Assembly (NCBI RefSeq): GCF_000013385.1
Contig: NC_007760.1
Coordinates: 4,376,001-4,440,000, forward strand
Direction of reading: 5' to 3'
Length of the DNA stretch: 64,000 nucleotides
From: Anaeromyxobacter dehalogenans 2CP-C
GTDB taxonomy: Bacteria; Myxococcota; Myxococcia; Myxococcales; Anaeromyxobacteraceae
This document shows, in pieces, positions 1 through 64,000 of this stretch. Every line of letters starts with the position of its first letter. The first letter of the stretch is position 1. The translations under genes were made by a program, and so were the position numbers. Below the pieces are notes generated by a model, which made no database searches, was not told the DNA's origin, and was given only the letters and a program-made list of their open reading frames with translations.

Positions 1-524
1 GCAGCCTGGCCGGCCGGCACGCCGACTTCTGGCAGGTGACCGGCGACGCGCTCGACTTCGCGCTCGAGGCGCTCGGCCTCGCCGGGCCGGGGCTGCGCGA
101 CGGGTTGATGGACGCTTACCGCCGCCTCGCCGCGTACCCGGAGGCGAGGGACGCGCTCACGCGCCTGCGCGGCGCCGGCGTGCGGCTGGCGGTGCTCTCG
201 AACGGCGCGCCCGCCATGCTCGCCTCCGCCGCCGAGAGCGCCGGCCTCGCCGGCCTGCTCGAGCAGGTCCTCTCCGTGGAGGACGTCGGCGTCTACAAGC
301 CGCACCCGGCCGTCTACCGGCTGGCGGTGGATCGCCTCGGCGTTCCCGCCCCGGAGATCCTGTTCGTCTCCTCGAACGGATGGGACGCGTTCGGCGCGAA
401 GGCGTTCGGGCTCCAGGTGGCCTGGTGCAACCGCGCCGGCCAGCCCGCGGAGCGGCTCCCCGCCGCCCCCGACGCCGAGATCCGCTCGCTCGCCGAGCTG
501 CCGCCGCTGCTGGGCCTGCCGTAG
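1..524 (+). CDS. Haloacid dehalogenase type II, C-terminal part (5' end outside window)
   Basis: The reading frame is open from the first bases of the window (codons from position 3) to TAG at 522-524, so the gene begins upstream; the GTG at 36 is internal. HAD-superfamily hydrolases of the L-2-haloacid dehalogenase class release halide from 2-haloacids through an aspartyl ester. The N-terminal catalytic Asp is outside the window. Visible are motif II (LSNGAPAML, Ser), motif III Lys in YKPHPAVYRLAVDRLG, and the motif IV region FVSSNGWDAFGAKAFG, including the SSNxWD signature typical of type II enzymes. A dispersed repeat starts 3 bp after the stop codon. Substrate is not determinable; many members act on other small 2-substituted acids. 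Confidence 0.88.
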   Translation, partial: SLAGRHADFWQVTGDALDFALEALGLAGPGLRDGLMDAYRRLAAYPEARDALTRLRGAGVRLAVLSNGAPAMLASAAESAGLAGLLEQVLSVEDVGVYKPHPAVYRLAVDRLGVPAPEILFVSSNGWDAFGAKAFGLQVAWCNRAGQPAERLPAAPDAEIRSLAELPPLLGLP

Positions 525-526
525 GG

Positions 527-630
527 CGCTCGCCCTTCGACAGGCTCAGGGCGAGCGGGTCGGAAGCCGCTCGGGCTCAGGGTGAGCGGAGAGGATCCGC
601 TCGTGGTGAGCCCCGTCGAACCGCGAGCGG
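527..630. repeat. Left inverted-repeat block of ArsR-SRPBCC cassette
   Basis: Two repeat units. The first (527-557) is a palindrome with arms CGCTCGCCCT and AGGGCGAGCG around TCGACAGGCTC. The second (about 603-630) contains GGTGAGCCCCGTCGAACC. Both recur in reverse orientation and reverse order at 1546-1628, downstream of the SRPBCC gene. The units are short forms of the dispersed repeat family found through the window. Confidence 0.8.
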
Positions 631-699
631 ATCTGGCCCGACCATCCCGTTGGGTCGCACGCGCGGTGAGGGCTTGCGCGGGCCGGCGGCCTGCTTAAC

Positions 700-719
700 A
701 CTGAACCATATGGTTCAGT
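700..719. promoter_or_regulatory. Operator palindrome over the arsR-type start codon
   Basis: A perfect 20-bp inverted repeat (core CTGAACCATATGGTTCAG, 701-718) is centred on the ATG at 710. Position over the translation start of an ArsR-family gene makes it the likely autoregulatory operator: the dimer would block transcription or initiation. A weak -10-like TTAACA lies at 695-700, so the site would also cover the transcription start. Confidence 0.75.
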
Positions 720-1048
720 ATACGGAGCGGCTCGACACCACGTTCGCGGCGCTCGCGGATGCGACCCGGCGCGGCGTGCTGGAGCGCCTCGGCCGCGGGG
801 ACGCGTCCATCGGCGAGCTGGCGACGGGCTTCGAGATGACGCTCACCGGGATGAAGAAGCACGTGCGGGTCCTCGAGGACGCTGGGCTCGTCACGACGGA
901 GAAGGTCGGTCGCGTGCGGAGCTGCAGGCTCGGCCCGCGCCGGCTGGAGGACGAGCTCGCCTGGATGGCGGGGTATCGCCGGATGCTGGAGGCGCGCCTC
1001 GACCGCCTGGACGCGCTCCTGAAGCGCACGAAAGGACGGACCGAATGA
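710..1048 (+). CDS. ArsR-family winged-helix transcriptional regulator
   Basis: A 112-residue ArsR/SmtB-type repressor. The start is the ATG at 710 inside the palindrome; an open frame runs further upstream but encodes repeat sequence. The winged helix spans roughly residues 10-75 (FAALADATRRGVLERL, GELATGFEMTLTGMKKHVRV as recognition region, EDAGLVTTEKVGRVRSC wing). No CxC metal motif is seen, so it belongs to the non-metal subgroup usually paired with SRPBCC/AHSA1 proteins. ATGA overlap (1045-1048) couples it to that gene, which follows directly. Likely represses its own two-gene operon; inducer unknown. Confidence 0.9.
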   Translation: MVQYTERLDTTFAALADATRRGVLERLGRGDASIGELATGFEMTLTGMKKHVRVLEDAGLVTTEKVGRVRSCRLGPRRLEDELAWMAGYRRMLEARLDRLDALLKRTKGRTE

Positions 1049-1536
1049 CGAGCCAGGCCGTGAAGCAGCGCGCCGCGAAGGCGGCGGTGTCCACCCCGAC
1101 CGACCGCGAGATCCGCGTGGAGCGGATCTTCGACGCGCCCCGCGAGCGCGTGTGGCGAGCGTTCACCGACCCGGCGCTGCTGGCGCAGTGGTGGGGTCGC
1201 GGGAACGAGCTGGTGGTCGAGCGGTACGAGCTGGAGAAGGGCGGCCACTGGCGCTTCGTGGAGCACGCCGACGACGGCGTCCACGGGTTCGAGGGCCGCT
1301 TCCGCGAGGTGACGCCGCCCGAGCGGCTCGCGATGACGTTCGAGTGGGACGGCATGCCGGGCTACGTCGCCATCGAGACCACCGTGCTCGAGGACCTGGG
1401 CGACGGCCGCACCCGCCTCGTCGCGACCACGCTCTTCCACACCACCGAGGAGCGCGACGGCATGCTCGGCGCCATGGGCGAGGGGCTGGACCAGAGCTAC
1501 GCCGCGCTGGATCGGCTGCTCGCCGGCGGCGCGTGA
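1045..1536 (+). CDS. SRPBCC (AHSA1/ATPase-activator-like) domain protein
   Basis: A 163-residue START/SRPBCC-fold protein with a hydrophobic ligand cavity. Family signatures are visible: IRVERIFDAPRERVWRAFTDP near residue 25, LAQWWG following, and EVTPPERLAMTFEW mid-protein, typical of the AHSA1 (Hsp90 activator homolog) subgroup. In bacteria these are commonly co-encoded with an ArsR regulator, as here, and bind small hydrophobic molecules; the ligand is unknown. Start ATG overlaps the arsR stop. The gene ends just before the right inverted-repeat block, so the ArsR-SRPBCC pair sits alone between repeat blocks. Confidence 0.88.
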   Translation: MTSQAVKQRAAKAAVSTPTDREIRVERIFDAPRERVWRAFTDPALLAQWWGRGNELVVERYELEKGGHWRFVEHADDGVHGFEGRFREVTPPERLAMTFEWDGMPGYVAIETTVLEDLGDGRTRLVATTLFHTTEERDGMLGAMGEGLDQSYAALDRLLAGGA

Positions 1537-1545
1537 GCGGGACCG

Positions 1546-1628
1546 CCGCCCGCTCGCGGTTCGACGGGGCTCACCGCGCGCGGGCCTCTGGATGCTCCGG
1601 TCGCCCTGAGCCTGTCGAAGGGCGGGCG
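1546..1628. repeat. Right inverted-repeat block of ArsR-SRPBCC cassette
   Basis: Contains the two units of the left block (527-630) in reverse complement and reverse order. The unit at 1550-1575 matches the left copy over 26 consecutive bases (it includes GGTTCGACGGGGCTCACC). The unit at 1597-1628 includes CCCTGAGCCTGTCGAAGGGC. The block overlaps the 3' end of the minus-strand activase gene, whose last residues it encodes. Confidence 0.8.
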
Positions 1629-4600
1629 GAGGCGGCCCGGCCGGCCTGGCGGCGCGCGAACCGCTCCTTCACCTCGTAGGCGAAGCCGTCGAGGATCTCG
1701 GGGTCGATCGGGTCGCCGTTCGCCGAGAGCGTCAGCGAGAGCAGGCCCTCCCGCGCGGCCGCGTGGTAGAGCTGCGCCTCGGCGAGCCGGGTGGGCATGC
1801 AGTCGAGCGGGCCGGCGCAGAGGATCCCGTCCACGCCGCGGTGCCGCCAGGCCTCGAGCGCGAGCCCCATCGCCAGCACCGACTCGTGCTCGAGGTCCTC
1901 GCGGAGGTAGCCCTGCGCCTCCCTCGCGACCCGGTGCGGCGGCTCCGGGGCAGGCCAGCCCAGCGGCTCGCCCGCGGCGCGGAACACGAGGTTCACGATG
2001 CGCTGGCGCAGCCGGCGCTTCAGGTGGTCGCCCACGCTGCCCTTCAGGCCGCGCCGGAACTGCACAGCCTCGGAGTATTGCAGGTACTCGACCACGGGCT
2101 CCAGCCGGACCCGCACGCCGCGCCGCTCCAGCTCGTCGGCCACGTGGCCGTTCGAGGCCGGGTCCGAGCGGACGTAGATCTCGCCCACCATCTGGACGGT
2201 GGGGTACGGCCGCGGGTCGCGCGCGGCGGCCAGCTCGCGCGCGCACCCTGCCACCGCATCCCGGATCCCCCAGAGCCCGCCGCCGAGGACCTCGCGGAGC
2301 ACGGTGCGGGCCGACAGGTCGCCGGACGCGCCCCGCTCGACGGCCTCGAGCAGCCGCGCCGACCACCGCGCGTGGATGGCGTTCGCCGCGCCGGGCGCCC
2401 GCTCGACCGGGCGGGCGTCGCGCAGCGCGTCCGCGAGCGCGCCGCGGGCGGAGGCGCCGGCGAGCACGATCGCGCCCAGGCCGGGCGGGACGCCCTCGAA
2501 GTAGTCGTGGTCGGGCGGCGACCAGATCTCCACCCGGTCGGAGAGCCCGGCGCGCTCCAGGATCAGGCGGTGGAGCTGGCGGTACATGCCGAACCGGCAC
2601 GGGCCGCTCGAGCCGGGCATGAAGAAGGTGAATCGGCCCTCCGACTCGCGGGCGAGGTGCTCGAGGAGCGCGCCCGCCGTGATCGTCATGGGCAGGCACT
2701 CCTTGCCGCTGGTGTGCCGCCGCCCGAGCCGGATGGTGTCGGCGGTGGCGGGCGGCAGCACCTCCGCGTGCAGGCCGACGCCGCGGAACGCGGCCGCGAG
2801 CGCCTCGGCCTCCGGCCCCATGGGCGGCACGAGCACGCGGGTCCCGTCGGCGCGCACGTCGGCGAGCGTCCGCTCGCGGAGCGGCATCGGCTCGGCGGCC
2901 GGGCGTCCCTCGGCCCCGTGGCCGCGGAGGTCCTCGCGGACGCAGTGCAGGAACGCCTCGACGCGGGTCTTCGTGCCGGCGTCGGCGGCGTGGCCGTCGG
3001 TCTCGACGATCGCGAAGGGCTTGCCGTCGAGGAGCCGCGCCAGGTGGTGCTGGGTGAAGCTGTCCGGGCCGCAGCCGTAGTTGCTGGTGAAGATGGCGTA
3101 CACGCCCGGCGTCCGGCGGACCCGGTGCGCCGTGCGCAGGATCCGCTGCGTGTAGGACCAGAACGCGCCGGGCACGAGCGGCGTCGCGCCGTCCAGCGGG
3201 AAGCAGTCGAGCGGGATCGCGACCGCGCCCTGCTCGCGCAGCAGCGCAGGCACGTTCGCGTTCAGCACCTCGTCGTGGATGGTGTAGGTCCGGCCCAGCA
3301 CCACCACCGCGAGGAGCCCGTCCGCCCGGCAGCGCTCCAGCGCCGCCGCGCCGATCGCCTCGAGCCGCGCGTCGAACGCCCGCTGCGCCTCGCGCGCCGC
3401 CTGGTGCGCGCGCCGCGCGGCGGCCCGGTCGCGGACGCCCACCCGCGCCGCGAGCGCGTCCATCGACGCGACGAACCGCTCCGAGTCGAGGTAGCCCGCG
3501 CCGCCCGCGTTCAGCGTGGGGGCGACCAGCCGGCGCGCGAAGTCCTCGCCCAGGTCGGTGGCGAGCACGTCCGGCGCGCCGTGCACCATGGGGCAGAGCC
3601 AGGTGTGGCGCTCGTCGCGGACCCGCGGCAGGTCGCGGATCATCGGGAAGAACAGGTGCTCGGCCCCGGTCGCGGCGAGCGCGGCCGCGACCCCGTGCAC
3701 CTGCTGCATGGGCGCGCAGAACGGGACGTTGCAGAGGTCGATCCCCTTGCGCAGCGCCTCGCGCCCGCCGGAGCCGAGCACCTCCACGCCCAGGCCCAGC
3801 GTCCGGAAGAACGTGCCGAAGTACGCGAGCAGCGTCTTCAGCTGGAACGCGTCGGCGAGCGCGACCCGCGGGGCGCCGGCCGGCGCCGTGCCCAGCCCCT
3901 CCACCAGCGCGCGCACCGCCGCCTCGCGCTCGCGGAACGGGTCCGGCGCGCCCGCGGGGAGCTTGCGCGCGCGGGTGCCCTGGTCGAACAGCGCGCAGGC
4001 GCCGCCCCAGGTGAAGGCGCGCCGCTCGCCGCCCACCGCGGTGCGGAGCCGCTCGATGCGGCAGCGGTTGCCGGCGCCGCCGCAGCCCTCCGCCGAGCGG
4101 CACACGAACGTGTCCTTGCGCTCCACCCGCGCGGCGAGGAAGCGCGCGAGGTCGAGCGCGCCGGCCCGGCCGTCGTCGAGGCCGGCGAGCCCGGCGCGCG
4201 CCAGCCGCGCGATCCCGAACGCGCCCACCGTGCCCGGCGAGGGCGGGACGATCACCTCGGCCCCGGTCTGGCGCGCCACCGCGGCGGCGAGCGCGTCGGC
4301 GCTGAAGGGCATGCCCTGGCAGAACACCACCTGGCCCACCGGGCGCGCGCCCTTCACGCGGTTCACGTAGTTCTGCACCACCGACTCGTAGAGCCCCGCC
4401 ACCACGTGGGCGCGCGGCGCGCCGGCGGCGGCGGCCTGGTCGAGGATCTCGGCCATGAACACCGCGCAGTGCTGGCCGAGCGCGACGCAGCCGTCCGCGC
4501 CGATCGCCTCGCGCCCCAGCGCCGCCGCGTCGAGCCCGCCCAGCCGCCGCCCCTGCTCCTCGATGAAGGAGCCGGTGCCCGCGCTGCACGCCTCGTTCAT

Positions 4601-5899
4601 GGCGGCGTCCACCACCCGCCCGCCCTCGAGCCGGATGTATTTCGCGTCCTGCCCGCCGATCTCGAAGATGGTGTCCACGCGCGGGTCGTAGGCGCAGGCG
4701 CCCTCGGCGTGCGCGGCGATCTCGTTCAGCACGAAGACCCGGTCGGCGCCGAAGCAGGACGCGAGCAGCGACCCGACGATCTCGCGCCCGCTGCCGGTCA
4801 CGCCCGCGCCGGTGACCGCGCGCCGGGCGCACGGGCCCTCCAGGAACGCGGACACGAGCGACTGCGCGGCCCGGACCGGATCGCCGGACGTGCCGGTGTA
4901 CGCCTCCCAGGCCGGCATGCCGGCGGCGAGGTCGAGCGCGACCGCCTTCGAGCCGGTGGAGCCGATGTCGAGGCCGAGCAGGAGCGGGCCGTCGCCGGCG
5001 GGCGCCGGCGGGCGCGGGATGCGGCGGACGCTCGGCAGCGCGCCGGCGAGCGGCGGGAGCGCGTCGAACGACGCGTGCTCGGGCGGGCGGAACAGGCCGG
5101 CGAGGGCCGGCACCGCCTCCGGGCGCGCCGCGGCGAGGAGCGCGCATCCGAGCGCGTCGAGGTACAGCGCCTCGTCGCCCTCGGCGTCGCCCGGCGGGCC
5201 GCGCAGCTCGAGCCCGCGGCCCGCGAGCGCCTCGCGGAAGCAGGCCCGCACCCGCCGCGAGCGGCTCACGCCGCCGGTGAGCCACACGTCGCGCGGGCTG
5301 CCCGGACGCACGAACACCAGCACGTTCGCGCAGATCGCGTCGAACAGGCCCGCCAGGATCCGCTCGCGCGCCTCGCCGCGGTTCGCGAGGTGCGTCATGT
5401 CTGTCTTGAGGATCACCGGGCAGCGGCCGGAGAGCGGCGCCGCCTCGGCGCCCACCGCGAGCGCGTCGGCCTCCGCCGGCGTGAGCCCGAAGCGCTCCAC
5501 CAGCTGGCGCAGGAAGTTGCCGGTGCCCTGCGAGCAGCGCGGGTTCTCGCGGTAGCGGTCGCGCCCCTCCGCCTCGTGCACCAGCACCGAGAACCCGTGC
5601 GCGCCGAGGTCCACCACCGTCGCCGGCGCGGCCCCGTGCAGCCGCACGTGGCCGGCGGTGCGCGCCTGCTTGGGCGGGATCCGCGGCAGCTCGAGGCGCC
5701 GGCCGAGCCGCCCGGTGGCGCGCGCGCCGGCCACGCCGGCCCAGCCCCATGCCCCCAGCACCTCGCCCACCGCCGCGGCCGGGTCGCCGCCGTGCTCCAC
5801 CAGCGCGCGCCGCGTCCAGGCGAGCGCGCCGCCCTCCCCCTCGACCTCCGCGAGCTTCACCGTCTCGGCGCCCGCGTCGATCCCCACGAACCGTTGCAT
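1571..5899 (-). CDS. Acyl-CoA dehydratase activase, BadF/BcrA-type ATPase fused to HgdB-like region
   Basis: A 1442-residue multidomain protein of the family that activates 2-hydroxyacyl-CoA dehydratases or benzoyl-CoA reductases by ATP-driven electron transfer. Two ASKHA ATPase domains are visible: residues 1-290 (starts FVGIDAGAETVKLAEV) and about 303-560 (LLLGLDIGSTGSKAV, then EACSAGTGSFIEEQG). The rest resembles the DUF2229/COG3581 region with Cys motifs (GCGGAGNRC, CNVPFCAPM). [4Fe-4S] binding between the ATPase subunits is known for the family and inferred here. Length fits the roughly 1400-residue fused class. Start is ATG 5899. The final ~25 residues (from QAGRAAS) are encoded by a dispersed repeat and look like read-through rather than family sequence. 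Substrate unknown; no dehydratase subunits are adjacent. Confidence 0.85.
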   Translation of the reverse strand: MQRFVGIDAGAETVKLAEVEGEGGALAWTRRALVEHGGDPAAAVGEVLGAWGWAGVAGARATGRLGRRLELPRIPPKQARTAGHVRLHGAAPATVVDLGAHGFSVLVHEAEGRDRYRENPRCSQGTGNFLRQLVERFGLTPAEADALAVGAEAAPLSGRCPVILKTDMTHLANRGEARERILAGLFDAICANVLVFVRPGSPRDVWLTGGVSRSRRVRACFREALAGRGLELRGPPGDAEGDEALYLDALGCALLAAARPEAVPALAGLFRPPEHASFDALPPLAGALPSVRRIPRPPAPAGDGPLLLGLDIGSTGSKAVALDLAAGMPAWEAYTGTSGDPVRAAQSLVSAFLEGPCARRAVTGAGVTGSGREIVGSLLASCFGADRVFVLNEIAAHAEGACAYDPRVDTIFEIGGQDAKYIRLEGGRVVDAAMNEACSAGTGSFIEEQGRRLGGLDAAALGREAIGADGCVALGQHCAVFMAEILDQAAAAGAPRAHVVAGLYESVVQNYVNRVKGARPVGQVVFCQGMPFSADALAAAVARQTGAEVIVPPSPGTVGAFGIARLARAGLAGLDDGRAGALDLARFLAARVERKDTFVCRSAEGCGGAGNRCRIERLRTAVGGERRAFTWGGACALFDQGTRARKLPAGAPDPFREREAAVRALVEGLGTAPAGAPRVALADAFQLKTLLAYFGTFFRTLGLGVEVLGSGGREALRKGIDLCNVPFCAPMQQVHGVAAALAATGAEHLFFPMIRDLPRVRDERHTWLCPMVHGAPDVLATDLGEDFARRLVAPTLNAGGAGYLDSERFVASMDALAARVGVRDRAAARRAHQAAREAQRAFDARLEAIGAAALERCRADGLLAVVVLGRTYTIHDEVLNANVPALLREQGAVAIPLDCFPLDGATPLVPGAFWSYTQRILRTAHRVRRTPGVYAIFTSNYGCGPDSFTQHHLARLLDGKPFAIVETDGHAADAGTKTRVEAFLHCVREDLRGHGAEGRPAAEPMPLRERTLADVRADGTRVLVPPMGPEAEALAAAFRGVGLHAEVLPPATADTIRLGRRHTSGKECLPMTITAGALLEHLARESEGRFTFFMPGSSGPCRFGMYRQLHRLILERAGLSDRVEIWSPPDHDYFEGVPPGLGAIVLAGASARGALADALRDARPVERAPGAANAIHARWSARLLEAVERGASGDLSARTVLREVLGGGLWGIRDAVAGCARELAAARDPRPYPTVQMVGEIYVRSDPASNGHVADELERRGVRVRLEPVVEYLQYSEAVQFRRGLKGSVGDHLKRRLRQRIVNLVFRAAGEPLGWPAPEPPHRVAREAQGYLREDLEHESVLAMGLALEAWRHRGVDGILCAGPLDCMPTRLAEAQLYHAAAREGLLSLTLSANGDPIDPEILDGFAYEVKERFARRQAGRAASARPSTGSGRPEHPEARAR

Positions 5900-6020
5900 G
5901 GCGCGAGTGTCACGCCGATGGGCGGGGAAGGCACGCCCGAAAAGCGGGCACCTGCCGGCGGCCCGGGAGCGTGATCGGGATCAACGCAAGGTCCGGGCGA
6001 GCGTGCCGACGCGACCCCGT

Positions 6021-7277
6021 TCACGGAGCGTCGGCGCGCAGCGCGCGCGACACGCGCTCCACCTCGCGGAGCACGCGCACGACGTTCCCGCCGAGGAGCT
6101 TGCGGACGTCCTCGGGCGAGTGCCCGCGGGCGAGGAGCGCCGCGACGAGCCTCGGCAGGTCCGCGTGCGACGCGATGCCGTCCGGCGGGACGATGCCGCC
6201 GTCGAGGTCCGACCCGAGGCCGACGTGGTCCACGCCGGCCACCTTCACGAGGTGCTCGACGTGGTCCACGAGCACCGAGAGCGGCGGGCGCGGCAGCGCG
6301 TGCGCGACGCGGAGCTCGGCCAGGTAGGGCGCCCACCTCCGCTCGACCGGGTCCGCGCCCTCGAGCGAGCGCGCCAGCGCCGCCACCTCCGGCGCGTGCG
6401 CCTGCTCGGCGGCCGCGGCGCGCGCGGCGAATCCCGCGTCGAGGAACACCGAGTGGAAGTTGACGCCCACGACGCCGCCGCCCGCCGCGATGGCGCGGAC
6501 GAGGTCGTCGGGCAGGTTGCGGCGGTGGTCGGACAGGGCGCGCGCGCAGGAGTGCGTGGCCAGCACCGGCGCGCGGCTCGCGGCGATGGCCTGGGCGGCG
6601 GACGCGTCGGAGAGGTGCGAGACGTCCACCGCGATCCCGAGCCGGTTCATCTCGGCGACGGCGGCGCGGCCGAGCGGCGAGAGCCCGCCGTGGCGCGGGG
6701 CGTCGGGCTTGCCGGCGTCGGCGAACGCGGTGTGCGCGTTCCAGGTGAGCCCGACGTAGCGGACGCCGAGCGCGTGCATGCGTGCCAGCTCCGAGAGGTC
6801 ACCGTGGAGCGGCTCGGCGCCCTCCATGCCGAGGAGGACCGCGATCTTCCCCGCGGCCCGGGCCGCGAGCAGCTCGTCCACGCTCCCCGCCATGGCGAGC
6901 TCCGCGGGGTGCCGGGCCACCTGCGCGCGCACCGCCGCCGCGAGCGCGAGCGCCCGCGCGTGCGCGTCCGCCTCGGGCAGCTCCGGCGGATGCCACAGCA
7001 CGAAGAAGGCCGCGCCGACCCCGCCGCGCCGCATCGAGTCCAGGCTCACCTGGCCCAGCTCGCGCCGCGGCGCGCCGAGATCGTAGCGCTGGTCGAGGAG
7101 CCACTGCGGGGTGTCGAGGTGCAGGTCCACCACCGGCGCGTCGCGGAGGACGTCCTCGGCGGAGCTCGTGGACGCCGCGCGCGGCGCGGGGGAGGCGGCG
7201 CCCGGACCGGCGCAGGAGAGGAGCATGGGCATCGCGAGCAGCCAACCGATCCGCGACGTGCGCGGCTCCGTGGGCAT
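6021..7277 (-). CDS. Membrane dipeptidase (renal dipeptidase family M19), lipoprotein
   Basis: A 418-residue zinc dipeptidase hydrolysing dipeptides, including D-residue forms. The N-terminus is a lipoprotein signal peptide (basic TEPRTSR, hydrophobic LLAMPML, lipobox LLSC), so it is probably anchored on the outer side of a membrane. Metal-site motifs in order: DLHLD near residue 51, GMEGAE (bridging Glu), DVSHLSD, THSCARALSDHRRN, and GLGSDLDGG near the C-terminus. Length is normal for M19. The gene is separated by about 120 bp from the activase, same strand, with no evident functional link. Confidence 0.9.
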   Translation of the reverse strand: MPTEPRTSRIGWLLAMPMLLSCAGPGAASPAPRAASTSSAEDVLRDAPVVDLHLDTPQWLLDQRYDLGAPRRELGQVSLDSMRRGGVGAAFFVLWHPPELPEADAHARALALAAAVRAQVARHPAELAMAGSVDELLAARAAGKIAVLLGMEGAEPLHGDLSELARMHALGVRYVGLTWNAHTAFADAGKPDAPRHGGLSPLGRAAVAEMNRLGIAVDVSHLSDASAAQAIAASRAPVLATHSCARALSDHRRNLPDDLVRAIAAGGGVVGVNFHSVFLDAGFAARAAAAEQAHAPEVAALARSLEGADPVERRWAPYLAELRVAHALPRPPLSVLVDHVEHLVKVAGVDHVGLGSDLDGGIVPPDGIASHADLPRLVAALLARGHSPEDVRKLLGGNVVRVLREVERVSRALRADAP

Positions 7278-7353
7278 CCAGGCTACCGGGCCATGCTATG
7301 CGGCCTCGAGCCAGGCGTCGAACGTCGGACCCGCCAGGACCGCGGCCGGCCGA

Positions 7354-7539
7354 TCAGCGTCGATCGCGCCCGACCGCGCCGGCCCCGGGCAGGAGCCTCA
7401 GCTCGCGCGGGGCCGCGGCGATGACCGCCTTCGCGGCGGCGGCGGTCTCGGCCGTCCCCTCGTAGTGGATGGTGACGCCGGCGAACGCAAGGCGCGGGGC
7501 CAGGACGAGCAGCGCTCCGAGGGCGAGGCGAAGGGGCAT
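7354..7539 (-). CDS. Small putative secreted protein, possibly truncated
   Basis: A 61-residue frame from ATG 7539. Residues 1-20 form a convincing signal peptide ending in RLAFA, followed by VTIHYEGTAETAAAAKAVIAAA. That last segment reads like the start of a longer domain, but the frame then becomes low-complexity and stops. It may be a 5' remnant of a decayed gene or simply a small exported peptide. It follows the zinc-ribbon membrane protein gene on the same strand. Family not recognised. Confidence 0.35.
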   Translation of the reverse strand: MPLRLALGALLVLAPRLAFAGVTIHYEGTAETAAAAKAVIAAAPRELRLLPGAGAVGRDRR

Positions 7540-7598
7540 CGGCGGGATTCGACCACACCGCACGCAGCGTGTGAAGCGCGCCTCGAGGGCGGCGGAGC

Positions 7599-8042
7599 TC
7601 ACAGCATGACGCGGTGGAACCGGACCCGCCTCCGGACGCTCCTCAGCTTCAGCGCCGTCATCGTCGCGACGACGGCGACGAACGTCGCGGTGCCGACCAC
7701 GGGCGCGAGCCGACCCTCCGGATCGGACCGATGGAACAGCTCGGCGACCGTGAACCCGATCGCCATCGCGGCGACGACGCCGACGGTGGCTCCGACGAGC
7801 AGGACCCCGAGGAGCGCCGGGCGGCCGCGGTGGCCGCAGCGCGGGCACGGGGCAAGGCGGGCCGCCCGCGCGGCGCCGACCTCGGCCTCGAGCTGCGCGT
7901 TGCTGAGCGACACGCCGTTCACCACGAGCCCCGTCCCGTAACCGGCGACAGCGGCCTGCGCGACCATCCCGCAGCGCGAGCACCGGTAATCGACGTACTG
8001 CTCGCCCAGCGCAGCATCGATGTCCATCCGAATCCGGACCAC
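7599..8042 (-). CDS. Zinc-ribbon membrane protein of unknown function
   Basis: About 147 residues from GTG 8042, preceded by GGAGAG at SD distance; ATG 8027 is an alternative. Two CxxC pairs (YRCSRCG near residue 20 and PCPRCGHRG near residue 65) form a probable zinc ribbon. They are followed by two transmembrane segments (ALLGVLLVGATVGVVAAMAI, then VVGTATFVAVVATMTALKL) and a basic cytoplasmic tail RSVRRRVRFHR. No known family was recognised. The topology suggests a cytosolic ribbon on a membrane hairpin. Confidence 0.6.
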   Translation of the reverse strand: MVRIRMDIDAALGEQYVDYRCSRCGMVAQAAVAGYGTGLVVNGVSLSNAQLEAEVGAARAARLAPCPRCGHRGRPALLGVLLVGATVGVVAAMAIGFTVAELFHRSDPEGRLAPVVGTATFVAVVATMTALKLRSVRRRVRFHRVML

Positions 8043-8159
8043 GGGAGCTCTCCGGTGAGAGGCGGCTGCAGCATCGTGCTGCCGCGCTGGCGACGTGCCA
8101 TGCCGCAACGCCCGACGGATTCGAGCACACCCTACGCTCATTGTGAAGTCCGCGCCCGG

Positions 8160-8789
8160 CTACTCGCGCGGCAACCCGCCTCCGCGACGACCCTGGCCAT
8201 GCCGACGACGCTGCGAGGCGGCGCGGCCGGCACCGAGCCACTCGAGCGCGGCGCGGAGCGTGCGGCCGAGCGGGGCGCCCCGCTCCGCGTCGTCCGCGAG
8301 CCCGAGCTCCTGCGCGCCCAGGAACACCGCGTACTCGAGCTGCGCGAGCACCGTCGCGTCCTTCCGACCGCGCTCGCGGTGGATGGCCGCGAGGTAATCG
8401 ATCCGGCGGGCGTCCACGCGGCCGACGGCCTCGCGCGCCCTCGCGTCGTGCAGCGCCCAGCCCCGGATGGCCCGGTCGAGCGCGTGGTCGAGCCCGACCG
8501 CCGCCGCCCCGAGCCGCGCGCTCCGGGCCTCCGCGGTCAGGGCGCTCGAGGCGACCGCGATGACGTCGGCCGTGTGCAGCTCCGCCCACGCGTCGAGGAC
8601 CGCGGCGTGGAAGGCGTCCACGTCGCGGAAGTGGTGATAGAAGGCGCCCTTCGTCTTTCCCATCGCCGCGCAGAGCCGGTCGATCGTCACCGCCTGCGGG
8701 CCCTGATCCCGCAGCAGGCCGAGCCCGGCCCGGCACCAGCCGGAGCGGACGTCCCCGCCGGCGGCTGCGCTCCGCCCCGTCGCGGTCAA
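8160..8789 (-). CDS. TetR-family transcriptional regulator
   Basis: A 209-residue TetR repressor. The N-terminal helix-turn-helix is clear: AVTIDRLCAAMGKTKGAFYHHFRDVDAFHAAV, about residues 34-65. The C-terminal ligand domain is divergent, as usual. The only start that keeps a full N-terminus is TTG 8789, which overlaps the upstream stop as TTGA (8786-8789), so it is translationally coupled to the flavin-binding protein gene. The obvious operator is the palindrome at 9346-9366 upstream of that gene and opposite the ABC transporter, implying control of both. Inducer unknown. Confidence 0.85.
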   Translation of the reverse strand: MTATGRSAAAGGDVRSGWCRAGLGLLRDQGPQAVTIDRLCAAMGKTKGAFYHHFRDVDAFHAAVLDAWAELHTADVIAVASSALTAEARSARLGAAAVGLDHALDRAIRGWALHDARAREAVGRVDARRIDYLAAIHRERGRKDATVLAQLEYAVFLGAQELGLADDAERGAPLGRTLRAALEWLGAGRAASQRRRHGQGRRGGGLPRE

Positions 8790-9337
8790 GCGGCCCTCCA
8801 GGCGCCGTCCGGGCCGCGCGCCACCATCGCGGAACGCTTCCCGAACGGCGCGGGCGTGACGTGGCGCCGGGCGTCCCAGACCTCGATCCGCTCCGGGCGG
8901 AACCGGACCAGCACGAAGTCCCCGCCCTCGGGGCCCTCCGGCCAGAAGGCCCGCCAGAACGGCTTGAACCGGCGCCGGCGCTCCGCGGCGTCCTCGACGA
9001 TCTCGGCGCGGCCGACGAGGACCGCGCACGCCGCGCGCGCGTCGTCCTCGTAGGCGAGCGTGGCGGCCGGGTTCCTGCGGAGCTGCTCCACCTTGCGGGA
9101 CGCGCCGCTCGTGCCGAGCCACACGGTGAAGTCGTCGTCCGGCGGGAGCGGCTCCAGCACGCGCGCGTGCGCGACCCCGTCCGCCACCGTGGCGAGGAGG
9201 CAGTAGCGCTTGCGGCGCATCGTCGCGCGCGCGGCCCGGAGCACGGCGCCCACGCCGTCCCGGGCGCGCGCCGTCGCCCAGCGCCGGTAGAGGAGCGCGA
9301 GCGAGGCCAGGAGGTGATCGCGGAGCGAGCCAGTCAT
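8786..9337 (-). CDS. Pyridoxamine 5'-phosphate oxidase-like (FMN/F420-binding split barrel) protein
   Basis: A 183-residue protein from ATG 9337. The segment TMRRKRYCLLATVADGVAHARVLEP and later TLAYEDDARAACAVLVGRAEIVEDAAERRRRF, FWPEGPEGGDFVLVRFRPERIEVWDA are characteristic of the PNPOx-like/general-stress split-barrel family, which binds FMN or F420. True vitamin B6 oxidases carry further conserved residues not evident here, so a B6 role is not claimed. It is the first gene of an operon with the TetR gene, immediately downstream of a palindromic operator. Confidence 0.8.
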   Translation of the reverse strand: MTGSLRDHLLASLALLYRRWATARARDGVGAVLRAARATMRRKRYCLLATVADGVAHARVLEPLPPDDDFTVWLGTSGASRKVEQLRRNPAATLAYEDDARAACAVLVGRAEIVEDAAERRRRFKPFWRAFWPEGPEGGDFVLVRFRPERIEVWDARRHVTPAPFGKRSAMVARGPDGAWRAA

Positions 9338-9345
9338 GCCGCATG

Positions 9346-9366
9346 CATACCATACCGTATGGTATG
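9346..9366. promoter_or_regulatory. TetR-type operator between divergent genes
   Basis: A perfect inverted repeat with 9-bp arms CATACCATA and TATGGTATG around CCG. It lies 8 bp from the start codon of the minus-strand PNPOx-like gene and about 95 bp before the plus-strand permease gene. Size and symmetry are typical of TetR-family operators, and the TetR gene is the second gene of the minus-strand operon. Confidence 0.75.
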
Positions 9367-9461
9367 TGCGCACGAATTCCGCGCGCGACGTCCGCCGGCC
9401 CGGGGGCTACCATGCCGGGACGGATGGCCAGGCCCGGGGGCCGGGCGGTGGAGCGACCGCG

Positions 9462-11201
9462 GTGAACCGGCGCGCGACGCGGGTATTCGGCGAGGCCGTC
9501 GCCTTCCTCGATCGCTCGCGGAGGATCGGGTGGACCGACGTCGCGCTGGCGGCGGGCCTCGGCGGCGCGGTGTACGGGCTCGTTCGCCTCGCGGGCGAGT
9601 GGACCGGCGCGCCGCGGCCGGCGGTGGAGATCGACCTCTCTCTGGGCGCGCTCCCCGGGTACACCCTGCTCTCGCTGTCGCGCGGCCTCGCCGCCTACGT
9701 CCTCTCGCTCCTGTTCACGCTGGCGTACGGCTACTGGGCCGCGCGCGACCGGATCGCCGAGCGCGTCCTCGTACCCGCCCTCGACATCCTGCAGAGCATC
9801 CCCGTCCTCGGGTTCATGCCGGGGCTCGTCCTGGGACTGGTGGCGGCGTTCCCCGGCAGCAACGTCGGGCTGGAGCTCGCCGCGGTCGTCATGATCTTCA
9901 CCGGCCAGGCGTGGAACATGACCTTCAGCTTCTACCACTCGCTGAAGTCCATCCCTCGCGACCTCACCGAGGTGGCGACGCTGAGCCGGTTCCACTGGTG
10001 GCAGCGCTTCCGGTGGGTCGAGCTGCCCTTCGGCGCCATCGGGCTCGTCTGGAACGGCATGATGAGCATGGCGGGCGGGTGGTTCTTCCTCATGATCAGC
10101 GAGTCGTTCGTCCTCGGGGACAAGGACTTCCGCCTCCCGGGCCTGGGCTCGTACATGAGCGTCGCGGTGGCGCACGGGGACGGGGGCGCGATGTTCGCCG
10201 CGGTGGTCGCGATGGCTTCGATGATCGTAGCGGTCGATCAGCTCCTCTGGCGCCCGGTGGTGGTCTGGGCGCAGAAGTTCCGGGTCGAGGAGAGCGGACA
10301 GACGGAGGCGATGGAGTCGTGGTTCCTCGACTTCCTGAGGCGCTCCCGGCTCCTCCCCTGGGCCTCGGGCCTCCTGCGGCGTGCGGTGCGGACGGTCTCC
10401 TCCACCCCCCGGCCGCCTCCGAGGTCGGCGCCGCGCGCCGGGCGACGCTCCCTCGCGGGCGCGGTGTCGCTCGCGCTGTTCGTGGCCCTGCTCGCGCTGC
10501 TCGGGTGGAGTGCGGTCGGGCTGGTGCACCTGCTTCGCCGGGTGCCCTTCGGCGCATGGGCGGGCATCGGCGCGGCGGCGACGCTCACGCTCGGACGTGT
10601 CCTGCTCGCGACGGCGCTCGGCACGCTCTGGACCGTTCCGGCCGGGCTCGCCATCGGGCTCTCGCCTCGCCTCTCGCGGATCCTGCAGCCGGTCGTACAG
10701 GTCGTCGCGTCCTTCCCGGCCCCGATGCTCTTCCCGGCCGTGGTCGCGGTGCTCGCGGCCGCCGGCGTCGGGCTGGGCTGGGGCAGCATCCTGCTCATGC
10801 TGCTCGGCACGCAGTGGTACATCCTGTTCAACGTCATCGCGGGCGCGACCGCGATCCCGGCGGACCTGCGCGAGGCCGCGCGCGTCTACCGGGTGGGGAC
10901 CCTCCAGCGCTTCCGGGACCTGTACCTGCCGGCGGTCTTCCCGTACCTCGTCACCGGCTGGGTGACCGCCGCCGGCGGCGCCTGGAACGCGAGCATCGTC
11001 TCCGAGTACATGAGCTTCCGCGGCCGGGTGCTCGCCACCGACGGCCTCGGCGCCCGCATCAGCCACGCCGCCGCGAGCGGGGATCTCGCGGTGCTCGCGG
11101 CCGCGATCACGGTGATGGCGGCGCTGGTCGCCATCTTCAACCGCCTCGTCTGGCGCCGCCTTCACGGCGTCGCCGAGGAGCGCTTCTCCCTCTCCCGGTA
11201 G
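9462..11201 (+). CDS. ABC transporter permease, two fused permease domains
   Basis: A 579-residue inner-membrane protein carrying two BPD_transp_1 (SsuC/TauC-like) permease domains in tandem. The first is about residues 15-290, with its EAA-type loop near PRDLTEVATLSRFHWWQRFRWVELP. The second is about residues 335-575, with PADLREAARVYRVGTLQRFRDLYLP. Each half has 5-6 hydrophobic helices. Such fused permeases belong to the nitrate/sulfonate/bicarbonate superfamily. Start GTG 9462 follows GGTGGAG; upstream in-frame codons encode the operator region. The ATPase gene follows after 12 bp. No periplasmic binding protein is encoded nearby, so the substrate cannot be assigned. Confidence 0.88.
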   Translation: MNRRATRVFGEAVAFLDRSRRIGWTDVALAAGLGGAVYGLVRLAGEWTGAPRPAVEIDLSLGALPGYTLLSLSRGLAAYVLSLLFTLAYGYWAARDRIAERVLVPALDILQSIPVLGFMPGLVLGLVAAFPGSNVGLELAAVVMIFTGQAWNMTFSFYHSLKSIPRDLTEVATLSRFHWWQRFRWVELPFGAIGLVWNGMMSMAGGWFFLMISESFVLGDKDFRLPGLGSYMSVAVAHGDGGAMFAAVVAMASMIVAVDQLLWRPVVVWAQKFRVEESGQTEAMESWFLDFLRRSRLLPWASGLLRRAVRTVSSTPRPPPRSAPRAGRRSLAGAVSLALFVALLALLGWSAVGLVHLLRRVPFGAWAGIGAAATLTLGRVLLATALGTLWTVPAGLAIGLSPRLSRILQPVVQVVASFPAPMLFPAVVAVLAAAGVGLGWGSILLMLLGTQWYILFNVIAGATAIPADLREAARVYRVGTLQRFRDLYLPAVFPYLVTGWVTAAGGAWNASIVSEYMSFRGRVLATDGLGARISHAAASGDLAVLAAAITVMAALVAIFNRLVWRRLHGVAEERFSLSR

Positions 11202-11213
11202 CGAGGCACCGAG

Positions 11214-12518
11214 ATGCCCGATCCCGCCACCGCCCTGCCGAAGACCGAGCCCGACGTCCTCTGCGAGCTCCGCGACGTGCACAAGGCCTTCCCGCAGGGG
11301 AGCGGGCCTCCGCTGCGCGTCCTCGAGGGGATCTCCCTCGCCGTGCGCCGGAACGAGGTGGTCGCGTTGCTCGGGCCGTCCGGCTGCGGCAAGTCCACCA
11401 TCCTCCGGATCCTCGCCGGGCTCACCCCGCCGACGAAGGGCGCGGTGCTGTATCACGGGGCGCCGCTCGAAGGCCTCAACCCGGGCGTCGGCTTCGTGTT
11501 CCAGAGCTTCGCGCTCTACCCCTGGATGACGGTCGCGCAGAACGTCGAGGCGGTCCTCCGCGCGAAGCGCCTCGCCTCGGACGACGTCGCCGCGCGCGCG
11601 AGCCACGCCATCCGCGCCGTCGGCCTCGCCGGCTTCGAGGAGGCCTACCCCCGGGAGCTCTCCGGCGGCATGAAGCAGCGCGTGGGCATGGCCCGCGCCG
11701 TCTCGCTCGACCCCGAGATGCTCTTCATGGACGAGCCGTTCAGCCAGGTGGACGCGCTCACCGCCGAGAGCCTCCGGGCCGAGGTGATCGACCTGTGGGC
11801 GGCCAAGGACCGGAACCCCTCCTCGATCGTGATGGTCAGCCACGACATCCGGGAGGTCGTCTACATGGCCGACCGCATCGTGGTGCTGGACGCGAACCCG
11901 GGGCGCGTCCGGACGGTGGTGGAGAACGCCTTGCCGAGGCCGCGCGACTACCGCTCGCCGGCGCTCCTCCAGCTGGTGGACCGGCTGCACGACATCATCA
12001 CCGGGATGGAGATGCCGGACGTGCCGCCGCCCCCCACGACGTTCGAGGCGCTCCCCAGCGCGGGCCCGAGCGAGATCCTCGGCCTGCTCGAGTACCTGGA
12101 CGCGCGCGGCGGGCGCGAGGACGTGTTCCAGATCGCCGCGGACACCGACCGCGAGTTCGGCCGCCTCATCGGCGTCGTGAACGCGGCCGAGCTCTTGGAC
12201 CTCGTGGACACGCCGAGGCGGCTCGTCGTCCTGTCGCCCGAGGGCACCCGCCTCGTGAAGGCGGGCCACGCGGAGCGCAAGGCGCTGTTCCGCGAGCGCA
12301 TCGTCGGGCTGCACCTGTTCCAGCAGGTCAGGGACGCCCTCGTGCGCGGCGAGGGCCACCGGATCGACCGCGACTTCGTGCTCGAGCTCATCGCGGTCCA
12401 GACGCCCAACGAGGACTACGAGGCGACGTTCGACACGTTCGTCCAGTGGGCCCGGTTCGCCGACCTGTTCGCGTACGACGAGCTGACGGAGACGCTCGCG
12501 CTGCAGGAAGCCGGCTGA
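11214..12518 (+). CDS. ABC transporter ATPase with C-terminal AAA-associated domain
   Basis: A 434-residue ATP-binding subunit. Nucleotide-binding domain at about residues 10-260: Walker A GPSGCGKST, Q-loop VFQSFALYPWMT, signature LSGGMKQRVGMARA, Walker B MLFMDEPFSQVDALT, H-loop MVSHDIREV. The extra ~150-residue C-terminus (SEILGLLEYLDARGGREDVFQIA onward) matches the AAA-associated domain found in a subgroup of nitrate/sulfonate-type ATPases, with presumed regulatory function. It forms a two-gene operon with the double permease. Likely repressed by the neighbouring TetR. Confidence 0.9.
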   Translation: MPDPATALPKTEPDVLCELRDVHKAFPQGSGPPLRVLEGISLAVRRNEVVALLGPSGCGKSTILRILAGLTPPTKGAVLYHGAPLEGLNPGVGFVFQSFALYPWMTVAQNVEAVLRAKRLASDDVAARASHAIRAVGLAGFEEAYPRELSGGMKQRVGMARAVSLDPEMLFMDEPFSQVDALTAESLRAEVIDLWAAKDRNPSSIVMVSHDIREVVYMADRIVVLDANPGRVRTVVENALPRPRDYRSPALLQLVDRLHDIITGMEMPDVPPPPTTFEALPSAGPSEILGLLEYLDARGGREDVFQIAADTDREFGRLIGVVNAAELLDLVDTPRRLVVLSPEGTRLVKAGHAERKALFRERIVGLHLFQQVRDALVRGEGHRIDRDFVLELIAVQTPNEDYEATFDTFVQWARFADLFAYDELTETLALQEAG

Positions 12519-12599
12519 CGGCGCGTCGGCGCGGCGCGCCGGGTCGATCGCAGCCAGTTCGTTCAAGCCTCCCTGGCCGGCCGCGACCAGGTTCCGGGC

Positions 12600-12971
12600 A
12601 TGAACACGAACGAACCCGGCGTCCTCGAGCGGCAATGGGCAGGCTACGGCGACGTGCACCGCGACCGGCTCAACCTGGCGCTGCACGCTGCGACGGTGCC
12701 GCTCTTCTGGTTCGGGACCTGTGCGCTCGCGCTGGCGCCGGTGATCCCCGCCGGCTGGGCGATGGCCGGCCTCCCGGCGCTCCTCGTCGCGCTCGCCGCG
12801 CAGGGCCGCGGCCACCGCGGCGAAGCGAGGGCGCCCGCCCCGTTCCGTGGACGGGCCGAGTTCCTGGCGCGGATCCTCGCCGAGCAGTGGATCACGTTCC
12901 CCCGCTACGTCCTCACCGGAGGCTTCGCGCGCGCCTGGCGCGAGGCGGCGCAGGAGCGACCGCGCGCGTGA
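12600..12971 (+). CDS. Mpo1-like (DUF962) small membrane protein
   Basis: A 123-residue protein. The early motif YGDVHRDRLNLALHAATVPLFWFG matches the H...N...H pattern and following helix of Mpo1-like/DUF962 proteins; yeast Mpo1 is an Fe-dependent fatty-acid alpha-dioxygenase. Two transmembrane segments (residues about 30-70) are visible. The C-terminal half is short. The 3' end overlaps the convergent AraC-type gene by 67 bp. Enzymatic activity is not shown by sequence alone. Confidence 0.6.
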   Translation: MNTNEPGVLERQWAGYGDVHRDRLNLALHAATVPLFWFGTCALALAPVIPAGWAMAGLPALLVALAAQGRGHRGEARAPAPFRGRAEFLARILAEQWITFPRYVLTGGFARAWREAAQERPRA

Positions 12972-13753
12972 GCCGCGCGTGAGTGCGCGGCCGGCCGCAG
13001 CTCGGAGGGGGTGACGCCGAGCATGCGGCGGAAGGTCCGGCTCATGTGGGCGGCGTCGGCGAACCCGGCCGCGTGGGCGGCCTCGCCGAGCGGCCTGCCG
13101 GAGACGGCGGCCGCGGCGGCGCGCTGCAGACGCAGCCACGCGAGGTACGGCCGCAGCGGCACGCCGATCGACTCGGTGAACACGTGCATCAATCGGCCGG
13201 GTGAGAGGCCGACCTGGCGCGCGAGCGCCTCGAGGGAGGCGTCTCCACCGGGCGGCATGGCCTGCAGCACACGCAGGAGCCTGCGAACGCGCGGGTGGAC
13301 GGCGCGAGGTGATCGCACCCGCTCGCCTCCCAGCGCCTCGACCACGCGCGACGTCCAGGCGGCGCCGCCGGGCCCCATGATCTCCATCGGCGTCACCCCG
13401 TCGGCGAGCGCATCGCGCTCGGCAGCGCCGAGGGTACGGAGCGAGCCGGCGGTCGCGCCGCGCATGGCCCGCCCCGCCTCGCTCTCCGGGTCCACGAAGA
13501 CGATCAGGATCTCCGACCCCGCCGCGTCGATGGCGTGCGGTGCATCCGGCGCGGTGACGATCCCGGCCGCTCGCACCCACGCGCCCGCGTCGCCCGCGCG
13601 CACGCGCAGGTCGCCGCCGAGCGCGAGCACCACGTGCACGCCGTGGTGCGCGTGGGCGGTGCTCCGGCCCCCCGGCCCGCGCGCGGCGAGCAACGGCGGC
13701 CAGAGCGGCAACCCCGGTGCATCCGGATGGATCGGGATCGTCGGGAGTCGCAT
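12905..13753 (-). CDS. AraC-family transcriptional regulator with cupin-type N-terminus
   Basis: A 282-residue regulator from ATG 13753. The N-terminal half looks like a cupin sensor (TAHAHHGVHVVLALGG near residue 33). The C-terminal domain is a classic AraC double helix-turn-helix: LEALARQVGLSPGRLMHVF, then LRPYLAWLRLQRA, LGEAAHAAGFADAAHMSRTFRR and LGVTPSELR. It ends 67 bp inside the convergent Mpo1-like gene. A TAGATC hexamer ends 8 nt before the start codon, reminiscent of the leaderless pattern elsewhere. Target genes unknown. Confidence 0.88.
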   Translation of the reverse strand: MRLPTIPIHPDAPGLPLWPPLLAARGPGGRSTAHAHHGVHVVLALGGDLRVRAGDAGAWVRAAGIVTAPDAPHAIDAAGSEILIVFVDPESEAGRAMRGATAGSLRTLGAAERDALADGVTPMEIMGPGGAAWTSRVVEALGGERVRSPRAVHPRVRRLLRVLQAMPPGGDASLEALARQVGLSPGRLMHVFTESIGVPLRPYLAWLRLQRAAAAAVSGRPLGEAAHAAGFADAAHMSRTFRRMLGVTPSELRPAAHSRAAHARGRSCAASRQARAKPPVRT

Positions 13754-13809
13754 CGACCGACGATCTAGGCGCCCAGACGGCGTCCGCAACCAAACCCTTT
13801 CGAGCGAGG

Positions 13810-14178
13810 TCAGCGGTAGATGACGGGCGTCCCTGGCAACCCGGGCGACGGGACGGGGGCGTTGTGCATCGGGCGGCTGTTCAGCTCCCGCAGCCGCCGC
13901 TCCTGCTCCTGCTTCATCAGCTGGGCCACGCGGAACGCGGCGCCGCCCGCCGCAGCGCGCGACTCGGGCGTGGCGGCCTCCTTCGGCTCGCACACGCAGC
14001 CGGTCGCGGTGCCCATGATGACGATGGCGCCGAGCCGCATCCCGAGCTGGCCGCAATGGGCCTCGCACTGGGGGCGCGACTCCGGATCGAGCCGGTAGCT
14101 CGGGTTGACGGCCGGCGCGGTCACGCAGGCGCAGAGCGAAGCGGCGGCGATCGAGGCGACGGCGAGGAAGGTGCGCAT
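13810..14178 (-). CDS. Hypothetical Cys-containing lipoprotein
   Basis: A 122-residue protein from ATG 14178 with an N-terminal signal MRTFLAVASIAAASLCACV; the Cys pair near residues 16-18 could be lipidated. The mature part has CEAHCGQLGMRLGAIVIMGTATGCVCEP, four cysteines that may form disulfides or bind metal, then a charged helical stretch VAQLMKQEQERRLRELN and a Pro-rich end. No family recognised. It lies between the araC-like and radC genes on the same strand. Confidence 0.6.
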   Translation of the reverse strand: MRTFLAVASIAAASLCACVTAPAVNPSYRLDPESRPQCEAHCGQLGMRLGAIVIMGTATGCVCEPKEAATPESRAAAGGAAFRVAQLMKQEQERRLRELNSRPMHNAPVPSPGLPGTPVIYR

Positions 14179-14249
14179 CGGGGTGTTCTCCGGGTGAAGT
14201 ACGCCCGGAGTACAACCGATCCCACGCCCCGTGCGCAAGATGGCACCCC

Positions 14250-14957
14250 CTACCGCCTCCACCTCCCCGCCTCGACGAACGAGTAGTACCCGCCCGCCGC
14301 CACGATGACGTGGTCGCGGGCGAGCACGCCGACGAGGTCGGCGGCGGCGCGGAGCCGGGCGGTCAGGTCCACGTCGTCGGGGCTGGGGGTGGGATCGCCG
14401 CTCGGGTGGTTGTGCACGAACACCACCCCGTGCGCGCCCTCCCGCACCGCGGGGCGGAGCGCGTCGCGCGGGGAGACCGGGCACTGCGAGAGCGAGCCCT
14501 CCGCCACCTGCACCGCCCGGAGCAGCCGCCCGCGCACGTCGAGCAGCACCACGTGGAAGCCTTCGCGCTCGGCGTGGGCGGCGTGGCGGAGGAGCTCGTG
14601 GACGGTGCGAGGGTCGAGGCAGCGTTCGCCGCGCCGCGGCGGGGACCAGGCGCCGCGCCGGCCCAGCTCGAACGCCGCCGCGAGGGCCGCCGCGCGGGCG
14701 ACGCCGATGCCGGGCCAGGACGCGAGCGCGTCGGGTGGCGCCCAGGCCAGCTCGGCGAGCGGCAGCGCCTCGACCAGCGAGAGCGCGGCGGCCCGCGCGG
14801 AGACGCGGCCGGTGCCGGTGCCGAGCACGAGGGCGAGGAGCTCCGCGTCGGAGAGCGCGCGCGGGCCGGCGGCGAGGAGCCGCTCGCGCGGGCGGTCGGT
14901 CGGCGAGGAGGGGGTGGACGACGAGGCGTCGGCAGGCGCGTCGGAGGCGGCGGTCAT
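14250..14957 (-). CDS. radC: RadC/JAB-domain DNA repair-like protein
   Basis: A 235-residue RadC-family protein from ATG 14957. The N-terminal helix-hairpin-helix-like region (RERLLAAGPRALSDAELLALVLGTG, WPGIGVARAAAL) is followed by the JAMM/MPN metallopeptidase motif HNHPSGDPTPSPDD (H-x-H-x10-D) near residue 180 and DHVIVAAGGYYSFVEAG at the end. The biochemical role of RadC proteins is unsettled; the fold predicts a zinc-dependent isopeptidase-like site. It is transcribed divergently from the C69 peptidase gene, with about 250 bp between starts. Residues 1-25 are Ser/Ala/Pro-rich and probably disordered. Confidence 0.9.
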   Translation of the reverse strand: MTAASDAPADASSSTPSSPTDRPRERLLAAGPRALSDAELLALVLGTGTGRVSARAAALSLVEALPLAELAWAPPDALASWPGIGVARAAALAAAFELGRRGAWSPPRRGERCLDPRTVHELLRHAAHAEREGFHVVLLDVRGRLLRAVQVAEGSLSQCPVSPRDALRPAVREGAHGVVFVHNHPSGDPTPSPDDVDLTARLRAAADLVGVLARDHVIVAAGGYYSFVEAGRWRR

Positions 14958-15193
14958 GGCGGAGCGCGCTGGAGCAACCGCCGTGCCCGGCGGTCGCGCC
15001 CGGATGCTGCACGCCTGCGCAGGCGGGGCGCCCAGGCCCATCCGACGGAGGGCTCGCGCCCGGACCGCGGGTGCGCGGCGCGGCCGGTGCCGACGCGGCC
15101 GCCGCGGCGCGGCAAGCTCGCCGGGTCCGCCATCTGCACGGCCCGGTCGAGGCGAGGCCTGGCCGCGGAGTGACCCGGAGGAGCGGGCTCGGG

Positions 15194-15199
15194 TATCCT
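15194..15199 (+). promoter_or_regulatory. -10 hexamer TATCCT, leaderless-type spacing
   Basis: TATCCT ends 8 nt before the ATG at 15208 and no Shine-Dalgarno lies between. With a usual 7-8 nt gap to the transcription start, the mRNA would begin at or next to the start codon. Confidence 0.5.
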
Positions 15200-15207
15200 C
15201 GGCGGCC

Positions 15208-16854
15208 ATGCTCGATCACCGCAAGACCGCCCCCGCCGCGCTCGCCGCGGCAGCCCTCGTCCTCTCCCTGCCCGGCGCGGCCGACGCCTGCACCAGCATC
15301 CTCGTCTCGAAGGGCGCGAGCGCAGACGGCTCCACCTTCATCACCTACGCGGCGGACTCGCACGACCTCTACGGCGACCTCCCGCTCCGCCCCGCCGCGC
15401 AGCACGCGCCGGGCGCGCAGCGCGAGATCATCGAGTGGGACACCGGCAAGTTCCTGGGCCGCATCCCGCAGCCGGCCGTCACCTACCACGTGGTCGGCAA
15501 CATCAACGAGCACCAGGTCGCCATCGGCGAGACCACCTTCACCGGCCGCAAGGAGCTGCAGGATCCGGAGGGCCGGATCGACTACGGCTCGCTCATGTAC
15601 ATCGCGCTGGAGCGCGCCCGCACCGCCCGCGAGGCGATCCAGGTGATGACGGACCTCGTGGCCGAATACGGCTACGCCTCCACCGGCGAGTCCTTCTCCA
15701 TCTCGGATCCGAACGAGGCCTGGATCCTCGAGATGATCGGCAAGGGGCCGAAGCGGAAGGGCGCGGTGTGGGTGGCCCGCCGCATCCCGGACGGCTACGT
15801 GTCGGCGCACGCGAACCACGCGCGCATCCGGCAGTTCCCGCTCGACGAGCCGAAGACCACGCTGTACGCGAAGGACGTCATCTCGTTCGCCCGCGAGAAG
15901 GGCTGGTTCAAGGGGAAGGACGCCGAGTTCAGCTTCGCCGACGCCTACGCGCCGCTCGACTTCGGCGCGCTGCGCGCCTGCGACGCGCGGGTGTGGAGCG
16001 TGTTCCGCCGCGTGGCGCCGGGGCAGCCGCTGCCGTCCTCGATGGTGAAGGGCCAGGACCCGAAGGCCGAGCGCGTGCCGCTGTGGGTGAAGGCCGAGAA
16101 GCCGCTCGCGGTCCGCGACGTGATGGCGCTCATGCGCGACCACTTCGAGGGCACCGAGCTCGACCTGTCGAAGGGCGTGGGCGCCGGTCCGTTCTCGCTG
16201 CCGTACCGGTGGCGGCCCATGACGTTCAAGGTGGACGACCAGGAGTACCTGAACGAGCGGGCCATCTCGACGCAGCAGACCGGCTTCTCGTTCGTGGCGC
16301 AGTCGCGCGCCACGCTGCCGGCGGCGGTGGGCGGGGTGCTCTGGTTCGGCGTGGACGACACGTACAGCACCGTCTACGTGCCGATGTACTGCTCCATCCA
16401 CGAGGTGCCGCGCAGCTTCGCGGTGGGCACCGCGGACTTCAAGACGTTCAGCTGGGACTCGGCGTTCTGGGTGTTCAACTTCGTGTCGAACTGGGCCTAC
16501 TCGCGCTACTCCGACATGATCCAGGACGTGAAGCAGGTGCAGGGCGAGCTGGAGGGCGGGTTCCTCTCGCGGCAGGCGGAGCTGGAGAAGGCCGCCCTGA
16601 CGCTCTACAAGGACTCGCCCGGCCTCGCCCGCGACTACCTCACCCGCTACTCGGTCAGCCAGGGCGACATGGTCACGGCCCGGTGGCGCAAGCTGGGCGA
16701 GTCTCTGATGGTGAAGTACCTCGACGGCAACGTGCGCGATGCGCAGGGCAACGTCACGCACCCGGACTACCCGGAGGGCTGGCGCCGGCGCATCGCGGCC
16801 GAGGACGACGGCATCCTGCGGGTGCCGAAGGAGCCGCAGAAGGTGGCGCAGTAG
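15208..16854 (+). CDS. C69-family (U34) N-terminal-nucleophile peptidase, secreted
   Basis: A 548-residue peptidase of the C69 dipeptidase family, Ntn-hydrolases that use an N-terminal Cys exposed by processing. The signal peptide is residues 1-27 (LAAAALVLSLPGAADA), placing the nucleophile Cys of ACTSILVSKGASADGSTF directly after the presumed cleavage site. Downstream family blocks include NEHQVAIGETTFTGRKEL, YGSLMYIALERARTAREAIQVM, and ISDPNEAWILEMIGKG. Length is typical. It probably acts in the periplasm or on exported peptides. Likely transcribed as a leaderless mRNA from TATCCT at 15194. Followed by the repeat cluster at 16865-17199. Confidence 0.9.
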   Translation: MLDHRKTAPAALAAAALVLSLPGAADACTSILVSKGASADGSTFITYAADSHDLYGDLPLRPAAQHAPGAQREIIEWDTGKFLGRIPQPAVTYHVVGNINEHQVAIGETTFTGRKELQDPEGRIDYGSLMYIALERARTAREAIQVMTDLVAEYGYASTGESFSISDPNEAWILEMIGKGPKRKGAVWVARRIPDGYVSAHANHARIRQFPLDEPKTTLYAKDVISFAREKGWFKGKDAEFSFADAYAPLDFGALRACDARVWSVFRRVAPGQPLPSSMVKGQDPKAERVPLWVKAEKPLAVRDVMALMRDHFEGTELDLSKGVGAGPFSLPYRWRPMTFKVDDQEYLNERAISTQQTGFSFVAQSRATLPAAVGGVLWFGVDDTYSTVYVPMYCSIHEVPRSFAVGTADFKTFSWDSAFWVFNFVSNWAYSRYSDMIQDVKQVQGELEGGFLSRQAELEKAALTLYKDSPGLARDYLTRYSVSQGDMVTARWRKLGESLMVKYLDGNVRDAQGNVTHPDYPEGWRRRIAAEDDGILRVPKEPQKVAQ

Positions 16855-16864
16855 CGGACGGGGC

Positions 16865-17199
16865 CGCTCGCCCTTCGACTCCGGCGGGCCTGGGGCCCGC
16901 CTACGCTCAGGGTGAGCGGATTGATCTGCTCACGCCGAGCGTAGGCCGGGCCCCTCGACTCCGATCCGCTCATCCCGAGCGTAGGCCGGGCCCCTCGACT
17001 CCGATCCGCTCATCCCGAGCGTAGGCCGGGCCCCTCGACTCCGGGCCGCTCTGCGGCCCTACGCTCGGGGTGAGCGGAGGCGACTGGGGCACGGCCGGAG
17101 TCGAGGGACGCTCGGGGTGAGCGGAGGCGACTGGGGCACGGCCGGAGTCGAGGGACGCTCGGGGTGAGCGGGCACCCCCACGGCCGCGCGGAGTCGAGG
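16865..17199. repeat. Cluster of dispersed palindromic repeats with tandem copies
   Basis: This 350-bp gap between genes is filled by repeat family members. The first (16865-16919) has arms CCGCTCGCCCT/AGGGTGAGCGG around an 8-bp hairpin GGCGGGCC-TGG-GGCCCGCC (16883-16901). Next come three tandem copies of a ~40-bp unit (GCTCATCCCGAGCGTAGG plus CCGGGCCCCTCGACTCCG), then a hairpin GGGCCGC-TCT-GCGGCCC (17043-17059), then two tandem 47-bp units containing GCACGGCCGGAGTCGAGG. No gene is seen. Confidence 0.85.
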
Positions 17200-17205
17200 G
17201 AGGAG

Positions 17206-17811
17206 CTACTTCCCCGCCTGCTTCGGGGCGGCCTTCACCAGCTCCGCCTCGATCTCGATCTTCACCTCGTCGCCGACCACCGGGCCGGCCTCCACCGTCT
17301 TCGACCAGTTCAGGCCGAAGTCGCGGCGGTTCACCATCGTCGTGGCGACGAGGCCGCGGCGCAGGTTGCCGCCGGGATCCTTGATGGCGCTGGTGGGGCC
17401 GAGCACCTCGAGCACCACCGGCTTCGTCACGCCCTTCATGGTGAGGTCGCCGGTGACCTTCAGCTTCCCCTCCCCGATCTTCTCCACCTTGGTGGACTTG
17501 AAGGTGAGGGTCGGGTACTTCGCCACGTCGAAGAAGTCGGGCGACTTGAGGTGCGCGTCGCGGTCCGGCACGCGGGTGTTGAGCGTGGTCGCGTCGATGG
17601 TCGCCTCGACCGACGACTTCGCGAGGTCCTTCTCGTCCAGCTTCACCGCCCCGGTGGTCTTGCCGAACTCGCCGCGGACGTTCGTGATCACGAGGTGACG
17701 GACGGTGAAGCTGGAGAGCGTGTGCGCCGGGTCGATGTTCCAGGTGTCGGCCTGCGCGTGCGCGAGCGCCGGGACGGCGAGCGCGAGGAGGACGGGGAGG
17801 AGTCGCTTCAT
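17206..17811 (-). CDS. YceI-family periplasmic lipid-binding-like protein
   Basis: A 201-residue YceI protein from ATG 17811, preceded by a GAAAGGAA Shine-Dalgarno. Signal peptide is residues 1-20 (LLPVLLALAVPALAHA). The mature domain shows family blocks TWNIDPAHTLSSFTVRHLVITNVRGEF, DAHLKSPDFFDVAKYPTLTFKS, LTMKGVTKPV and NRRDFGLNW. YceI proteins are lipocalin-like barrels that bind polyisoprenoids such as quinone precursors; the ligand here is unknown. The stop lies directly next to the repeat cluster. Confidence 0.92.
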   Translation of the reverse strand: MKRLLPVLLALAVPALAHAQADTWNIDPAHTLSSFTVRHLVITNVRGEFGKTTGAVKLDEKDLAKSSVEATIDATTLNTRVPDRDAHLKSPDFFDVAKYPTLTFKSTKVEKIGEGKLKVTGDLTMKGVTKPVVLEVLGPTSAIKDPGGNLRRGLVATTMVNRRDFGLNWSKTVEAGPVVGDEVKIEIEAELVKAAPKQAGK

Positions 17812-17916
17812 GGTGCGGTTCCTTTCGGGACGCGCCGGGGATCCGGACGCGAGGTCCGCCCGGTCGTCTAACCGCGCCGCTGCCGGGGTCAACGAGGGCG
17901 CCCCACGGGGGCCGCG

Positions 17917-18429
17917 CTAGAACCGCGCGCCCAGCCCGCCCATCAGGCCGAGCTGGTCCTCCTGCTCGAACGTCAGCTCGCCGGCGAGGAACATGGGGCC
18001 GAGCTCGAGCCGGGCCCCGAGCCCGACCTGGAACCACGCCCTCCAGCCGTCGCGCTTCGCGCTGCCGACGCCGAACGTGATCGCCGCGTCGAGCCCGCGG
18101 TGCGTCTCGAACCGCTGGGAGATCCGCGCCAGGACCACCGGCGTCCACTCGCGCGTCGCGTCCGGAAGGTGCCGGTAGCCGTAGCCGGCGATGCTCAGGT
18201 CGAGCGTGGAGAAGGAGTAGCCGGCCTCGCCGCCGAGCCGCGAGCCGGAGCTGCCGTTGCCGCCGGCGTCGATTCCCGCGCCGCCCCAGGCGGTGAGGAA
18301 GAAGCGGTTCGGCCTGCCCTCGTCGTCGTGCTCCTCCTCCTCGGGCGCGTCGTCCCAGTCGCCGTCCTGCGCGACGGCCAGCGCCGGGAATGCACTTCCG
18401 AGCAGGGCGGCGAGGAGGAGGGCGCGCAC
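17917..18429 (-). CDS. Putative outer-membrane beta-barrel protein
   Basis: A 170-residue protein from GTG 18429. Signal peptide LLLAALLGSAFPALAVAQ, then an acidic linker (DDAPEEEEHDDEG), then alternating hydrophobic/polar strands rich in Gly and aromatics (FFLTAWGGAGIDAGG, LGGEAGYSFSTLDLSIAGYGY) ending in GLMGGLGARF. The C-terminal Phe is a typical outer-membrane insertion signal. The repeated strand pattern and length suggest an 8-strand barrel; no specific family recognised. Confidence 0.65.
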   Translation of the reverse strand: MRALLLAALLGSAFPALAVAQDGDWDDAPEEEEHDDEGRPNRFFLTAWGGAGIDAGGNGSSGSRLGGEAGYSFSTLDLSIAGYGYRHLPDATREWTPVVLARISQRFETHRGLDAAITFGVGSAKRDGWRAWFQVGLGARLELGPMFLAGELTFEQEDQLGLMGGLGARF

Positions 18430-18497
18430 GCGCGGATGATAGGCGAGCGGCGAGGCGGGCCGCCAGCAGCGCGGGGCGGCCCTCGCGTGACACCGGG

Positions 18498-19604
18498 TCA
18501 AGCCCGCAGGAACCGCTCCAGCAGCCGGTACCCGCGCTCGAGCGCGGCGATCTCGACCCACTCGCCGCGCTGGTGCGCCTGCGCGGTGGCGCCGGGGCCG
18601 AGGTTCACCGCCGGGATGCCGTGCGCGGCGAGGCGGGCCACGTCGGTCCAGGCCTGCTTCGGCTCGGCGGCGACGCCGGTGCGCTCGAGCAGCCGGCGCA
18701 CCAGCGGGTGGTCGGCGTAGGCGGGGCACGCGGGGGAGAGGTCGGTCAGCTCCACCTCGGCGCCGACGCGCTCGCCGAGCGCGCGCAGCTCGGCCGAGGC
18801 CTGCTGGAGCGTGCGGTCGGGCGCGAAGCGGTGGTTCACGTTGAGCGTGCAGCGGTCCGGCACCACGTTGCGCGCGCGCCCGCCCTCGATGCGGGTGACG
18901 CTCGTCACCTCGCGGAACACGAGGCCCCCGGAGACCGCCTCGCGCGGCGCGCGGGCGTGCAGCTCGGCGAGCAACGCGCCGGCCCGGTGCACCGCGTTCT
19001 CGCCCTGCCACGGCCGCGCGGAGTGCGCGGCCCGCCCCTCGAACGTGAACGTCGCGTGGATCGAGCCGACGCAGCCGAGCTGCAGCACGTTGTCGGTCGG
19101 CTCGAGGCAGATCGCGAGCTCGGTGCCGGCGAGCTCGTCGGCGGCGTGGAGCACGTCGGCGAGCTCGTTCTCGAGGTACGGCCCCTCCTCGCGCGCGTAG
19201 AACACCAGCATGAGCTCGCAGAAGCGCTCGGCGCGCGGCAGCCGCTCGGCCACCTCCATCATGAGCGCGAGGCCGCCCTTCATGTCCGAGCTGCCCGGCG
19301 CGACCAGCCGCCCGCCCTCGCGGTGCGGCCCTCCGCGGTCGTCCTCGTGCACCGGCACGGTGTCGAGGTGGCCGCAGAGCGCCACCCGCGGCCGGCCCTC
19401 GCGCGCCGCCTCCGCGCCGGCGCCGGCGTCCACCTGGACCACGAGCGAGTCCTTCACCCGGCGGACGCCGAGCCCGAGCGCCCGCGCCCAGGCCTCGACC
19501 TGGTCGCAGAGCGCGCGCTCGTGGCCGATGGGCGAGAGCACGCCGCACAGCGCCTCGGTGCGGCGCGCCAGCGCCTCGGCCAGCTCGGCGGTCGCCGGGT
19601 CCAT
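18498..19604 (-). CDS. dapE: Succinyl-diaminopimelate desuccinylase
   Basis: A 368-residue M20-family metallohydrolase that removes succinate from N-succinyl-LL-diaminopimelate in lysine and peptidoglycan precursor synthesis. Metal-binding blocks visible: ALCGHLDTVPVH near residue 77, SSDMKGGLALMMEVAE, FYAREEGPYLENEL (catalytic Glu pair), and the dimerisation-domain motif LGCVGSIHATFTFEGRAAHSARPW. C-terminal GIPAVNLGPGATAQAHQRGEWV carries the last ligand His. It is the third gene of dapC-dapD-dapE, 7 bp after dapD, which supports the DapE assignment over other M20 enzymes. Confidence 0.9.
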   Translation of the reverse strand: MDPATAELAEALARRTEALCGVLSPIGHERALCDQVEAWARALGLGVRRVKDSLVVQVDAGAGAEAAREGRPRVALCGHLDTVPVHEDDRGGPHREGGRLVAPGSSDMKGGLALMMEVAERLPRAERFCELMLVFYAREEGPYLENELADVLHAADELAGTELAICLEPTDNVLQLGCVGSIHATFTFEGRAAHSARPWQGENAVHRAGALLAELHARAPREAVSGGLVFREVTSVTRIEGGRARNVVPDRCTLNVNHRFAPDRTLQQASAELRALGERVGAEVELTDLSPACPAYADHPLVRRLLERTGVAAEPKQAWTDVARLAAHGIPAVNLGPGATAQAHQRGEWVEIAALERGYRLLERFLRA

Positions 19605-19611
19605 GGGCGGC

Positions 19612-20436
19612 CTAGACCTGCACCTCGAAGTCGCGCAGCGCCTGGTTCAGCGAGACCTTCTTGTCGGTCGCGGCGCTGCGGCGGCCCACGATGAGCGCGC
19701 AGGGGATGTTGAACGTGCCCGCCGGATACTGCTTCGGGCGCGTGCCGGGGATCACCACCGAGCGCGCCGGGACGCGGCCCTTGTAGACCACCTGCTCCGG
19801 CCCGCTCACGTCGATGATGGGCGTGGACGCGGTGATGACGACGTTCGCGCCGAGCACGCAGTCCTCCTCGACCAGCACGCCCTCGACGAGGATGCAGCGG
19901 CTGCCGATGAAGCAGCCGTCCTCGATGATGTTCGGCCGGGCCCCGGGCGGCTCGAGCACGCCGCCGATCCCGACGCCGCCGGCGAGGTGCACGTTCGCGC
20001 CGACCTGCGCGCAGGAGCCCACGGTGGCCCAGGTGTCCACCATCGAGTTCGCGCCCACGCGCGCGCCGATGTTCACGAAGCCGGGCATGAGCACCGCGCC
20101 CGGCTCGAGGTGCGAGCCGAAGCGGGCGATGCCGCCCGGCACCAGCCGCACGCCGGCCTTCTCGAGATCCTTCTTGAGCGGGATCTTGTCGCGCGTCTGG
20201 AACGGCCCGAAGTCGGTCGTCTCCATCCCGGTGATGCCGAAGTAGAGGTTCACCGCCTGCATCAGCCAGGCGTTCACCTTCCACTCACCGTCCTTCTTCT
20301 CCGCCACCCGCAGCTCGCCGCGGTCGAGGCCGTGCAGCGCCTTCACCACCGCCGCCTTCGCCTGCGGGTCCTGCAGCCGGGCCCGATCCTCGAAGGCCCC
20401 CTCGATCAGCTTCCGCACGTCGTTCCAGTCGCTCAT
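19612..20436 (-). CDS. dapD: 2,3,4,5-tetrahydropyridine-2,6-dicarboxylate N-succinyltransferase
   Basis: A 274-residue left-handed beta-helix transferase of the DapD family, transferring succinyl from succinyl-CoA to tetrahydrodipicolinate. The N-terminal helical domain (residues 1-95, ending NLYFGITGMETTDFGPFQ) precedes hexapeptide repeats (PGFVNIGARVGANSMVDTWATVGSCAQVGANVHLAGG, IEDGCFIGSRCILVEGVLVEEDCVLGANVVI). Family motif YPAGTFNIPCALIVG lies near the end. ATG 20436 overlaps the dapC stop by ATGA, showing coupling. Standard length. Confidence 0.94.
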   Translation of the reverse strand: MSDWNDVRKLIEGAFEDRARLQDPQAKAAVVKALHGLDRGELRVAEKKDGEWKVNAWLMQAVNLYFGITGMETTDFGPFQTRDKIPLKKDLEKAGVRLVPGGIARFGSHLEPGAVLMPGFVNIGARVGANSMVDTWATVGSCAQVGANVHLAGGVGIGGVLEPPGARPNIIEDGCFIGSRCILVEGVLVEEDCVLGANVVITASTPIIDVSGPEQVVYKGRVPARSVVIPGTRPKQYPAGTFNIPCALIVGRRSAATDKKVSLNQALRDFEVQV

Positions 20437-21584
20437 GGCTCGATCCTCGCCCAGGCCCGGATGGCCTCCTCGCACTCCTCCAGCGTGGGCACCAGCGCCA
20501 CGCGGACGTATCCCTCTCCTGCGCCGAACGCGATCCCCGGCGCCACCACGATGCCCGCGTCGAGGAGCCGCAGCGCGTAGCTCGAGGAGGTGTGCCCCTC
20601 CGGCACGCGCACCCAGAGATACAGCGTCGCGTCCGACGCGTCGGCGACCAGCCCCTTCTCCGCGAAGAAGCGCAGGAACCGGTCGCGCTTGCGCCGGAAG
20701 ATCTCGCGCCGCTCGGCGGCGTGGGCGTCGTCGGACCAGGCCGCGGTCGCGGCGGCGGCCACGAACTCGGGCTGGGAGACGCCGGGGTGGCTGCGCAGCG
20801 CGCGCAGGCCGCGGACGAGGTCCGGGTCGCCGGCCAGGAAGCCGCTCCGGTAGCCGGTCATGCCGCTCCGCTTCGAGCAGGAGTGGACCGCGAGCACGTT
20901 CTCGAGCTGCACCTCCAGCATCGAGGCGGGCGGCTCGCCGAAGTAGATGTCGGCGTAGCACTCGTCGGAGGCCACGATGAAGCCGTGCTCGAGCGCGGCC
21001 GCGCCCACGCGCCGCAGGTAGTCGCGCGGCGCCTCGGCGCCGGTGGGGTTGTGCGGGTAGCTGATCCAGTAGACGAGCGTCTCGCGCAGCACGGCCTCGC
21101 CCACGTCCTCCGGCTCGAGCAGGAACCGGCGGCGGGCGGTGAGCGGGACCTTCACCGGCTCGAGCCCCGCGAAGCGCGCCCCCACCTCGTAGGTGGGGTA
21201 GCCCGGATCCGGCATCACCACCTTGCGGCGGCGCGGGTCGCCCGCGAACGCCAGCGGCAGGTGGAAGATCGCCTCCTTGGCGCCCGCGCAGGCGAGCACC
21301 TGCGCCTCGGGGTCCACGGTCACGCCGAAGCGGCGGTGGAGGTACCCCGCGGCCGCGCGGCGGAGCGCCGCGGTCCCGAACGCGCTCGGGTACTGCGACA
21401 CCTCGGGCACGGCGGCGCGCAGCGCCTCGCGCAGGAACGGCGGCGTCGGCTCCTTGGGATCCCCGAGCCCGAAGTCGAACAGGCGCTTCCCGGCCGCGGC
21501 GAGCGCGCGCCGGCGCTCGTCGAGCTCGACGGAGAGGTTCTTCCGGATCTGGCCGAGCACCGGGTTCGTCGGGAGGGGTCGCAC
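20433..21584 (-). CDS. dapC: Succinyldiaminopimelate aminotransferase (DapC-type)
   Basis: A class I/II PLP aminotransferase of about 383 residues. PLP-site features: SYPHNPTGAEAP, ASDECYADIYFG, Schiff-base Lys in SCSKRSGMTGYRSGF, and the substrate Arg region YVRVALVPTLEECEEAI. Placement directly before dapD and dapE indicates it supplies the transamination between them. Start is uncertain: ATG 21623 lies in the same frame but falls inside an AT-rich hexamer likely used as a -10 element, so GTG 21584 (PLPTNPVLGQIR follows) is preferred. Divergent from sthA, with only about 50 bp between. Confidence 0.88.
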   Translation of the reverse strand: MRPLPTNPVLGQIRKNLSVELDERRRALAAAGKRLFDFGLGDPKEPTPPFLREALRAAVPEVSQYPSAFGTAALRRAAAGYLHRRFGVTVDPEAQVLACAGAKEAIFHLPLAFAGDPRRRKVVMPDPGYPTYEVGARFAGLEPVKVPLTARRRFLLEPEDVGEAVLRETLVYWISYPHNPTGAEAPRDYLRRVGAAALEHGFIVASDECYADIYFGEPPASMLEVQLENVLAVHSCSKRSGMTGYRSGFLAGDPDLVRGLRALRSHPGVSQPEFVAAAATAAWSDDAHAAERREIFRRKRDRFLRFFAEKGLVADASDATLYLWVRVPEGHTSSSYALRLLDAGIVVAPGIAFGAGEGYVRVALVPTLEECEEAIRAWARIEP

Positions 21585-21623
21585 GGAACCGTGAACAATA
21601 TCGAACTCCGGCGGGTCCTGCAT

Positions 21624-21629
21624 TATAAG
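21624..21629 (+). promoter_or_regulatory. -10 hexamer TATAAG, leaderless-type spacing
   Basis: TATAAG ends 7 nt before the sthA ATG (21637), with no Shine-Dalgarno. Read on the other strand, the same AT-rich island gives TATAAT (21627 to 21622), which may serve the divergent dapC operon. AT-rich islands are rare in this window, so the element stands out. Confidence 0.55.
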
Positions 21630-21636
21630 CGGGCGC

Positions 21637-23067
21637 ATGCTCTCGTACGACGTGGTGGTCATCGGCTCCGGCCCCGCCGGAGAGAACGGCGCCATCCAGG
21701 CCGCGCTCCTGGGCAAGAAGGTCGCGCTGGTGGAGAAGGAGGCCGTGCCCGGCGGCGCGAGCGCCAACACCGGCACGATCCCCTCCAAGGCGCTCCGCGA
21801 GACCGCCCTCGCCATCCAGCAGGCGCGCAGCCGCGACGCGCACGGCATCGAGGTCCGCGTCTCCGGCACCGTCACCGTCCCCGAGCTGATGGGCCGCCGC
21901 GGCCTGGTCACCGCGCGCGAGCACTCCCGCATCCGCAGCGCGCTCAACCACGCCGGCGTCGAGATGTTCCGCGGCATCGCCAGCTTCGTGGACCCGCACA
22001 CCATCCGCGTGGCGGTGCCGGACGGCGGGCAGCAGGACCTGCACGCCGAGGTGGTGCTGCTCGCCACCGGCACGCGGCCGTTCCACCCGCCGCAGTACTC
22101 GATCGACAACGCGCGCGTCTACGACTCCGACTCGATCCTGATGCTCGACCGGATCCCCCGCTCGCTCGCGATCCTGGGCGGCGGCGTGGCCGGCTGCGAG
22201 TACGCGTCGATCTTCGCCGCGCTGGGCGTGAAGGTCGCCATCATCGACTCGAAGGACCGCCTGCTCCCCTGGCTGGACGCCGAGCTGTCGCTCGCGATGC
22301 AGGACTCGTTCGACGTGCTCGGGATCACGCGGCACCAGGTGACGCGCGCGGTGAAGCTGGAGCGCGGCGAGCGCGACGTGCTCGTGACGCTCGCCGACGA
22401 GTCGCGCCTGGTGGCCGAGAAGGTGCTGGTCGCGGCCGGCCGCATCGGCAACGTCGAGGCGCTCGGCCTCGCCAACGCCGGGCTGAAGGCCACCGACAAG
22501 GGCCTGCTCGAGGTGAACTCGCACTACCAGACGGCGGTGCCGCACGTGTACGCGGCCGGCGACCTGGTCGGCTTCCCCGGCCTCGCCTCCAGCTCGATGG
22601 AGCAGGGGCGCGTGGCGATGAACCACGCGTGCGGCGGCAACCGCAAGCAGAAGCTCCCCGAGCTGCTGCCGGTGGGCATCTACACCATCCCGGAGATCTC
22701 CTCGGTCGGCGAGAGCGAGGAGGCGCTCAAGGCGAAGGGGCGCGACTACGTCATCGGGCGCGCCAGCCTGGTGGAGAACGCCCGCGCGAACCTGGTGGGC
22801 GAGGCGGTGGGCTTCCTGAAGGTGCTCGCCGATCCGGCCAACGGCGCGATCCTGGGCGTGCACTGCATCGGCCCGCACGCGTCGGACACGGTGCACCTCG
22901 GCCAGGCGGTGATGGCGCTCGGCGGCGACCTCCGCTACTTCGCGGAGACGGTGTTCAACTACCCGACGCTGCAGGAGGCGTACAAGTACGCCGCCTTCGA
23001 CGCGCTCGAGCGCATCCGCGACCGCGGCGGGAACGTCACGCCGATCGACCGCGCCGCCGCGAAGTAG
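21637..23067 (+). CDS. sthA: Soluble pyridine nucleotide transhydrogenase
   Basis: A 476-residue flavoprotein of the disulfide-reductase fold that transfers hydride between NADPH and NAD+. FAD motif VVIGSGPAGENGAIQAALLG (residues 5-24), NAD(P) motif LAILGGGVAGCEYASIFAALG (about 180), and second FAD motif VPHVYAAGDLVGFPGLASSS. At the position of the redox disulfide it has GGASANTGTIPSKALRE. Typical reductases have Cys-x4-Cys, SthA keeps at most the first Cys, and here both are absent, which fits a transhydrogenase without disulfide chemistry. The 3' end overlaps the convergent GST gene by 32 bp. Probably leaderless. Confidence 0.88.
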   Translation: MLSYDVVVIGSGPAGENGAIQAALLGKKVALVEKEAVPGGASANTGTIPSKALRETALAIQQARSRDAHGIEVRVSGTVTVPELMGRRGLVTAREHSRIRSALNHAGVEMFRGIASFVDPHTIRVAVPDGGQQDLHAEVVLLATGTRPFHPPQYSIDNARVYDSDSILMLDRIPRSLAILGGGVAGCEYASIFAALGVKVAIIDSKDRLLPWLDAELSLAMQDSFDVLGITRHQVTRAVKLERGERDVLVTLADESRLVAEKVLVAAGRIGNVEALGLANAGLKATDKGLLEVNSHYQTAVPHVYAAGDLVGFPGLASSSMEQGRVAMNHACGGNRKQKLPELLPVGIYTIPEISSVGESEEALKAKGRDYVIGRASLVENARANLVGEAVGFLKVLADPANGAILGVHCIGPHASDTVHLGQAVMALGGDLRYFAETVFNYPTLQEAYKYAAFDALERIRDRGGNVTPIDRAAAK

Positions 23068-23929
23068 CGCGCTTCTTCCCCGCTCGTCCGCCGCCGGCCT
23101 TCCGTTTCCCCGCTCGTCCCGAGCGTAGGGCCACCGTGCGGCGGCCCGGAGTCGAGGGACGCGACCGCTTCGGCGCGGGCTCGTCCAGCTCCGGGTAGTG
23201 CCGGAAGATCCCGCTCTCGTTGAACGGGATGCGCCGGTCGGACGCCAGGTACGCGGCGATGCCGGGGCGCGCCGCGACCGCGTCGTGCAGCGCGACCAGC
23301 CGCGGGAAGCGCCGCTCGATGCGGCGCATGGCGCGCGGGAACGCGTAGCGGAGCCCGTCGATCACCTGGAACGTCGAGAGGTCCGGGTAGCTGCAGCGAT
23401 CGCCCACCAGCCAGTGGCCGCCGCCGGCGGGGTTCGAGTCGAGCGCGCGATCGAGGTAGCGCAGGAACAGCGGGATCCGCTCGCGCCGGAACGCCTCGGC
23501 GGCGCGCGCCGCCTCGCGCTGCTGGTCCTCGTAGTAGAGCGAGGTCGCCACCGGGTGGTGGACCGCGTGCACCTCGGCGACCAGGTCCGCGATGGTGAGC
23601 TGGAGCTGGTGCGCGCGCAGCCGGCTCGCCTCGTCCGGCGGGACGACGCCGATCCGCGGCGCGAGCCACTGCAGGATGGCCGCCGTCTGCGCCACCACCA
23701 CCTCCCCGTGGCGGAGCGCGGGCGGGCCGAGCGGGGTGAGCCAGGGTCCGGGCTCCTCGAGGAGCCGCATCACCGCCGCCGCCCCGCCGCCCTCGGAATC
23801 CGGCAGGCGGGCCAGGTCCGCGTACCGGACGCCCGCGTCCTCGAACGCGAGCCGGACGAACTCTCCGCGGCCCTGCAGGCCCGGCCAGTAGACGAGCTCG
23901 TATGCGGGTTCGGCGGGTTCGGTGGCCAT
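23036..23929 (-). CDS. Glutathione S-transferase-like protein with repeat-encoded tail
   Basis: About 297 residues from ATG 23929 (ATG 23941 is an alternative). N-terminal thioredoxin fold begins YELVYWPGLQGRGEFVRLAFEDAGV, typical of sigma-like GSTs. The helical C-domain contains DRCSYPDLSTFQVIDGLRYAF (the conserved Asp capping motif) and RRFPRLVALHDAVAARPGIAAYL. Family members usually stop near DRRIPFNESGIFRHYPEL. The remaining ~45 basic residues (RPSTPGRRTVALRSGRAGKR onward) are encoded by a dispersed repeat copy at 23106-23166 and flanking sequence. Tail-to-tail overlap with sthA. Function in detoxification is inferred from family. Confidence 0.82.
   Translation of the reverse strand: MATEPAEPAYELVYWPGLQGRGEFVRLAFEDAGVRYADLARLPDSEGGGAAAVMRLLEEPGPWLTPLGPPALRHGEVVVAQTAAILQWLAPRIGVVPPDEASRLRAHQLQLTIADLVAEVHAVHHPVATSLYYEDQQREAARAAEAFRRERIPLFLRYLDRALDSNPAGGGHWLVGDRCSYPDLSTFQVIDGLRYAFPRAMRRIERRFPRLVALHDAVAARPGIAAYLASDRRIPFNESGIFRHYPELDEPAPKRSRPSTPGRRTVALRSGRAGKRKAGGGRAGKKRATSRRRGRSA
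23106..23166. repeat. Dispersed palindromic repeat inside GST 3' end
   Basis: Contains the constant arm CTCGTCCCGAGCGTAG, a hairpin GGGCC-a-CCG-TG-CGG-c-GGCCC with one mismatch (from 23128), and the constant arm CGGAGTCGAGGGACG. It is translated as the GST tail. Confidence 0.75.
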
Positions 23930-23983
23930 GCCCGCAGGCATGGCGCGGTCGGGGGCCCGGGGCAACGGCTCGTCGGGGCCGGC

Positions 23984-24020
23984 AAAAAAGCGCGCGGGGC
24001 GGCGTGGTGCCCGCCCCGCG
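23984..24020 (-). terminator. Intrinsic terminator
   Basis: On the minus strand a perfect 10-bp stem (CGCGGGGCGG/CCGCCCCGCG, 8-nt loop) is followed after three bases by TTTTTT. It lies 80 bp after the stop of the Cys-rich mini-protein gene and before the GST start, so it ends that transcript. It is the clearest T-tract terminator in the window. Confidence 0.8.
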
Positions 24021-24099
24021 TTCCCCCGTCCCCCCCGCTGCGTCCCTCCCCGCCCCAGACCACCGCGCGCGCCGCGATCCCCCCGGCGCGGCGCGCGCG

Positions 24100-24321
24100 T
24101 CACTGCATGTGCTTCGGCTCCAGCTGCTCGAGCGGCACCGCGAGCGACTTGCCGTTGGGCAGGAGGTTCAAGGGAACCGCGGCGCCGGCGGAGGCGAGCT
24201 TGAACCGCTCGCAGCGTGCGTAGTCGCCCTCGCAGTAGTAGCCCTGCCACACGCGCAGGGACGACTTCATCGCGAACTGGGCGAACAGCGGGCACGCGGC
24301 GATGCGGGAGCAGCTGGCCAT
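24100..24321 (-). CDS. Small Cys-rich protein (73 aa)
   Basis: A 73-residue protein from ATG 24321 with a strong Shine-Dalgarno (GGAGGGACCGG before ATG). Four cysteines are arranged CSRIAACPLF near the start and YYCEGDYARCERFKLA mid-protein, a C-x5-C ... C-x6-C pattern suited to binding one metal ion or cluster. The rest is a hydrophobic/charged tail ending EPKHMQ. Upstream is a TACAAT -10 element (24369-24374) and downstream an intrinsic terminator, so it is a single-gene transcript. No named family assigned; similar small Cys-rich proteins occur in Myxococcota. Confidence 0.75.
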   Translation of the reverse strand: MASCSRIAACPLFAQFAMKSSLRVWQGYYCEGDYARCERFKLASAGAAVPLNLLPNGKSLAVPLEQLEPKHMQ

Positions 24322-24368
24322 CCGGTCCCTCCGGCGCCCGTCCACGGCGCCATCCGTCGAGCGTGGGG

Positions 24369-24374
24369 ATTGTA
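24369..24374 (-). promoter_or_regulatory. -10 hexamer TACAAT of the Cys-rich mini-gene
   Basis: TACAAT lies about 47 bp before ATG 24321 on the minus strand, giving a roughly 40-nt leader with an SD. No good -35 match is visible. This is a leadered contrast to the leaderless genes. Confidence 0.45.
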
Positions 24375-24494
24375 GCCCCTCACTCACCCGAAGGGTCCCC
24401 CGGACCGTGCGGCGAATGGTCGCCCGGCGCGGCGCCCGCGACGGAACGCCCACACGGTCAGCGAAGGCCGCGTCTTCTCGCGGTGATTGGCGCG

Positions 24495-25556
24495 TCAGCC
24501 GAGGCGCGCGCGCGCCTGCGCCAGCGCCGCGTGCACCTGCTCGAGCGCGCGCTTCGCGGAGGCGAGCTCGTCGCGCTCGGCGCGGAGCCGGTCCAGCTCC
24601 GCCGCGAGCTGATCGCGCTCGCGGGCCAGCTCGCCCACCGCGGTGCGCAGCCGGGCGCCGTCGGCGGCGCCGGCGCGGAGCTCCTCGGAGAGGCGCTCCA
24701 CCTCCTGCTCGCGCTCGGCGCGCACGCGCGCCTCCTCGTCGGCGCGGCGGGTGACGTCGTCGAGCAGGCGGGCGCGCTCCTCGTCGAGCGCGGAGAGCGC
24801 CTGCGCGCGCCGCACCGACTCGTCGCGCTCCTGCTCGAGCGCGTCCATCTCGCCGAGCAGGTCGGAGAGCACGCCGCGCTTGTCCTCCAGCTCCTTCTCG
24901 GCGACGGCGAGCCGCTCGGTCGCCCCGCGCGCCTCGCCGGCGGCGCGGGCCAGCTCCTGCCGCGCCTCGTCCAGGTCGGCGCGGAGCGCCTCCTCGCGCT
25001 CGCGCGCGCGCACCAGCTCGACCTCGAGGTCCTTCACCAGGCCGAGCACGCTCTCGGCGGCGCGGGCGGGATCCGCCGGCGCGGGCTCGAGCCGGGGCGC
25101 GGGCTTCGCCGCCTCGGCCACCCGGCGCTTGATCTTCTGCAGCCGCTCGCGGCGCTCCTGCACGTCGCCCTGCGCCCGGGCCGGCGCCTCGGCCGCGACC
25201 GGCGCGGCGGCGGGGGCGGCGGCGCGCGCGACCGGCGCGGGCGCGGCGACCGGGGCCGGCGCGGGCGGCTCGGCCGCGGTCACCTGCGCGGCGGCCTCGG
25301 CGGCGGCGTGGATCGCGACCCTGCCGCGCGCGGCGGAGACGGTGGCGGCGGCGCGGGGCTCGGGCGCGGCGGACGCCGCGATGGCCTCGGGCGCGGCCGG
25401 CTCGGCGGCGGCGGGGATGGCGGCCTCGGCGACGGCGACCGCCTCGGGCGCGGCGGCGACCTCGGCCTCCGGCTCGGGGGCGGGCGCGGCGGGGAGGCCG
25501 GCGGCGCGGAGCCGCGGCTTCAGCTTGGGAACGTTCGCGTCGAAGGCCTTGCGCAT
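24495..25556 (-). CDS. pomX: PomX-like cell-division positioning protein
   Basis: 353 residues from ATG 25556; a GTG three codons upstream overlaps the pomZ stop, but the ATG gives the conserved N-terminus. Domain layout matches M. xanthus PomX: a short basic N-terminal peptide MRKAFDANVPKLKPRLRAAG, an Ala/Pro/Glu-rich disordered stretch (about residues 20-140), and a long C-terminal coiled coil (about 170-350, full of heptads such as ELVRAREREEALRADLDEAR). In M. xanthus the N-terminal peptide, including Lys13 and Arg15, stimulates the ATPase of PomZ; residues 13 and 15 here are also Lys and Arg. Clustered with pomZ and pomY. It would form the scaffold placing the Z-ring. Confidence 0.82.
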   Translation of the reverse strand: MRKAFDANVPKLKPRLRAAGLPAAPAPEPEAEVAAAPEAVAVAEAAIPAAAEPAAPEAIAASAAPEPRAAATVSAARGRVAIHAAAEAAAQVTAAEPPAPAPVAAPAPVARAAAPAAAPVAAEAPARAQGDVQERRERLQKIKRRVAEAAKPAPRLEPAPADPARAAESVLGLVKDLEVELVRAREREEALRADLDEARQELARAAGEARGATERLAVAEKELEDKRGVLSDLLGEMDALEQERDESVRRAQALSALDEERARLLDDVTRRADEEARVRAEREQEVERLSEELRAGAADGARLRTAVGELARERDQLAAELDRLRAERDELASAKRALEQVHAALAQARARLG

Positions 25557-25561
25557 GTCGG

Positions 25562-26512
25562 TCACGCTCCCGCGACGCCGGCGGCCGCCGCGGCGGCCCG
25601 GACGCGCCCGAGGATCTCCTGCTGCACCGCCTCGAGGTCGGTCGCGCCCTTCGAGTCGGCGTCGAAGCCGAAGATGGGGCAGCCCTCGCTCGACGCCTGC
25701 GCGAACTTCGTGCACTGGCGGACCACCGTGTCGAGCAGGTAGTCGGCGTAGTGCTCGCGCAGCGCGCCCAGCGCCTCGCGGGCGATCTTGAACGTCTGGT
25801 TGAACGCGTTCACCACGATGAAGATGTTCTCGAGCTGGTGCGACAGGTCCTGCTCGAGCCCCTGGATCGTCTCGAACAGCAGCCGCAGGCCGTCGTAGGA
25901 CAGGAAGTCCGCCAGCACCGGGATGACGAGGTCGGTGGCGGCCATGAGCGCGTTCAGGTTCAGCAGCCCGAACGACGGCGGCGCGTCGAGCACGATGAAG
26001 TCGTAGCGCGCCACCGCGCCCTGCAGCGCGTTCCGCAGCCGGAACTCGCGCCCGGCGAGCGGCATGAGCGCGAGGTCGATGGTGCTCATGGCGAGGTTCG
26101 CCGGGACCAGCGACAGGTTCGGCATGCCGGTCGGGACGGTGACCTCTTCGATGGGCACCTTCCGGATCAGCACCTCGTGCAGCGTGCGCGTGAAGCTCGA
26201 GCCCTCCTGGCCCAGGCACTTGGTGGCGTGGCCCTGGCTGTCGAGGTCGATCATCAGCACGCGGTAGCCGCGCTCGGCCAGGCGGTACGCGTACGAGGTC
26301 GAGAGGCTGGTCTTGCCGGTGCCGCCCTTGAAGTTGAGGAACAGCTGGATGCGGTGCGGGAACGGCTCGGGCGTGCGCTTCAGCTTCTCTCGCAGGACCG
26401 GGAGGTCCGCCATGCCGAAGCCGTCCTTGCGGCCCAGCGCCGACACCACCTGCTTCTCGGTGGCGCCGACGATCTGGGCGAGGCGCTTCGAGGTGTACCG
26501 GACGTTCTCCAT
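25562..26512 (-). CDS. pomZ: PomZ-like ParA/MinD-family ATPase
   Basis: 316 residues from ATG 26512. A short DNA-binding-like N-terminus (YTSKRLAQIVGATEKQVVSALGRKD, residues 5-30) precedes a ParA core: deviant Walker A FKGGTGKTSLS with the signature Lys, Walker A' LMIDLDSQGHATKCLG, and Walker B FIVLDAPPSFGLLNLNAL. ParA ATPases form ATP-dependent nucleoid-bound dimers; in the Pom system dimers on DNA move the PomX/PomY cluster to midcell, where FtsZ is recruited. Lies 8 bp downstream of the HEAT-repeat gene and 5 bp upstream of pomX, one operon. A generic chromosome-partition ParA is less likely since no ParB is adjacent. Confidence 0.85.
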   Translation of the reverse strand: MENVRYTSKRLAQIVGATEKQVVSALGRKDGFGMADLPVLREKLKRTPEPFPHRIQLFLNFKGGTGKTSLSTSYAYRLAERGYRVLMIDLDSQGHATKCLGQEGSSFTRTLHEVLIRKVPIEEVTVPTGMPNLSLVPANLAMSTIDLALMPLAGREFRLRNALQGAVARYDFIVLDAPPSFGLLNLNALMAATDLVIPVLADFLSYDGLRLLFETIQGLEQDLSHQLENIFIVVNAFNQTFKIAREALGALREHYADYLLDTVVRQCTKFAQASSEGCPIFGFDADSKGATDLEAVQQEILGRVRAAAAAAGVAGA

Positions 26513-26520
26513 CGTGTCCT

Positions 26521-28122
26521 CTATGCCATGAACCAGCGCGCCCCGCGCTGGACGAGGGCGCCGCGGGCCGCCAGGGCGGCGAGCGCGGCGTCGACGCGCG
26601 GCTGCGGCGCGCCGAGCACGGCGGAAAGATCCGCGGCGGTGCAGCCGCGGAGCGCGATGCGGACCTCGCCCACGATCCCGGCGTCGAGGCCGGGATCGGC
26701 GGGGGCGGCCTCCCTGACGGCGACCGCCACCGCGGTGCGCGGCGAGCCCTGGACGGCCGCTCGCCGCGAGCTCGTCGAGGGGCGGGCGGGGGCCTGCGCG
26801 GGGCGAGCGGGGGCGAGCGCGTCCGCCCCGGCCATCACCGCGTCGCGCAGCGCCGCCCCGTCCATCGCGGCGAGCCGCTCGGCGATGCGGCGCGAGGCGG
26901 CCCGGCGCGCGGGCGCGGAGCCGTCCGACGAGATGCGCTCGCCGGCCACGCGCGACAGCGCCGACGCGGCCGCGCGGCGCACGCTCTCGTCCGGGTGCTC
27001 GAGCGCGCGCGCCAGCGCGCCCTGCGCGCGGGCGGTGGGCCGGCCGGACAGCGCCGCCGCGGCCGCGCGGGCCACGCCGCGGTCGGGATCGCCGAGCGCG
27101 ACCGACAGCGCCGCCTCGGCGCGCTCGCCCGGCGCGTAGCCGAGCAGGAGCGCCGCGCGGCGCCGCACGATGGGGCTCGGATCCGAGAGCGCGTCGGCGA
27201 GCCGCGGCTCCGCGTCGCCGGACGCCACCGCGTTCAGCGCCTCCAGCGCGGCCACCCGCACGGCCGGGCGCGCGTCCTCGAGCGCCCGCTCCGCCAGCGG
27301 CGCCGCGAACGGCTCCTTGAACCGGGCCAGCGCCCCGAGCAGCGCCGCCTTCACCTCGCCGTCCTCCTCGCGCCCGAGCGCGGCGGCGAGCAGCGGCGCG
27401 GCGGCCTTCGAGCCGAGCGCCTCCAGCGTGCGGACGGCGCGCTGGCGGGTGCGCGCATCCGGGGCGCGCAGGTCGTCCATGGACCGCTCGTAGAGCACGC
27501 GGTCGGCGCGCGTCGCGAGCAGCTCCTTCATCCGGTCGGTGTCGCGCCCGGAGAGCCCCACCCGCCCCTCGGCCTCGAACCGCCCGGCGAGCTGCGACAC
27601 CCCCTCGGCGGCCTCGCGCGCCTTCGGCACGTGCACGGCGCCGCCCGCGTCCACCCGGACGCCGCCGGCCTCGGCCGCGGCCTTCCACGCCCGCAGCGCC
27701 TCGATCTCGGCGCGCAGCTCCGCGATGAAGCCGGCCAGGTCGGCCCCGCCCTCCTCCGGCCCGGGCGCGCCGTCGGCGCCGGTCGCGCCGCCGATGCGGG
27801 CCCGCTCCACCAGCCCGGACAGGAGCCGCTCCCGCTCGCCCTCCAGCAGCCGCACCCGCTCGACGAGGTCGTCGGCCTGCGCCTGGGCGTCGGCCCGCGC
27901 GCCGCGCTCGGCCGCGGCAGCCTGCTCCAGCTCGACCTCGCGCCGGTGCGCCCTGGCCGCGTCGGCGCGCGCGCGCTCGGCGGTGGTGCGCGCCGCCGCG
28001 AGCTCGGATTCGAGCTGGGAGACGCGGCACTCGAAGAAGACGATCTTCTCGAGCGCGCTCCTGAGGAGCCCCTCCGGATCGATCGCCGCCGCCACTCCGT
28101 TGACCTTCGCCCCGTCCGCCAT
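26521..28122 (-). CDS. pomY: PomY-like coiled-coil/HEAT-repeat protein
   Basis: 533 residues from ATG 28122. Order of regions: coiled coil (about 20-115, VFFECRVSQLESELAAAR), linker, HEAT-like repeats (about 200-390: ARTRQRAVRTLEALGSKAAAPLLA and at least five similar helical pairs such as PAVRVAALEALNAVA and ESVRRAAASALSRVA), a disordered segment, and a small C-terminal winged-helix-like end. This coiled-coil-plus-HEAT plan and neighbourhood match M. xanthus PomY, which stimulates PomZ and bundles FtsZ. The disordered segment RPSTSSRRAAVQ is encoded by a degenerate dispersed repeat (26757-26789). First gene of the operon, with a good promoter upstream. Confidence 0.78.
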   Translation of the reverse strand: MADGAKVNGVAAAIDPEGLLRSALEKIVFFECRVSQLESELAAARTTAERARADAARAHRREVELEQAAAAERGARADAQAQADDLVERVRLLEGERERLLSGLVERARIGGATGADGAPGPEEGGADLAGFIAELRAEIEALRAWKAAAEAGGVRVDAGGAVHVPKAREAAEGVSQLAGRFEAEGRVGLSGRDTDRMKELLATRADRVLYERSMDDLRAPDARTRQRAVRTLEALGSKAAAPLLAAALGREEDGEVKAALLGALARFKEPFAAPLAERALEDARPAVRVAALEALNAVASGDAEPRLADALSDPSPIVRRRAALLLGYAPGERAEAALSVALGDPDRGVARAAAAALSGRPTARAQGALARALEHPDESVRRAAASALSRVAGERISSDGSAPARRAASRRIAERLAAMDGAALRDAVMAGADALAPARPAQAPARPSTSSRRAAVQGSPRTAVAVAVREAAPADPGLDAGIVGEVRIALRGCTAADLSAVLGAPQPRVDAALAALAARGALVQRGARWFMA

Positions 28123-28206
28123 TCACCCGCCCTCGGGTCAACGCGCCGCCCGCCGCCGCGCGCCCGCCAGATCCCGCCTGATCCCGGGATCTTGCGTCGA
28201 TATCGC

Positions 28207-28235
28207 AGCATACGGGTTCGGGATCCCGATGGCAA
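28207..28235 (-). promoter_or_regulatory. Sigma-70-type promoter of the pom operon
   Basis: On the minus strand, TTGCCA (28235-28230) and TATGCT (28212-28207) are separated by 17 bp. The leader to the pomY ATG is about 80 nt. GATCCC words surround it: a palindrome GATCCCGGGATC at 28180-28191 in the leader, GGGATCCCGA inside the spacer, and GATCCC further upstream near 28262. Confidence 0.6.
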
Positions 28236-28305
28236 ACAACTTGACGCCCGGCCCGGACCGGTGATCCCGGCCCGGACCGGGCGTCCTGGCCCGGCGCTCA
28301 CGCGC

Positions 28306-29679
28306 TCAGGCGCGTTCACCCGGCGTGACGTCCTCCAGCCCGTGCGCCCCCGCCCCGCGCTCGGACCGCCAGAGCAGGAACGAGAACACGAACCCCGCGC
28401 TGGAGAGGACCGCCAGCATCAGCACCACCGGCACCCAGCCGCCCGGCGCCGCGGCGCTGGCGTGCCCCGCGTCCTTCACCTTGCCCATGCCCCAGCTCAT
28501 GGCCGCCCAGCCCACCTGCTGGCAGAACGTCATGAGCGCGTAGGCCGAGCCGAGCCGGCCCGCCGGCACGAGGTAGGTGACCGCCGGCCAGAGCACCGCC
28601 GGGACCAGCGCGAAGGCGAGCCCCATCATCGCCATCGCGAGCACCAGCTCGAGCGGCGTGCCGGCGGCGAGCACCGTCCCGAGCAGCGGCAGGCGCACCT
28701 CCGGGAGCACGACGCCGGTGTGCCACCAGAGCATGAGCAGGAACGGCGGCACGAGCAGCGCCGAGCCGGCCGCCATCATCAGGGCGCGCTTGCCGAACTT
28801 GTCCGCCAGGAGCCCGAACAGCGGCATGCCGATCATCGAGAGCAAGGGGAGCACGCTCTTCAGGCTGCCGGCCGCCTCGTTGGAGAGGCCGCGGTAGTCG
28901 ATGAAGAACAGGTTCGCGAAGGTGCGGAACGGGAAGATGGTCGCGTAGAACGCGACGCAGAGCCCGACCACCCACCAGTAGGCGCGGTCGAACCGGACCA
29001 GGTCGCCGAGCACGAGCTTGTCGGTCGCGACCGTGCCCTTCACGCCGTAGCGCCGCGCCGCGTTCGCCTCCAGGCCGGCGTAGATCACCGCGAACACGAA
29101 CCAGGCCACGCCCAGCACGCCGGCGAGCAAGAGCGGCGCCTGCCAGCCGCGCTCGAACAGGCCGCGGGCGAAGTTCGGCGACTGGTCGGCGGCGAGCGAG
29201 CCGAAGCGCGCGATGAGGAGCTGGACGGCGAGCGCGAAGGAGATCTCCTTGCCCTTGAACCAGCGCCCGACGACCGTGGTCGCGGCCACGATGAACAGCT
29301 CCGAGCCGACGCCGAGCACGAAGCGCCCGGCCGCCATCCCCAGCGCCGGGGTGCCCGGCGTGAGCGCCGGGCCGAACGCGATGAGCAGCGTGCCGGCCGC
29401 GCCGATGGCGCCGAACAGCACCGACGAGCGCGCGGTGCCGAGCCGGTCGATGAGCACGCCGCCGGCGAGGAGCGTGAGCAGCGCCGCGACGTTGTAGGCG
29501 GTGTCGAGCAGGCCCACCTGCTCGCCGGTGAACCCGAACGCCTTCTCGAGCAGCGGGGTGACCGGGTAGAGCGCGTCGAAGACGTAGTAGTTGCCGAACA
29601 TCGCCACGCTGCAGGCGAGCAGCACCAGCCATCGGTAGCCGGCCGGCTGCGGGCGCGGCGAGGGGGCGGCCTCGGTCAT
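28306..29679 (-). CDS. Major facilitator superfamily transporter
   Basis: A 457-residue MFS protein with 12 predicted transmembrane helices (first YRWLVLLACSVAMFGNYYVF). The loop 2-3 motif GGVLIDRLGTARS and its counterpart LFGLLADKFGKRALMM are visible. The overall pattern, including FGNYYVFDALYPV and FIDYRGLSNEAAGSL, recalls the MFSD1-like branch, but substrate is not assigned. Start ATG 29679 is chosen because the upstream ATG 29691 lies in a -10-like element. Downstream of pomY but with its own start region. Confidence 0.85.
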   Translation of the reverse strand: MTEAAPSPRPQPAGYRWLVLLACSVAMFGNYYVFDALYPVTPLLEKAFGFTGEQVGLLDTAYNVAALLTLLAGGVLIDRLGTARSSVLFGAIGAAGTLLIAFGPALTPGTPALGMAAGRFVLGVGSELFIVAATTVVGRWFKGKEISFALAVQLLIARFGSLAADQSPNFARGLFERGWQAPLLLAGVLGVAWFVFAVIYAGLEANAARRYGVKGTVATDKLVLGDLVRFDRAYWWVVGLCVAFYATIFPFRTFANLFFIDYRGLSNEAAGSLKSVLPLLSMIGMPLFGLLADKFGKRALMMAAGSALLVPPFLLMLWWHTGVVLPEVRLPLLGTVLAAGTPLELVLAMAMMGLAFALVPAVLWPAVTYLVPAGRLGSAYALMTFCQQVGWAAMSWGMGKVKDAGHASAAAPGGWVPVVLMLAVLSSAGFVFSFLLWRSERGAGAHGLEDVTPGERA

Positions 29680-29687
29680 GGCCGCGC

Positions 29688-29693
29688 ACATTA
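29688..29693 (-). promoter_or_regulatory. -10 hexamer TAATGT, leaderless-type spacing
   Basis: TAATGT ends 8 nt before the MFS gene ATG at 29679 on the minus strand; no Shine-Dalgarno between. The in-frame ATG 29691 overlaps it and would not be transcribed. Confidence 0.5.
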
Positions 29694-29724
29694 CCCGAGA
29701 GCGCCGCGGAGGTGCGGGCCGAGA

Positions 29725-30180
29725 TCAGGGCTGCGGGGGCGGGCCCGCCGGGAAGGACTCCCCGCGGCTCCGCACGTAGTCCCGCTCGTCCTCGGCCGGC
29801 AGCGGAGACGGCTCGGGGACGCCCGGCCGCGGCGCGGCGGAGGCGGCGCGCCCGGCGGCCAGCTCCGCGAACAGGTCCCGCGCCTCGGACGGCGTGGCGG
29901 CGGCGGGGAAGGCGCGCGGGGTGGGGACGCGCCAGATGTCCGGGATCTCTCCGTGCGCGAGCTGCAGGAGCGCCGCCTCGCTGCGGGCCACCACCAGCGC
30001 GCCGTCGCGCTCGCCGCGCACCTCGTCGTAGCGCAGCACCTGCTCCTGCCGGAACAGGATGGGGAACCCCTTCACCACGCGGAAACCCCAGTCGTAGAGC
30101 GCGTCCACGCGACCCAGCGGCCGGCCGTCGAGATCGCGGACCGCCTGGCCGAGCCGCACGCCGTTGCGTTCGTCGGTCAT
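29725..30180 (-). CDS. PRC-barrel-like domain protein
   Basis: A 151-residue protein from ATG 30180. Residues 5-75 (VRLGQAVRDLDGRPLGRVDALYDWGFRVVKGFPILFRQEQVLRY) follow the PRC-barrel pattern G..V.D.dG..iG.V, a small beta-barrel found in ribosome-maturation and storage proteins. The C-terminal half is low-complexity, Ala/Pro-rich and acidic, ending FPAGPPPQP. Function unknown. Flanked on the same strand by the CorC-like gene upstream and the MFS gene downstream. Confidence 0.6.
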   Translation of the reverse strand: MTDERNGVRLGQAVRDLDGRPLGRVDALYDWGFRVVKGFPILFRQEQVLRYDEVRGERDGALVVARSEAALLQLAHGEIPDIWRVPTPRAFPAAATPSEARDLFAELAAGRAASAAPRPGVPEPSPLPAEDERDYVRSRGESFPAGPPPQP

Positions 30181-30307
30181 GGCGCCGGAACGGTAACCCC
30201 TGGCACCCCCGCCCGGCACGGCCGGGGCGGGGCGGGACTCGCCCGGGGGCCGCACGCCCGCCCAGCCGCCGTTTCGGGCCGAGGGACGCCGGCCCGGGGG
30301 CCCGGCG

Positions 30308-31585
30308 CTAGCCGCCCCGCTTCACCCGCGCCGCGCGCACCTTCACGACGCGCCGCGGATCGGCCTCGGCCACGGTGAACACCCAGCCCTTCCAGAAGAA
30401 GCGGTCGCCGCGCGCCGGGATCGCGCCCGCCAGCGAGGAGACGAAGCCGGCCATGGTCTCGAAGCCCTCGTCCTCGGGGACGGCGGCCTGCGCGGCGCGG
30501 TTGAACTCCGCCACCGGCGCGGCGCCCTGCACGGTGAAGCTGCCGTCGGCGTGCTGCTCCACCTCGCGGCCCTCGTCGTCCTCCTCGAACTCGTCCTGGA
30601 TGTCGCCGACGATCTGCTCGAGCACGTCCTCGATGGTGCAGATGCCCATCACGCCGCCGAACTCGTCCACCACGAACGCCATGTGCAGGTGGCGGCGCTG
30701 CATCTCGCGCAGGAGCTGCTCGACCGGCTTCGACCAGGGCACGAAGTGCGCCGGGCGCAGGATGTCCGCGAGCACGATGAGCTCGGGGTGCGCGAGCAGC
30801 GGGACGAGGTCGCGCGCGTGGAGCACGCCGGCGATCTGGTCGAGGCTCTCGCGGTACACCGGCATCCGCGAGTGGCCCTCCTCCGAGAGCGTGCGGATGA
30901 TCTCCGGCACCGGCGTGCCGATCTCCACCGCCACCACGTCGGTGCGCGGGACCATCACGTCGCGCGCGACCTTCTCGCGGAACTCGAAGACGTTGTGGAT
31001 GAGCTCGCGGGTCCCCTCCGAGCCGGCGCCGGCGCGCCCGGCGTACTCCGCGAGCGCGCGCTCCATCTCGTCGAGCGGCGGCGGCGGGAGCGAGAAGCGC
31101 GCGCGGCGGCCGGCGACCCACGCCACCAGGCGGGCGAGCGGCCGGAGCAGCTCGCTCAGGCCGCGGAACGGGAGCGCCAGCGCCAGCGCCACCCCCTCGC
31201 CGTGCGCCGCGCCGAGGCCGCGAGCGGCGGCGGAGAGCGGCAGCGAGAGCAGGCCGGCGACGAGCGCGGTCGCGAGCCGCGCCGGCCAGGGCGGCAGCCC
31301 GGGGACGAGCGCGGGGCCGCCGGCGCCGGCCAGCACGCCCGCGAGCAGCGTGCCGAGCGTGGCGGCGGCGCGGAGCGTGAACGCGGTGGCCTCCGGGCTG
31401 CCGGCCAGCGCGCCGAGCGCCCGGGCGCGCGCGCCCGCGTCGGGCGGCTGCGCGAGCGCCTGCGCCCGCGGCACGCCGACCGCCACCAGCGCGGCCTCCA
31501 GCGCGGCCGCCACGGCCCGCAGCGCCAGCAGCGCCGCGATCCCCGCGACGAGCCACAGGATCCCCGCTGCCGAAGGTCCCTCCAT
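30308..31585 (-). CDS. CorC/HlyC-type CBS-domain membrane protein
   Basis: A 425-residue protein with an N-terminal transmembrane domain (residues 1-160, four hydrophobic segments, Ala/Leu-rich), a linker with the ACDP/CNNM-type motif ELIHNVFEFREKVARDVMVPRTDVVAVE, and two CBS motifs (PEIIRTLSEEGHSRMPVYRESLDQIAGVLHARDL and LLREMQRRHLHMAFVVDEFGGVMGICTIEDVLEQIVGDI). A C-terminal CorC_HlyC (transporter-associated) domain follows. Family members are linked to Mg2+/Co2+ efflux. Probably leaderless (TAGGGT at 31594-31599). Divergent from purS. Confidence 0.88.
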   Translation of the reverse strand: MEGPSAAGILWLVAGIAALLALRAVAAALEAALVAVGVPRAQALAQPPDAGARARALGALAGSPEATAFTLRAAATLGTLLAGVLAGAGGPALVPGLPPWPARLATALVAGLLSLPLSAAARGLGAAHGEGVALALALPFRGLSELLRPLARLVAWVAGRRARFSLPPPPLDEMERALAEYAGRAGAGSEGTRELIHNVFEFREKVARDVMVPRTDVVAVEIGTPVPEIIRTLSEEGHSRMPVYRESLDQIAGVLHARDLVPLLAHPELIVLADILRPAHFVPWSKPVEQLLREMQRRHLHMAFVVDEFGGVMGICTIEDVLEQIVGDIQDEFEEDDEGREVEQHADGSFTVQGAAPVAEFNRAAQAAVPEDEGFETMAGFVSSLAGAIPARGDRFFWKGWVFTVAEADPRRVVKVRAARVKRGG

Positions 31586-31593
31586 CGCCCCGT

Positions 31594-31599
31594 ACCCTA
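31594..31599 (-). promoter_or_regulatory. -10 hexamer TAGGGT, leaderless-type spacing
   Basis: TAGGGT, preceded by TGC (extended -10 TGn), ends 8 nt before ATG 31585 on the minus strand. It lies back to back with the purS -10 at 31636-31641. Confidence 0.5.
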
Positions 31600-31635
31600 G
31601 CAAAACCCGGGTGAGGCGCACGGGGCGGATTCTGC

Positions 31636-31641
31636 TATAAA
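31636..31641 (+). promoter_or_regulatory. -10 hexamer TATAAA, leaderless-type spacing
   Basis: TATAAA, preceded by CTGC (extended -10), ends 7 nt before the purS ATG at 31649, the same spacing as for sthA. No Shine-Dalgarno present. Confidence 0.55.
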
Positions 31642-31648
31642 CCCGCGC

Positions 31649-31894
31649 ATGGCGAAGAAGGCGCGCGTGTACGTCACGCTCAAGCGCGGGGTGCTGGACC
31701 CGCAGGGGTCGGCGGTGAACCGCGCCCTGCACGCGATGGGCTACGGCGAGGTCTCGGACGTCCGGCTCGGCAAGTTCATCGAGGTCGCCCTCGACGAGCA
31801 GCTGCCCGAGGCCGAGGCGCGGAGGCGGCTCGAGGAGATGTGCCGCAAGCTGCTCGCCAACACCGTCATCGAGGACTTCCGGATCGAGCTCTAG
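31649..31894 (+). CDS. purS: Phosphoribosylformylglycinamidine synthase subunit PurS
   Basis: An 81-residue small subunit of the three-part FGAM synthase (PurS-PurQ-PurL) of purine synthesis. Family blocks: VYVTLKRGVLDPQGSAVNRALHAMGY, VSDVRLGKFIEVAL, and LANTVIEDFRIEL at the C-terminus. PurS dimers bridge PurQ and PurL and help channel ammonia. purQ starts 18 bp downstream; purL is not in the window. Predicted leaderless transcript. Confidence 0.95.
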   Translation: MAKKARVYVTLKRGVLDPQGSAVNRALHAMGYGEVSDVRLGKFIEVALDEQLPEAEARRRLEEMCRKLLANTVIEDFRIEL

Positions 31895-31912
31895 CTCGGA
31901 CGGCACCGCACC

Positions 31913-32569
31913 ATGCGCGTCGGCATCCTCACCTTCCCCGGCTCCAACTGCGACCACGACTGCTACCACGTGGTGAAGCACGTCATGGGCGCCGAGGCCC
32001 AGTACGTCTGGCACAAGGACCGCCTGCCCGAGCAGCTCGACGCGGTGGTGGTCCCGGGCGGCTTCAGCTACGGCGACTACCTCCGCTGCGGCGCGCTGGC
32101 CCGCTTCTCGCCGGTGATCGCCGACCTCGTCACGTTCGCGGAGAAGGGCGGCCCGGTGCTCGGCATCTGCAACGGGTTCCAGATCCTGTGCGAGGCCGGC
32201 CTGCTGCCCGGCGTCCTCATGCGGAACGCGTCGCTGAAGTACATCTGCAAGGACGTCACGATCCGCGTCGAGGGGCAGGAGACGCCGGTGACCCGCGGCC
32301 TCGCCGGCCAGTCGCTGACCATGCCCATCGCGCACGCCGAGGGGAACTACTTCGCCGACCCGGAGACGCTCGACCGGCTCGAGGGCGAGGGGCGCGTCGT
32401 GTTCCGCTACGTCGGCGGCGCGCCGAACGGCTCGGCCCGCGACATCGCCGGGATCTCCGGCGGCCCTGCGCGCAACGTGGTCGGCCTGATGCCGCACCCG
32501 GATCGCGCCAGCGAGTCGATCCTCGGCCTCGAGGAAGGCAAGCGCATGTTCGCGGCGCTGCTCGGCTGA
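31913..32569 (+). CDS. purQ: Phosphoribosylformylglycinamidine synthase glutaminase subunit PurQ
   Basis: A 218-residue class I glutamine amidotransferase supplying ammonia to FGAM synthase. Catalytic Cys in [13 protein letters not shown] (about residue 88), with the catalytic His-Glu pair in the C-terminal block [12 protein letters not shown]-terminal [16 protein letters not shown] and [17 protein letters not shown] are standard PurQ motifs. Standard length. Directly downstream of purS. Confidence 0.96.
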
Positions 32570-32609
32570 TCGGGCGCGCCGCCCGCTCCCGGGGGGCCGA
32601 GGACGGACG

Positions 32610-33263
32610 TTGCCACAGGTCGATCTCACCGGGCCCGCGGGCCGGCTGGAAGCGCTGCTGGAGGAGGTGCCCGGCGCGCGGTTCGCCGCGCTGGTCTGCC
32701 ACCCGCACCCGCGCTTCGGCGGCACGATGCACAACCACGCCACCTACCGGCTGGCGCGGGCGGTGCGCGCCCTCGGCGGCCACACGCTCCGCTTCAACTA
32801 CCGCGGCGTGGGCCTGAGCGCGGGCGCCTACGACCGCGGCCTCGGCGAGGTGGAGGACACGCGCGCCGCGCTCGGCTGGCTCGGCGCGCGCCACCCGGAC
32901 CTGCCGCTGCTCTGCTGCGGCTTCTCCTTCGGCTCGTGGATGACGATCCTGGCGGGCGGCACGGACCCGCGCGTGCGCGGGCTCCTGCTCGCCGGGCTCG
33001 CGCTCCGCTCGGCCGACCTCGACCTCGTGCGCGACGCCGCCGACGCGCGCGCGGTGGAGCGGCCGGCCGCGGTGGTGCAGGCGGAGCGGGACGCGTTCGG
33101 CCTGCCGGACGAGGTCCGCGCGGTGCTGGAGGGGTCGCGCGGCCCGCGGCGGCTCACCGTGGTGCCCGGCACGACGCACCTCTTCACCGAGGACCTCCCC
33201 GCGCTCCAGCGCGAGGCGGAGGCGGCGCTCGGCTGGCTCCTCGAGGAGGCGCGGATCCCGTGA
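32610..33263 (+). CDS. Alpha/beta-hydrolase (dienelactone-hydrolase-like)
   Basis: A 217-residue alpha/beta-fold protein. Start TTG 32610 follows GAGGACGGACG. Visible: FAALVCHPHPRFGGTMHNH, LRFNYRGVGLSAGAYD (oxyanion region), nucleophile-elbow position CGFSFGSWM (Ser in G-x-S-x-G-like context), and the C-terminal VVPGTTHLF with the catalytic His. These fit the KANL3/Tex30-like or YdiX-type hydrolases. Substrate unknown. Overlaps the next gene by GTGA and follows purQ by 40 bp on the same strand, so it may be co-transcribed. Confidence 0.82.
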   Translation: MPQVDLTGPAGRLEALLEEVPGARFAALVCHPHPRFGGTMHNHATYRLARAVRALGGHTLRFNYRGVGLSAGAYDRGLGEVEDTRAALGWLGARHPDLPLLCCGFSFGSWMTILAGGTDPRVRGLLLAGLALRSADLDLVRDAADARAVERPAAVVQAERDAFGLPDEVRAVLEGSRGPRRLTVVPGTTHLFTEDLPALQREAEAALGWLLEEARIP

Positions 33264-33685
33264 GGCTCGACGCCCGGCGGACCGGCGAGGCCATCGCCGC
33301 CGCGCGCGGGGAGCTGGCGCGCATCTGGAGGTCGGCCCGCGCGACGGCGTGGGACGGCCGGCGCGCGCCCGCGGCCGCGCTGGACGGCGTGGTGGAGGCG
33401 TTCGTGGGCGCGGTGGGCGAGGCGCTCGCGCGCGGCGCGCCGCCGGAGGAGGCCTGGGACCGGACCACCGGCCTGGTGCGGCTGCAGGCGGGCCCGGACG
33501 GCGGGGCGCTCGAGGCGGAGTGGCGCCTGCTCGGCGACGTGCTCTCCTCCGCGTGCGAGACGCTGGAGGCGGACGCGGACGCGACCGACCGCGTGGCGCA
33601 GGCGGTGGACGCGGGGCGCCGCGGCGTCGAGGCGCTGCGCGCCGGCGGGCGCCGGCCGGGCGTGACGGTGGCGTGGAGGAGGTAG
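33260..33685 (+). CDS. Hypothetical helical protein
   Basis: 141 residues from GTG 33260, overlapping the hydrolase stop as GTGA. The protein is predicted almost wholly helical, rich in Ala/Arg/Asp (AIAAARGELARIWRSARATAWDGRRA, VVEAFVGAVGEALARGAPPEEAWDRTTGLVRL). No signal peptide, membrane segment or metal motif. Family not recognised. Translational coupling suggests a role with the preceding hydrolase. The gene ends 2 bp before a dispersed repeat copy. Confidence 0.6.
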   Translation: MRLDARRTGEAIAAARGELARIWRSARATAWDGRRAPAAALDGVVEAFVGAVGEALARGAPPEEAWDRTTGLVRLQAGPDGGALEAEWRLLGDVLSSACETLEADADATDRVAQAVDAGRRGVEALRAGGRRPGVTVAWRR

Positions 33686-33686
33686 C

Positions 33687-33766
33687 GCCCTTCGACTCCG
33701 GCTTCGATCCGCTCATCCCGAGCGTAGCGCGGCCGCCAGGCCGCGCGGAGTCGAGGGACGAGCGGG
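33687..33766. repeat. Dispersed palindromic repeat copy
   Basis: Starts with a partial arm GCCCTTCGACTCCGG, then a full unit: arm GCTCATCCCGAGCGTAG, hairpin CGCGGCC-GCCA-GGCCGCG (33728-33745), arm CGGAGTCGAGGGACG. It fills the gap between convergent genes and ends at the stop codon of the response regulator gene. Confidence 0.85.
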
Positions 33767-34141
33767 TTACGCGTTCTGCGCGGCCGGCGGCGGCGCGGAG
33801 ACGGCGTGCCGGCGCACGGCCGACAGCAGCATCTCGAGGTCGAACGGCTTCTGGATGTAGCCGTCGGCGTCGATGGCGCCCTCGCGGCCCATGGCCGACA
33901 GGATCACCACCGGGATCGCGCTGATGTCCGGATCGCCCTTCTGCGCGGCCCGGAACTCCCAGCCGTTCATCACCGGCATCATGAGATCGAGCAGGACCAG
34001 CTCCGGGTGGAAGGCGCGGATCTGCGCGAGCGCCTCCTCGCCGTCGCCGGCGGAGACCACCTGGTGGCCCTCCTCCGCCAGCACCTCGGCGACCGCCTGG
34101 CGGATGTCCGACTCGTCGTCGACGATGAGTACGCGGGCCAC
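33767..34141 (-). CDS. Single-domain response regulator
   Basis: 124 residues from GTG 34141: one receiver domain and nothing else. Acidic pocket DDE (residues 8-10), phospho-acceptor Asp in LVLLDLMMPVMNGWEF (about residue 53), switch Ser/Thr in VVILSAMG, and Lys in YIQKPFDLEML. Lacking an output domain, it acts through protein contact, for example in a phosphorelay or motility pathway. No kinase is adjacent; the neighbour tldE is unrelated. Partner unknown. Confidence 0.92.
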   Translation of the reverse strand: MARVLIVDDESDIRQAVAEVLAEEGHQVVSAGDGEEALAQIRAFHPELVLLDLMMPVMNGWEFRAAQKGDPDISAIPVVILSAMGREGAIDADGYIQKPFDLEMLLSAVRRHAVSAPPPAAQNA

Positions 34142-34253
34142 GAATACAGAAGTATCTACGCAGCGCGCAGCCTGCAAATTCGCGTCGGTGGCATGGAGGG
34201 GGTCCCAGGGGCCGGGGACCCGACCGCGGGGCGGGTCGGCCCACACGTGCTCG

Positions 34254-35576
34254 TCAGGTCCCGGCGAGCTGGACGCCCTCGAACACCAGCGTCGGGGTCC
34301 GCATGGGCGAGTAGCGGTAGGGGTCGTTCCCCACTGCCACCAGCCGCTTCCAGAGCTCGAGGTGGTTGCCGGAGACGTTCATCTCTCCCACCGGCTCCGC
34401 CAGCGCACCGGAGCGCACCCGGAAGCCGCGCACCCCGAGCGAGAAGTCGCCGGTGGTCCCGTTCGAGTTGCCCCCCAGGAACCCGGTGACGAGGATCCCC
34501 TCGCCCATGTCGGCGAGGAGCGCCGCCTGCGAGCGCTCGCCCAGCTTCCAGGCGAGGTTCGAGGAGCGGCCGGTGGTGGGCGGGATCCCGAGCTTCCGGC
34601 CGTAGTAGGTGTCCACGTAGAGCGTCCGCAGCACGCCGCCCTCGAACACCGCGAACGGCCGCGCGGCGAGCCCCTCGCCGTCGTACAGCCGCGAGCCGAG
34701 CCCGCGGCGGACGTGCGGTTCGTCGCGCACGTCGAGGAGCGGGCTGCCCACCTCGGCGCCGACCTTGCCCTCGAGGTACGAGCGCTTCTGCTGGATCGAC
34801 GACGCCGAGAGCGGGCCGAACAGCGCGCCCACCAGCCGCCCGGAGGCGCGGTTGTCCACCGCCAGCGCGGTCACCGCCGACTCGCCCTTTCGCGAGCCGA
34901 TGCGGCCGACCGCCCGCTCGCCCGCCCGCCTTCCGATGACCTCGGGCGACTCCACGTCGGCGCGGTGGCGCGCGCCCGAGGACGCGTACTCCTCGGGGCG
35001 CCGGCCGTCGGGATCCTTCACCGTGACCTCGGCGCCGATCCAGAAGTCGGTGCCGCGGCGGCGGCCCTCGAAGCCGTTGGTGTGGACGAGCGCGCTCTCG
35101 CTGAGGGAGTCGGAGACGCTGGTGGACACCGACAGGATCGCCTGCGCGCCCGGGACCGAGCGGGCCGCGACCTCGATGGCCTCGGCCTGCCGGCGCCGCT
35201 CGGCGGCGTCGAGCGCGCCGTGGTGCGGGTCCTCCAGCTCGAGATCGACGGCCGCCTGGCCCTGGTACAGCTCGGGATCCGGCAGCCGCCGGTGCGGGTC
35301 GGGCGCGAGCGTGCGGGCGAGCACCACCGAGTCGGAGACGAAGCGGTCGAGCGCCTCGGGGCGCAGGTCGCTCGTGCCCACCGAGACGTAGCGGCCGTCC
35401 ACGTACAGGTCGAGGCCGAGGCCGCGGGTGGTGGCCTCGCTCACCTTCTCGAGCCGCCCGTCGCGCCACGCCACCTCGACGTGCCGCGCGCGGTAGGCGC
35501 CCACCGCGGCCTCGTCCGCGCCCCGCTGCCGCGCCAGCGCGGCGGCGTCGCGCGCGATCTCGAGCAGGTCCTTCAC
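34254..35576 (-). CDS. tldE: TldE/PmbA-family metalloprotease subunit
   Basis: 440 residues from GTG 35576, overlapping the tldD stop as GTGA. It matches the PmbA/TldE half of the TldD/TldE heterodimer: N-terminal VEVAWRDGRLEKVSEATTRGLGLDLYVDGRYVSVGTSDLRPEAL, C-terminal FLGGNSNGTTGDFSLGVRGFRV and MNVSGNHLELWKRLVAVGNDP. It lacks the HExxH of TldD, as expected. TldD/E degrade unfolded peptides and mature some RiPPs (microcin B17) and CcdA. No RiPP precursor was seen nearby. Confidence 0.9.
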   Translation of the reverse strand: MKDLLEIARDAAALARQRGADEAAVGAYRARHVEVAWRDGRLEKVSEATTRGLGLDLYVDGRYVSVGTSDLRPEALDRFVSDSVVLARTLAPDPHRRLPDPELYQGQAAVDLELEDPHHGALDAAERRRQAEAIEVAARSVPGAQAILSVSTSVSDSLSESALVHTNGFEGRRRGTDFWIGAEVTVKDPDGRRPEEYASSGARHRADVESPEVIGRRAGERAVGRIGSRKGESAVTALAVDNRASGRLVGALFGPLSASSIQQKRSYLEGKVGAEVGSPLLDVRDEPHVRRGLGSRLYDGEGLAARPFAVFEGGVLRTLYVDTYYGRKLGIPPTTGRSSNLAWKLGERSQAALLADMGEGILVTGFLGGNSNGTTGDFSLGVRGFRVRSGALAEPVGEMNVSGNHLELWKRLVAVGNDPYRYSPMRTPTLVFEGVQLAGT

Positions 35577-37033
35577 GAGCCCCTCCCGCCGACCGTCATC
35601 GAGGCGACGCGCACCGTGGGCAGGCCCTGCGACACCGGCACGCTCTGCCCGTCCTTGCCGCAGGTCCAGCCGCCCTCGTCGATGGCGAGGTCGTCGGAGA
35701 CCATGTCCACCTGCTCGAGCGCCTTCGGGCCGTTGCCGATGATGTTCACGTCCTTCACCGGGCGGGTGAGCTTCCCGTCCTCGATGAGCCAGCCGTTCTT
35801 CACGTAGAACGTGAAGTCGCCGGCGCCGATGTTGACCTGGCCGTTCGAGAAGTTCACGCAGTAGATGCCCTTCTTCACCGACTGGATGATCTCCTCGGTC
35901 CGGTGCGGGCCGGGGAGCATGTACGTGGAGCGCATGCGCGGGAGCGGCGGGTAGCGGTAGCTCTCGCGGCGGCCGTTGCCGGTGGGGGCGACGCCGTAGT
36001 GGCGCGCCGAGATCGAGTCGTGGAGGTAGGTCGCGAGGACGCCGTTCTCCACCAGGTGCGTGGTGCCGGCGGCGTTCCCCTCGTCGTCCACGTTGATGGC
36101 GCCGCGCGCGCCCGGGTTGGCCGCGTCGTCCACGATGTTCACGAACGGCCTCGCGATGGGCTTGCCGATCTTGTCCGCGTAGATGGACACGCCCTTGCGG
36201 TTGAAGTCGGCCTCCATGCCGTGGCCGATGGCCTCGTGGAGCAGGATGCCGGAGGACCCGGCCGCGAGCACCACCGGCATCTCGCCGGCCGGCGCCGCGA
36301 CCGCCTCGAACAGCACCGAGGTGCGATCGATCGCCTCGCGCACGACGCGGTCGAGCCGCTCGGGCGTGTAGAACTCGAAGCCGGCGCGGCCGGCCACGTT
36401 GTAGCCGCTCTGCTCGCGCCGCCCCTTCTCCTCGGCGAGCACCGACAGGAAGAGCAGCGTCATGGGCTGGCGGTCCTCGACCACCCGGCCCGACGAGTCG
36501 GCGAGCAGCACCGCGCCGTCCTCGTCGCGGAGGAACACGTTCACCTTCTTCACGCGCGGATCGGCCGCGAACGCGCGCTCGTTCAGGCCGGCCACGAGCG
36601 GCAGCTTCTCCTCGGGCCGCACCTCGCTCCACGGGCGGACGAGCGGGTAGCGGTCGGGCAGGCCGCCCTGCACGTGCAGCCGCTGCGGGCCGGGGCGCGA
36701 CGGGCCGTCGGCGATGGCGGCGGCGGTGCGGGCGCACTCGACCAGCGCGGGGAGCGACAGGTCTTCCGTGTAGCCGTAGCCGGTCTGGTCGCCCTTCACC
36801 ACGCGTACGCCCACCCCGAGCTCGACGCTCGCGTAGGCGCGGTTCACCGCCCCGTCCTCGACGCCGATGTCCGAGGACACCCGGTGCTGGAAGAAGACGT
36901 CGGCGTGGTCGCCGCCGCGCGAGAGCGCCGCCGAGAGCGTCTCGGCGATCATCCGCTCGGTCACGCCGAAGCGCGCGAAGTAGCCGATCCCCTCGCGCGG
37001 GCCGGCCGGGGCCCCCTGTCCGTACTCGCTCAT
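35573..37033 (-). CDS. tldD: TldD-family zinc metalloprotease
   Basis: 486 residues from ATG 37033, with AAGGGATCGG as Shine-Dalgarno. The zinc motif LLHEAIGHGMEAD (HExxxH type) lies near residue 255, with the third ligand region near the C-terminus (NFSNGQVNIGAGDFTFYVKNGWLIEDGKLTRPV, CGKDGQSVPVSQGLPTVRV). It is the catalytic partner of the coupled tldE gene. Cytosolic; no signal peptide. Same-strand order tldD-tldE with 4-bp overlap ensures equal synthesis. Confidence 0.94.
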   Translation of the reverse strand: MSEYGQGAPAGPREGIGYFARFGVTERMIAETLSAALSRGGDHADVFFQHRVSSDIGVEDGAVNRAYASVELGVGVRVVKGDQTGYGYTEDLSLPALVECARTAAAIADGPSRPGPQRLHVQGGLPDRYPLVRPWSEVRPEEKLPLVAGLNERAFAADPRVKKVNVFLRDEDGAVLLADSSGRVVEDRQPMTLLFLSVLAEEKGRREQSGYNVAGRAGFEFYTPERLDRVVREAIDRTSVLFEAVAAPAGEMPVVLAAGSSGILLHEAIGHGMEADFNRKGVSIYADKIGKPIARPFVNIVDDAANPGARGAINVDDEGNAAGTTHLVENGVLATYLHDSISARHYGVAPTGNGRRESYRYPPLPRMRSTYMLPGPHRTEEIIQSVKKGIYCVNFSNGQVNIGAGDFTFYVKNGWLIEDGKLTRPVKDVNIIGNGPKALEQVDMVSDDLAIDEGGWTCGKDGQSVPVSQGLPTVRVASMTVGGRGS

Positions 37034-37189
37034 CCGATCCCTTGCTCCGCCGCCTGGGCGGGTCCGAGTGGATAGGTGTAACGCGGATCCGTCCGGGCCG
37101 CCCTGCCCGCGTCGGCCGTGGCGTCGCCGCGGGCGGCGCCCGCGCGGGCCCGACGCGGGCGGGAAGCGGACGGGCGCGCACCGGAGTGC

Positions 37190-37195
37190 TAATGC
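37190..37195 (+). promoter_or_regulatory. -10 hexamer TAATGC, leaderless-type spacing
   Basis: TAATGC, preceded by TGC (extended -10), ends 7 nt before ATG 37203. No Shine-Dalgarno between. Confidence 0.45.
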
Positions 37196-37202
37196 TTCGG
37201 GA

Positions 37203-37994
37203 ATGCCCGTCGCCAACCTGAACGGAACCGAGATCCACTGGCGCGACGCCGGAAGCGGCTCGAGCGCCGTCGTCCTCCTCCACGCCTTCCCGCTCCACTC
37301 CGGGATGTGGGCGCGGCAGATCGCCGCGCTGGAGCGGAAGCACCGGGTGATCGCGCTCGACTACCGCGGCCTCGGCAAGAGCGGCACGCCGCCCGAGGCG
37401 TCCACGCTCGACCTGCTCGCCGGCGACGTGCGGGCGCTGCTCGCGCACCTGCGGGTCGGGCGCGCCGCGGTCGCCGGGCTGTCGATGGGCGGCTACCTCG
37501 CGTTCGAGCTGTACCGGCAGGCGCCGGGCCTGTTCCGCGGGGTCGCGTTCTGCGACACCAAGGCGGGCGCGGACGACGACATCGGCAAGGCGAACCGCGA
37601 GAAGTTCGCGCGCACCGCCCTCGAGAAGGGGCTGGGCTGGGTGGCGGACGAGATGGTCCCGAAGCTGCTCCGGCCCGGCGCGGACGCGGCCGTGGTGAAG
37701 GAGGTCCGGCACCTCATCCTCGACGGCACGCCCGCCGGCGTGGCCGCCGCGCAGCGCGGGATGGCGAAGCGCCAGGACTCGGTCGCCACGCTCGCCACCA
37801 TCGCCTGCCCGGCGCTCGTCGTCGTCGGCGCCGAGGACGGCATGACCCCGCCCGCCGAGGCGAGGAAGATCGCCGACGGCGTGAAGGGCGCGAAGCTCGT
37901 CACCATCCCGGACGCGGGGCACCTCGCGAACGTCGAGAACCCCGCGGCGTTCGACGCCGCGCTGACCGCGTTCGTGGACGGGCTGCCGGCGTAG
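37203..37994 (+). CDS. Alpha/beta hydrolase (3-oxoadipate enol-lactonase-like)
   Basis: A 263-residue alpha/beta hydrolase. Oxyanion region VVLLHAFPLHSGMW (residues 24-37), VIALDYRGLGKSGTP, nucleophile elbow AGLSMGGYLAFELY (G-x-S-x-G, about residue 94), Asp region VVVGAEDGMTPPAEA and catalytic His in PDAGHLANVENPAAF. This motif set resembles 3-oxoadipate enol-lactonase-type enzymes, but no aromatic-degradation genes are adjacent, so specificity is open. Likely leaderless from TAATGC at 37190. Followed at once by dispersed repeats. Confidence 0.88.
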   Translation: MPVANLNGTEIHWRDAGSGSSAVVLLHAFPLHSGMWARQIAALERKHRVIALDYRGLGKSGTPPEASTLDLLAGDVRALLAHLRVGRAAVAGLSMGGYLAFELYRQAPGLFRGVAFCDTKAGADDDIGKANREKFARTALEKGLGWVADEMVPKLLRPGADAAVVKEVRHLILDGTPAGVAAAQRGMAKRQDSVATLATIACPALVVVGAEDGMTPPAEARKIADGVKGAKLVTIPDAGHLANVENPAAFDAALTAFVDGLPA

Positions 37995-38110
37995 TCCCTC
38001 GACTCCGCGCGGCCTGGCGGCCGCGCTACGCTCGGGATGAGCGAACTCGACCCGCTCACCCTGAGCGTAGGCCGTGCCGCAGGCACGGCCGGAGTCGAAG
38101 GGTCGTGGTG
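37994..38110. repeat. Two dispersed palindromic repeats in opposite orientation
   Basis: First unit: TCCCTCGACTCC, hairpin GCGCGGCC-TGGC-GGCCGCGC (38007-38026), CTACGCTCGGGATGAGCG. Second, inverted: GCTCACCCTGAGCGTAG, hairpin GGCCGTGCC-GCA-GGCACGGCC (38070-38090), CGGAGTCGAAGGG. The two stems are unrelated in sequence although the arms match, which illustrates the variable-stem property. Confidence 0.88.
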
Positions 38111-38139
38111 AGCTTGTCGACCCACGAGCGCCCGAACGG

Positions 38140-38931
38140 CTACGACAAGTCCCGCACCGACTCGGTGAGCCCCGCCACCGCGGCGGCCACCGCGCGCTCG
38201 ATCTGCGCGCGGACCTCCTCGGTGACGTTCGGGTCGTCGTCGGCCAGCACGTCGAGCTGCTCGGCCACGTAGGCGGCCAGCGCGGGCTGCACGCTCTCGA
38301 GCGGCGGCGGCTCCTTCTCCACCGCGCGGAGCTGGTGGTACTCGACCGCCCCGAGCCGCTCGCCGAACGCCTGGTCGAACATGGCCCAGGCCTCGAACGC
38401 GAGGTCCTGCGCGGTCACCGCGGCGGCGTCGGGGAGCGGCGCGGCGTCGAGCCAGGCCGCGAGGTCCGGCTGCACGTTCTGGAAGCGGTCGCGCCGGCGC
38501 TGCAGCTCGCGCGGCGCGGCGGCGGCCAGGTTCTTCCACACCGCCTCGACCAGCTCCCGCTCGAGCACGTCGCCCTCGCCGGCACCGCGCTCCGGCAGCT
38601 CCGGCGGCGCGGCCGGCTCCGGCACCACCTCGGGCGCATCGTCGAGCGCGCCCAGGCCCGCGGCGAGGCGGGCCCACAGGCCGAACAGGTTGGAGTAGAG
38701 CCGGCGCGCCGCCTCCGGCGACTCGAAGCGCGGCTCGTCCTGGAAGATGCCGGGGATGACCGCCGAGCGCGGCTCGCCCGCCGCCTGCGCCTGCGTGAAC
38801 ATCGCCACCACGTCCTCGGCGCGGTTCTTCGAGCCGGCGCGCTCGAGCAGCGCCGAGAGCACCTCCGGCCCCTCGTACACCGGCGCGATCCCCGGCGTGG
38901 CGTCCTCGCCCTTCCCTCGCCTGCGGCTCAT
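38140..38931 (-). CDS. Hypothetical protein
   Basis: 263 residues from ATG 38931, overlapping the upstream SDR stop by ATGA. No signal peptide or membrane helix. The sequence is mostly helical with repeated acidic segments (VYEGPEVLSALLERAGSKNRAEDVVAMFTQAQ, PNVTEEVRAQIERAVAAAVAGLTESVRDLS) and a Pro-rich acidic loop (APEVVPEPAAPPELPE). Family not recognised. Coupling to the SDR suggests co-expression; no functional guess is justified. Confidence 0.7.
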   Translation of the reverse strand: MSRRRGKGEDATPGIAPVYEGPEVLSALLERAGSKNRAEDVVAMFTQAQAAGEPRSAVIPGIFQDEPRFESPEAARRLYSNLFGLWARLAAGLGALDDAPEVVPEPAAPPELPERGAGEGDVLERELVEAVWKNLAAAAPRELQRRRDRFQNVQPDLAAWLDAAPLPDAAAVTAQDLAFEAWAMFDQAFGERLGAVEYHQLRAVEKEPPPLESVQPALAAYVAEQLDVLADDDPNVTEEVRAQIERAVAAAVAGLTESVRDLS

Positions 38932-39728
38932 GCATCCTCCGTCGGCCGGTGGACCCGGCCCGAGACGCGGCGCAGGATCGCCCGGGGGACCAGGCGCGAC
39001 GCGGCCGCGGTGAGCTTGTAGATCGGGTGCGGCACCCACACCACCTCGCGATCGCGGAGCTGCTCGATCGCCTCGAGCGCGGCCGCCTCGGCGGTGAGCA
39101 TGCCGGGCGGCTTTCCGAACCGGCCGCCGGTGCCCGCCACCTCGCCGAACTCGGTGTCCACCGGCCCCGGGCAGAACGCGCCCGCCCACACGCCGCTGCC
39201 GCGCAGCTCCTCGGCGAGCCCCTCGGTGAACGAGAGCACGAACGCCTTGGTGGCGCCGTAGACGGCCGTGTACGGGGTGGGCTGGAACGCGGCGGCCGAG
39301 GCGACGTTCAGGATCGCGCCGCCGCCCGCCGCGCGCAGCTCGGGCAGGAACGCGTGCGAGAGCAGCACCAGCGCCTCGCAGTTGACGCGCAGCATGGCCG
39401 CGAGCCGCGCCGGGTTGGCGCGCTCGAAGCGGCCGTACTGGCCGAGGCCGGCGTTGTTGACGAGCAGCCCGGCGCCGCCCAGCCGCCGCGCCGCCTCGAC
39501 CAGCCGCTCCGGCGCGCCCGGCGCGGCGACGTCGAGCGCGAGCGGGTGGATCTCGGCGCGGCCGGCCGCGTGCGCCTCCGCGGCGAGCGAGCGGAGGCGG
39601 TCCTCGCGACGGGCCACCGCCAGGACCGGCCGGCCCCGGCGCGAGAGCTCGCGCGCCAGGGCGAGGCCGATGCCGGCGGAGGCGCCGGTGACGACGGCGA
39701 GCGGCTCGGGTGCGCCGGGCGGGGCCAT
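38928..39728 (-). CDS. Short-chain dehydrogenase/reductase
   Basis: A 266-residue classical SDR. NAD(P) motif VVTGASAGIGLALARELSRRG with Arg after it (favours NADP), NNAGLGQYG, catalytic Ser in ILNVASAAAFQP and Tyr/Lys in YTAVYGATKAFVLSF, then PGPVDTEF. It resembles the DltE/YqjQ-type SDRs that reduce acyl or keto substrates; substrate not assigned. A TACACT hexamer ends 8 nt before ATG 39728, so it is probably the leaderless first gene of a two-gene operon with the hypothetical protein. Confidence 0.9.
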   Translation of the reverse strand: MAPPGAPEPLAVVTGASAGIGLALARELSRRGRPVLAVARREDRLRSLAAEAHAAGRAEIHPLALDVAAPGAPERLVEAARRLGGAGLLVNNAGLGQYGRFERANPARLAAMLRVNCEALVLLSHAFLPELRAAGGGAILNVASAAAFQPTPYTAVYGATKAFVLSFTEGLAEELRGSGVWAGAFCPGPVDTEFGEVAGTGGRFGKPPGMLTAEAAALEAIEQLRDREVVWVPHPIYKLTAAASRLVPRAILRRVSGRVHRPTEDA

Positions 39729-39736
39729 GACGGGCG

Positions 39737-39742
39737 AGTGTA
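39737..39742 (-). promoter_or_regulatory. -10 hexamer TACACT, leaderless-type spacing
   Basis: TACACT (39742 to 39737, minus strand) ends 8 nt before the SDR ATG at 39728; no Shine-Dalgarno between them. Confidence 0.5.
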
Positions 39743-39814
39743 ACAACCCCGGGCCGGGAAGGCCCGGGGGCTCACCCGGACGCGGCGGCGCGGCAGGGCC
39801 GCGCACCCCGGACT

Positions 39815-40450
39815 TCACTCCTCGTCGTCGTCGTCCGCCATGCCGAGGCAGCCCGGGCCGGGGCCGTGCATCATGCCCATGCCGGGCCCCATGCCCATGC
39901 CCTTGCCCGGGCCGGGGCCGCCGCGGCGGAACTTCATCATGCCCGGGCCCATCCCCGGCCCGAAGCGGCCCTGGAAGCGCTCCAGGAACAGGACCGCGCG
40001 GGCGCGCTTCTCGGGGGAGAGGTCCTTCGTGACGGTCGCGATCACGTCGCGGTCGATCGCCTGCAGCTGCGCGCGGGCGTCGAGCGCCGTCTTGATGGCC
40101 TGATCGACCTCGCCCGCCGGCACCTTCTCGCCCTGCGCGGCGCGGCGGAGCACCTGATGCGCGTCGTGCATCTGCTTGTGCACCGCGAGCCGCCGGTCGT
40201 CGAACTTCGCCACCTGCTGCCCGAGCTTCAGCGCCTGGTCCGGCTCGAGGTCGAGCGCCTCGGCGAGGCCGAGCGTCCGGGTGAGCCGCATGCGCCGCTC
40301 CATCCTTTCCGGATCGCCGCGCGGGGGCATCGCCTGAGCCCCCGCCTGTGCGCCCGCCTGGCCTCCGCCGGGCCCCGGGCCCGGCCCGCGGCCGCCCTGG
40401 GCCAGGGCCGCGAGCGGCAACACCACCAGCACTGCGAGGAGCTTCCTCAT
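39815..40450 (-). CDS. Spy/CpxP-like periplasmic metal-sensor or chaperone protein
   Basis: 211 residues from ATG 40450. Signal peptide LLAVLVVLPLAALAQ, then a Gly/Pro/Gln-rich spacer. A helical core follows (MRLTRTLGLAEALDLEPDQALKLGQQVAKFDDRRLAVHKQMHDAHQVLRRAA) with the LTRxLxLxxxQ-like heptads of the Spy/CpxP/CnrX heavy-metal-resistance family. The C-terminus is rich in Met, Gly, Pro and His (GMGMGPGMGMMHGPGPGC, then DDDDEE), suited to soft-metal binding. Third in line after ECF sigma and anti-sigma genes, as CnrX-type sensors are. Confidence 0.75.
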   Translation of the reverse strand: MRKLLAVLVVLPLAALAQGGRGPGPGPGGGQAGAQAGAQAMPPRGDPERMERRMRLTRTLGLAEALDLEPDQALKLGQQVAKFDDRRLAVHKQMHDAHQVLRRAAQGEKVPAGEVDQAIKTALDARAQLQAIDRDVIATVTKDLSPEKRARAVLFLERFQGRFGPGMGPGMMKFRRGGPGPGKGMGMGPGMGMMHGPGPGCLGMADDDDEE

Positions 40451-40497
40451 CGCCTTCCTCCTTCTTCGTGGGTTTCCGAACGGTGAAGGACGACCCT

Positions 40498-41016
40498 TCA
40501 CCCACCGTCGTACGCGACGAGCGCCGCCGAGTCCTGGCCGCCCCAGGAGGAGGACGTCTCCTCCAGCGAGAGCACCTCGGTGTCCTGCCAGAGCGTGTCG
40601 AGGTCCGGCTCCTGCCAGCGCTCCGCCTCGGCCACCTCCGCCGGCGCGGCCGCGCGGCCGGGCAGCCGCTGCCGGACGGCCACCGGCACGATCACCAGCG
40701 CCGCCGCGGCGGCCAGCGCGAGGAGCCCCAGCGCCAGGCGGCGGCCGGTGCCGAGCGCGCGGAGCGTCCGCGCGGCGGGGCGGCGCGCCGCGAGGGCCGC
40801 CGAGGTGGACTCGGCGAGGCCGTCGAGCGCCCGCAGCTCGGCCTCGCCCGGGGGCGGCAGCCGGGCCGCGGACAGGAGCGACGCGGTCCGGGCGGCCTCG
40901 GCGCGGCAGCCGGCGCAGGCGGAGAGGTGCCGCTCCAGCGCGGCGGCCTCGGGGCCCTCCAGCGCGCCGGCGGCGTGCAGCGAGACGGCGAGGGACTGGT
41001 CCCGGCAGGCGGTCAC
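40498..41016 (-). CDS. Anti-sigma factor with zinc-finger (ZAS-type) domain
   Basis: 172 residues from GTG 41016, overlapping the sigma gene stop as GTGA. The N-terminal anti-sigma zinc motif H-x3-C-x2-C is clear (ERHLSACAGC, about residues 27-36). One transmembrane helix near residues 85-105 (LALGLLALAAAAALVIVPVAV) is followed by a short periplasmic part. It would hold the ECF sigma factor at the membrane until signalled, possibly by the Spy-like protein encoded 47 bp downstream. Confidence 0.88.
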   Translation of the reverse strand: MTACRDQSLAVSLHAAGALEGPEAAALERHLSACAGCRAEAARTASLLSAARLPPPGEAELRALDGLAESTSAALAARRPAARTLRALGTGRRLALGLLALAAAAALVIVPVAVRQRLPGRAAAPAEVAEAERWQEPDLDTLWQDTEVLSLEETSSSWGGQDSAALVAYDGG

Positions 41017-41684
41017 GGCGACTCCTCCTCCCCGGCGAGCGCCTGGAGGCGGCGCACCGCGTGGTGGAAGCTCACCTTGGCGGAGTTCTCGGTGGTGCCG
41101 AGCGCGGCGGCGATCTCGGAGAACGGCAGCTCGGCGTCGATGCGCAGCGTGAGCACCTCGCGCTGCCGTCGCGGCAGGGCCAGCACCGCCCGGCGCACCC
41201 GCGCCTCGCGCTCGGCGCGGACCGCCGCCTCGTGCGCGGCCGGCGCGGCCCCGACGTCCGGACCGATGGCCTCGAGCGGCGCGCGCATCCAGCGCGTCTC
41301 GTCGCGCAGGTGGTTCTTGCCCAGGTTCACCGCCACGCGGACGAGCCAGCGGCGGAACGGCACCGCGCCGGCGCCGCCGCGCGCCAGGGTGCGGCGGGCC
41401 GCCTCGAAGGCGCGCAGGAACGTGCGCTGCGCCAGGTCGCGCGCGTCCTCCGGGGTCCGCGCGTACCGGCGCACCAGCGCGAGGACCAGCCGCTCGTGGT
41501 GGCGGACGACCTCGCCGAACGCGCGGTCGTCGCCGGCCAGGAACGCCGCGACCGCCACCTCGTCGGAGATCGGCGCGGCCGCGCCCGGAGCCGCGGCGGG
41601 GCCGGCGGACGCCGGCGTGCCCGGGCGCGCACCGCCCGGCACCACCCGGAGCACCGGCCGCCCTCTGTCCACGTCGTCCGCCAT
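41013..41684 (-). CDS. ECF-subfamily RNA polymerase sigma factor
   Basis: 223 residues from ATG 41684 (upstream ATG 41711 is possible). After a ~45-residue Pro/Ala-rich lead, region 2 spans about residues 48-115 (AFGEVVRHHERLVLALVRRYARTPEDARDLAQRTFLRAFEA). Region 4 spans about 155-215 (RAVLALPRRQREVLTLRIDAELPFSEIAAALGTTENSAKVSFHHAVRRLQ). Coupled by GTGA overlap to its anti-sigma gene. Target promoters not identified. Confidence 0.92.
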   Translation of the reverse strand: MADDVDRGRPVLRVVPGGARPGTPASAGPAAAPGAAAPISDEVAVAAFLAGDDRAFGEVVRHHERLVLALVRRYARTPEDARDLAQRTFLRAFEAARRTLARGGAGAVPFRRWLVRVAVNLGKNHLRDETRWMRAPLEAIGPDVGAAPAAHEAAVRAEREARVRRAVLALPRRQREVLTLRIDAELPFSEIAAALGTTENSAKVSFHHAVRRLQALAGEEESP

Positions 41685-41736
41685 GCGAATCCCCGGGGTC
41701 ACGCCTGGCAAGACCCCTTGCCCGTCCAGAGGTTAA

Positions 41737-43092
<1,356 letters not shown>

Positions 43093-43103
43093 TCCTTCCC
43101 CCG

Positions 43104-43218
43104 CTCATCCCGAGCGTAGGCCGGGCCCCTCGACTCCGGGCCGCTTCGCGGCCCTACGCTCGGGGTGAGCGCAACGATAGGGGCACGGCCGGAGTCGAGG
43201 GACGCTCGGGATGAGCGC
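43104..43218. repeat. Dispersed palindromic repeat cluster
   Basis: Fills the gap after serS. Arm GCTCATCCCGAGCGTAG, then CGACTCCGGGCCGC-TTC-GCGGCCC hairpin (stem 43138-43154), CTACGCTCGGGGTGAGCG, followed by a partial unit with GGCACGGCCGGAGTCGAGG. The outer arms CGCTCATCCCGAGCGTAGG and CCTACGCTCGGGGTGAGCG pair with one another around the inner hairpin. Confidence 0.85.
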
Positions 43219-43231
43219 ACTGAAGACGCGC

Positions 43232-43237
43232 TACAAT
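43232..43237 (+). promoter_or_regulatory. -10 hexamer TACAAT, leaderless-type spacing
   Basis: TACAAT ends 8 nt before ATG 43246; no Shine-Dalgarno between. It lies just downstream of the repeat cluster, so the -35 region falls within or next to repeat sequence. Confidence 0.5.
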
Positions 43238-43245
43238 CCCGGCCG

Positions 43246-43821
43246 ATGGCCCTCTACGCCGCGCGCTGGGAGCGTTCGCTCAAGGTGAGCACGGCGCTCT
43301 TCGTCGGGCTCACCGCCGCCGGCGCCGCGGTCACGATCTTCGTGGCGCGCCACCCCGAGACGCCGGAGCGGGGGCTGGCGGGGCTGTTCTTCGCCGGGAT
43401 GCCCGTGTTCATCCTCGCGACCGCCGTCCTCGCCTGGGCGCTCGCGCCGACCGGCTTCGAGATCGAGACCGCGCTCATCCGCGTGGAGCGGCCGCTCCTG
43501 CCCATCGAGATCCCGCTCCGCGAGGTGCGCGAGGTGGAGCTGCTGGCCCCGGGCGCGCTCGGCGGCGCCATCCGGCTGCTCGGCACGAGCGGCGCGTTCG
43601 GCCACTACGGCCGGTTCCGCTCGCGCACGCTCGGGAAGTTCCGGATGTACGCGACGCGGGGCGACGGCCTGGTCCGCGTGACCACGGACCGCGACACGTT
43701 CGTGCTCTCGCCGGAGCCGGCGGAGCCGTTCGTCGAGGAGGTGCTCTCCCGGTCGGCGCGCGCGCGGCGGGTGAAGCCGGGCAGCCGGTTCGGGCCCCGG
43801 CCCGATGTCCGCTCACCCTGA
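43246..43821 (+). CDS. PH-domain-like membrane protein
   Basis: 191 residues from ATG 43246. Two N-terminal transmembrane helices (STALFVGLTAAGAAVTIFV and GLFFAGMPVFILATAVLAWAL, residues 15-65). A beta-rich domain follows (GFEIETALIRVERPLLPIEIPLREVREVELL, FGHYGRFRSRTLGKFRMYATRGDGLVRVTT, DTFVLSPEPAEPFVEEV) typical of bacterial PH-like (bPH2/DUF304-type) domains. The last six residues (PDVRSP) are read from the start of a dispersed repeat. Function unknown. Confidence 0.7.
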   Translation: MALYAARWERSLKVSTALFVGLTAAGAAVTIFVARHPETPERGLAGLFFAGMPVFILATAVLAWALAPTGFEIETALIRVERPLLPIEIPLREVREVELLAPGALGGAIRLLGTSGAFGHYGRFRSRTLGKFRMYATRGDGLVRVTTDRDTFVLSPEPAEPFVEEVLSRSARARRVKPGSRFGPRPDVRSP

Positions 43822-44074
43822 GCGTCCCTCGACTCCGGCCGTGCCCCGATCGTTTCCGCTCACCCCGAGCGTCCCTCGACTCCGGCCGTGCCCCGATCGT
43901 TTCCGCTCACCCCGAGCGTAGGGCCGCGAAGCGGCCCGGAGTCGAGGGGCCCGACCTACGCTCGGGATGAGCGGATCGGAGTCGAGGGGCCCGACCTACG
44001 CTCGGGATGAGCGGATCGGAGTCGAGGGCCCGGCCTACGCTCGGGATGAGCGGATGGGAGTCGAGGGGCCCGAC

Positions 44075-45483
<1,409 letters not shown>

Positions 45484-45487
<4 letters not shown>

Positions 45488-46167
45488 GCGGCGCCCCCCG
45501 GCGGCACCACCAGCCGGTAGCCCACCCCGCGCACCGACTCGATGCGCACGCCCGGCGCGCCGAGCCGCTCGAGCTTGGTGCGGAGGTAACCGACGTACAC
45601 GTCCACCACGTTCGAGTTGCCCTCGAACTCCTGGCCCCACACCGTCTCGATGAGGCGGGTGCGCGAGAGCACCTCGCCGGCGTGGCGGGCCAGCTCGGCG
45701 ACGAGGCCGTACTCGCGGGCGGTGAGCGTCTCCGACCTCGCGCCCACCACGAGCGCCCGCCGGCGGGCGTCGAGCGTCACCGGGCCGAGCGCCGAGACGT
45801 CGGTGGCGCCGCCGCGGCGGTGCAGCGCCTCGATCCGCGCCAGCAGCTCGTCGAAGTCGAACGGCTTCACCAGGTAGTCGTCGGCCCCGGCGCGGAGGCC
45901 CGTGACCTTCTCGCCGGTCGAGCCGCGGGCGGTGAGCAGCAGCACCGGCGTGCGCAGCCCGCGCGACCGCCACTCGCGCAGCACCGAGATGCCGTCGAGG
46001 TCGGGCAGCGACCAGTCGAGCAGCACCACGTCATAGGCAATGGACGTCGCCTGCTCGCGGGCCCCGAGGCCCGTGCCGCAGACGTCCACCTGGTGGCCTT
46101 CCTCGGCCAGGCCGCGCGCCAGCACGCGCGCGACCCGGTCCTCATCCTCGACCAGCAAGAGCTTCAT
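45484..46167 (-). CDS. OmpR-family response regulator of metal-efflux operon
   Basis: 227 residues from ATG 46167. Receiver domain (residues 1-120): LLLVEDEDRVARVLA acidic pocket, phospho-Asp in VVLLDWSLPDLDGISV, Lys in YLVKPFDFDELLA. The winged-helix DNA-binding domain (about 130-225) has LTAREYGLVAELARHAGEVLSRTRLIETVW, VDVYVGYLRTKLE and ESVRGVGYRLV. It is CusR/CopR-like and encoded directly after the RND pump gene, overlapping its 3' end by 26 bp. Confidence 0.93.
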
Positions 46168-49100
46168 GCATGGGCTCCGCCGGCGATGATCCCTCGGCCC
46201 GGCGCGAGAGCCAAGGATAGAGCGCCGGGAGCACGAGGAGCGTGAGGATGGTGGAGGTGACGAGGCCGAACGCGACCACCGTGGCGAGCGGGCGCTGCAC
46301 CTCGGCGCCCACCCCCGTCGCGATGGCCATGGGGATGAAGCCCAGCGCGGCCACGAGCGCCGTCATCAGCACCGGCCGGGCGCGCTCGCGGGCCGCGGTC
46401 GCGGCCGCCTCCGCCGGCGAGCGCCCCTCGGCCTCGAGCGCCACCAGCCGGTTCATGAGCACCACGCCGTTCAGCACCGCCACGCCCGAGAGCGCGATGA
46501 AGCCGACCGCCGCGGAGATCGACACCGGCATGCCGCGGGCCCAGAGCGCGATCATCCCGCCCACCGAGGCGAACGGGACGTTCATGAAGATGACGAGCGC
46601 CGGCTTCAGCTTCCGGAACGCCGCCAGCAGCACGCCCACGATGAGCACCAGCACCACCGGGATGACCACGCCGAGCCGCCGCTTCGCCTCGTTCAGGGTC
46701 TCGAAGGAGCCGCCCCACTCGATGCGGTAGCCGGCCGGCGGGCGCACCTGCGCCGCGACCGCGCGCTCGGCCGCGCCCACCACGCCGCCCAGGTCGGAGC
46801 TGCGCACGTTGAAGCCGACCACCAGCCGGCGCTCGGCGTCCTGGCGCGAGACCAGGCTCGGCGCGACCTCGCTCGACACGTCCGCGACGCGCGAGAGCGG
46901 CACCAGCGCGCCGCCCGGCGCCGGCAGGCCCAGCGACGGGAGCGTGAACGCGCTCGCGCCGTCGCCCAGCCGCAGCACGATGGGGATGCGGAGCGGGCCG
47001 TCGTAGGTGGCGCCCACCTCGACGCCGGTGCGGACCGCCGTGACCGCGTCGAGCACGTCGCGCACCGTGAAGCCCGCCGCCGAGACGTCGAGCGGCCGCG
47101 GCCGGACCTCGAGCAGCGACACCGCCGGCGGCGCGTAGATGCGCACGTCCTCGGCGCCCTTCACCTGCTCCACCACTCCCGTCACCTGCTCGGCGAGCGC
47201 GCGGAGGTCGGCGAGGTCCTCGCCGTACACCGAGATGGTCACGTCGGCCACCGAGCCGCCCAGCAGCTCGTTGAAGCGCATCTGGATGGGCTGCGTGAAG
47301 GCCGGGTCACCGCCCGGCGCCTCGCGCCCGATGGCGAGCTCCACCTCGCGGATGAGCTGGTCGCGGGTGAGGCCCTTCCGCCACTCCGAGCGCGGCTTCA
47401 GCGTCACGAACACGTCCGCCTGCTCGAGCCCCATGATGTCGGTCGCGACCGCCGGGCTGCCCACGCGCGAGACGACCCGCGTCGCCTCCGGCACCTGCGA
47501 CAGCACCGCCGCCTCCATCCGCCCCGCCTCGCGCACCGCCGACTCGAGCGAGATGTCCGCCGCGCGGGTGGTCTGGATGACGAGGTCGCCCTCGTCGAGC
47601 TGCGGCACGAACTCCGAGCCCGCGGACAGGAACAGCGCCACGCCCAGCGTGAGCAGCGTCACCGCGCCCGCCGCCACCGCCTTCGGGCGCGCCAGCGTGC
47701 GGTCGAGGAGCGGCAGGTAGAGCCGATCGAGGAGCCGCACCAGCGGCGGCGGGCGGCCCGGGATGTCCTTCGGGCGGAGCAGCAGCGCCGCCGCGGCCGG
47801 GATGAAGGTGACCGAGAGGACGAGCGAGGTGAGCAGCGCGAAGACCACCGTCAGCGCCATCGGGCGGAACATCTTCCCGTCCACGCCGGTGAGCGACAGC
47901 ACCGGCACGTAGACGAGCAGGATGATGAGCACCGAGAAGAACACCGGCGTCGCCATCGAGCGCGTCACCTCGCGCACGTGCGCCGCCATCTTCTCGCGCC
48001 CGCCGCGCCGGTCGGCCGACGCGAAGGTCGCCGCGGCCACGCCGTGGAAGATCGCCTCCACCATCACCACCGCGCCGTCCACCACCAGGCCGAAGTCGAT
48101 GGCGCCCAGGCTCATCAGGTTGCCCGGGATGCCCAGCAGCACCATGGCGCCCGTCGCGCCCAGCATCGAGAGCGGGATGGCCGAGGCCACCAGCAGGCCC
48201 GCGCGGAACGAGCCCAGCATGAGGAACAGCACCGCCACCACCAGCAGGCCGCCCTCCAGCAGGTTCTTGAAGACCGTGTGGAGCGTGCCCTCGACCAGCT
48301 TCGAGCGGTCGTAGACGACGTCCACGGTCACGTCGTCCGGGAGCGCCTTGCGGACCTTCGCCATCGCGTCGTGGACGCGGTCCATCACCTCGAGCGCGTT
48401 GTCGCCGCGGAGCATCTGCGCCATCAGGTAGACGGTCTCGCCGTGGCCGTTCTTGGTGGCGGCGCCGATGCGCGGCATCGCGCCCACGCGGATGTCCGCC
48501 ACCTCCGCGAGCCGCACCGGCGGGAGGTTGCCGCCCTCCGGGTGGACGAGCGCGTGCGCGAGGTCGGTCGGGTCCTTCGGGAGCGCCACCGCGCGGAGCA
48601 GGGACTGCGCCGAGCCCGCCGGCACGCTCGCGCCCGCCGCGGTGCCCGTCGCCTGCTCCAGCGCGCCGCGCAGGTCGGCGAGCGTGAGCCCGCGCTGCGC
48701 CATCCGCACCGGATCCGCGCGGACCTCGAGCGTGCGCTGCTCGCCGCCCCAGGTGTTCACCTCGACCACGCCCGGCACGCTGCGGAGCAGCGGCGACACG
48801 CGCAGGGTCGCCATCTCCAGCAGCTCCGCCGGCGTGCGGCGGTTGGAGGAGATGGTGAAGTGGAAGATCTCGCCCAGGCCGCCCGTCACCGGGCCCAGCT
48901 CCGGCGCCGAGACGCCGTTCGGCAGCGCCACCGTGTCGAGCCGCTCCTTCACCACCTGGCGGGCGCGGTAGGTGTCGGCGCCGTCGTCGAAGACGGCGGT
49001 CACCGAGGAGATGCCGTAGCGCGACAGGCTGCGCTGCTCCACCATGCCCGGCACGCCGCCCAGCGCCGCTTCGATGGGCCGGGTGACGAGCTTCTCCACC

Positions 49101-49279
49101 TCCTCCGGCGTCAGGCCCGGCGCGCGCGTCAGCACCAGCACCTGGTTGGTGGTGATGTCCGGCATCGCGTCGAACTTGAGGCGCGCGCTGAAGATCGCCC
49201 CGACGATCGCCAGGGCCACCGTGAGCGCGACCACCAGCTTGCGGTGGTCCACGCACCACGCCACCAGGCGTCCGATCAC
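46142..49279 (-). CDS. Heavy-metal RND efflux pump, CusA/CzcA family
   Basis: 1045 residues from GTG 49279, GTGA overlap with the adaptor gene. HME-RND features: N-terminal helix then KFDAMPDITTNQVLVLTRAPGLTPEEVEKLVTRPIE, porter domains, TM4 segment GAIDFGLVVDGAVVMVEAI with the proton-relay acidic residues, and second-half PFASVGGMIALWARGMPVSISAAVGFIALSGVAVLNGVVLMNRL. Residues for monovalent (Cus) versus divalent (Czc) metals cannot be firmly separated by eye; the DFGLVVDGAVVMVE form is common to both. Works with the adaptor and TolC-type channel encoded upstream. Confidence 0.93.
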   Translation of the reverse strand: MIGRLVAWCVDHRKLVVALTVALAIVGAIFSARLKFDAMPDITTNQVLVLTRAPGLTPEEVEKLVTRPIEAALGGVPGMVEQRSLSRYGISSVTAVFDDGADTYRARQVVKERLDTVALPNGVSAPELGPVTGGLGEIFHFTISSNRRTPAELLEMATLRVSPLLRSVPGVVEVNTWGGEQRTLEVRADPVRMAQRGLTLADLRGALEQATGTAAGASVPAGSAQSLLRAVALPKDPTDLAHALVHPEGGNLPPVRLAEVADIRVGAMPRIGAATKNGHGETVYLMAQMLRGDNALEVMDRVHDAMAKVRKALPDDVTVDVVYDRSKLVEGTLHTVFKNLLEGGLLVVAVLFLMLGSFRAGLLVASAIPLSMLGATGAMVLLGIPGNLMSLGAIDFGLVVDGAVVMVEAIFHGVAAATFASADRRGGREKMAAHVREVTRSMATPVFFSVLIILLVYVPVLSLTGVDGKMFRPMALTVVFALLTSLVLSVTFIPAAAALLLRPKDIPGRPPPLVRLLDRLYLPLLDRTLARPKAVAAGAVTLLTLGVALFLSAGSEFVPQLDEGDLVIQTTRAADISLESAVREAGRMEAAVLSQVPEATRVVSRVGSPAVATDIMGLEQADVFVTLKPRSEWRKGLTRDQLIREVELAIGREAPGGDPAFTQPIQMRFNELLGGSVADVTISVYGEDLADLRALAEQVTGVVEQVKGAEDVRIYAPPAVSLLEVRPRPLDVSAAGFTVRDVLDAVTAVRTGVEVGATYDGPLRIPIVLRLGDGASAFTLPSLGLPAPGGALVPLSRVADVSSEVAPSLVSRQDAERRLVVGFNVRSSDLGGVVGAAERAVAAQVRPPAGYRIEWGGSFETLNEAKRRLGVVIPVVLVLIVGVLLAAFRKLKPALVIFMNVPFASVGGMIALWARGMPVSISAAVGFIALSGVAVLNGVVLMNRLVALEAEGRSPAEAAATAARERARPVLMTALVAALGFIPMAIATGVGAEVQRPLATVVAFGLVTSTILTLLVLPALYPWLSRRAEGSSPAEPMHEALAGRG

Positions 49280-50424
49280 GGCCGCTCCTCCGCGCCGGCC
49301 AGCGCCGCGTCCGCCGCGACCTCCGCGCCCGGCTCGATGCCCTTCACGAGCGCGTCCGCGCCCGACGTCGCGAGCACCTGCACCGGGAGGCGCTGCGGCT
49401 TCCCCGCGACGTTGCGGACCACGTAGGCCTGCTTGCCGTCGAGCGCGACCGCGCGGGCCGGCACCGCCGCGGCCGCCTCGCCCATCTTCACCGCCAGGCG
49501 CGCCGAGAGGCCCGCCGGCAGGCGCGCGCCGCCGTTCCGGCCCGCGAACCAGGCCGCCGTGGTGCCGTCGCGCGGATCCACCACCGGCGCGCGGCCCAGC
49601 AGGTCCACCGGGTGGCGCGTGCCGTCCGGCAGGATGAGCTCGAACTTCGCCGTCGGGGGCGGCGCGTACGCCAGCCGCGCCTCCACCCGCGTCTCGCCGT
49701 CGGCGGCGACCCGCGCGATCGGCTCGCCCGCCGCCTCGCGCGTCTCGCCGATGGAGGCCTTCACCTCGTGGACCATGCCCGAGATCGGCGAGCGCAGGCC
49801 CACCTGCCCCGAGCCGTCCAGGATGCGCCGCGCATCGGCCGCGCCCAGGTCCGCCGCGCGCAGCGTCGCGAGCGCGCTCTGCTGGTCCGCGCGCGCCTCG
49901 GCGAGCTTCGTCTCCGACTCGAGCAGGTCGGAGAGCTTCACCAGGCCCTCCTTCTTGAGGCCGTCGAGCTGGTCCTTCCGGCGCTGGTAGGCCTCGAGGC
50001 GCGTCGAGGCCGCCGCGTAGGCGCCCGCCGCCTGGACCACCTCCGGCATCACCACCTCGGCGATCACCTGCCCTCGCGCCACCTTCTCGCCCGCGCGGAC
50101 CGAGATCTTGGTGATGCGCGCGCGGAACGGCGGCGTCACCGCCGCGACGCCTTCCGGAGCCGGCAGCACCGTCGCCGGGGCCTCCAGCAACGAGACGCCC
50201 TCCGCCGCGCGGGCGCGGACCCACGGCGTGCGCGCGCTCGTCGCCGCCGCCGGCGTCGTGTCGGCGGCGCCCGGCTGCTGCTCCTTCGCGAGCTTCAGCG
50301 AGGCCGGCTCCGCCGGCGAGGCCTGCGACGGCTGTGCCGGCACCGGGCCCGGCTCCTTCGAGCAGGCCGCCAGCGCGACGAGCGCCGCGGCGGCGAGGAG
50401 GGACGTGCGAGGGATTCGGTTCAC
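49276..50424 (-). CDS. RND efflux periplasmic adaptor (CusB/CzcB type)
   Basis: 382 residues from GTG 50424. Lipoprotein-type signal (LLAAAALVALAAC). Membrane-fusion layout: barrel-sandwich half FRARITKISVRAGEKVARGQVIAEV, helical hairpin (YAAASTRLEAYQRRKDQLDGLKKEGLVKLSDLLESETKLAEARAD), returning LGAADARRILDGSGQVGLRSPISGMVHEVKASIGE, then beta-barrel and membrane-proximal domains. Joins the pump to the outer-membrane channel. Overlaps both neighbours by 4 bp (GTGA). Confidence 0.92.
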   Translation of the reverse strand: MNRIPRTSLLAAAALVALAACSKEPGPVPAQPSQASPAEPASLKLAKEQQPGAADTTPAAATSARTPWVRARAAEGVSLLEAPATVLPAPEGVAAVTPPFRARITKISVRAGEKVARGQVIAEVVMPEVVQAAGAYAAASTRLEAYQRRKDQLDGLKKEGLVKLSDLLESETKLAEARADQQSALATLRAADLGAADARRILDGSGQVGLRSPISGMVHEVKASIGETREAAGEPIARVAADGETRVEARLAYAPPPTAKFELILPDGTRHPVDLLGRAPVVDPRDGTTAAWFAGRNGGARLPAGLSARLAVKMGEAAAAVPARAVALDGKQAYVVRNVAGKPQRLPVQVLATSGADALVKGIEPGAEVAADAALAGAEERP

Positions 50425-51941
50425 GGCGTGACTCCGGTGCTGCGGGGTTGCGAAGGTTCGGGATCGCGCCCGTCCGGGCTAGGTGATCCGCTCACCCTGA
50501 GCGTAGGCGGGGCCGAAGGCACCGCCGAAGTCGAAGGGCGAGCGGCGGCGTCCGCCGAAGTCTGACCGTCCCCCTCACCCTGAGCTCCGCTCACCCTGAG
50601 CGTAGGCGGGGCCGCAGGCACCGCCGAAGTCGAAGGGCGAGCGGTGGGCGGCGCCCCATCCGTCGGCACCAGCGCCACCAGCATCGCGACCTTCGCGCGC
50701 GCCCAGGCGTGCGCCGCCCGCGCGCGCAGCTCGCGCGCACGCGCCGACGCCGCGCTCCGGCGGGCCACCAGGACCTCGACCACCGTCGCGTCGCCCGCGC
50801 GCATCGCCGCCTCGCGCAGCCGGGCGCTCTCCGCCGCGGCCGGGACCAGCGTCTTCTCCAGCGCGTCTAGGACCTCGCCCGTGTGCTCCACCTCGTGGAA
50901 CGCGCGCGCCAGCTCCGTCACCGCGCGGCGCGACGCGTCCTCCGCCTCGCCCGCGCGGCGGGCCGCCGCCGCGTCGAAGGTGGCCGCCTCGCGGTGGCCC
51001 CGCTCGAACACCGGGAAGGTGAAGCCCACGATGCCGTAGAGGACGTCGTTCCCCGCCGAGTCGCGCTGCGCGCGCGCGCCCAGCTGGAGATCGAGGCCCC
51101 GCGCCGAGCGCGCCTCGGAGGCGCGGGCCCGGTCCGCCTCGGCAGCGAGCTTCTCCGCGCGCGCCGCCGGCAGCGCCGCCGCACGCGCGATGAGCGCCGG
51201 CCACGCCGCGCGCTCCGGGACCGTCGCCATCGGCAGCTCGCCCGAGGTCGTCATCGGCAGCGGCGTCGCCCGGCCCACCATCTCCGCCAGGCGGAAGCCC
51301 AGGTCCGTCACCTCGCCCTCGACCGAGAGCGACGCCAGCCGCGCCTCCGCCTCGTAGGCGTCCGCGTCCGCCGCGTCCGCGCGGGTCAGCGCGGCCGCCT
51401 CCGCCGCGCGGCGGGTGCGGGCCGCCAGATCCATGGCGAGGCCCAGCTCCTCGCGCGACAGCTGGAAGGCCGCCTCCGCCGCCCACATGTCCAGCCACGC
51501 CTGCGCCGCGTCCAGGCGGCGCGAGAGCGCCACCGCGCGCGCCTCGTCGCGGAGCTGCTGCTCCTCGGTGCGGGCCGCCTTGCGGCGGTTGCCCGAGAGG
51601 CCCGCCAGGTTGAAGGATTGCGTCAGGGCTACCTCGCCCTCCAGCCGCGGGTTCGCGTCCCTGGTCGAGAACCCGGGCTGGAGGACGAGTGAGGGGTTGG
51701 AGGTGAGCAGGCCAATCTTCGAATTGCCCTCGGATTTGACCGAGACCGCGCGCTCCGCGCCCGCGACCGAGGGCGCCTCGGCGGCGAGCCCCAGCGCCTC
51801 GTCGAAGGTGATGGCGTAGACCCGCTCCGGCGCGAGCGGGGCCATCCGGTGCGGCGGGGCTTCGTGGAACTGCGGCGAGGCCGGGGGGACCGGGCCGGCG
51901 ACGACCAGGAGCGAGAGGAGAAGGACCGAGGAGGGCATCAT
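50421..51941 (-). CDS. TolC-family outer-membrane channel with repeat-encoded C-terminal tail
   Basis: 506 residues from ATG 51941 (next codon is also ATG). Signal peptide LLLSLLVVAGPVPPASP. Two outer-membrane-efflux repeats with long alpha-helical hairpins (DEALGLAAEAPSVAGAERAVSVK, SRRLDAAQAWLDMWAAEAAFQLSREELGLAMDL, AVTELARAFHEVEHTGEVLDALEKTLVPAA). The family part ends near WARAKVAMLVAL. The last ~75 residues contain two near-identical blocks ARPSTSAVPAAPPTLRVSG and ARPSTSAVPSAPPTLRVSG, which are translated dispersed repeats (50488-50545, 50587-50644). First gene of the efflux operon. Confidence 0.88.
   Translation of the reverse strand: MMPSSVLLLSLLVVAGPVPPASPQFHEAPPHRMAPLAPERVYAITFDEALGLAAEAPSVAGAERAVSVKSEGNSKIGLLTSNPSLVLQPGFSTRDANPRLEGEVALTQSFNLAGLSGNRRKAARTEEQQLRDEARAVALSRRLDAAQAWLDMWAAEAAFQLSREELGLAMDLAARTRRAAEAAALTRADAADADAYEAEARLASLSVEGEVTDLGFRLAEMVGRATPLPMTTSGELPMATVPERAAWPALIARAAALPAARAEKLAAEADRARASEARSARGLDLQLGARAQRDSAGNDVLYGIVGFTFPVFERGHREAATFDAAAARRAGEAEDASRRAVTELARAFHEVEHTGEVLDALEKTLVPAAAESARLREAAMRAGDATVVEVLVARRSAASARARELRARAAHAWARAKVAMLVALVPTDGAPPTARPSTSAVPAAPPTLRVSGAQGEGDGQTSADAAARPSTSAVPSAPPTLRVSGSPSPDGRDPEPSQPRSTGVTP
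50488..50545. repeat. Dispersed palindromic repeat in TolC-like 3' end (copy 1)
   Basis: Arm GCTCACCCTGAGCGTAG, hairpin GGCGG-g-GCC-GAA-GGC-a-CCGCC (50506-50526, one mismatch), arm CGAAGTCGAAGGGCGAGCGG. In frame with the coding sequence on the minus strand. Confidence 0.85.
50587..50644. repeat. Dispersed palindromic repeat in TolC-like 3' end (copy 2)
   Basis: Nearly identical to copy 1 about 99 bp away; the hairpin loop is GCA instead of GAA. 99 is a multiple of three, so both copies are read in the same frame. Confidence 0.85.
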
Positions 51942-52117
51942 CGCGGGCCGTGTTCTGCCGCGGCCGGCGCGCCGCGGCATGGGTTCCCCGTGAGAAGGCT
52001 CTCAGAAAAGTGCCTTTAGAAGCGGCATGTTGTCGCAAGCCGAGGCGGGACGGCGGGCTCCGCTCACTCCACCGCTCATGCCGCCGTAGGCGCGCGGCCC
52101 GCCACGATTCCTCAACC

Positions 52118-52175
52118 CCGCTCATGCCGAGCGTAGGCCCGCACCAGAGGTGCGGGCCGGAGTCGAGGCACCCCC
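52118..52175. repeat. Dispersed palindromic repeat copy
   Basis: Arm GCTCATGCCGAGCGTAG, perfect 10-bp hairpin GGCCCGCACC-AGA-GGTGCGGGCC (52136-52158), arm CGGAGTCGAGGCACC. Stem sequence differs from all other clusters. Confidence 0.88.
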
Positions 52176-52247
52176 ACCCGTGCGTGCGCAGCCCCTCCCC
52201 ATCCGCTCGTGCCGGCCGTCCACTCTCCGGTGCGCCGCTTTACCCCT

Positions 52248-52305
52248 CCGCTCATGCCGAGCGTAGGCCCGCACCATAGGTGCGGGCCGGAGTCGAGGCA
52301 CCCTC
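52248..52305. repeat. Dispersed palindromic repeat copy
   Basis: Same stem as the copy 130 bp upstream but loop ATA instead of AGA (stem 52266-52288), so the pair probably arose by local duplication. Arms GCTCATGCCGAGCGTAG and CGGAGTCGAGGCACC. Confidence 0.88.
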
Positions 52306-52656
52306 CCCCTCCGGAGCCGAGGCACCCCGCCCTCCGCGGCACGTCCAGGCCCCGCCCCCGCTCCCCCCGTTCACGGAGCAGGGGGAGCCGGGCGAGGACG
52401 ATGCCGCCGCCCCCCACCGCGCCGCCGGCAGGTCTCGGTCCCAGCAGCGGAGGGGGGTTCGTGCTGGGGCCTACGACCCGCCGACACGGAGGTGCCCGCC
52501 GGCCTTGCGGGGCGCGCAGCCGGCGGGTGCGACGAGGTGGGGGACGGCAGGCATCGAGGAGGACCGTACGAGAGGGCGCCCGGCCACTGCATGGGAGGCG
52601 GATGAGGCCGCTCTCACGCGCGCCGCGCCCCCGCCGCCCGCCCCTGCGTTCTCCGC

Positions 52657-52685
52657 TTGATCCCCGGACGGCGGTGCCGTATATG
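52657..52685 (+). promoter_or_regulatory. Promoter of the tRNA operon
   Basis: TTGATC (52657-52662) and TATATG (52680-52685) with a 17-bp spacer, about 75 bp before the first tRNA. The only clear sigma-70-like pair in the surrounding GC-rich DNA. Confidence 0.6.
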
Positions 52686-52760
52686 GGCGGACTCCGAGCG
52701 CCGGACAGGATGCCCCCGGGGCCCGGAAGCAGACGGAACGAGGACGGATTCGCGGTTTTC

Positions 52761-52850
52761 GGAGGAGTGGCCGAGCGGTTTAAGGCGGCGGTCTTGAAAA
52801 CCGCAGAGGGTTCACGCCCTCCGAAGGTTCGAATCCTTCCTCCTCCGCCA
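52761..52850 (+). tRNA. tRNA-Ser(UGA)
   Basis: Acceptor GGAGGAG pairs with CTCCTCC, encoded CCA at 52848-52850. Anticodon loop CTTGAAA gives TGA (52795-52797). Long variable arm (GAGGGTTCACGCCCTC) typical of serine tRNA; T-loop GGTTCGAATCC present. Confidence 0.97.
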
Positions 52851-52877
52851 GGACAGAAGGAGCGGAAGAAGGGTTCT

Positions 52878-52969
52878 GGAAAGGTGGCCGAGAGGCCGAA
52901 GGCGCTGGTTTGCTAAACCAGTATACGGGGTGACCTGTATCGAGGGTTCGAATCCCTCCCTTTCCGCCA
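52878..52969 (+). tRNA. tRNA-Ser(GCU)
   Basis: Acceptor GGAAAGG, encoded CCA at 52967-52969. Anticodon loop TTGCTAA gives GCT (52912-52914). Long variable arm (TATACGGGGTGACCTGTAT) marks a class II serine tRNA. 27 bp after the first tRNA, same transcript. Confidence 0.97.
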
Positions 52970-53042
52970 ATCTCGCAGCACCGCAGGACCCGCAGCACCG
53001 CAGCACCCCGCCCTCCCTGGGCGGCACAACCGAATAGGCTTT

Positions 53043-53119
53043 GCGCCCTTAGCTCAGTTGGATAGAGCGTCGGACTACGAATCCGAAGGCCAGAGGTTCA
53101 AATCCTCTAGGGCGCGCCA
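53043..53119 (+). tRNA. tRNA-Arg(ACG)
   Basis: Acceptor GCGCCCT/AGGGCGC, encoded CCA at 53117-53119. Anticodon loop CTACGAA gives ACG (53077-53079), the A34 form usually deaminated to inosine. T-loop GGTTCAAATCC. Its 3' end borders the defence island, making it the likely integration landmark. Confidence 0.97.
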
Positions 53120-53129
53120 GAATCGAAGG

Positions 53130-53160
53130 CCCCGCAGGCAGTCGGCTGCGGGGTCTTCGT
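53130..53160 (+). terminator. Hairpin terminator of the tRNA operon
   Basis: Perfect 8-bp stem CCCCGCAG/CTGCGGGG (53130-53153, 8-nt loop) followed by TCTTCGTATTTCT, a weak T-rich tail. Begins 11 bp after tRNA-Arg. Confidence 0.7.
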
Positions 53161-53263
53161 ATTTCTGCCCACCCCGCCGTCCATTTCGTCGTTACCCAGA
53201 TCGGTCTTCGAATGCGCGCCAGCCACTCTGCGCACCAGGACCCCTGCTGGTCCGGGGCAACAG

Positions 53264-54516
53264 CTACGATGAGAGCTCGTCGAGCAGCGCCGTGAGGACA
53301 TGCTCCTCCAGCACAGCCCGACCGTTTTCACGCATTGCTGCAACGAGCTCGGCGTCCCAGCCCGCCGAAGCTGCGCCCACTGCCCCAAGAATGGGACCAC
53401 TTGGCGAGGCTGCCGAACCCGCCCGGTAGTCGGTCACCCCCATCCGCCACGGTGACGCCCCAACGACGGCAGCGAGCTGTCCCACGATCCGCAACCCGGC
53501 CCAATCGAAGTCGGCGTGCGCGAGTAAGCGAGCGCCGCCGGCCGCGAGCCCGCGCAGGAGTTCCAGCGCCGCGGTCGAGGGGACTCCCTCGGCGCAGACG
53601 AGCGCAGCGCACCGTCCGCCGAGCGCATCGGCGGCCGCCTCCACGACGGAAGGGTTTTCGCAAACGTGCACTGTCGTGCCGGGATCGACGCGTAGTACCG
53701 CGCGCTTCACCTCGCGCAGCGTCAGCCGACGCGGCTCGCCGGCATCGGCTGACCTGCGAAGCTGCTCCGCGATCCATCCGTCCCGAGGACGGACTCCGAG
53801 TACGAGCACATCCGAAGACAGCGCATCGCAGTCGATCCCAACCTCGCGCCAAAGCGCGCGCCGTCCCGCGGCGGAGGTGGGCGCCTCATCCGTCCCAGCG
53901 ACCGCGGCTGCGGCCTGAAGCACGAGCCCGCCGAGCGGCGTTCCCGCGTCGAGCCGTGCGCGTCGCCAGCGGTTCGAGCCGCGAACACGGCCAGCAACTC
54001 TCCCCCAGCCGGGAGCGCTCGCGCGACGGTCAAGGCCGCTCCGAGCAGGGTGGAAGGCTCGAGCCCCGCCGTCCCGGCGGCCCGCGCAACACCGCCGTTG
54101 GCGCGAACCCGATCGAGCCATCGGCAGAGATCCTCGCGGCCTTCGCCGCGGCATGCGCTGAACGCGTCAGCCCACATCCGCTCCCGCTCGCCGCGCGCGT
54201 TGCGCCGCTCAGCCGAACGATCGCGCAGGGGGCCACCCATCGCCTCGAGTACTTCGCGCAGTGACGCCGCGACGGCGCTCTCGCGGAATGCCTTGTCGAG
54301 CCGGTCGAGGTCGAGCCGGTACCTCCCCTCCGGTGCCCGGGGAAGCCCGAGAACGCCGGCGAGGACGTTCCGCTGCTCCGGGTCCATCTCCTCGAGCGTG
54401 ACCGACCGCGCGGCCCCGCCCGCAGCCTCGACGCGAGCACGCACCACGGCGAGGAGCCGCGTGTACCCGGGAGCCGCGAGGAGGGCGCGGATCCGCGCGT
54501 ATGCCGCGTCGCTCAC
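53264..54516 (-). pseudogene. jetD: Wadjet JetD (type II, DUF3323/DUF2399), frameshifted
   Basis: Topoisomerase-VI-like toprim nuclease subunit of the Wadjet plasmid-restriction system. Start GTG 54516 overlaps the jetC stop (GTGA). The reading frame is broken near 53953-53957. The upstream frame runs MSDAAYARIRALLAAPGYTRLL to FAARTAGDAH, and the downstream frame resumes as LDAGTPLGGLVLQAAAAVAGTD to the stop at 53264. One inserted base (a deletion repaired in GCGCACGGCTCG) would restore DAH-A-LDAGTPL, about 417 residues. Toprim motifs are intact in the second half: Glu in VHVCENPSVVEAA and DxD in LLAHADFDWAGL. Without a correction or frameshifting, the nuclease would be lost. Confidence 0.88.
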
Positions 54517-57500
54517 GACGCGTCCACCAGGACCCGCTCGCGGCCGTTCCAGAGGAACCACTCGGCGAAGACACCGCGCTGCCCCGGAACCCGTGACAAG
54601 TGATACGTGGAGAGTCCGTCCAGCTCCTCGTAGCAGCCCCACTCCTCGAATGACGTCATGACGAAGTCGAGGTCGAACTCGGCGAGCAGGCCCATGAGCT
54701 TGCCGCGCGTCGGCCGATCGATGCCCGCGAACGCCTCGTCGAGCGCGATGGCGCGCGGCGCGGTGGGGCCGGCCGAATCGTAGAAGGCCGCAGCCGCAGC
54801 GAAGAGCGGCAGGTGGAGCATTACCGCCTTCTTCCCGCCCGATCCGGCGGCATGCATCTTCTTGGTGAGCTTCACCCAGGGTTCTCCCGGAGCGTGGTGC
54901 TCGACGTGGAAGCGGTGCCAGCTCCGGTAATCGAGCACCTCGATGAGCCGGTCCTGGAGCGATCGCGTTCCCTCGCCCTCGCGCGCGGCGGCGAGCCTCG
55001 TCTCGAGGAACACCCGGAGCGCCTCGCGGTTCCGCTCGGACAGGAGCGTCCCCGACTTGAGGAAGAGCGGAACCGCCTCCCGTGCGTCCTCTTGGGCCAA
55101 CTCGTCGACGTGCCAGGCGAGCCGCACCTGCGAGCCCGCCGCCGTCGTGCGCGGAAGCAGCGCTTCGTTCATCCGGGCGACGAGCGCCGCCGCTTCGCGC
55201 AGGCGTGTTGCGAGGTGGTCGTGGGCCTCCCCCGAGAGGAACCGCTCGAGCAGCGTGCGCTCGTCTTCGGCGAGGAGGTCACGCCGCGAGGCCACGTCGG
55301 ACTCGACGTCCTCGACCATCGCCCGCGCCGGCCACTCGCGGCCTCCTGTCGCGAACACGTAGGCGAGCACGCCGTCGAGCTTCGCGGAGACGAGCCGCAC
55401 GTCCGGCGGCAACTGGTACATGAGCTCGTTTGCGCGCTTCACCAACCGATCCTCGGCCTTCTCCCGCTCCTCGGGCGTAGCGCCGTCGGCGACGCGGGCG
55501 TCGACCACGCGAGCCGTCTCAAGCGTAACAGTGAAGCTCGACAGGTCCGCGGGGGCGTCGAGCGCCGCTGCCGTGAGGAGGCCGACCCGGGCCAGCGCTT
55601 CGAACGCCCGCGCGGCCTCCTGCCGTGCCCCATCGCGCGTCGAGACCACCTTCTCGGCACTCTCGGCCGCGGTACGGAACGCACCCCTTGCCTCGTGCGC
55701 ACCCGGGAGCGCGCGCTCGGCCGTGGCCCGCTCGGTGTCCACTGCCTGGAGCCGCCCTCGGGTGTCAGCGAGCGCGGCCAGGAGCCCGTCCCGGTCCTTC
55801 CCGACAGTCTCGCGGAGCGCCTTCACCCGCGCCGCCGCGCCGGTCGCCTCGCTGGATGCGCCATCTGCCTCCCTTCGCGACCGCTCGGCACGCTGACTCG
55901 CTTCCTCGACGAACCTGGCGGCGCGGTCGCCCGCGGCCCTCGCCTTCCAGAGGTCGCCGGCCGCCCGGACGAGTTGCTCTGCCGCGTGCGACCAGGCTTC
56001 GGTCAGCCGCGCGAGCGCCTCGGGATCGCGCGCCCACGCCGCGAGCCCATACTCCGCCCCGGCACGATCGAGGCGCGATGCCGCATCCTCCGCCGCTCGC
56101 GTCGCGGCTGCCGCCGTTTGCTCGCCTTCGATGTGTCGCCCCCGCGCCGTTGCCACCGCCTCCGCGCTCGTGTCGACGCGCAGGCGAGCCGTAACGGCTA
56201 GCTCGCCGCCAGGAAGCGACGCGACCTCGCGCGCGAGTCGATCGGCGCGCTGGGCGATCGCGGTGACCGCCTGGTCGAACGCACCGATGTGCGCGTCCAA
56301 AGCGACGATCTTCCCAGTGAGCTCGTCGAGCCGGCGCGCTCGGGCCAGCTCGCGCGAGGTTTCGCCCACCCAGTCGGTCACTTCCTTTGCGTAGGCGCCC
56401 GCTGCCGGGCCGAGCCGCCAGCGACCATCCGGCGAGACCCACGCCGCCGTGTCCGGGCCGGGATCCGGGTCGGCCGCACCAACGAGCGCCACCGCCGCTA
56501 GGACCTCGGCTACGCGCCGGGCATCTACGCCGCCCGCGGGCGTCGGGACCAGGACGTCGGCCAATGTTCGGCTCGTCCGGACGTGGGCCGGACCTGGCCG
56601 CAGGATCGTGTCGTGGGTGCGCGCATCGAGTAGCACGCCGTCCGGCTCGACCCAGGCGTCGAGGAGCCCAGAGGCCTCGAGCGCCGCCTCGAGCCCGGCC
56701 CGCTCGTCGGAGGTCTCGACGGCTGGCGCGAAGTCGCAGAGCAGGTACAGCGGCGCGCCCGGCCTTTGGACGGGCCGGGGCTCGCGCCAGTTTGGGGGCG
56801 CGGGGTCGACGTGTGGCCGGGCCGCGAGCGCGTCGCGCTCCGCGCGGAGGCGGCCGGCGTCCCCGACGAGGACGTCGCGCCTGGAGACGACGCCCGCCCG
56901 TTCCTCCTCGATCTGCCGGCGCCGCGGCGCCGCGACGGCCTCGACGGCGACCCGAAGCGCCTCGGGCGCGGCGCCGCCGTCGTCGCTGCGAGGCTGCGGT
57001 AGGGCCTCGCGCGAGAGGACCTCCAGCGACGCGGTCCACCTCCCCACATCGTGCACCCACTCAGCCTCGGCCGCGTCTCGTGCCTCCTCGGCCTTGCGCA
57101 GCCGCTCGCGCGCGTCCTCGAGGAGGGCGGCCAAGTCGCGGGCGCGAGCGTCGGCCCGCCTCGCGGTAGACAGGGCGTCATGGTGCGCGGCGGAGAGCTG
57201 GCGCAGCCGCCCGAGGACGTCCTCCCGAGCCTCGCGCGCGGCGCCCAGCGCCCCGCCGGCCTCGGCCACATCTCCCTTCGCCGCGAGGGCGTCCACGGCG
57301 CCATGTGCCGCCGCGAGCGCCGCCTCTCGCGCACGCTCGAGACCGGAGGTGCGTGCGAGTTCGAACACTAGGGCGAGCCGGTTCACCTCCGTGGCGGAAT
57401 CCGCGGCCGTCTGGCGAGCGGTCCGCTCGGATTGGACGTCCTCGTCGAGCCGCCGCGCGGCCGACCGCTCGCGCTCGAGCGCCGCGGCGGCATCCGCTTC

Positions 57501-58556
57501 CGCCCGATCCAGGTCCTGGACCGCCCGGTACGCATCCGAGCCCTCCAGCGCCCGCCGCCGCTCTTCCAGCTCCTGCCGTTGCTCACTCAGCTTTCGGAGC
57601 CGATCCTCGAGCTCCGCGCAGTGCGCGGCCGCCTCGTCGCGGGCTGAGGCCTTCTCGCGCGCCTCGGCGCGGGCGGCATGGTAGGCGCTCTCTGCGCGGG
57701 TGAGTTCCAGTGCGCGCCCGCGGGCGGCGGCGCGGGCGTGCGCTCGGTGAACGTTCTCGAACCCCCGCAGGGATTCGAGGAGCACCTCGCGAGACTCGAG
57801 GTCGGACCGATGGTGATCGAGCCGCTCGAATCCCTCCGCGATGGGACCGATGACGGTCCGATCGAGCGGCGGCAAGCTAGCCGACAGGAAGCGCGAGAGC
57901 TGCTCGAGGTCGAGCATCTTGGAGAGCTGCGGCCGCCGAAGTTGGAGGAGGGTCTCGACGAGTGCGTCGTACTGCTCGTCCGGAATCCCGAAGAGCCGGG
58001 CGTTCACCGTGCGGCGATAGTCCGATCCGCGCTCGAACACCTGACCTGCCGCTCCCAGCGCCTCGACGAGCTGCGCCCGCGTGAGGGGCGTCCCCTCTAC
58101 AACCAACGTGAGCGGATCGTCCACGCGAAGCGAGGTCGTGAAGAACCACGGATCCACGTCCGGCGAGCTGCGGCGGGCGCGCAGGCCGCAACCCAGCGTC
58201 AGGAACTCGATCGCTCCGGGATCGGCTTGCCGCCCGAGCTCGAGCCAGACGTAGCCGGTACGGCTCTGCTGCTCGGGGTCGGCCTCGTTGAGGAGGTTCC
58301 AGCGCATCGGCCGCGCGGTCGACCCGAATGGATCGAGCCGCTGCGGCGCGAGGTCCGCGTCGAGGAGGAACGGGAAGAGCAGCTCCATCGCCTTCGTCTT
58401 CCCCGCCTCGTTCTGGCCGCGCAGGAGAATCCGCCCGCGCTCGAAGACGAAACGACGGTCGTCGTACTCCCAGACGTTCTGAATGCCGCCCCGGAGGAAG
58501 GTCCAGCGCGCTCCCGCAGGGAGCGGCAACAGCTCCGGTCTGGCAGCTCGGGTCAT
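54513..58556 (-). CDS. jetC: Wadjet JetC (type II, TIGR02680), SMC-like ATPase
   Basis: 1347 residues from ATG 58556 (ATGA overlap with jetB). An SMC/MukB-like condensin ATPase. N-terminal Walker A LLRGQNEAGKTKAMELLFPF (about residue 40) and a long alternating-charge coiled coil (AEARDEAAAHCAELEDRLRKLSEQRQELEERRRALE and onward) with a central non-coil, hinge-like part. At the C-terminus are ABC signature-like AAGSGGKKAVMLHLPLFAAA and Walker B/D-loop APRAIALDEAFAGIDRPTRG. In Wadjet the JetABC motor extrudes plasmid DNA and triggers JetD cleavage. Intact and full-length. Confidence 0.93.
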   Translation of the reverse strand: MTRAARPELLPLPAGARWTFLRGGIQNVWEYDDRRFVFERGRILLRGQNEAGKTKAMELLFPFLLDADLAPQRLDPFGSTARPMRWNLLNEADPEQQSRTGYVWLELGRQADPGAIEFLTLGCGLRARRSSPDVDPWFFTTSLRVDDPLTLVVEGTPLTRAQLVEALGAAGQVFERGSDYRRTVNARLFGIPDEQYDALVETLLQLRRPQLSKMLDLEQLSRFLSASLPPLDRTVIGPIAEGFERLDHHRSDLESREVLLESLRGFENVHRAHARAAARGRALELTRAESAYHAARAEAREKASARDEAAAHCAELEDRLRKLSEQRQELEERRRALEGSDAYRAVQDLDRAEADAAAALERERSAARRLDEDVQSERTARQTAADSATEVNRLALVFELARTSGLERAREAALAAAHGAVDALAAKGDVAEAGGALGAAREAREDVLGRLRQLSAAHHDALSTARRADARARDLAALLEDARERLRKAEEARDAAEAEWVHDVGRWTASLEVLSREALPQPRSDDGGAAPEALRVAVEAVAAPRRRQIEEERAGVVSRRDVLVGDAGRLRAERDALAARPHVDPAPPNWREPRPVQRPGAPLYLLCDFAPAVETSDERAGLEAALEASGLLDAWVEPDGVLLDARTHDTILRPGPAHVRTSRTLADVLVPTPAGGVDARRVAEVLAAVALVGAADPDPGPDTAAWVSPDGRWRLGPAAGAYAKEVTDWVGETSRELARARRLDELTGKIVALDAHIGAFDQAVTAIAQRADRLAREVASLPGGELAVTARLRVDTSAEAVATARGRHIEGEQTAAAATRAAEDAASRLDRAGAEYGLAAWARDPEALARLTEAWSHAAEQLVRAAGDLWKARAAGDRAARFVEEASQRAERSRREADGASSEATGAAARVKALRETVGKDRDGLLAALADTRGRLQAVDTERATAERALPGAHEARGAFRTAAESAEKVVSTRDGARQEAARAFEALARVGLLTAAALDAPADLSSFTVTLETARVVDARVADGATPEEREKAEDRLVKRANELMYQLPPDVRLVSAKLDGVLAYVFATGGREWPARAMVEDVESDVASRRDLLAEDERTLLERFLSGEAHDHLATRLREAAALVARMNEALLPRTTAAGSQVRLAWHVDELAQEDAREAVPLFLKSGTLLSERNREALRVFLETRLAAAREGEGTRSLQDRLIEVLDYRSWHRFHVEHHAPGEPWVKLTKKMHAAGSGGKKAVMLHLPLFAAAAAFYDSAGPTAPRAIALDEAFAGIDRPTRGKLMGLLAEFDLDFVMTSFEEWGCYEELDGLSTYHLSRVPGQRGVFAEWFLWNGRERVLVDAS

Positions 58557-59761
58557 GGGCGGCCTCCCGTCATCGTCTCCCGGGGCGCAAAGCGCGCCGC
58601 CGCTGGTCTCGCCACCACGCCGCCGTCCGGGAGCATCGCGGCGAGGCCGAAGCCGACGAGAAGGCGAACCGCCTCTCGCGCGAGCGCCTCGGCGCCGGCG
58701 TCGGAGCGATCGAACTCCTTGGACCACCGGCCCGCGTGCTCCGCCTGGAGCACCTGGATCCGCGCTACGACCGCCCGCCAGAGCACGCCAGGCGGCGGCT
58801 GCGCAGGGTGGAGCCGACGTCCCTCTCGCGCCTCGTCGGCGAGCCATTCGCAGAGGAGTAGCGCAGCGTGCTTAACGGTCGAGCCGCCGTCCGGGAATGC
58901 GGTGTCGGCGAGCGCGCCGGAGGTATCGATCGCGGCGAGCCCCTCGGCCCGGCGCTCGACGACGAGGCCCGCGTCGCGCTCGAGCCGCTCGTAAAGAAAG
59001 CCGCTCCCAGCCGCGAGCCACTCCCGGGCACGCGGCGAGAGGTCGTCCCTGTAGGCGACCGGATCGTCGAGCAGGCGGCGGAAGACCTCGTGCCGCCCTG
59101 CCGCGCGATCCCCTTCCTCGGTCCCGGCGCGCTCCTCCTCGGCCATATGTGCAGCGTTCGCGGCGAGGGCCGGCGGACGCGGGGCCGAGAGGAGGCGAGC
59201 GAGGAGCCGCTCCCGGACGTCGTAGAGCGCGTCACCGGACGCGCGGTCGCGAACGTACCGCTCGGCGTCTCCGTCCTTGAACACGACGACGCCCAGCTCC
59301 CCGAGCAGGCGCAGCACGTCCACGAAGGCGTGGCGCTCGGTGGAGCTTTCCGGGTCGAATGGCGCCAGCGCCACGTCTTCGAGCGACAGCTCGCGAACGC
59401 GCTCGGCGAGCCTCGCAAGGGTGACCTGTGCCCCCTCGCCGTCGAGCGCCGCGAGCGCGAGGGAGAAGAGCACGTACCGGCGACGGTCGAACGGCCCCTT
59501 CCCCGGCGCGCCCGCGGGCCGGGTGGGATCGGGGCGGACCGGCCGCTTGAGGAGTCGCGCGTGGCGACCGCCCGCGTCCACAACGAGGGTCCACCCTGCG
59601 TGATCGGCGAACCAGCGCGCGAGCTCGCCACGGTGGCGCACCACGGACGCGAAGGTCTCCGGGTCCTGGTCCGCGACGAGGAGCGGCCGAGCGAGGAGCA
59701 CGCGCAGCGCCGAGCGGCGTTCGGCCAGGGCCCGCTCGTCCCGGAGGCACACCGGGGTCAC
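58553..59761 (-). CDS. jetB: Wadjet JetB (type II, TIGR02678/DUF2398), MukE-like subunit
   Basis: 402 residues from GTG 59761 (GTGA overlap with jetA). Family sequence is clear: FASVVRHRGELARWFADHAGWTLVVDAGGRHARLLKRP near the start, RRYVLFSLALAALDGEGAQVTLARLAERVREL, LDVLRLLGELGVVVFKDGDAERYVRD, and C-terminal winged-helix region DTAFPDGGSTVKHAALLLCEWLADEAREG. DUF2398 proteins are the MukE-like partner bridging kleisin and ATPase. Sits in strict jetA-jetB-jetC-jetD order. Intact. Confidence 0.92.
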   Translation of the reverse strand: MTPVCLRDERALAERRSALRVLLARPLLVADQDPETFASVVRHRGELARWFADHAGWTLVVDAGGRHARLLKRPVRPDPTRPAGAPGKGPFDRRRYVLFSLALAALDGEGAQVTLARLAERVRELSLEDVALAPFDPESSTERHAFVDVLRLLGELGVVVFKDGDAERYVRDRASGDALYDVRERLLARLLSAPRPPALAANAAHMAEEERAGTEEGDRAAGRHEVFRRLLDDPVAYRDDLSPRAREWLAAGSGFLYERLERDAGLVVERRAEGLAAIDTSGALADTAFPDGGSTVKHAALLLCEWLADEAREGRRLHPAQPPPGVLWRAVVARIQVLQAEHAGRWSKEFDRSDAGAEALAREAVRLLVGFGLAAMLPDGGVVARPAAARFAPRETMTGGRP

Positions 59762-61350
59762 GTCCCCTCCCCCGACGTAGCGGTCCGCCGCGCCACCACC
59801 GGCACGACCTGGAGCGCATAATCGAGGCAGCGGAGCCGGCCAGCCGCGGTATCGACCAGCACCCAGGCCTCGTCCGGCGGCGGCGTGAGGACGATGTCGT
59901 GCCGCCCGTCGGCGGAGCGGGCCCGCCGCACGCCGGACGCGTGGCGGGGGGCGACCAGCGCCTCCTCGAGCAGCGCGAGCAACTGGGCCAACTCGTTCTC
60001 CGAGAGGACGCCCACCGCCGAAAGCCGCTGCGCACCTCGTCCTGCGAACCGGGAGAGCGCGGCGTCCAGCTCCTCCCGCTCGCGGCGCCGCACCGCCGCA
60101 ATCCAGGCGCGCCCATCCGAGAAATCGAGCGCCGCCGGCGTCCGGCCCGAGCGCGACACCGCTCCGTGCGTGCGCAGCCGGATGGGAACCTCGACGGGCT
60201 CGGCGTCCCACCAGGACGCATCCGGCCGAACGCGCTCGGGGTCCTCCTCCGCGAGCGCGAAGTGGCGAGCCGGGTAGAGACCGAAGGCGGTGGCCCACAG
60301 CGTGTGCGCCTCGTCGTCGCTCGAACAGGTCGCGAACCAGCGCGCGAGCGTGCGGAAGCTCGCGGCGCGGTCGACGGCGCGGGCGCGGTGCTCGACAAGC
60401 CGCTCCAGCGAGCGCGTGAGCTTCACGACCGCTCCTCGCGCTGCATCATGAAGCCGGTCGACGCGGGGGCGGGCGGCCCCGGCGGGCTGGAACCATGCGC
60501 GAATACCGTCCCAGTGCGAGCACTGGTCGGCAATCCACCGCTCGCGCGGATCCTCGCCGGGAGCGCCTGGTGGAAGGTCCGCAGCGGTGCTCGCCAGATC
60601 CAGGAATCGCTCCGTCCCGACCGCCTCGGCGCTTCGAAAGCGGAGGTCGATTTCGGGCCGGAGCCGGCGCAGGTCCCCGATGAAGCGGCCGAGATAGCCG
60701 AGGAGAGCGTGCTTGTGGCCCAGGAACTCGTCCGAGTCGAGCCGCTCCACCGTTGCCTGCCGGTCGAGCTCTGAGAGGAAGAGGTCCGCCTCGGCAGTGA
60801 GCGACTCGAAGCCGGCGCGGAGCCGGTGGAGGGCGCGGACGATCGCCGCTGCGTCCCCCGCCTCTACGCCGGTAGCGAGCGCCTCCAAGGCGTCCCGAAC
60901 CTCGGTGAGCATCGCCGTCTGGAGCGAGCCCGAGCGTCCAACGGTCTCTTCGACCTCGACGACGGCGCGGTGCGCCGCCTCGCCGGCCGGCGTTAGGCGG
61001 TAGAGAAAGCGGCGGCGGTAGAAGTCCTCGACGCGCGCGACCGCGCCGGTGTCGTGGGAGCGCTGGAGGTTGCCCCAGGCCACGAGCTGCTCGAGGTGCG
61101 CGTCGAGGTGACGCTCGCGGTCCGCGTCGGCTGGACGCTCGAAGAAGAGCGCGAGGCGAGCGATCCCGTCGCGCACGTCCGCGGGGCGGAGCTCGATTTG
61201 ATAGTGCTCGCGGGCCCGCGCGAACACCTCGATGATCGCGCGGTAGTTCGGCGCATTCTCAGCCGCGGCGACGTAGCGGAACACCGAGACGGCGTCGAGG
61301 AGCCGCGGCTCGCGTGATAGCGGATCGCTGGGAATGCTTCCGATGGGCAC
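59758..61350 (-). CDS. jetA: Wadjet JetA (type II, TIGR02677/DUF2397), kleisin-like subunit
   Basis: 530 residues from GTG 61350, preceded by GGGGGAG as Shine-Dalgarno. The N-terminus is a winged-helix region (LLDAVSVFRYVAAAENAPNYRAIIEVFARAREHYQIELRPADVRDGIARL). Then a helical middle (VEVEETVGRSGSLQTAMLTEVRDALEALATGVE, FIGDLRRLRPEIDLRF) and a C-terminal winged helix (LSENELAQLLALLEEALVAPRH, VLTPPPDEAWVLVDTAAGRL). DUF2397 corresponds to the MukF/kleisin role in type II Wadjet. First gene of the operon, divergent from the dGTPase gene with about 170 bp between starts. Confidence 0.92.
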   Translation of the reverse strand: MPIGSIPSDPLSREPRLLDAVSVFRYVAAAENAPNYRAIIEVFARAREHYQIELRPADVRDGIARLALFFERPADADRERHLDAHLEQLVAWGNLQRSHDTGAVARVEDFYRRRFLYRLTPAGEAAHRAVVEVEETVGRSGSLQTAMLTEVRDALEALATGVEAGDAAAIVRALHRLRAGFESLTAEADLFLSELDRQATVERLDSDEFLGHKHALLGYLGRFIGDLRRLRPEIDLRFRSAEAVGTERFLDLASTAADLPPGAPGEDPRERWIADQCSHWDGIRAWFQPAGAARPRVDRLHDAARGAVVKLTRSLERLVEHRARAVDRAASFRTLARWFATCSSDDEAHTLWATAFGLYPARHFALAEEDPERVRPDASWWDAEPVEVPIRLRTHGAVSRSGRTPAALDFSDGRAWIAAVRRREREELDAALSRFAGRGAQRLSAVGVLSENELAQLLALLEEALVAPRHASGVRRARSADGRHDIVLTPPPDEAWVLVDTAAGRLRCLDYALQVVPVVARRTATSGEGT

Positions 61351-61433
61351 GTCTCCCCCGCTGTGAAGAGGGGACCTTAGATCGGGGGGGCGGACACCGA
61401 TATCGTTTCTCTTCGCTACTGGGCTGCCTTGTG

Positions 61434-61487
61434 CGTTCGTGTACATCGCGAACGGGAACCAAGGCGAGGTACACTGTTCGCGAACAG
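61434..61487. promoter_or_regulatory. Paired palindromes between jetA and dGTPase genes
   Basis: Two related inverted repeats: CGTTCG-(9 nt)-CGAACG at 61434-61454 and the perfect CTGTTCGCGAACAG at 61474-61487. A plus-strand -10-like TACACT (61470-61475) abuts the second, which would cover the dGTPase transcription start. Sharing the GTTCG/CGAAC half-site, they look like two binding sites of one repressor controlling one or both divergent units. No regulator gene is visible beside them. Confidence 0.55.
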
Positions 61488-61522
61488 GCACGTTACGTCA
61501 AGGCGCGCGGGAGGGAGACGGA

Positions 61523-62869
61523 ATGGAAGCGGAGCGGGCGGAAAGATGGAAGCGACTGCTGAGAACGACCCGCTTGTTTCACGATCCGCTCCAGCCAGTC
61601 ACCGAGGGCCGGTCCGACTTCGAACGCGACCACGACCGAGTGGTGTTCTCTAGCGCATTCAGGCGACTGAAGGACAAGACGCAAGTATTCCCGTTGTCGC
61701 CTTCTGACTACACGCGAACCAGGCTCACGCATAGCCTGGAAGCGTCGTGCGTTGGACGCTCCCTCGGACAGGAGGCGCTCCTCGCGCTTCGGCGTGCCGG
61801 GCGCCTCGCGGACTCAGAGTCCCCGGGAATCGCGACACTCGTCGCGACGGCTTGCCTCGCACATGACATCGGAAACCCTCCATTCGGCCACTCAGGTGAG
61901 GACGCCATCTGCACGTGGGCGATCTCCCACCGCGACGTACTGAGGCTCCCGGCCCCGGAACAAACCGACCTCGAGCAGTTCGAGGGTAACGCTCAGGGGT
62001 TCCGCATCATGTCGCGTCTGACGAATCGGCTACGGCGCGGCGGGATCCAGCCCACCCTCGCCTTGCTCGGCGCGATGACGAAGTACCCGCGATCGTCTAC
62101 TCCGTCCCGCCCCCCCACCGATGGCCGCGCATCAGAGAAGAAGTACGGCTTCTTTCAGGACGATCAGGAAGCGGCGCTGCACTCATTCAGCGAACTCGGA
62201 ATGGTCGAGCGCGTGCCGGGAATGTTCGTGCGCCACCCTCTCGCGTTTCTCACCGAGGCTGCGGACGACATCTGCTACGTCGTCATGGACCTAGAGGACG
62301 CGTTCAAGCTGAAGCTGGTCTCGTTCGACACGGCCAGCGACTGGCTGAAACGTCTCACGGCGGACCCGAAACCGTCCAAGGGTGAGTTCCGCGCCAGCTC
62401 AGAGCTGTCTCGTCTTCGAGCCAGCGCCGTCCATTCGATGACGATGGCATGCGCCAAGGTGTTCGAAGACAACCTCGATGGAATTGAGGACGGCACGTTC
62501 GACACTCCGCTCATCGCCGCCACGGCGTTCGCGAACGACTACAAGGCGCTCAAGCGGTTCGAGCAGGAGCACGTGTACACGGACGAGCGGGCACTGCAGA
62601 TCGAGTACGCGGGATATGAGACGCTCGCCGGACTGCTGACGGCGTTTTGCGACGCAGCGCTGTCAGACAAGGCGACGCGCAGTCAGGAGAAGCTGCTGCG
62701 ACTCCTTCCGGAGGACTCATTCGACCGGCCGGACGTGGCTAAGAACGATCGGGCTTCGCTGACGAGGTACCAGCGCGTGCTCGCGATGACGGACTTCGTC
62801 TCGGGGATGACGGATTCGTACGCGGTCGAGCTGTACCAGAAGCTTTCCGGCATCAAGCTGCCGGCGTGA
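61523..62869 (+). CDS. dgt: Deoxyguanosinetriphosphate triphosphohydrolase-like protein
   Basis: 448 residues; start ATG 61523 follows GGGAGGGAGACGG (strong SD), and the open frame upstream lacks family sequence. HD-domain dNTPase: RRLKDKTQVFPL, first metal His in RLTHSLEASCVGRSLG, HD in CLAHDIGNPPFGHSGEDAI, and later Asp in TEAADDICYVVMDLEDAFK. dGTPases hydrolyse dGTP (or other dNTPs) to nucleoside plus triphosphate; some are known to protect against phage by nucleotide depletion. Placement head-to-head with Wadjet supports a defence role. Codon use is less GC3-rich than in the main part of the window, consistent with acquisition. Confidence 0.88.
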   Translation: MEAERAERWKRLLRTTRLFHDPLQPVTEGRSDFERDHDRVVFSSAFRRLKDKTQVFPLSPSDYTRTRLTHSLEASCVGRSLGQEALLALRRAGRLADSESPGIATLVATACLAHDIGNPPFGHSGEDAICTWAISHRDVLRLPAPEQTDLEQFEGNAQGFRIMSRLTNRLRRGGIQPTLALLGAMTKYPRSSTPSRPPTDGRASEKKYGFFQDDQEAALHSFSELGMVERVPGMFVRHPLAFLTEAADDICYVVMDLEDAFKLKLVSFDTASDWLKRLTADPKPSKGEFRASSELSRLRASAVHSMTMACAKVFEDNLDGIEDGTFDTPLIAATAFANDYKALKRFEQEHVYTDERALQIEYAGYETLAGLLTAFCDAALSDKATRSQEKLLRLLPEDSFDRPDVAKNDRASLTRYQRVLAMTDFVSGMTDSYAVELYQKLSGIKLPA

Positions 62870-62907
62870 GCGGTGTCATGCTCAACTAGCGCTCGGCGCG
62901 ATGGCCA

Positions 62908-63279
62908 TCATGGCTCCCCCTCGGCCACCACGAAGACCTCGGCCCACGCCCTGATTTCCAGCTGCGAGCGCTTCTCTTCCCACACACCGTCGAGCACGCG
63001 AAGGACCTGTCCCACTTCGTGGCGAGGAAGCAGCTTCGCGACTGCGGCCTCGTACACGACCGCAACTTCGGCACCAGTTCGCGACCGCGCGAGGAAGCCG
63101 TGCTCACCTGCGCCAGCGGTCACTACAAGCTCAGAATCGCCACGTCCATCAGCGAGGGCCGCCCGCTCTCCAACGGACCACCCAGGGGCGCAGCGCGCCC
63201 GAACAGGACACCACTGACAGGCGGCGCCCGGCTTCGCGTCAGCTGGGCGTCCGAGTAGCACATCGGTGAGCTGCGACAC
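62908..63279 (-). pseudogene. Fragment with nuclease-type Cys cluster (PD-(D/E)XK/Cas4-like C-terminus)
   Basis: About 123 residues from GTG 63279; the frame is open back to a stop near 63345, with no natural start evident. The segment GRPADAKPGAACQWCPVRARCAPGW has the C-x2-C-x5-C pattern of the C-terminal [4Fe-4S]-type cluster region in RecB/Cas4-like PD-(D/E)XK nucleases. No D/E-x-K core is present, so it is a 3' remnant at best. The adjacent IS256 fragment begins where the upstream part would lie. It could also be a small unrelated gene. Confidence 0.35.
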
Positions 63280-63399
63280 GGATGAGTAACGTCCACTGAA
63301 GTGGTGTACGGGCCGCCGGCCAAGAAGTAGAGGTCGGTGACCAGCGCGTCATCCTTGCGGAAACCGTCGCCAAACGGGATTCCGACAACAAGAGAGACG

Positions 63400-63510
63400 A
63401 TGGCCGCCACGGCCAGCATCGACGCTATCGAATGGCTTGGCAAGCAGGTGGAGGCAGCGCCTGACGGGCTGCGGAAGATGCTCACCGAGATGGTGAACAT
63501 CCTGATGAAT
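63400..63510 (+). mobile_element. IS256-family transposase, N-terminal fragment
   Basis: Begins at ATG 63400 after GAGAGACG. The 37 residues with IDAIEWLGKQVEAAPDGLRK and MLTEMVNILMN match the N-terminus of IS256 (mutator-type) transposases, normally followed by EADALCGA-type sequence. Here the homology ends abruptly after MN and the frame runs into unrelated sequence and IS21-like repeats. The catalytic DDE domain is absent, so it is inert. Confidence 0.65.
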
Positions 63511-63532
63511 GTTGGCGCTCGCCGCGCGGACT

Positions 63533-63574
63533 GTTACCCATGTCTCCGGTCTGACCGTTACCCATGTTGCCGGT
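63533..63574. repeat. Tandem 18-bp repeats resembling IS21-family end repeats
   Basis: GTTACCCATGTCTCCGGT (63533-63550) and GTTACCCATGTTGCCGGT (63557-63574) match at 16 of 18 positions with a 24-bp period. IS21-family elements carry such multiple terminal repeats. They directly follow the truncated IS256 fragment, suggesting a later insertion and loss of the element. No istA/istB sequence is visible. Confidence 0.45.
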
Positions 63575-63630
63575 TTGGACCCGGGCTGAATCGAACTTGC
63601 TTGTATTGCCGTTCCTGTTGCGCTCACGGC

Positions 63631-64000
63631 TCAGCGCATCGTCAAGGGTGTGCTTGCTAGTATTCGCGAAGCACGCTCGACCCGCGGAAGCCTGGCCAAC
63701 ATGGCGCAGACTGCGCTCGACCGATGCACCCGCAAATCGTTGAGGAGCACGGAATTGGACAAGGTGCCGTGCGTGCGCAGGCGATCCCACGCGAGATTGA
63801 ACATCCAGGCCGGGATGGGCTCGGCGCCGCCCGTGCGGCCGCGAGACCGCTCCGTCTCGACGTGGACCTCGACCGGCGTGAGCTCCACGACTCGGTTCTT
63901 GCAAGGTCGCGGTCCGAGCGTCATGAACACGGGAGACCGCTGCACCTCGGCGCGCAGCGCCCGGTAGAGATCCGGCTCGAAGGGCTCCTCGACGCGCTCA
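63631..64000 (-). CDS. Unknown protein, C-terminal part (5' end outside window)
   Basis: The frame is open from the right edge to the stop at 63631 and reads like genuine protein: RVEEPFEPDLYRALRAEV, MTLGPRPCKNRVVELTPVEVHVETERS, EPIPAWMFNLAWDRLRTHG, then SNSVLLNDLRVHRSSAVCAMLARLPRVE. The GTG at 63945 is internal. The end has an amphipathic/winged-helix feel and the sequence recalls C-termini of restriction- or helicase-type defence proteins, but no family was recognised with certainty. Location inside the defence island supports such a role only by association. Confidence 0.6.
   Translation of the reverse strand, partial: ERVEEPFEPDLYRALRAEVQRSPVFMTLGPRPCKNRVVELTPVEVHVETERSRGRTGGAEPIPAWMFNLAWDRLRTHGTLSNSVLLNDLRVHRSSAVCAMLARLPRVERASRILASTPLTMR

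Follow-up and report, generated by a model that had tools for sequence, protein, structure and literature searches.

The window, a 64,000-nucleotide stretch of the genome of Anaeromyxobacter dehalogenans 2CP-C, contains three consecutive minus-strand genes that raise the question of whether they are the counterpart of the division-site positioning system of Myxococcus xanthus and, if so, how a PomY protein markedly shorter than that of M. xanthus might act on the ATPase PomZ. The genes, separated by gaps of 8 nt (pomY/pomZ) and 5 nt (pomZ/pomX), are co-directional and lie in the M. xanthus order (Table 1), which bears out the three-gene pomY/pomZ/pomX operon proposed in the initial annotation. 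The protein types it had assigned, namely a coiled-coil/HEAT protein, a ParA ATPase and an Ala/Pro-rich protein with a coiled coil, are upheld by Pfam matches, composition and models. PomY, which has an N-terminal helix of 97 residues, matches HEAT_2 (2.7e-33), PomZ matches AAA_31 (5.9e-44), a ParA-type ATPase, and PomX is 42% A and 16% P over residues 18-165, followed by a coiled coil. PomX begins MRKAFDANVPKLKPRLR, with Lys13 and Arg15 in place, as had been claimed.

Table 1. Features of the pom operon in the window and related operons in two Fibrobacterota metagenome-assembled genomes (MAGs)
Feature	Position	Strand	Remarks
pomY	28122..26521	-	533 aa
pomZ	26512..25562	-	316 aa; ParA/MinD-type P-loop ATPase, KGGTGKT Walker A
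pomX	25556..24495	-	353 aa; N-terminal activating peptide, Ala/Pro-rich region, C-terminal coiled coil
PomX NPEP, residues 1-22 = MRKAFDANVPKLKPRLRAAGLP	25491..25556	-	K13, R15
PomY gD domain (winged helix-turn-helix), residues 470-533	26524..26715	-	homology, model and PDB neighbours
PomY R462-TAVAVAVRE, residues 462-471	26710..26739	-	linker motif; candidate PomZ-contact segment replacing M. xanthus alpha5
complete pomY-pomZ-pomX	L104:4297-8222		Fibrobacterota MAG, GC about 45%
complete pomY-pomZ-pomX	L107:4295-8228		Fibrobacterota MAG, GC about 45%

As M. xanthus reference we used strain AM003 (L119; PomZ 319 aa, PomX 404 aa, PomY 697 aa), in which the numbering of every PomZ and PomX contact residue named in PMC13170346 matches the publication, and PomX has the N-terminus deduced from primers in PMC7993993. 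The window proteins are 62% identical to this reference over 315 aa (PomZ), 36% over 264 aa (PomX), and 35% over 425 aa plus 39% over the last 70 aa, corresponding to gD (PomY). Searching M. xanthus with the window PomZ returned PomZ (62%, E 8.7e-126; runner-up 1.7e-42), and M. xanthus PomZ in turn retrieved the window PomZ among the ParAs of the window genome (63%, 2.7e-119; runner-up 8.8e-37), the next-best ParAs being at most 38% identical in both genomes. The window genome is a single contig of 5,013,479 bases, in which PomX and PomY each occur once and PomZ has no close paralogue. Gene order and direction are the same in M. xanthus AM003, and the pomY-pomZ-pomX order is retained in almost all of the 60 Myxococcales loci examined. 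A PomZ at E <1e-60 is present in 132 of 195 Myxococcota genomes, three of them outside Myxococcales.

A different reading is that the trio is a ParA positioning operon for some other cargo, such as chemoreceptor arrays, carboxysome-like bodies or plasmid/chromosome segregation, which merely resembles pomXYZ. ParA-type ATPases are indeed common, several others (at most 38% identical to PomZ) are encoded in the window genome, and the Pfam/NCBIfam matches are only generic ParA-like ones. Nevertheless, this reading is refuted by the reciprocal best hits, the PomX peptide, the PomY architecture with its gD domain and the operon order, and we regard it as highly improbable. No ParB partner lies beside pomZ, the neighbours of which are PomX and PomY. 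MinC was not found in the window genome, which also counts in favour of a Pom identity; what counts against it is a missing alpha5 in PomY and two PomZ substitutions, E248 to Gly and F205 to Tyr. Since the PomZ proteins are reciprocal best hits, with no competing copies in the genome, and since gene order and direction, the NPEP peptide and a PomY-specific C-terminal winged-helix domain are shared, the Pom identity proposed in the initial annotation holds and passes the refutation test that the annotation itself had set. The trio is thus, very probably, the Anaeromyxobacter pomYZX operon, orthologous to the M. xanthus system and with a function assigned by homology. Orthology, operon order, peptide, domain architecture and conservation of the PomZ pockets are all supported by the sequences.

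The contact residues of PomZ are conserved. The NPEP reads MRKAFDANVPKLKPRLRAAGLP in the window versus MKKAFEQNVSRAKPRLRLGALT in M. xanthus; K13 and R15 are retained, these two positions being K or R in nearly all orthologs, whereas residues 10-12 are PKL instead of SRA. The NPEP pocket of PomZ is identical at 7 of 13 residues (F202, E219, A249, Y254, Q271, S274 and E275), with K268 retained; the remaining differences are conservative, save E248G. Relative to M. xanthus PomZ, the window protein has Tyr for F205, Asp for H206 and Gly for E248. The segment adjoining this pocket (Y206-D207, window 25890-25895) reads FLSYDGL in Anaeromyxobacteraceae and in a pair of Fibrobacterota proteins, and FLSFHGL in the other aligned PomZ. 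Lineages of the FLSYDGL type have P-K-L/F at PomX residues 10-12, compared with S-R-A/S/T in most of the Myxococcus lineage, and co-variation between the two sites is possible. In the alpha5 pocket, all eight residues are identical to M. xanthus.

PomY differs more. The initial annotation had described it as shortened at the C-terminus, with a reduced FtsZ-bundling tail. It is indeed shorter than its M. xanthus counterpart (533 aa vs 682-697 aa), but the difference lies in the disordered linker, of 41 instead of about 200 residues, and the terminal domain is intact. Our model comprises a coiled coil (16-112), HEAT repeats (192-393), helices (403-435), the disordered linker (~436-476) and a terminal winged-helix domain (477-532), which has a pLDDT of 89.5 when modelled alone. 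Its best PDB neighbours are the ORF112 Zalpha domain (4wcg) and an O-methyltransferase of B. thailandensis (3mcz), with MarR, MepR and MotA ranking lower; the published M. xanthus gD has these same neighbours. Nor is the tail mapped as the FtsZ-bundling part, because in M. xanthus residues 496-682 hold the PomZ-activating function (PMC13170346) and a CC-HEAT protein lacking the C-terminal region continues to colocalise with constrictions (PMC10307791); whether 496-682 might also aid FtsZ polymerisation was left open in PMC13170346. A reduced FtsZ-bundling tail is accordingly not supported, as gD is retained and it is PomZ activation, rather than FtsZ bundling, that PMC13170346 assigns to this region.

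How PomY activates PomZ is a question that PMC13170346 leaves open. A published structure prediction proposes the alpha5 helix (PVQAALVAM) as the PomZ-binding element of M. xanthus PomY. PMC13170346 states that alpha5, in contrast to the ParB peptide, lacks a positive charge, and proposes a non-canonical mechanism. Only nine of a larger set of published PomY orthologs bear alpha5, which is therefore not strictly defining for PomXYZ. Window PomY has no PVQAALVAM-like segment and instead displays SP-R462-TAVAVAVRE, of which R462-TAVAVAVRE may, judging from the sequence, be the counterpart of alpha5. We scanned the 34 residues before gD for Arg/Lys/Gln followed by Ala/Val repeats, a pattern written after viewing the sequences. 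Among Anaeromyxobacteraceae PomYs, 17 of 18 have this Arg-Ala-Val motif, against a mean of 0.6 after shuffling; among the other PomYs that lack alpha5 the count is 16 of 45, against a mean of 1.9 (P = 2e-4 in each case). These P values are optimistic because related sequences are included in the counts. The outcome had been the same with an earlier, simpler pattern. A de novo search for motifs in the complete linkers was discarded, as it mixed signals from the post-HEAT helix, the start of gD and the Arg motif.

One could also imagine a true pomXYZ in which PomY lost PomZ activation along with alpha5, leaving PomX as the sole activator. The missing alpha5 and the linker of 41 instead of about 200 residues speak for such a loss, as does the failure of M. 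xanthus PomY without residues 496-623 to stimulate PomZ (PMC13170346). We nevertheless consider it unlikely, since PomY has a conserved gD, which activation likewise needs, PomZ has an invariant alpha5 pocket, and a conserved Arg-containing motif occupies a fixed place ahead of gD.

Four PomYs of the Archangium/Hyalangium type carry PVRAALAVM, SARVALAAM or SVRTALAIM at the place of alpha5, and a profile of the Anaeromyxobacteraceae motif ranks these four sites 1, 1, 1 and 2 within their linkers. Myxococcus alpha5, which is of the Gln type, reaches ranks 8-64 in linkers and is not picked out by the same profile, so that the link between motif and alpha5 rests on the four Arg-type sequences. The idea that alpha5 and the Arg motif represent a single element, with Arg as the ancestral state, is tentative, on the doubtful side. 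Equally tentative is its mechanistic extension, in which the Arg-containing Ala/Val motif by gD would be the ancestral PomZ-activating segment, resembling the Arg-bearing ParB peptide, and M. xanthus alpha5 a derived form (Arg to Gln585). If this were true, the original mechanism would be better represented by Anaeromyxobacter PomY, whose R462 would face D222 of PomZ. Equating the motif with alpha5 is weakened by its sequence, which reads as more strand-like than helical.

It is quite possible, if still short of probable, that the motif is part of gD or makes a self-contact unrelated to PomZ binding. It lies 13-29 residues ahead of the gD core and alternates in a way suggestive of a beta strand, and lineages that have neither alpha5 nor the motif show the same invariant alpha5 pocket in PomZ. 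Indeed, this pocket is invariant across orthologs apart from A147 and one D221E, we looked for co-variation between it and the presence of alpha5 and found none, and its conservation does not point to the Arg-Ala-Val motif because it persists without either element. By contrast, the motif is predicted to be disordered in isolation (pLDDT <50 over 442-471), and the match to the Archangium/Hyalangium-type alpha5 sequences argues for a PomZ-related role. In natural PomY variants gD occurs without alpha5, which makes it possible to test directly how PomY activates PomZ.

In a scan of named genomes, complete pom operons turned up in two MAGs, L104, titled Chitinispirillaceae, and L107, titled Fibrobacter sp. 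(Table 1). Their PomZ proteins are 75% (L104) and 73% (L107) identical to that of the window, which is nearer than M. xanthus, and in their PomX, which starts MRKAFDANVPKLKPRLR, the first 17 residues are those of the window protein. Gene order and PomY architecture are shared with the window; what differs is a gene GC of 45-50%, the flanking genes, more diverged PomX and PomY, and the absence of the Arg-Ala-Val motif from PomY. These are the only 2 of 168 Fibrobacterota genomes with a PomZ at E <1e-60, and neither contig was found among Myxococcota genomes. One flanking gene per contig finds its best matches in Fibrobacterota: a flanking GlgA is 60-64% identical to its nearest Fibrobacterota matches vs at most 46% in Myxococcota, and a flanking Fe-S/hydrogenase-like protein has 44-68% matches in Fibrobacterota vs none in Myxococcota. 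GC3 of the pom genes equals that of the host, their dN/dS between L104 and L107 is 0.04 to 0.19 (dS being near saturation), showing that they are under purifying selection, and across the ~60 kb compared the operon is the only part that the two regions share. A binning error was rejected on the grounds of host-like flanks, host GC3, dN/dS and unrelated surroundings.

In phylogenies, the pair joins Anaeromyxobacteraceae with a support of 99 (PomZ tree) and 100/100 (concatenation); the PomZ tree places it inside this family (91 and 82), while the concatenation gives 67/56 for a position outside. The Fibrobacterota operons are therefore a probable case of inter-phylum horizontal transfer from an Anaeromyxobacteraceae-like donor. 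No PomZ relative was found on plasmids or viral contigs, and hence no vector for the transfer was identified. FtsZ is present in both genomes and MinC was found in neither. Intact transfer into Fibrobacterota, where MinC was likewise not found, is suggestive of pomYZX being an autonomous positioning module, able to operate with the FtsZ and nucleoid of a foreign host. Our literature search returned no paper naming PomX and Fibrobacter together, an absence that is not proof of being unreported.

The survey offered a glimpse of further variation. PomZ with an NPEP-bearing ORF directly downstream also occurs in L074 (a 4.35 Mb genome), L075 and L076, the latter two being genomes outside Myxococcales; in L074 and L076 the body of PomX has diverged beyond the reach of phmmer, and L074 PomY has long Ala/Glu repeats and then a gD-like end. 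A record titled Comamonas sp. KCTC 72670 (L139) holds a Myxococcus-type pom operon, with its PomZ beside M. xanthus in the tree, and is probably misnamed. In soil MAGs (L052-L056, L085, L137, L166, L168 and L169), PomY has no usual post-HEAT anchor, and in L053, L085, L166, L168 and L169 gD was undetected in the same PomY ORF while PomZ is conserved, reflecting either a frameshift or real domain loss.

By analogy with M. xanthus, the PomX coiled coil would polymerise into a scaffold that recruits PomY, and ATP-bound PomZ dimers would tether the resulting cluster to the nucleoid. PomZ ATP hydrolysis would be stimulated by PomX, via K13 and R15 of its N-terminal peptide, and by PomY, via linker and gD; the cluster would then travel to mid-nucleoid/midcell, marking the division site, where PomY would concentrate FtsZ. 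In the Anaeromyxobacter subtype, the contact between PomY and PomZ may involve R462-TAVAVAVRE and not a PVQAALVAM-type alpha5.

Taken together, the operon has in common with M. xanthus PomXYZ (PMC7993993, PMC10307791 and PMC13170346) 1) gene order and direction, 2) a ParA ATPase with conserved contact residues, 3) a PomX with NPEP K13/R15 and a C-terminal coiled coil, 4) a coiled coil-HEAT-gD PomY, and 5) opposite charges of PomX and PomY (pI 5.2 and 8.6 in the window; 4.9 and 9.4 in AM003). Unlike in M. xanthus, window PomY has a short linker with R462-TAVAVAVRE and no PVQAALVAM alpha5. With ParABS (ParA/Soj, ParB) and MinCDE it shares the ATPase superfamily, the nucleoid/membrane-relay logic and activators employing a short positively charged peptide, while neither PomX nor PomY is a homologue of ParB or MinE. 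The literature places the Pom system in myxobacteria/Cystobacterineae, and its presence in myxobacteria is ordinary and already published; the operon extends it to a genus barely covered in the published text, and what the analysis adds is the PomY variant and the relatives in another phylum.
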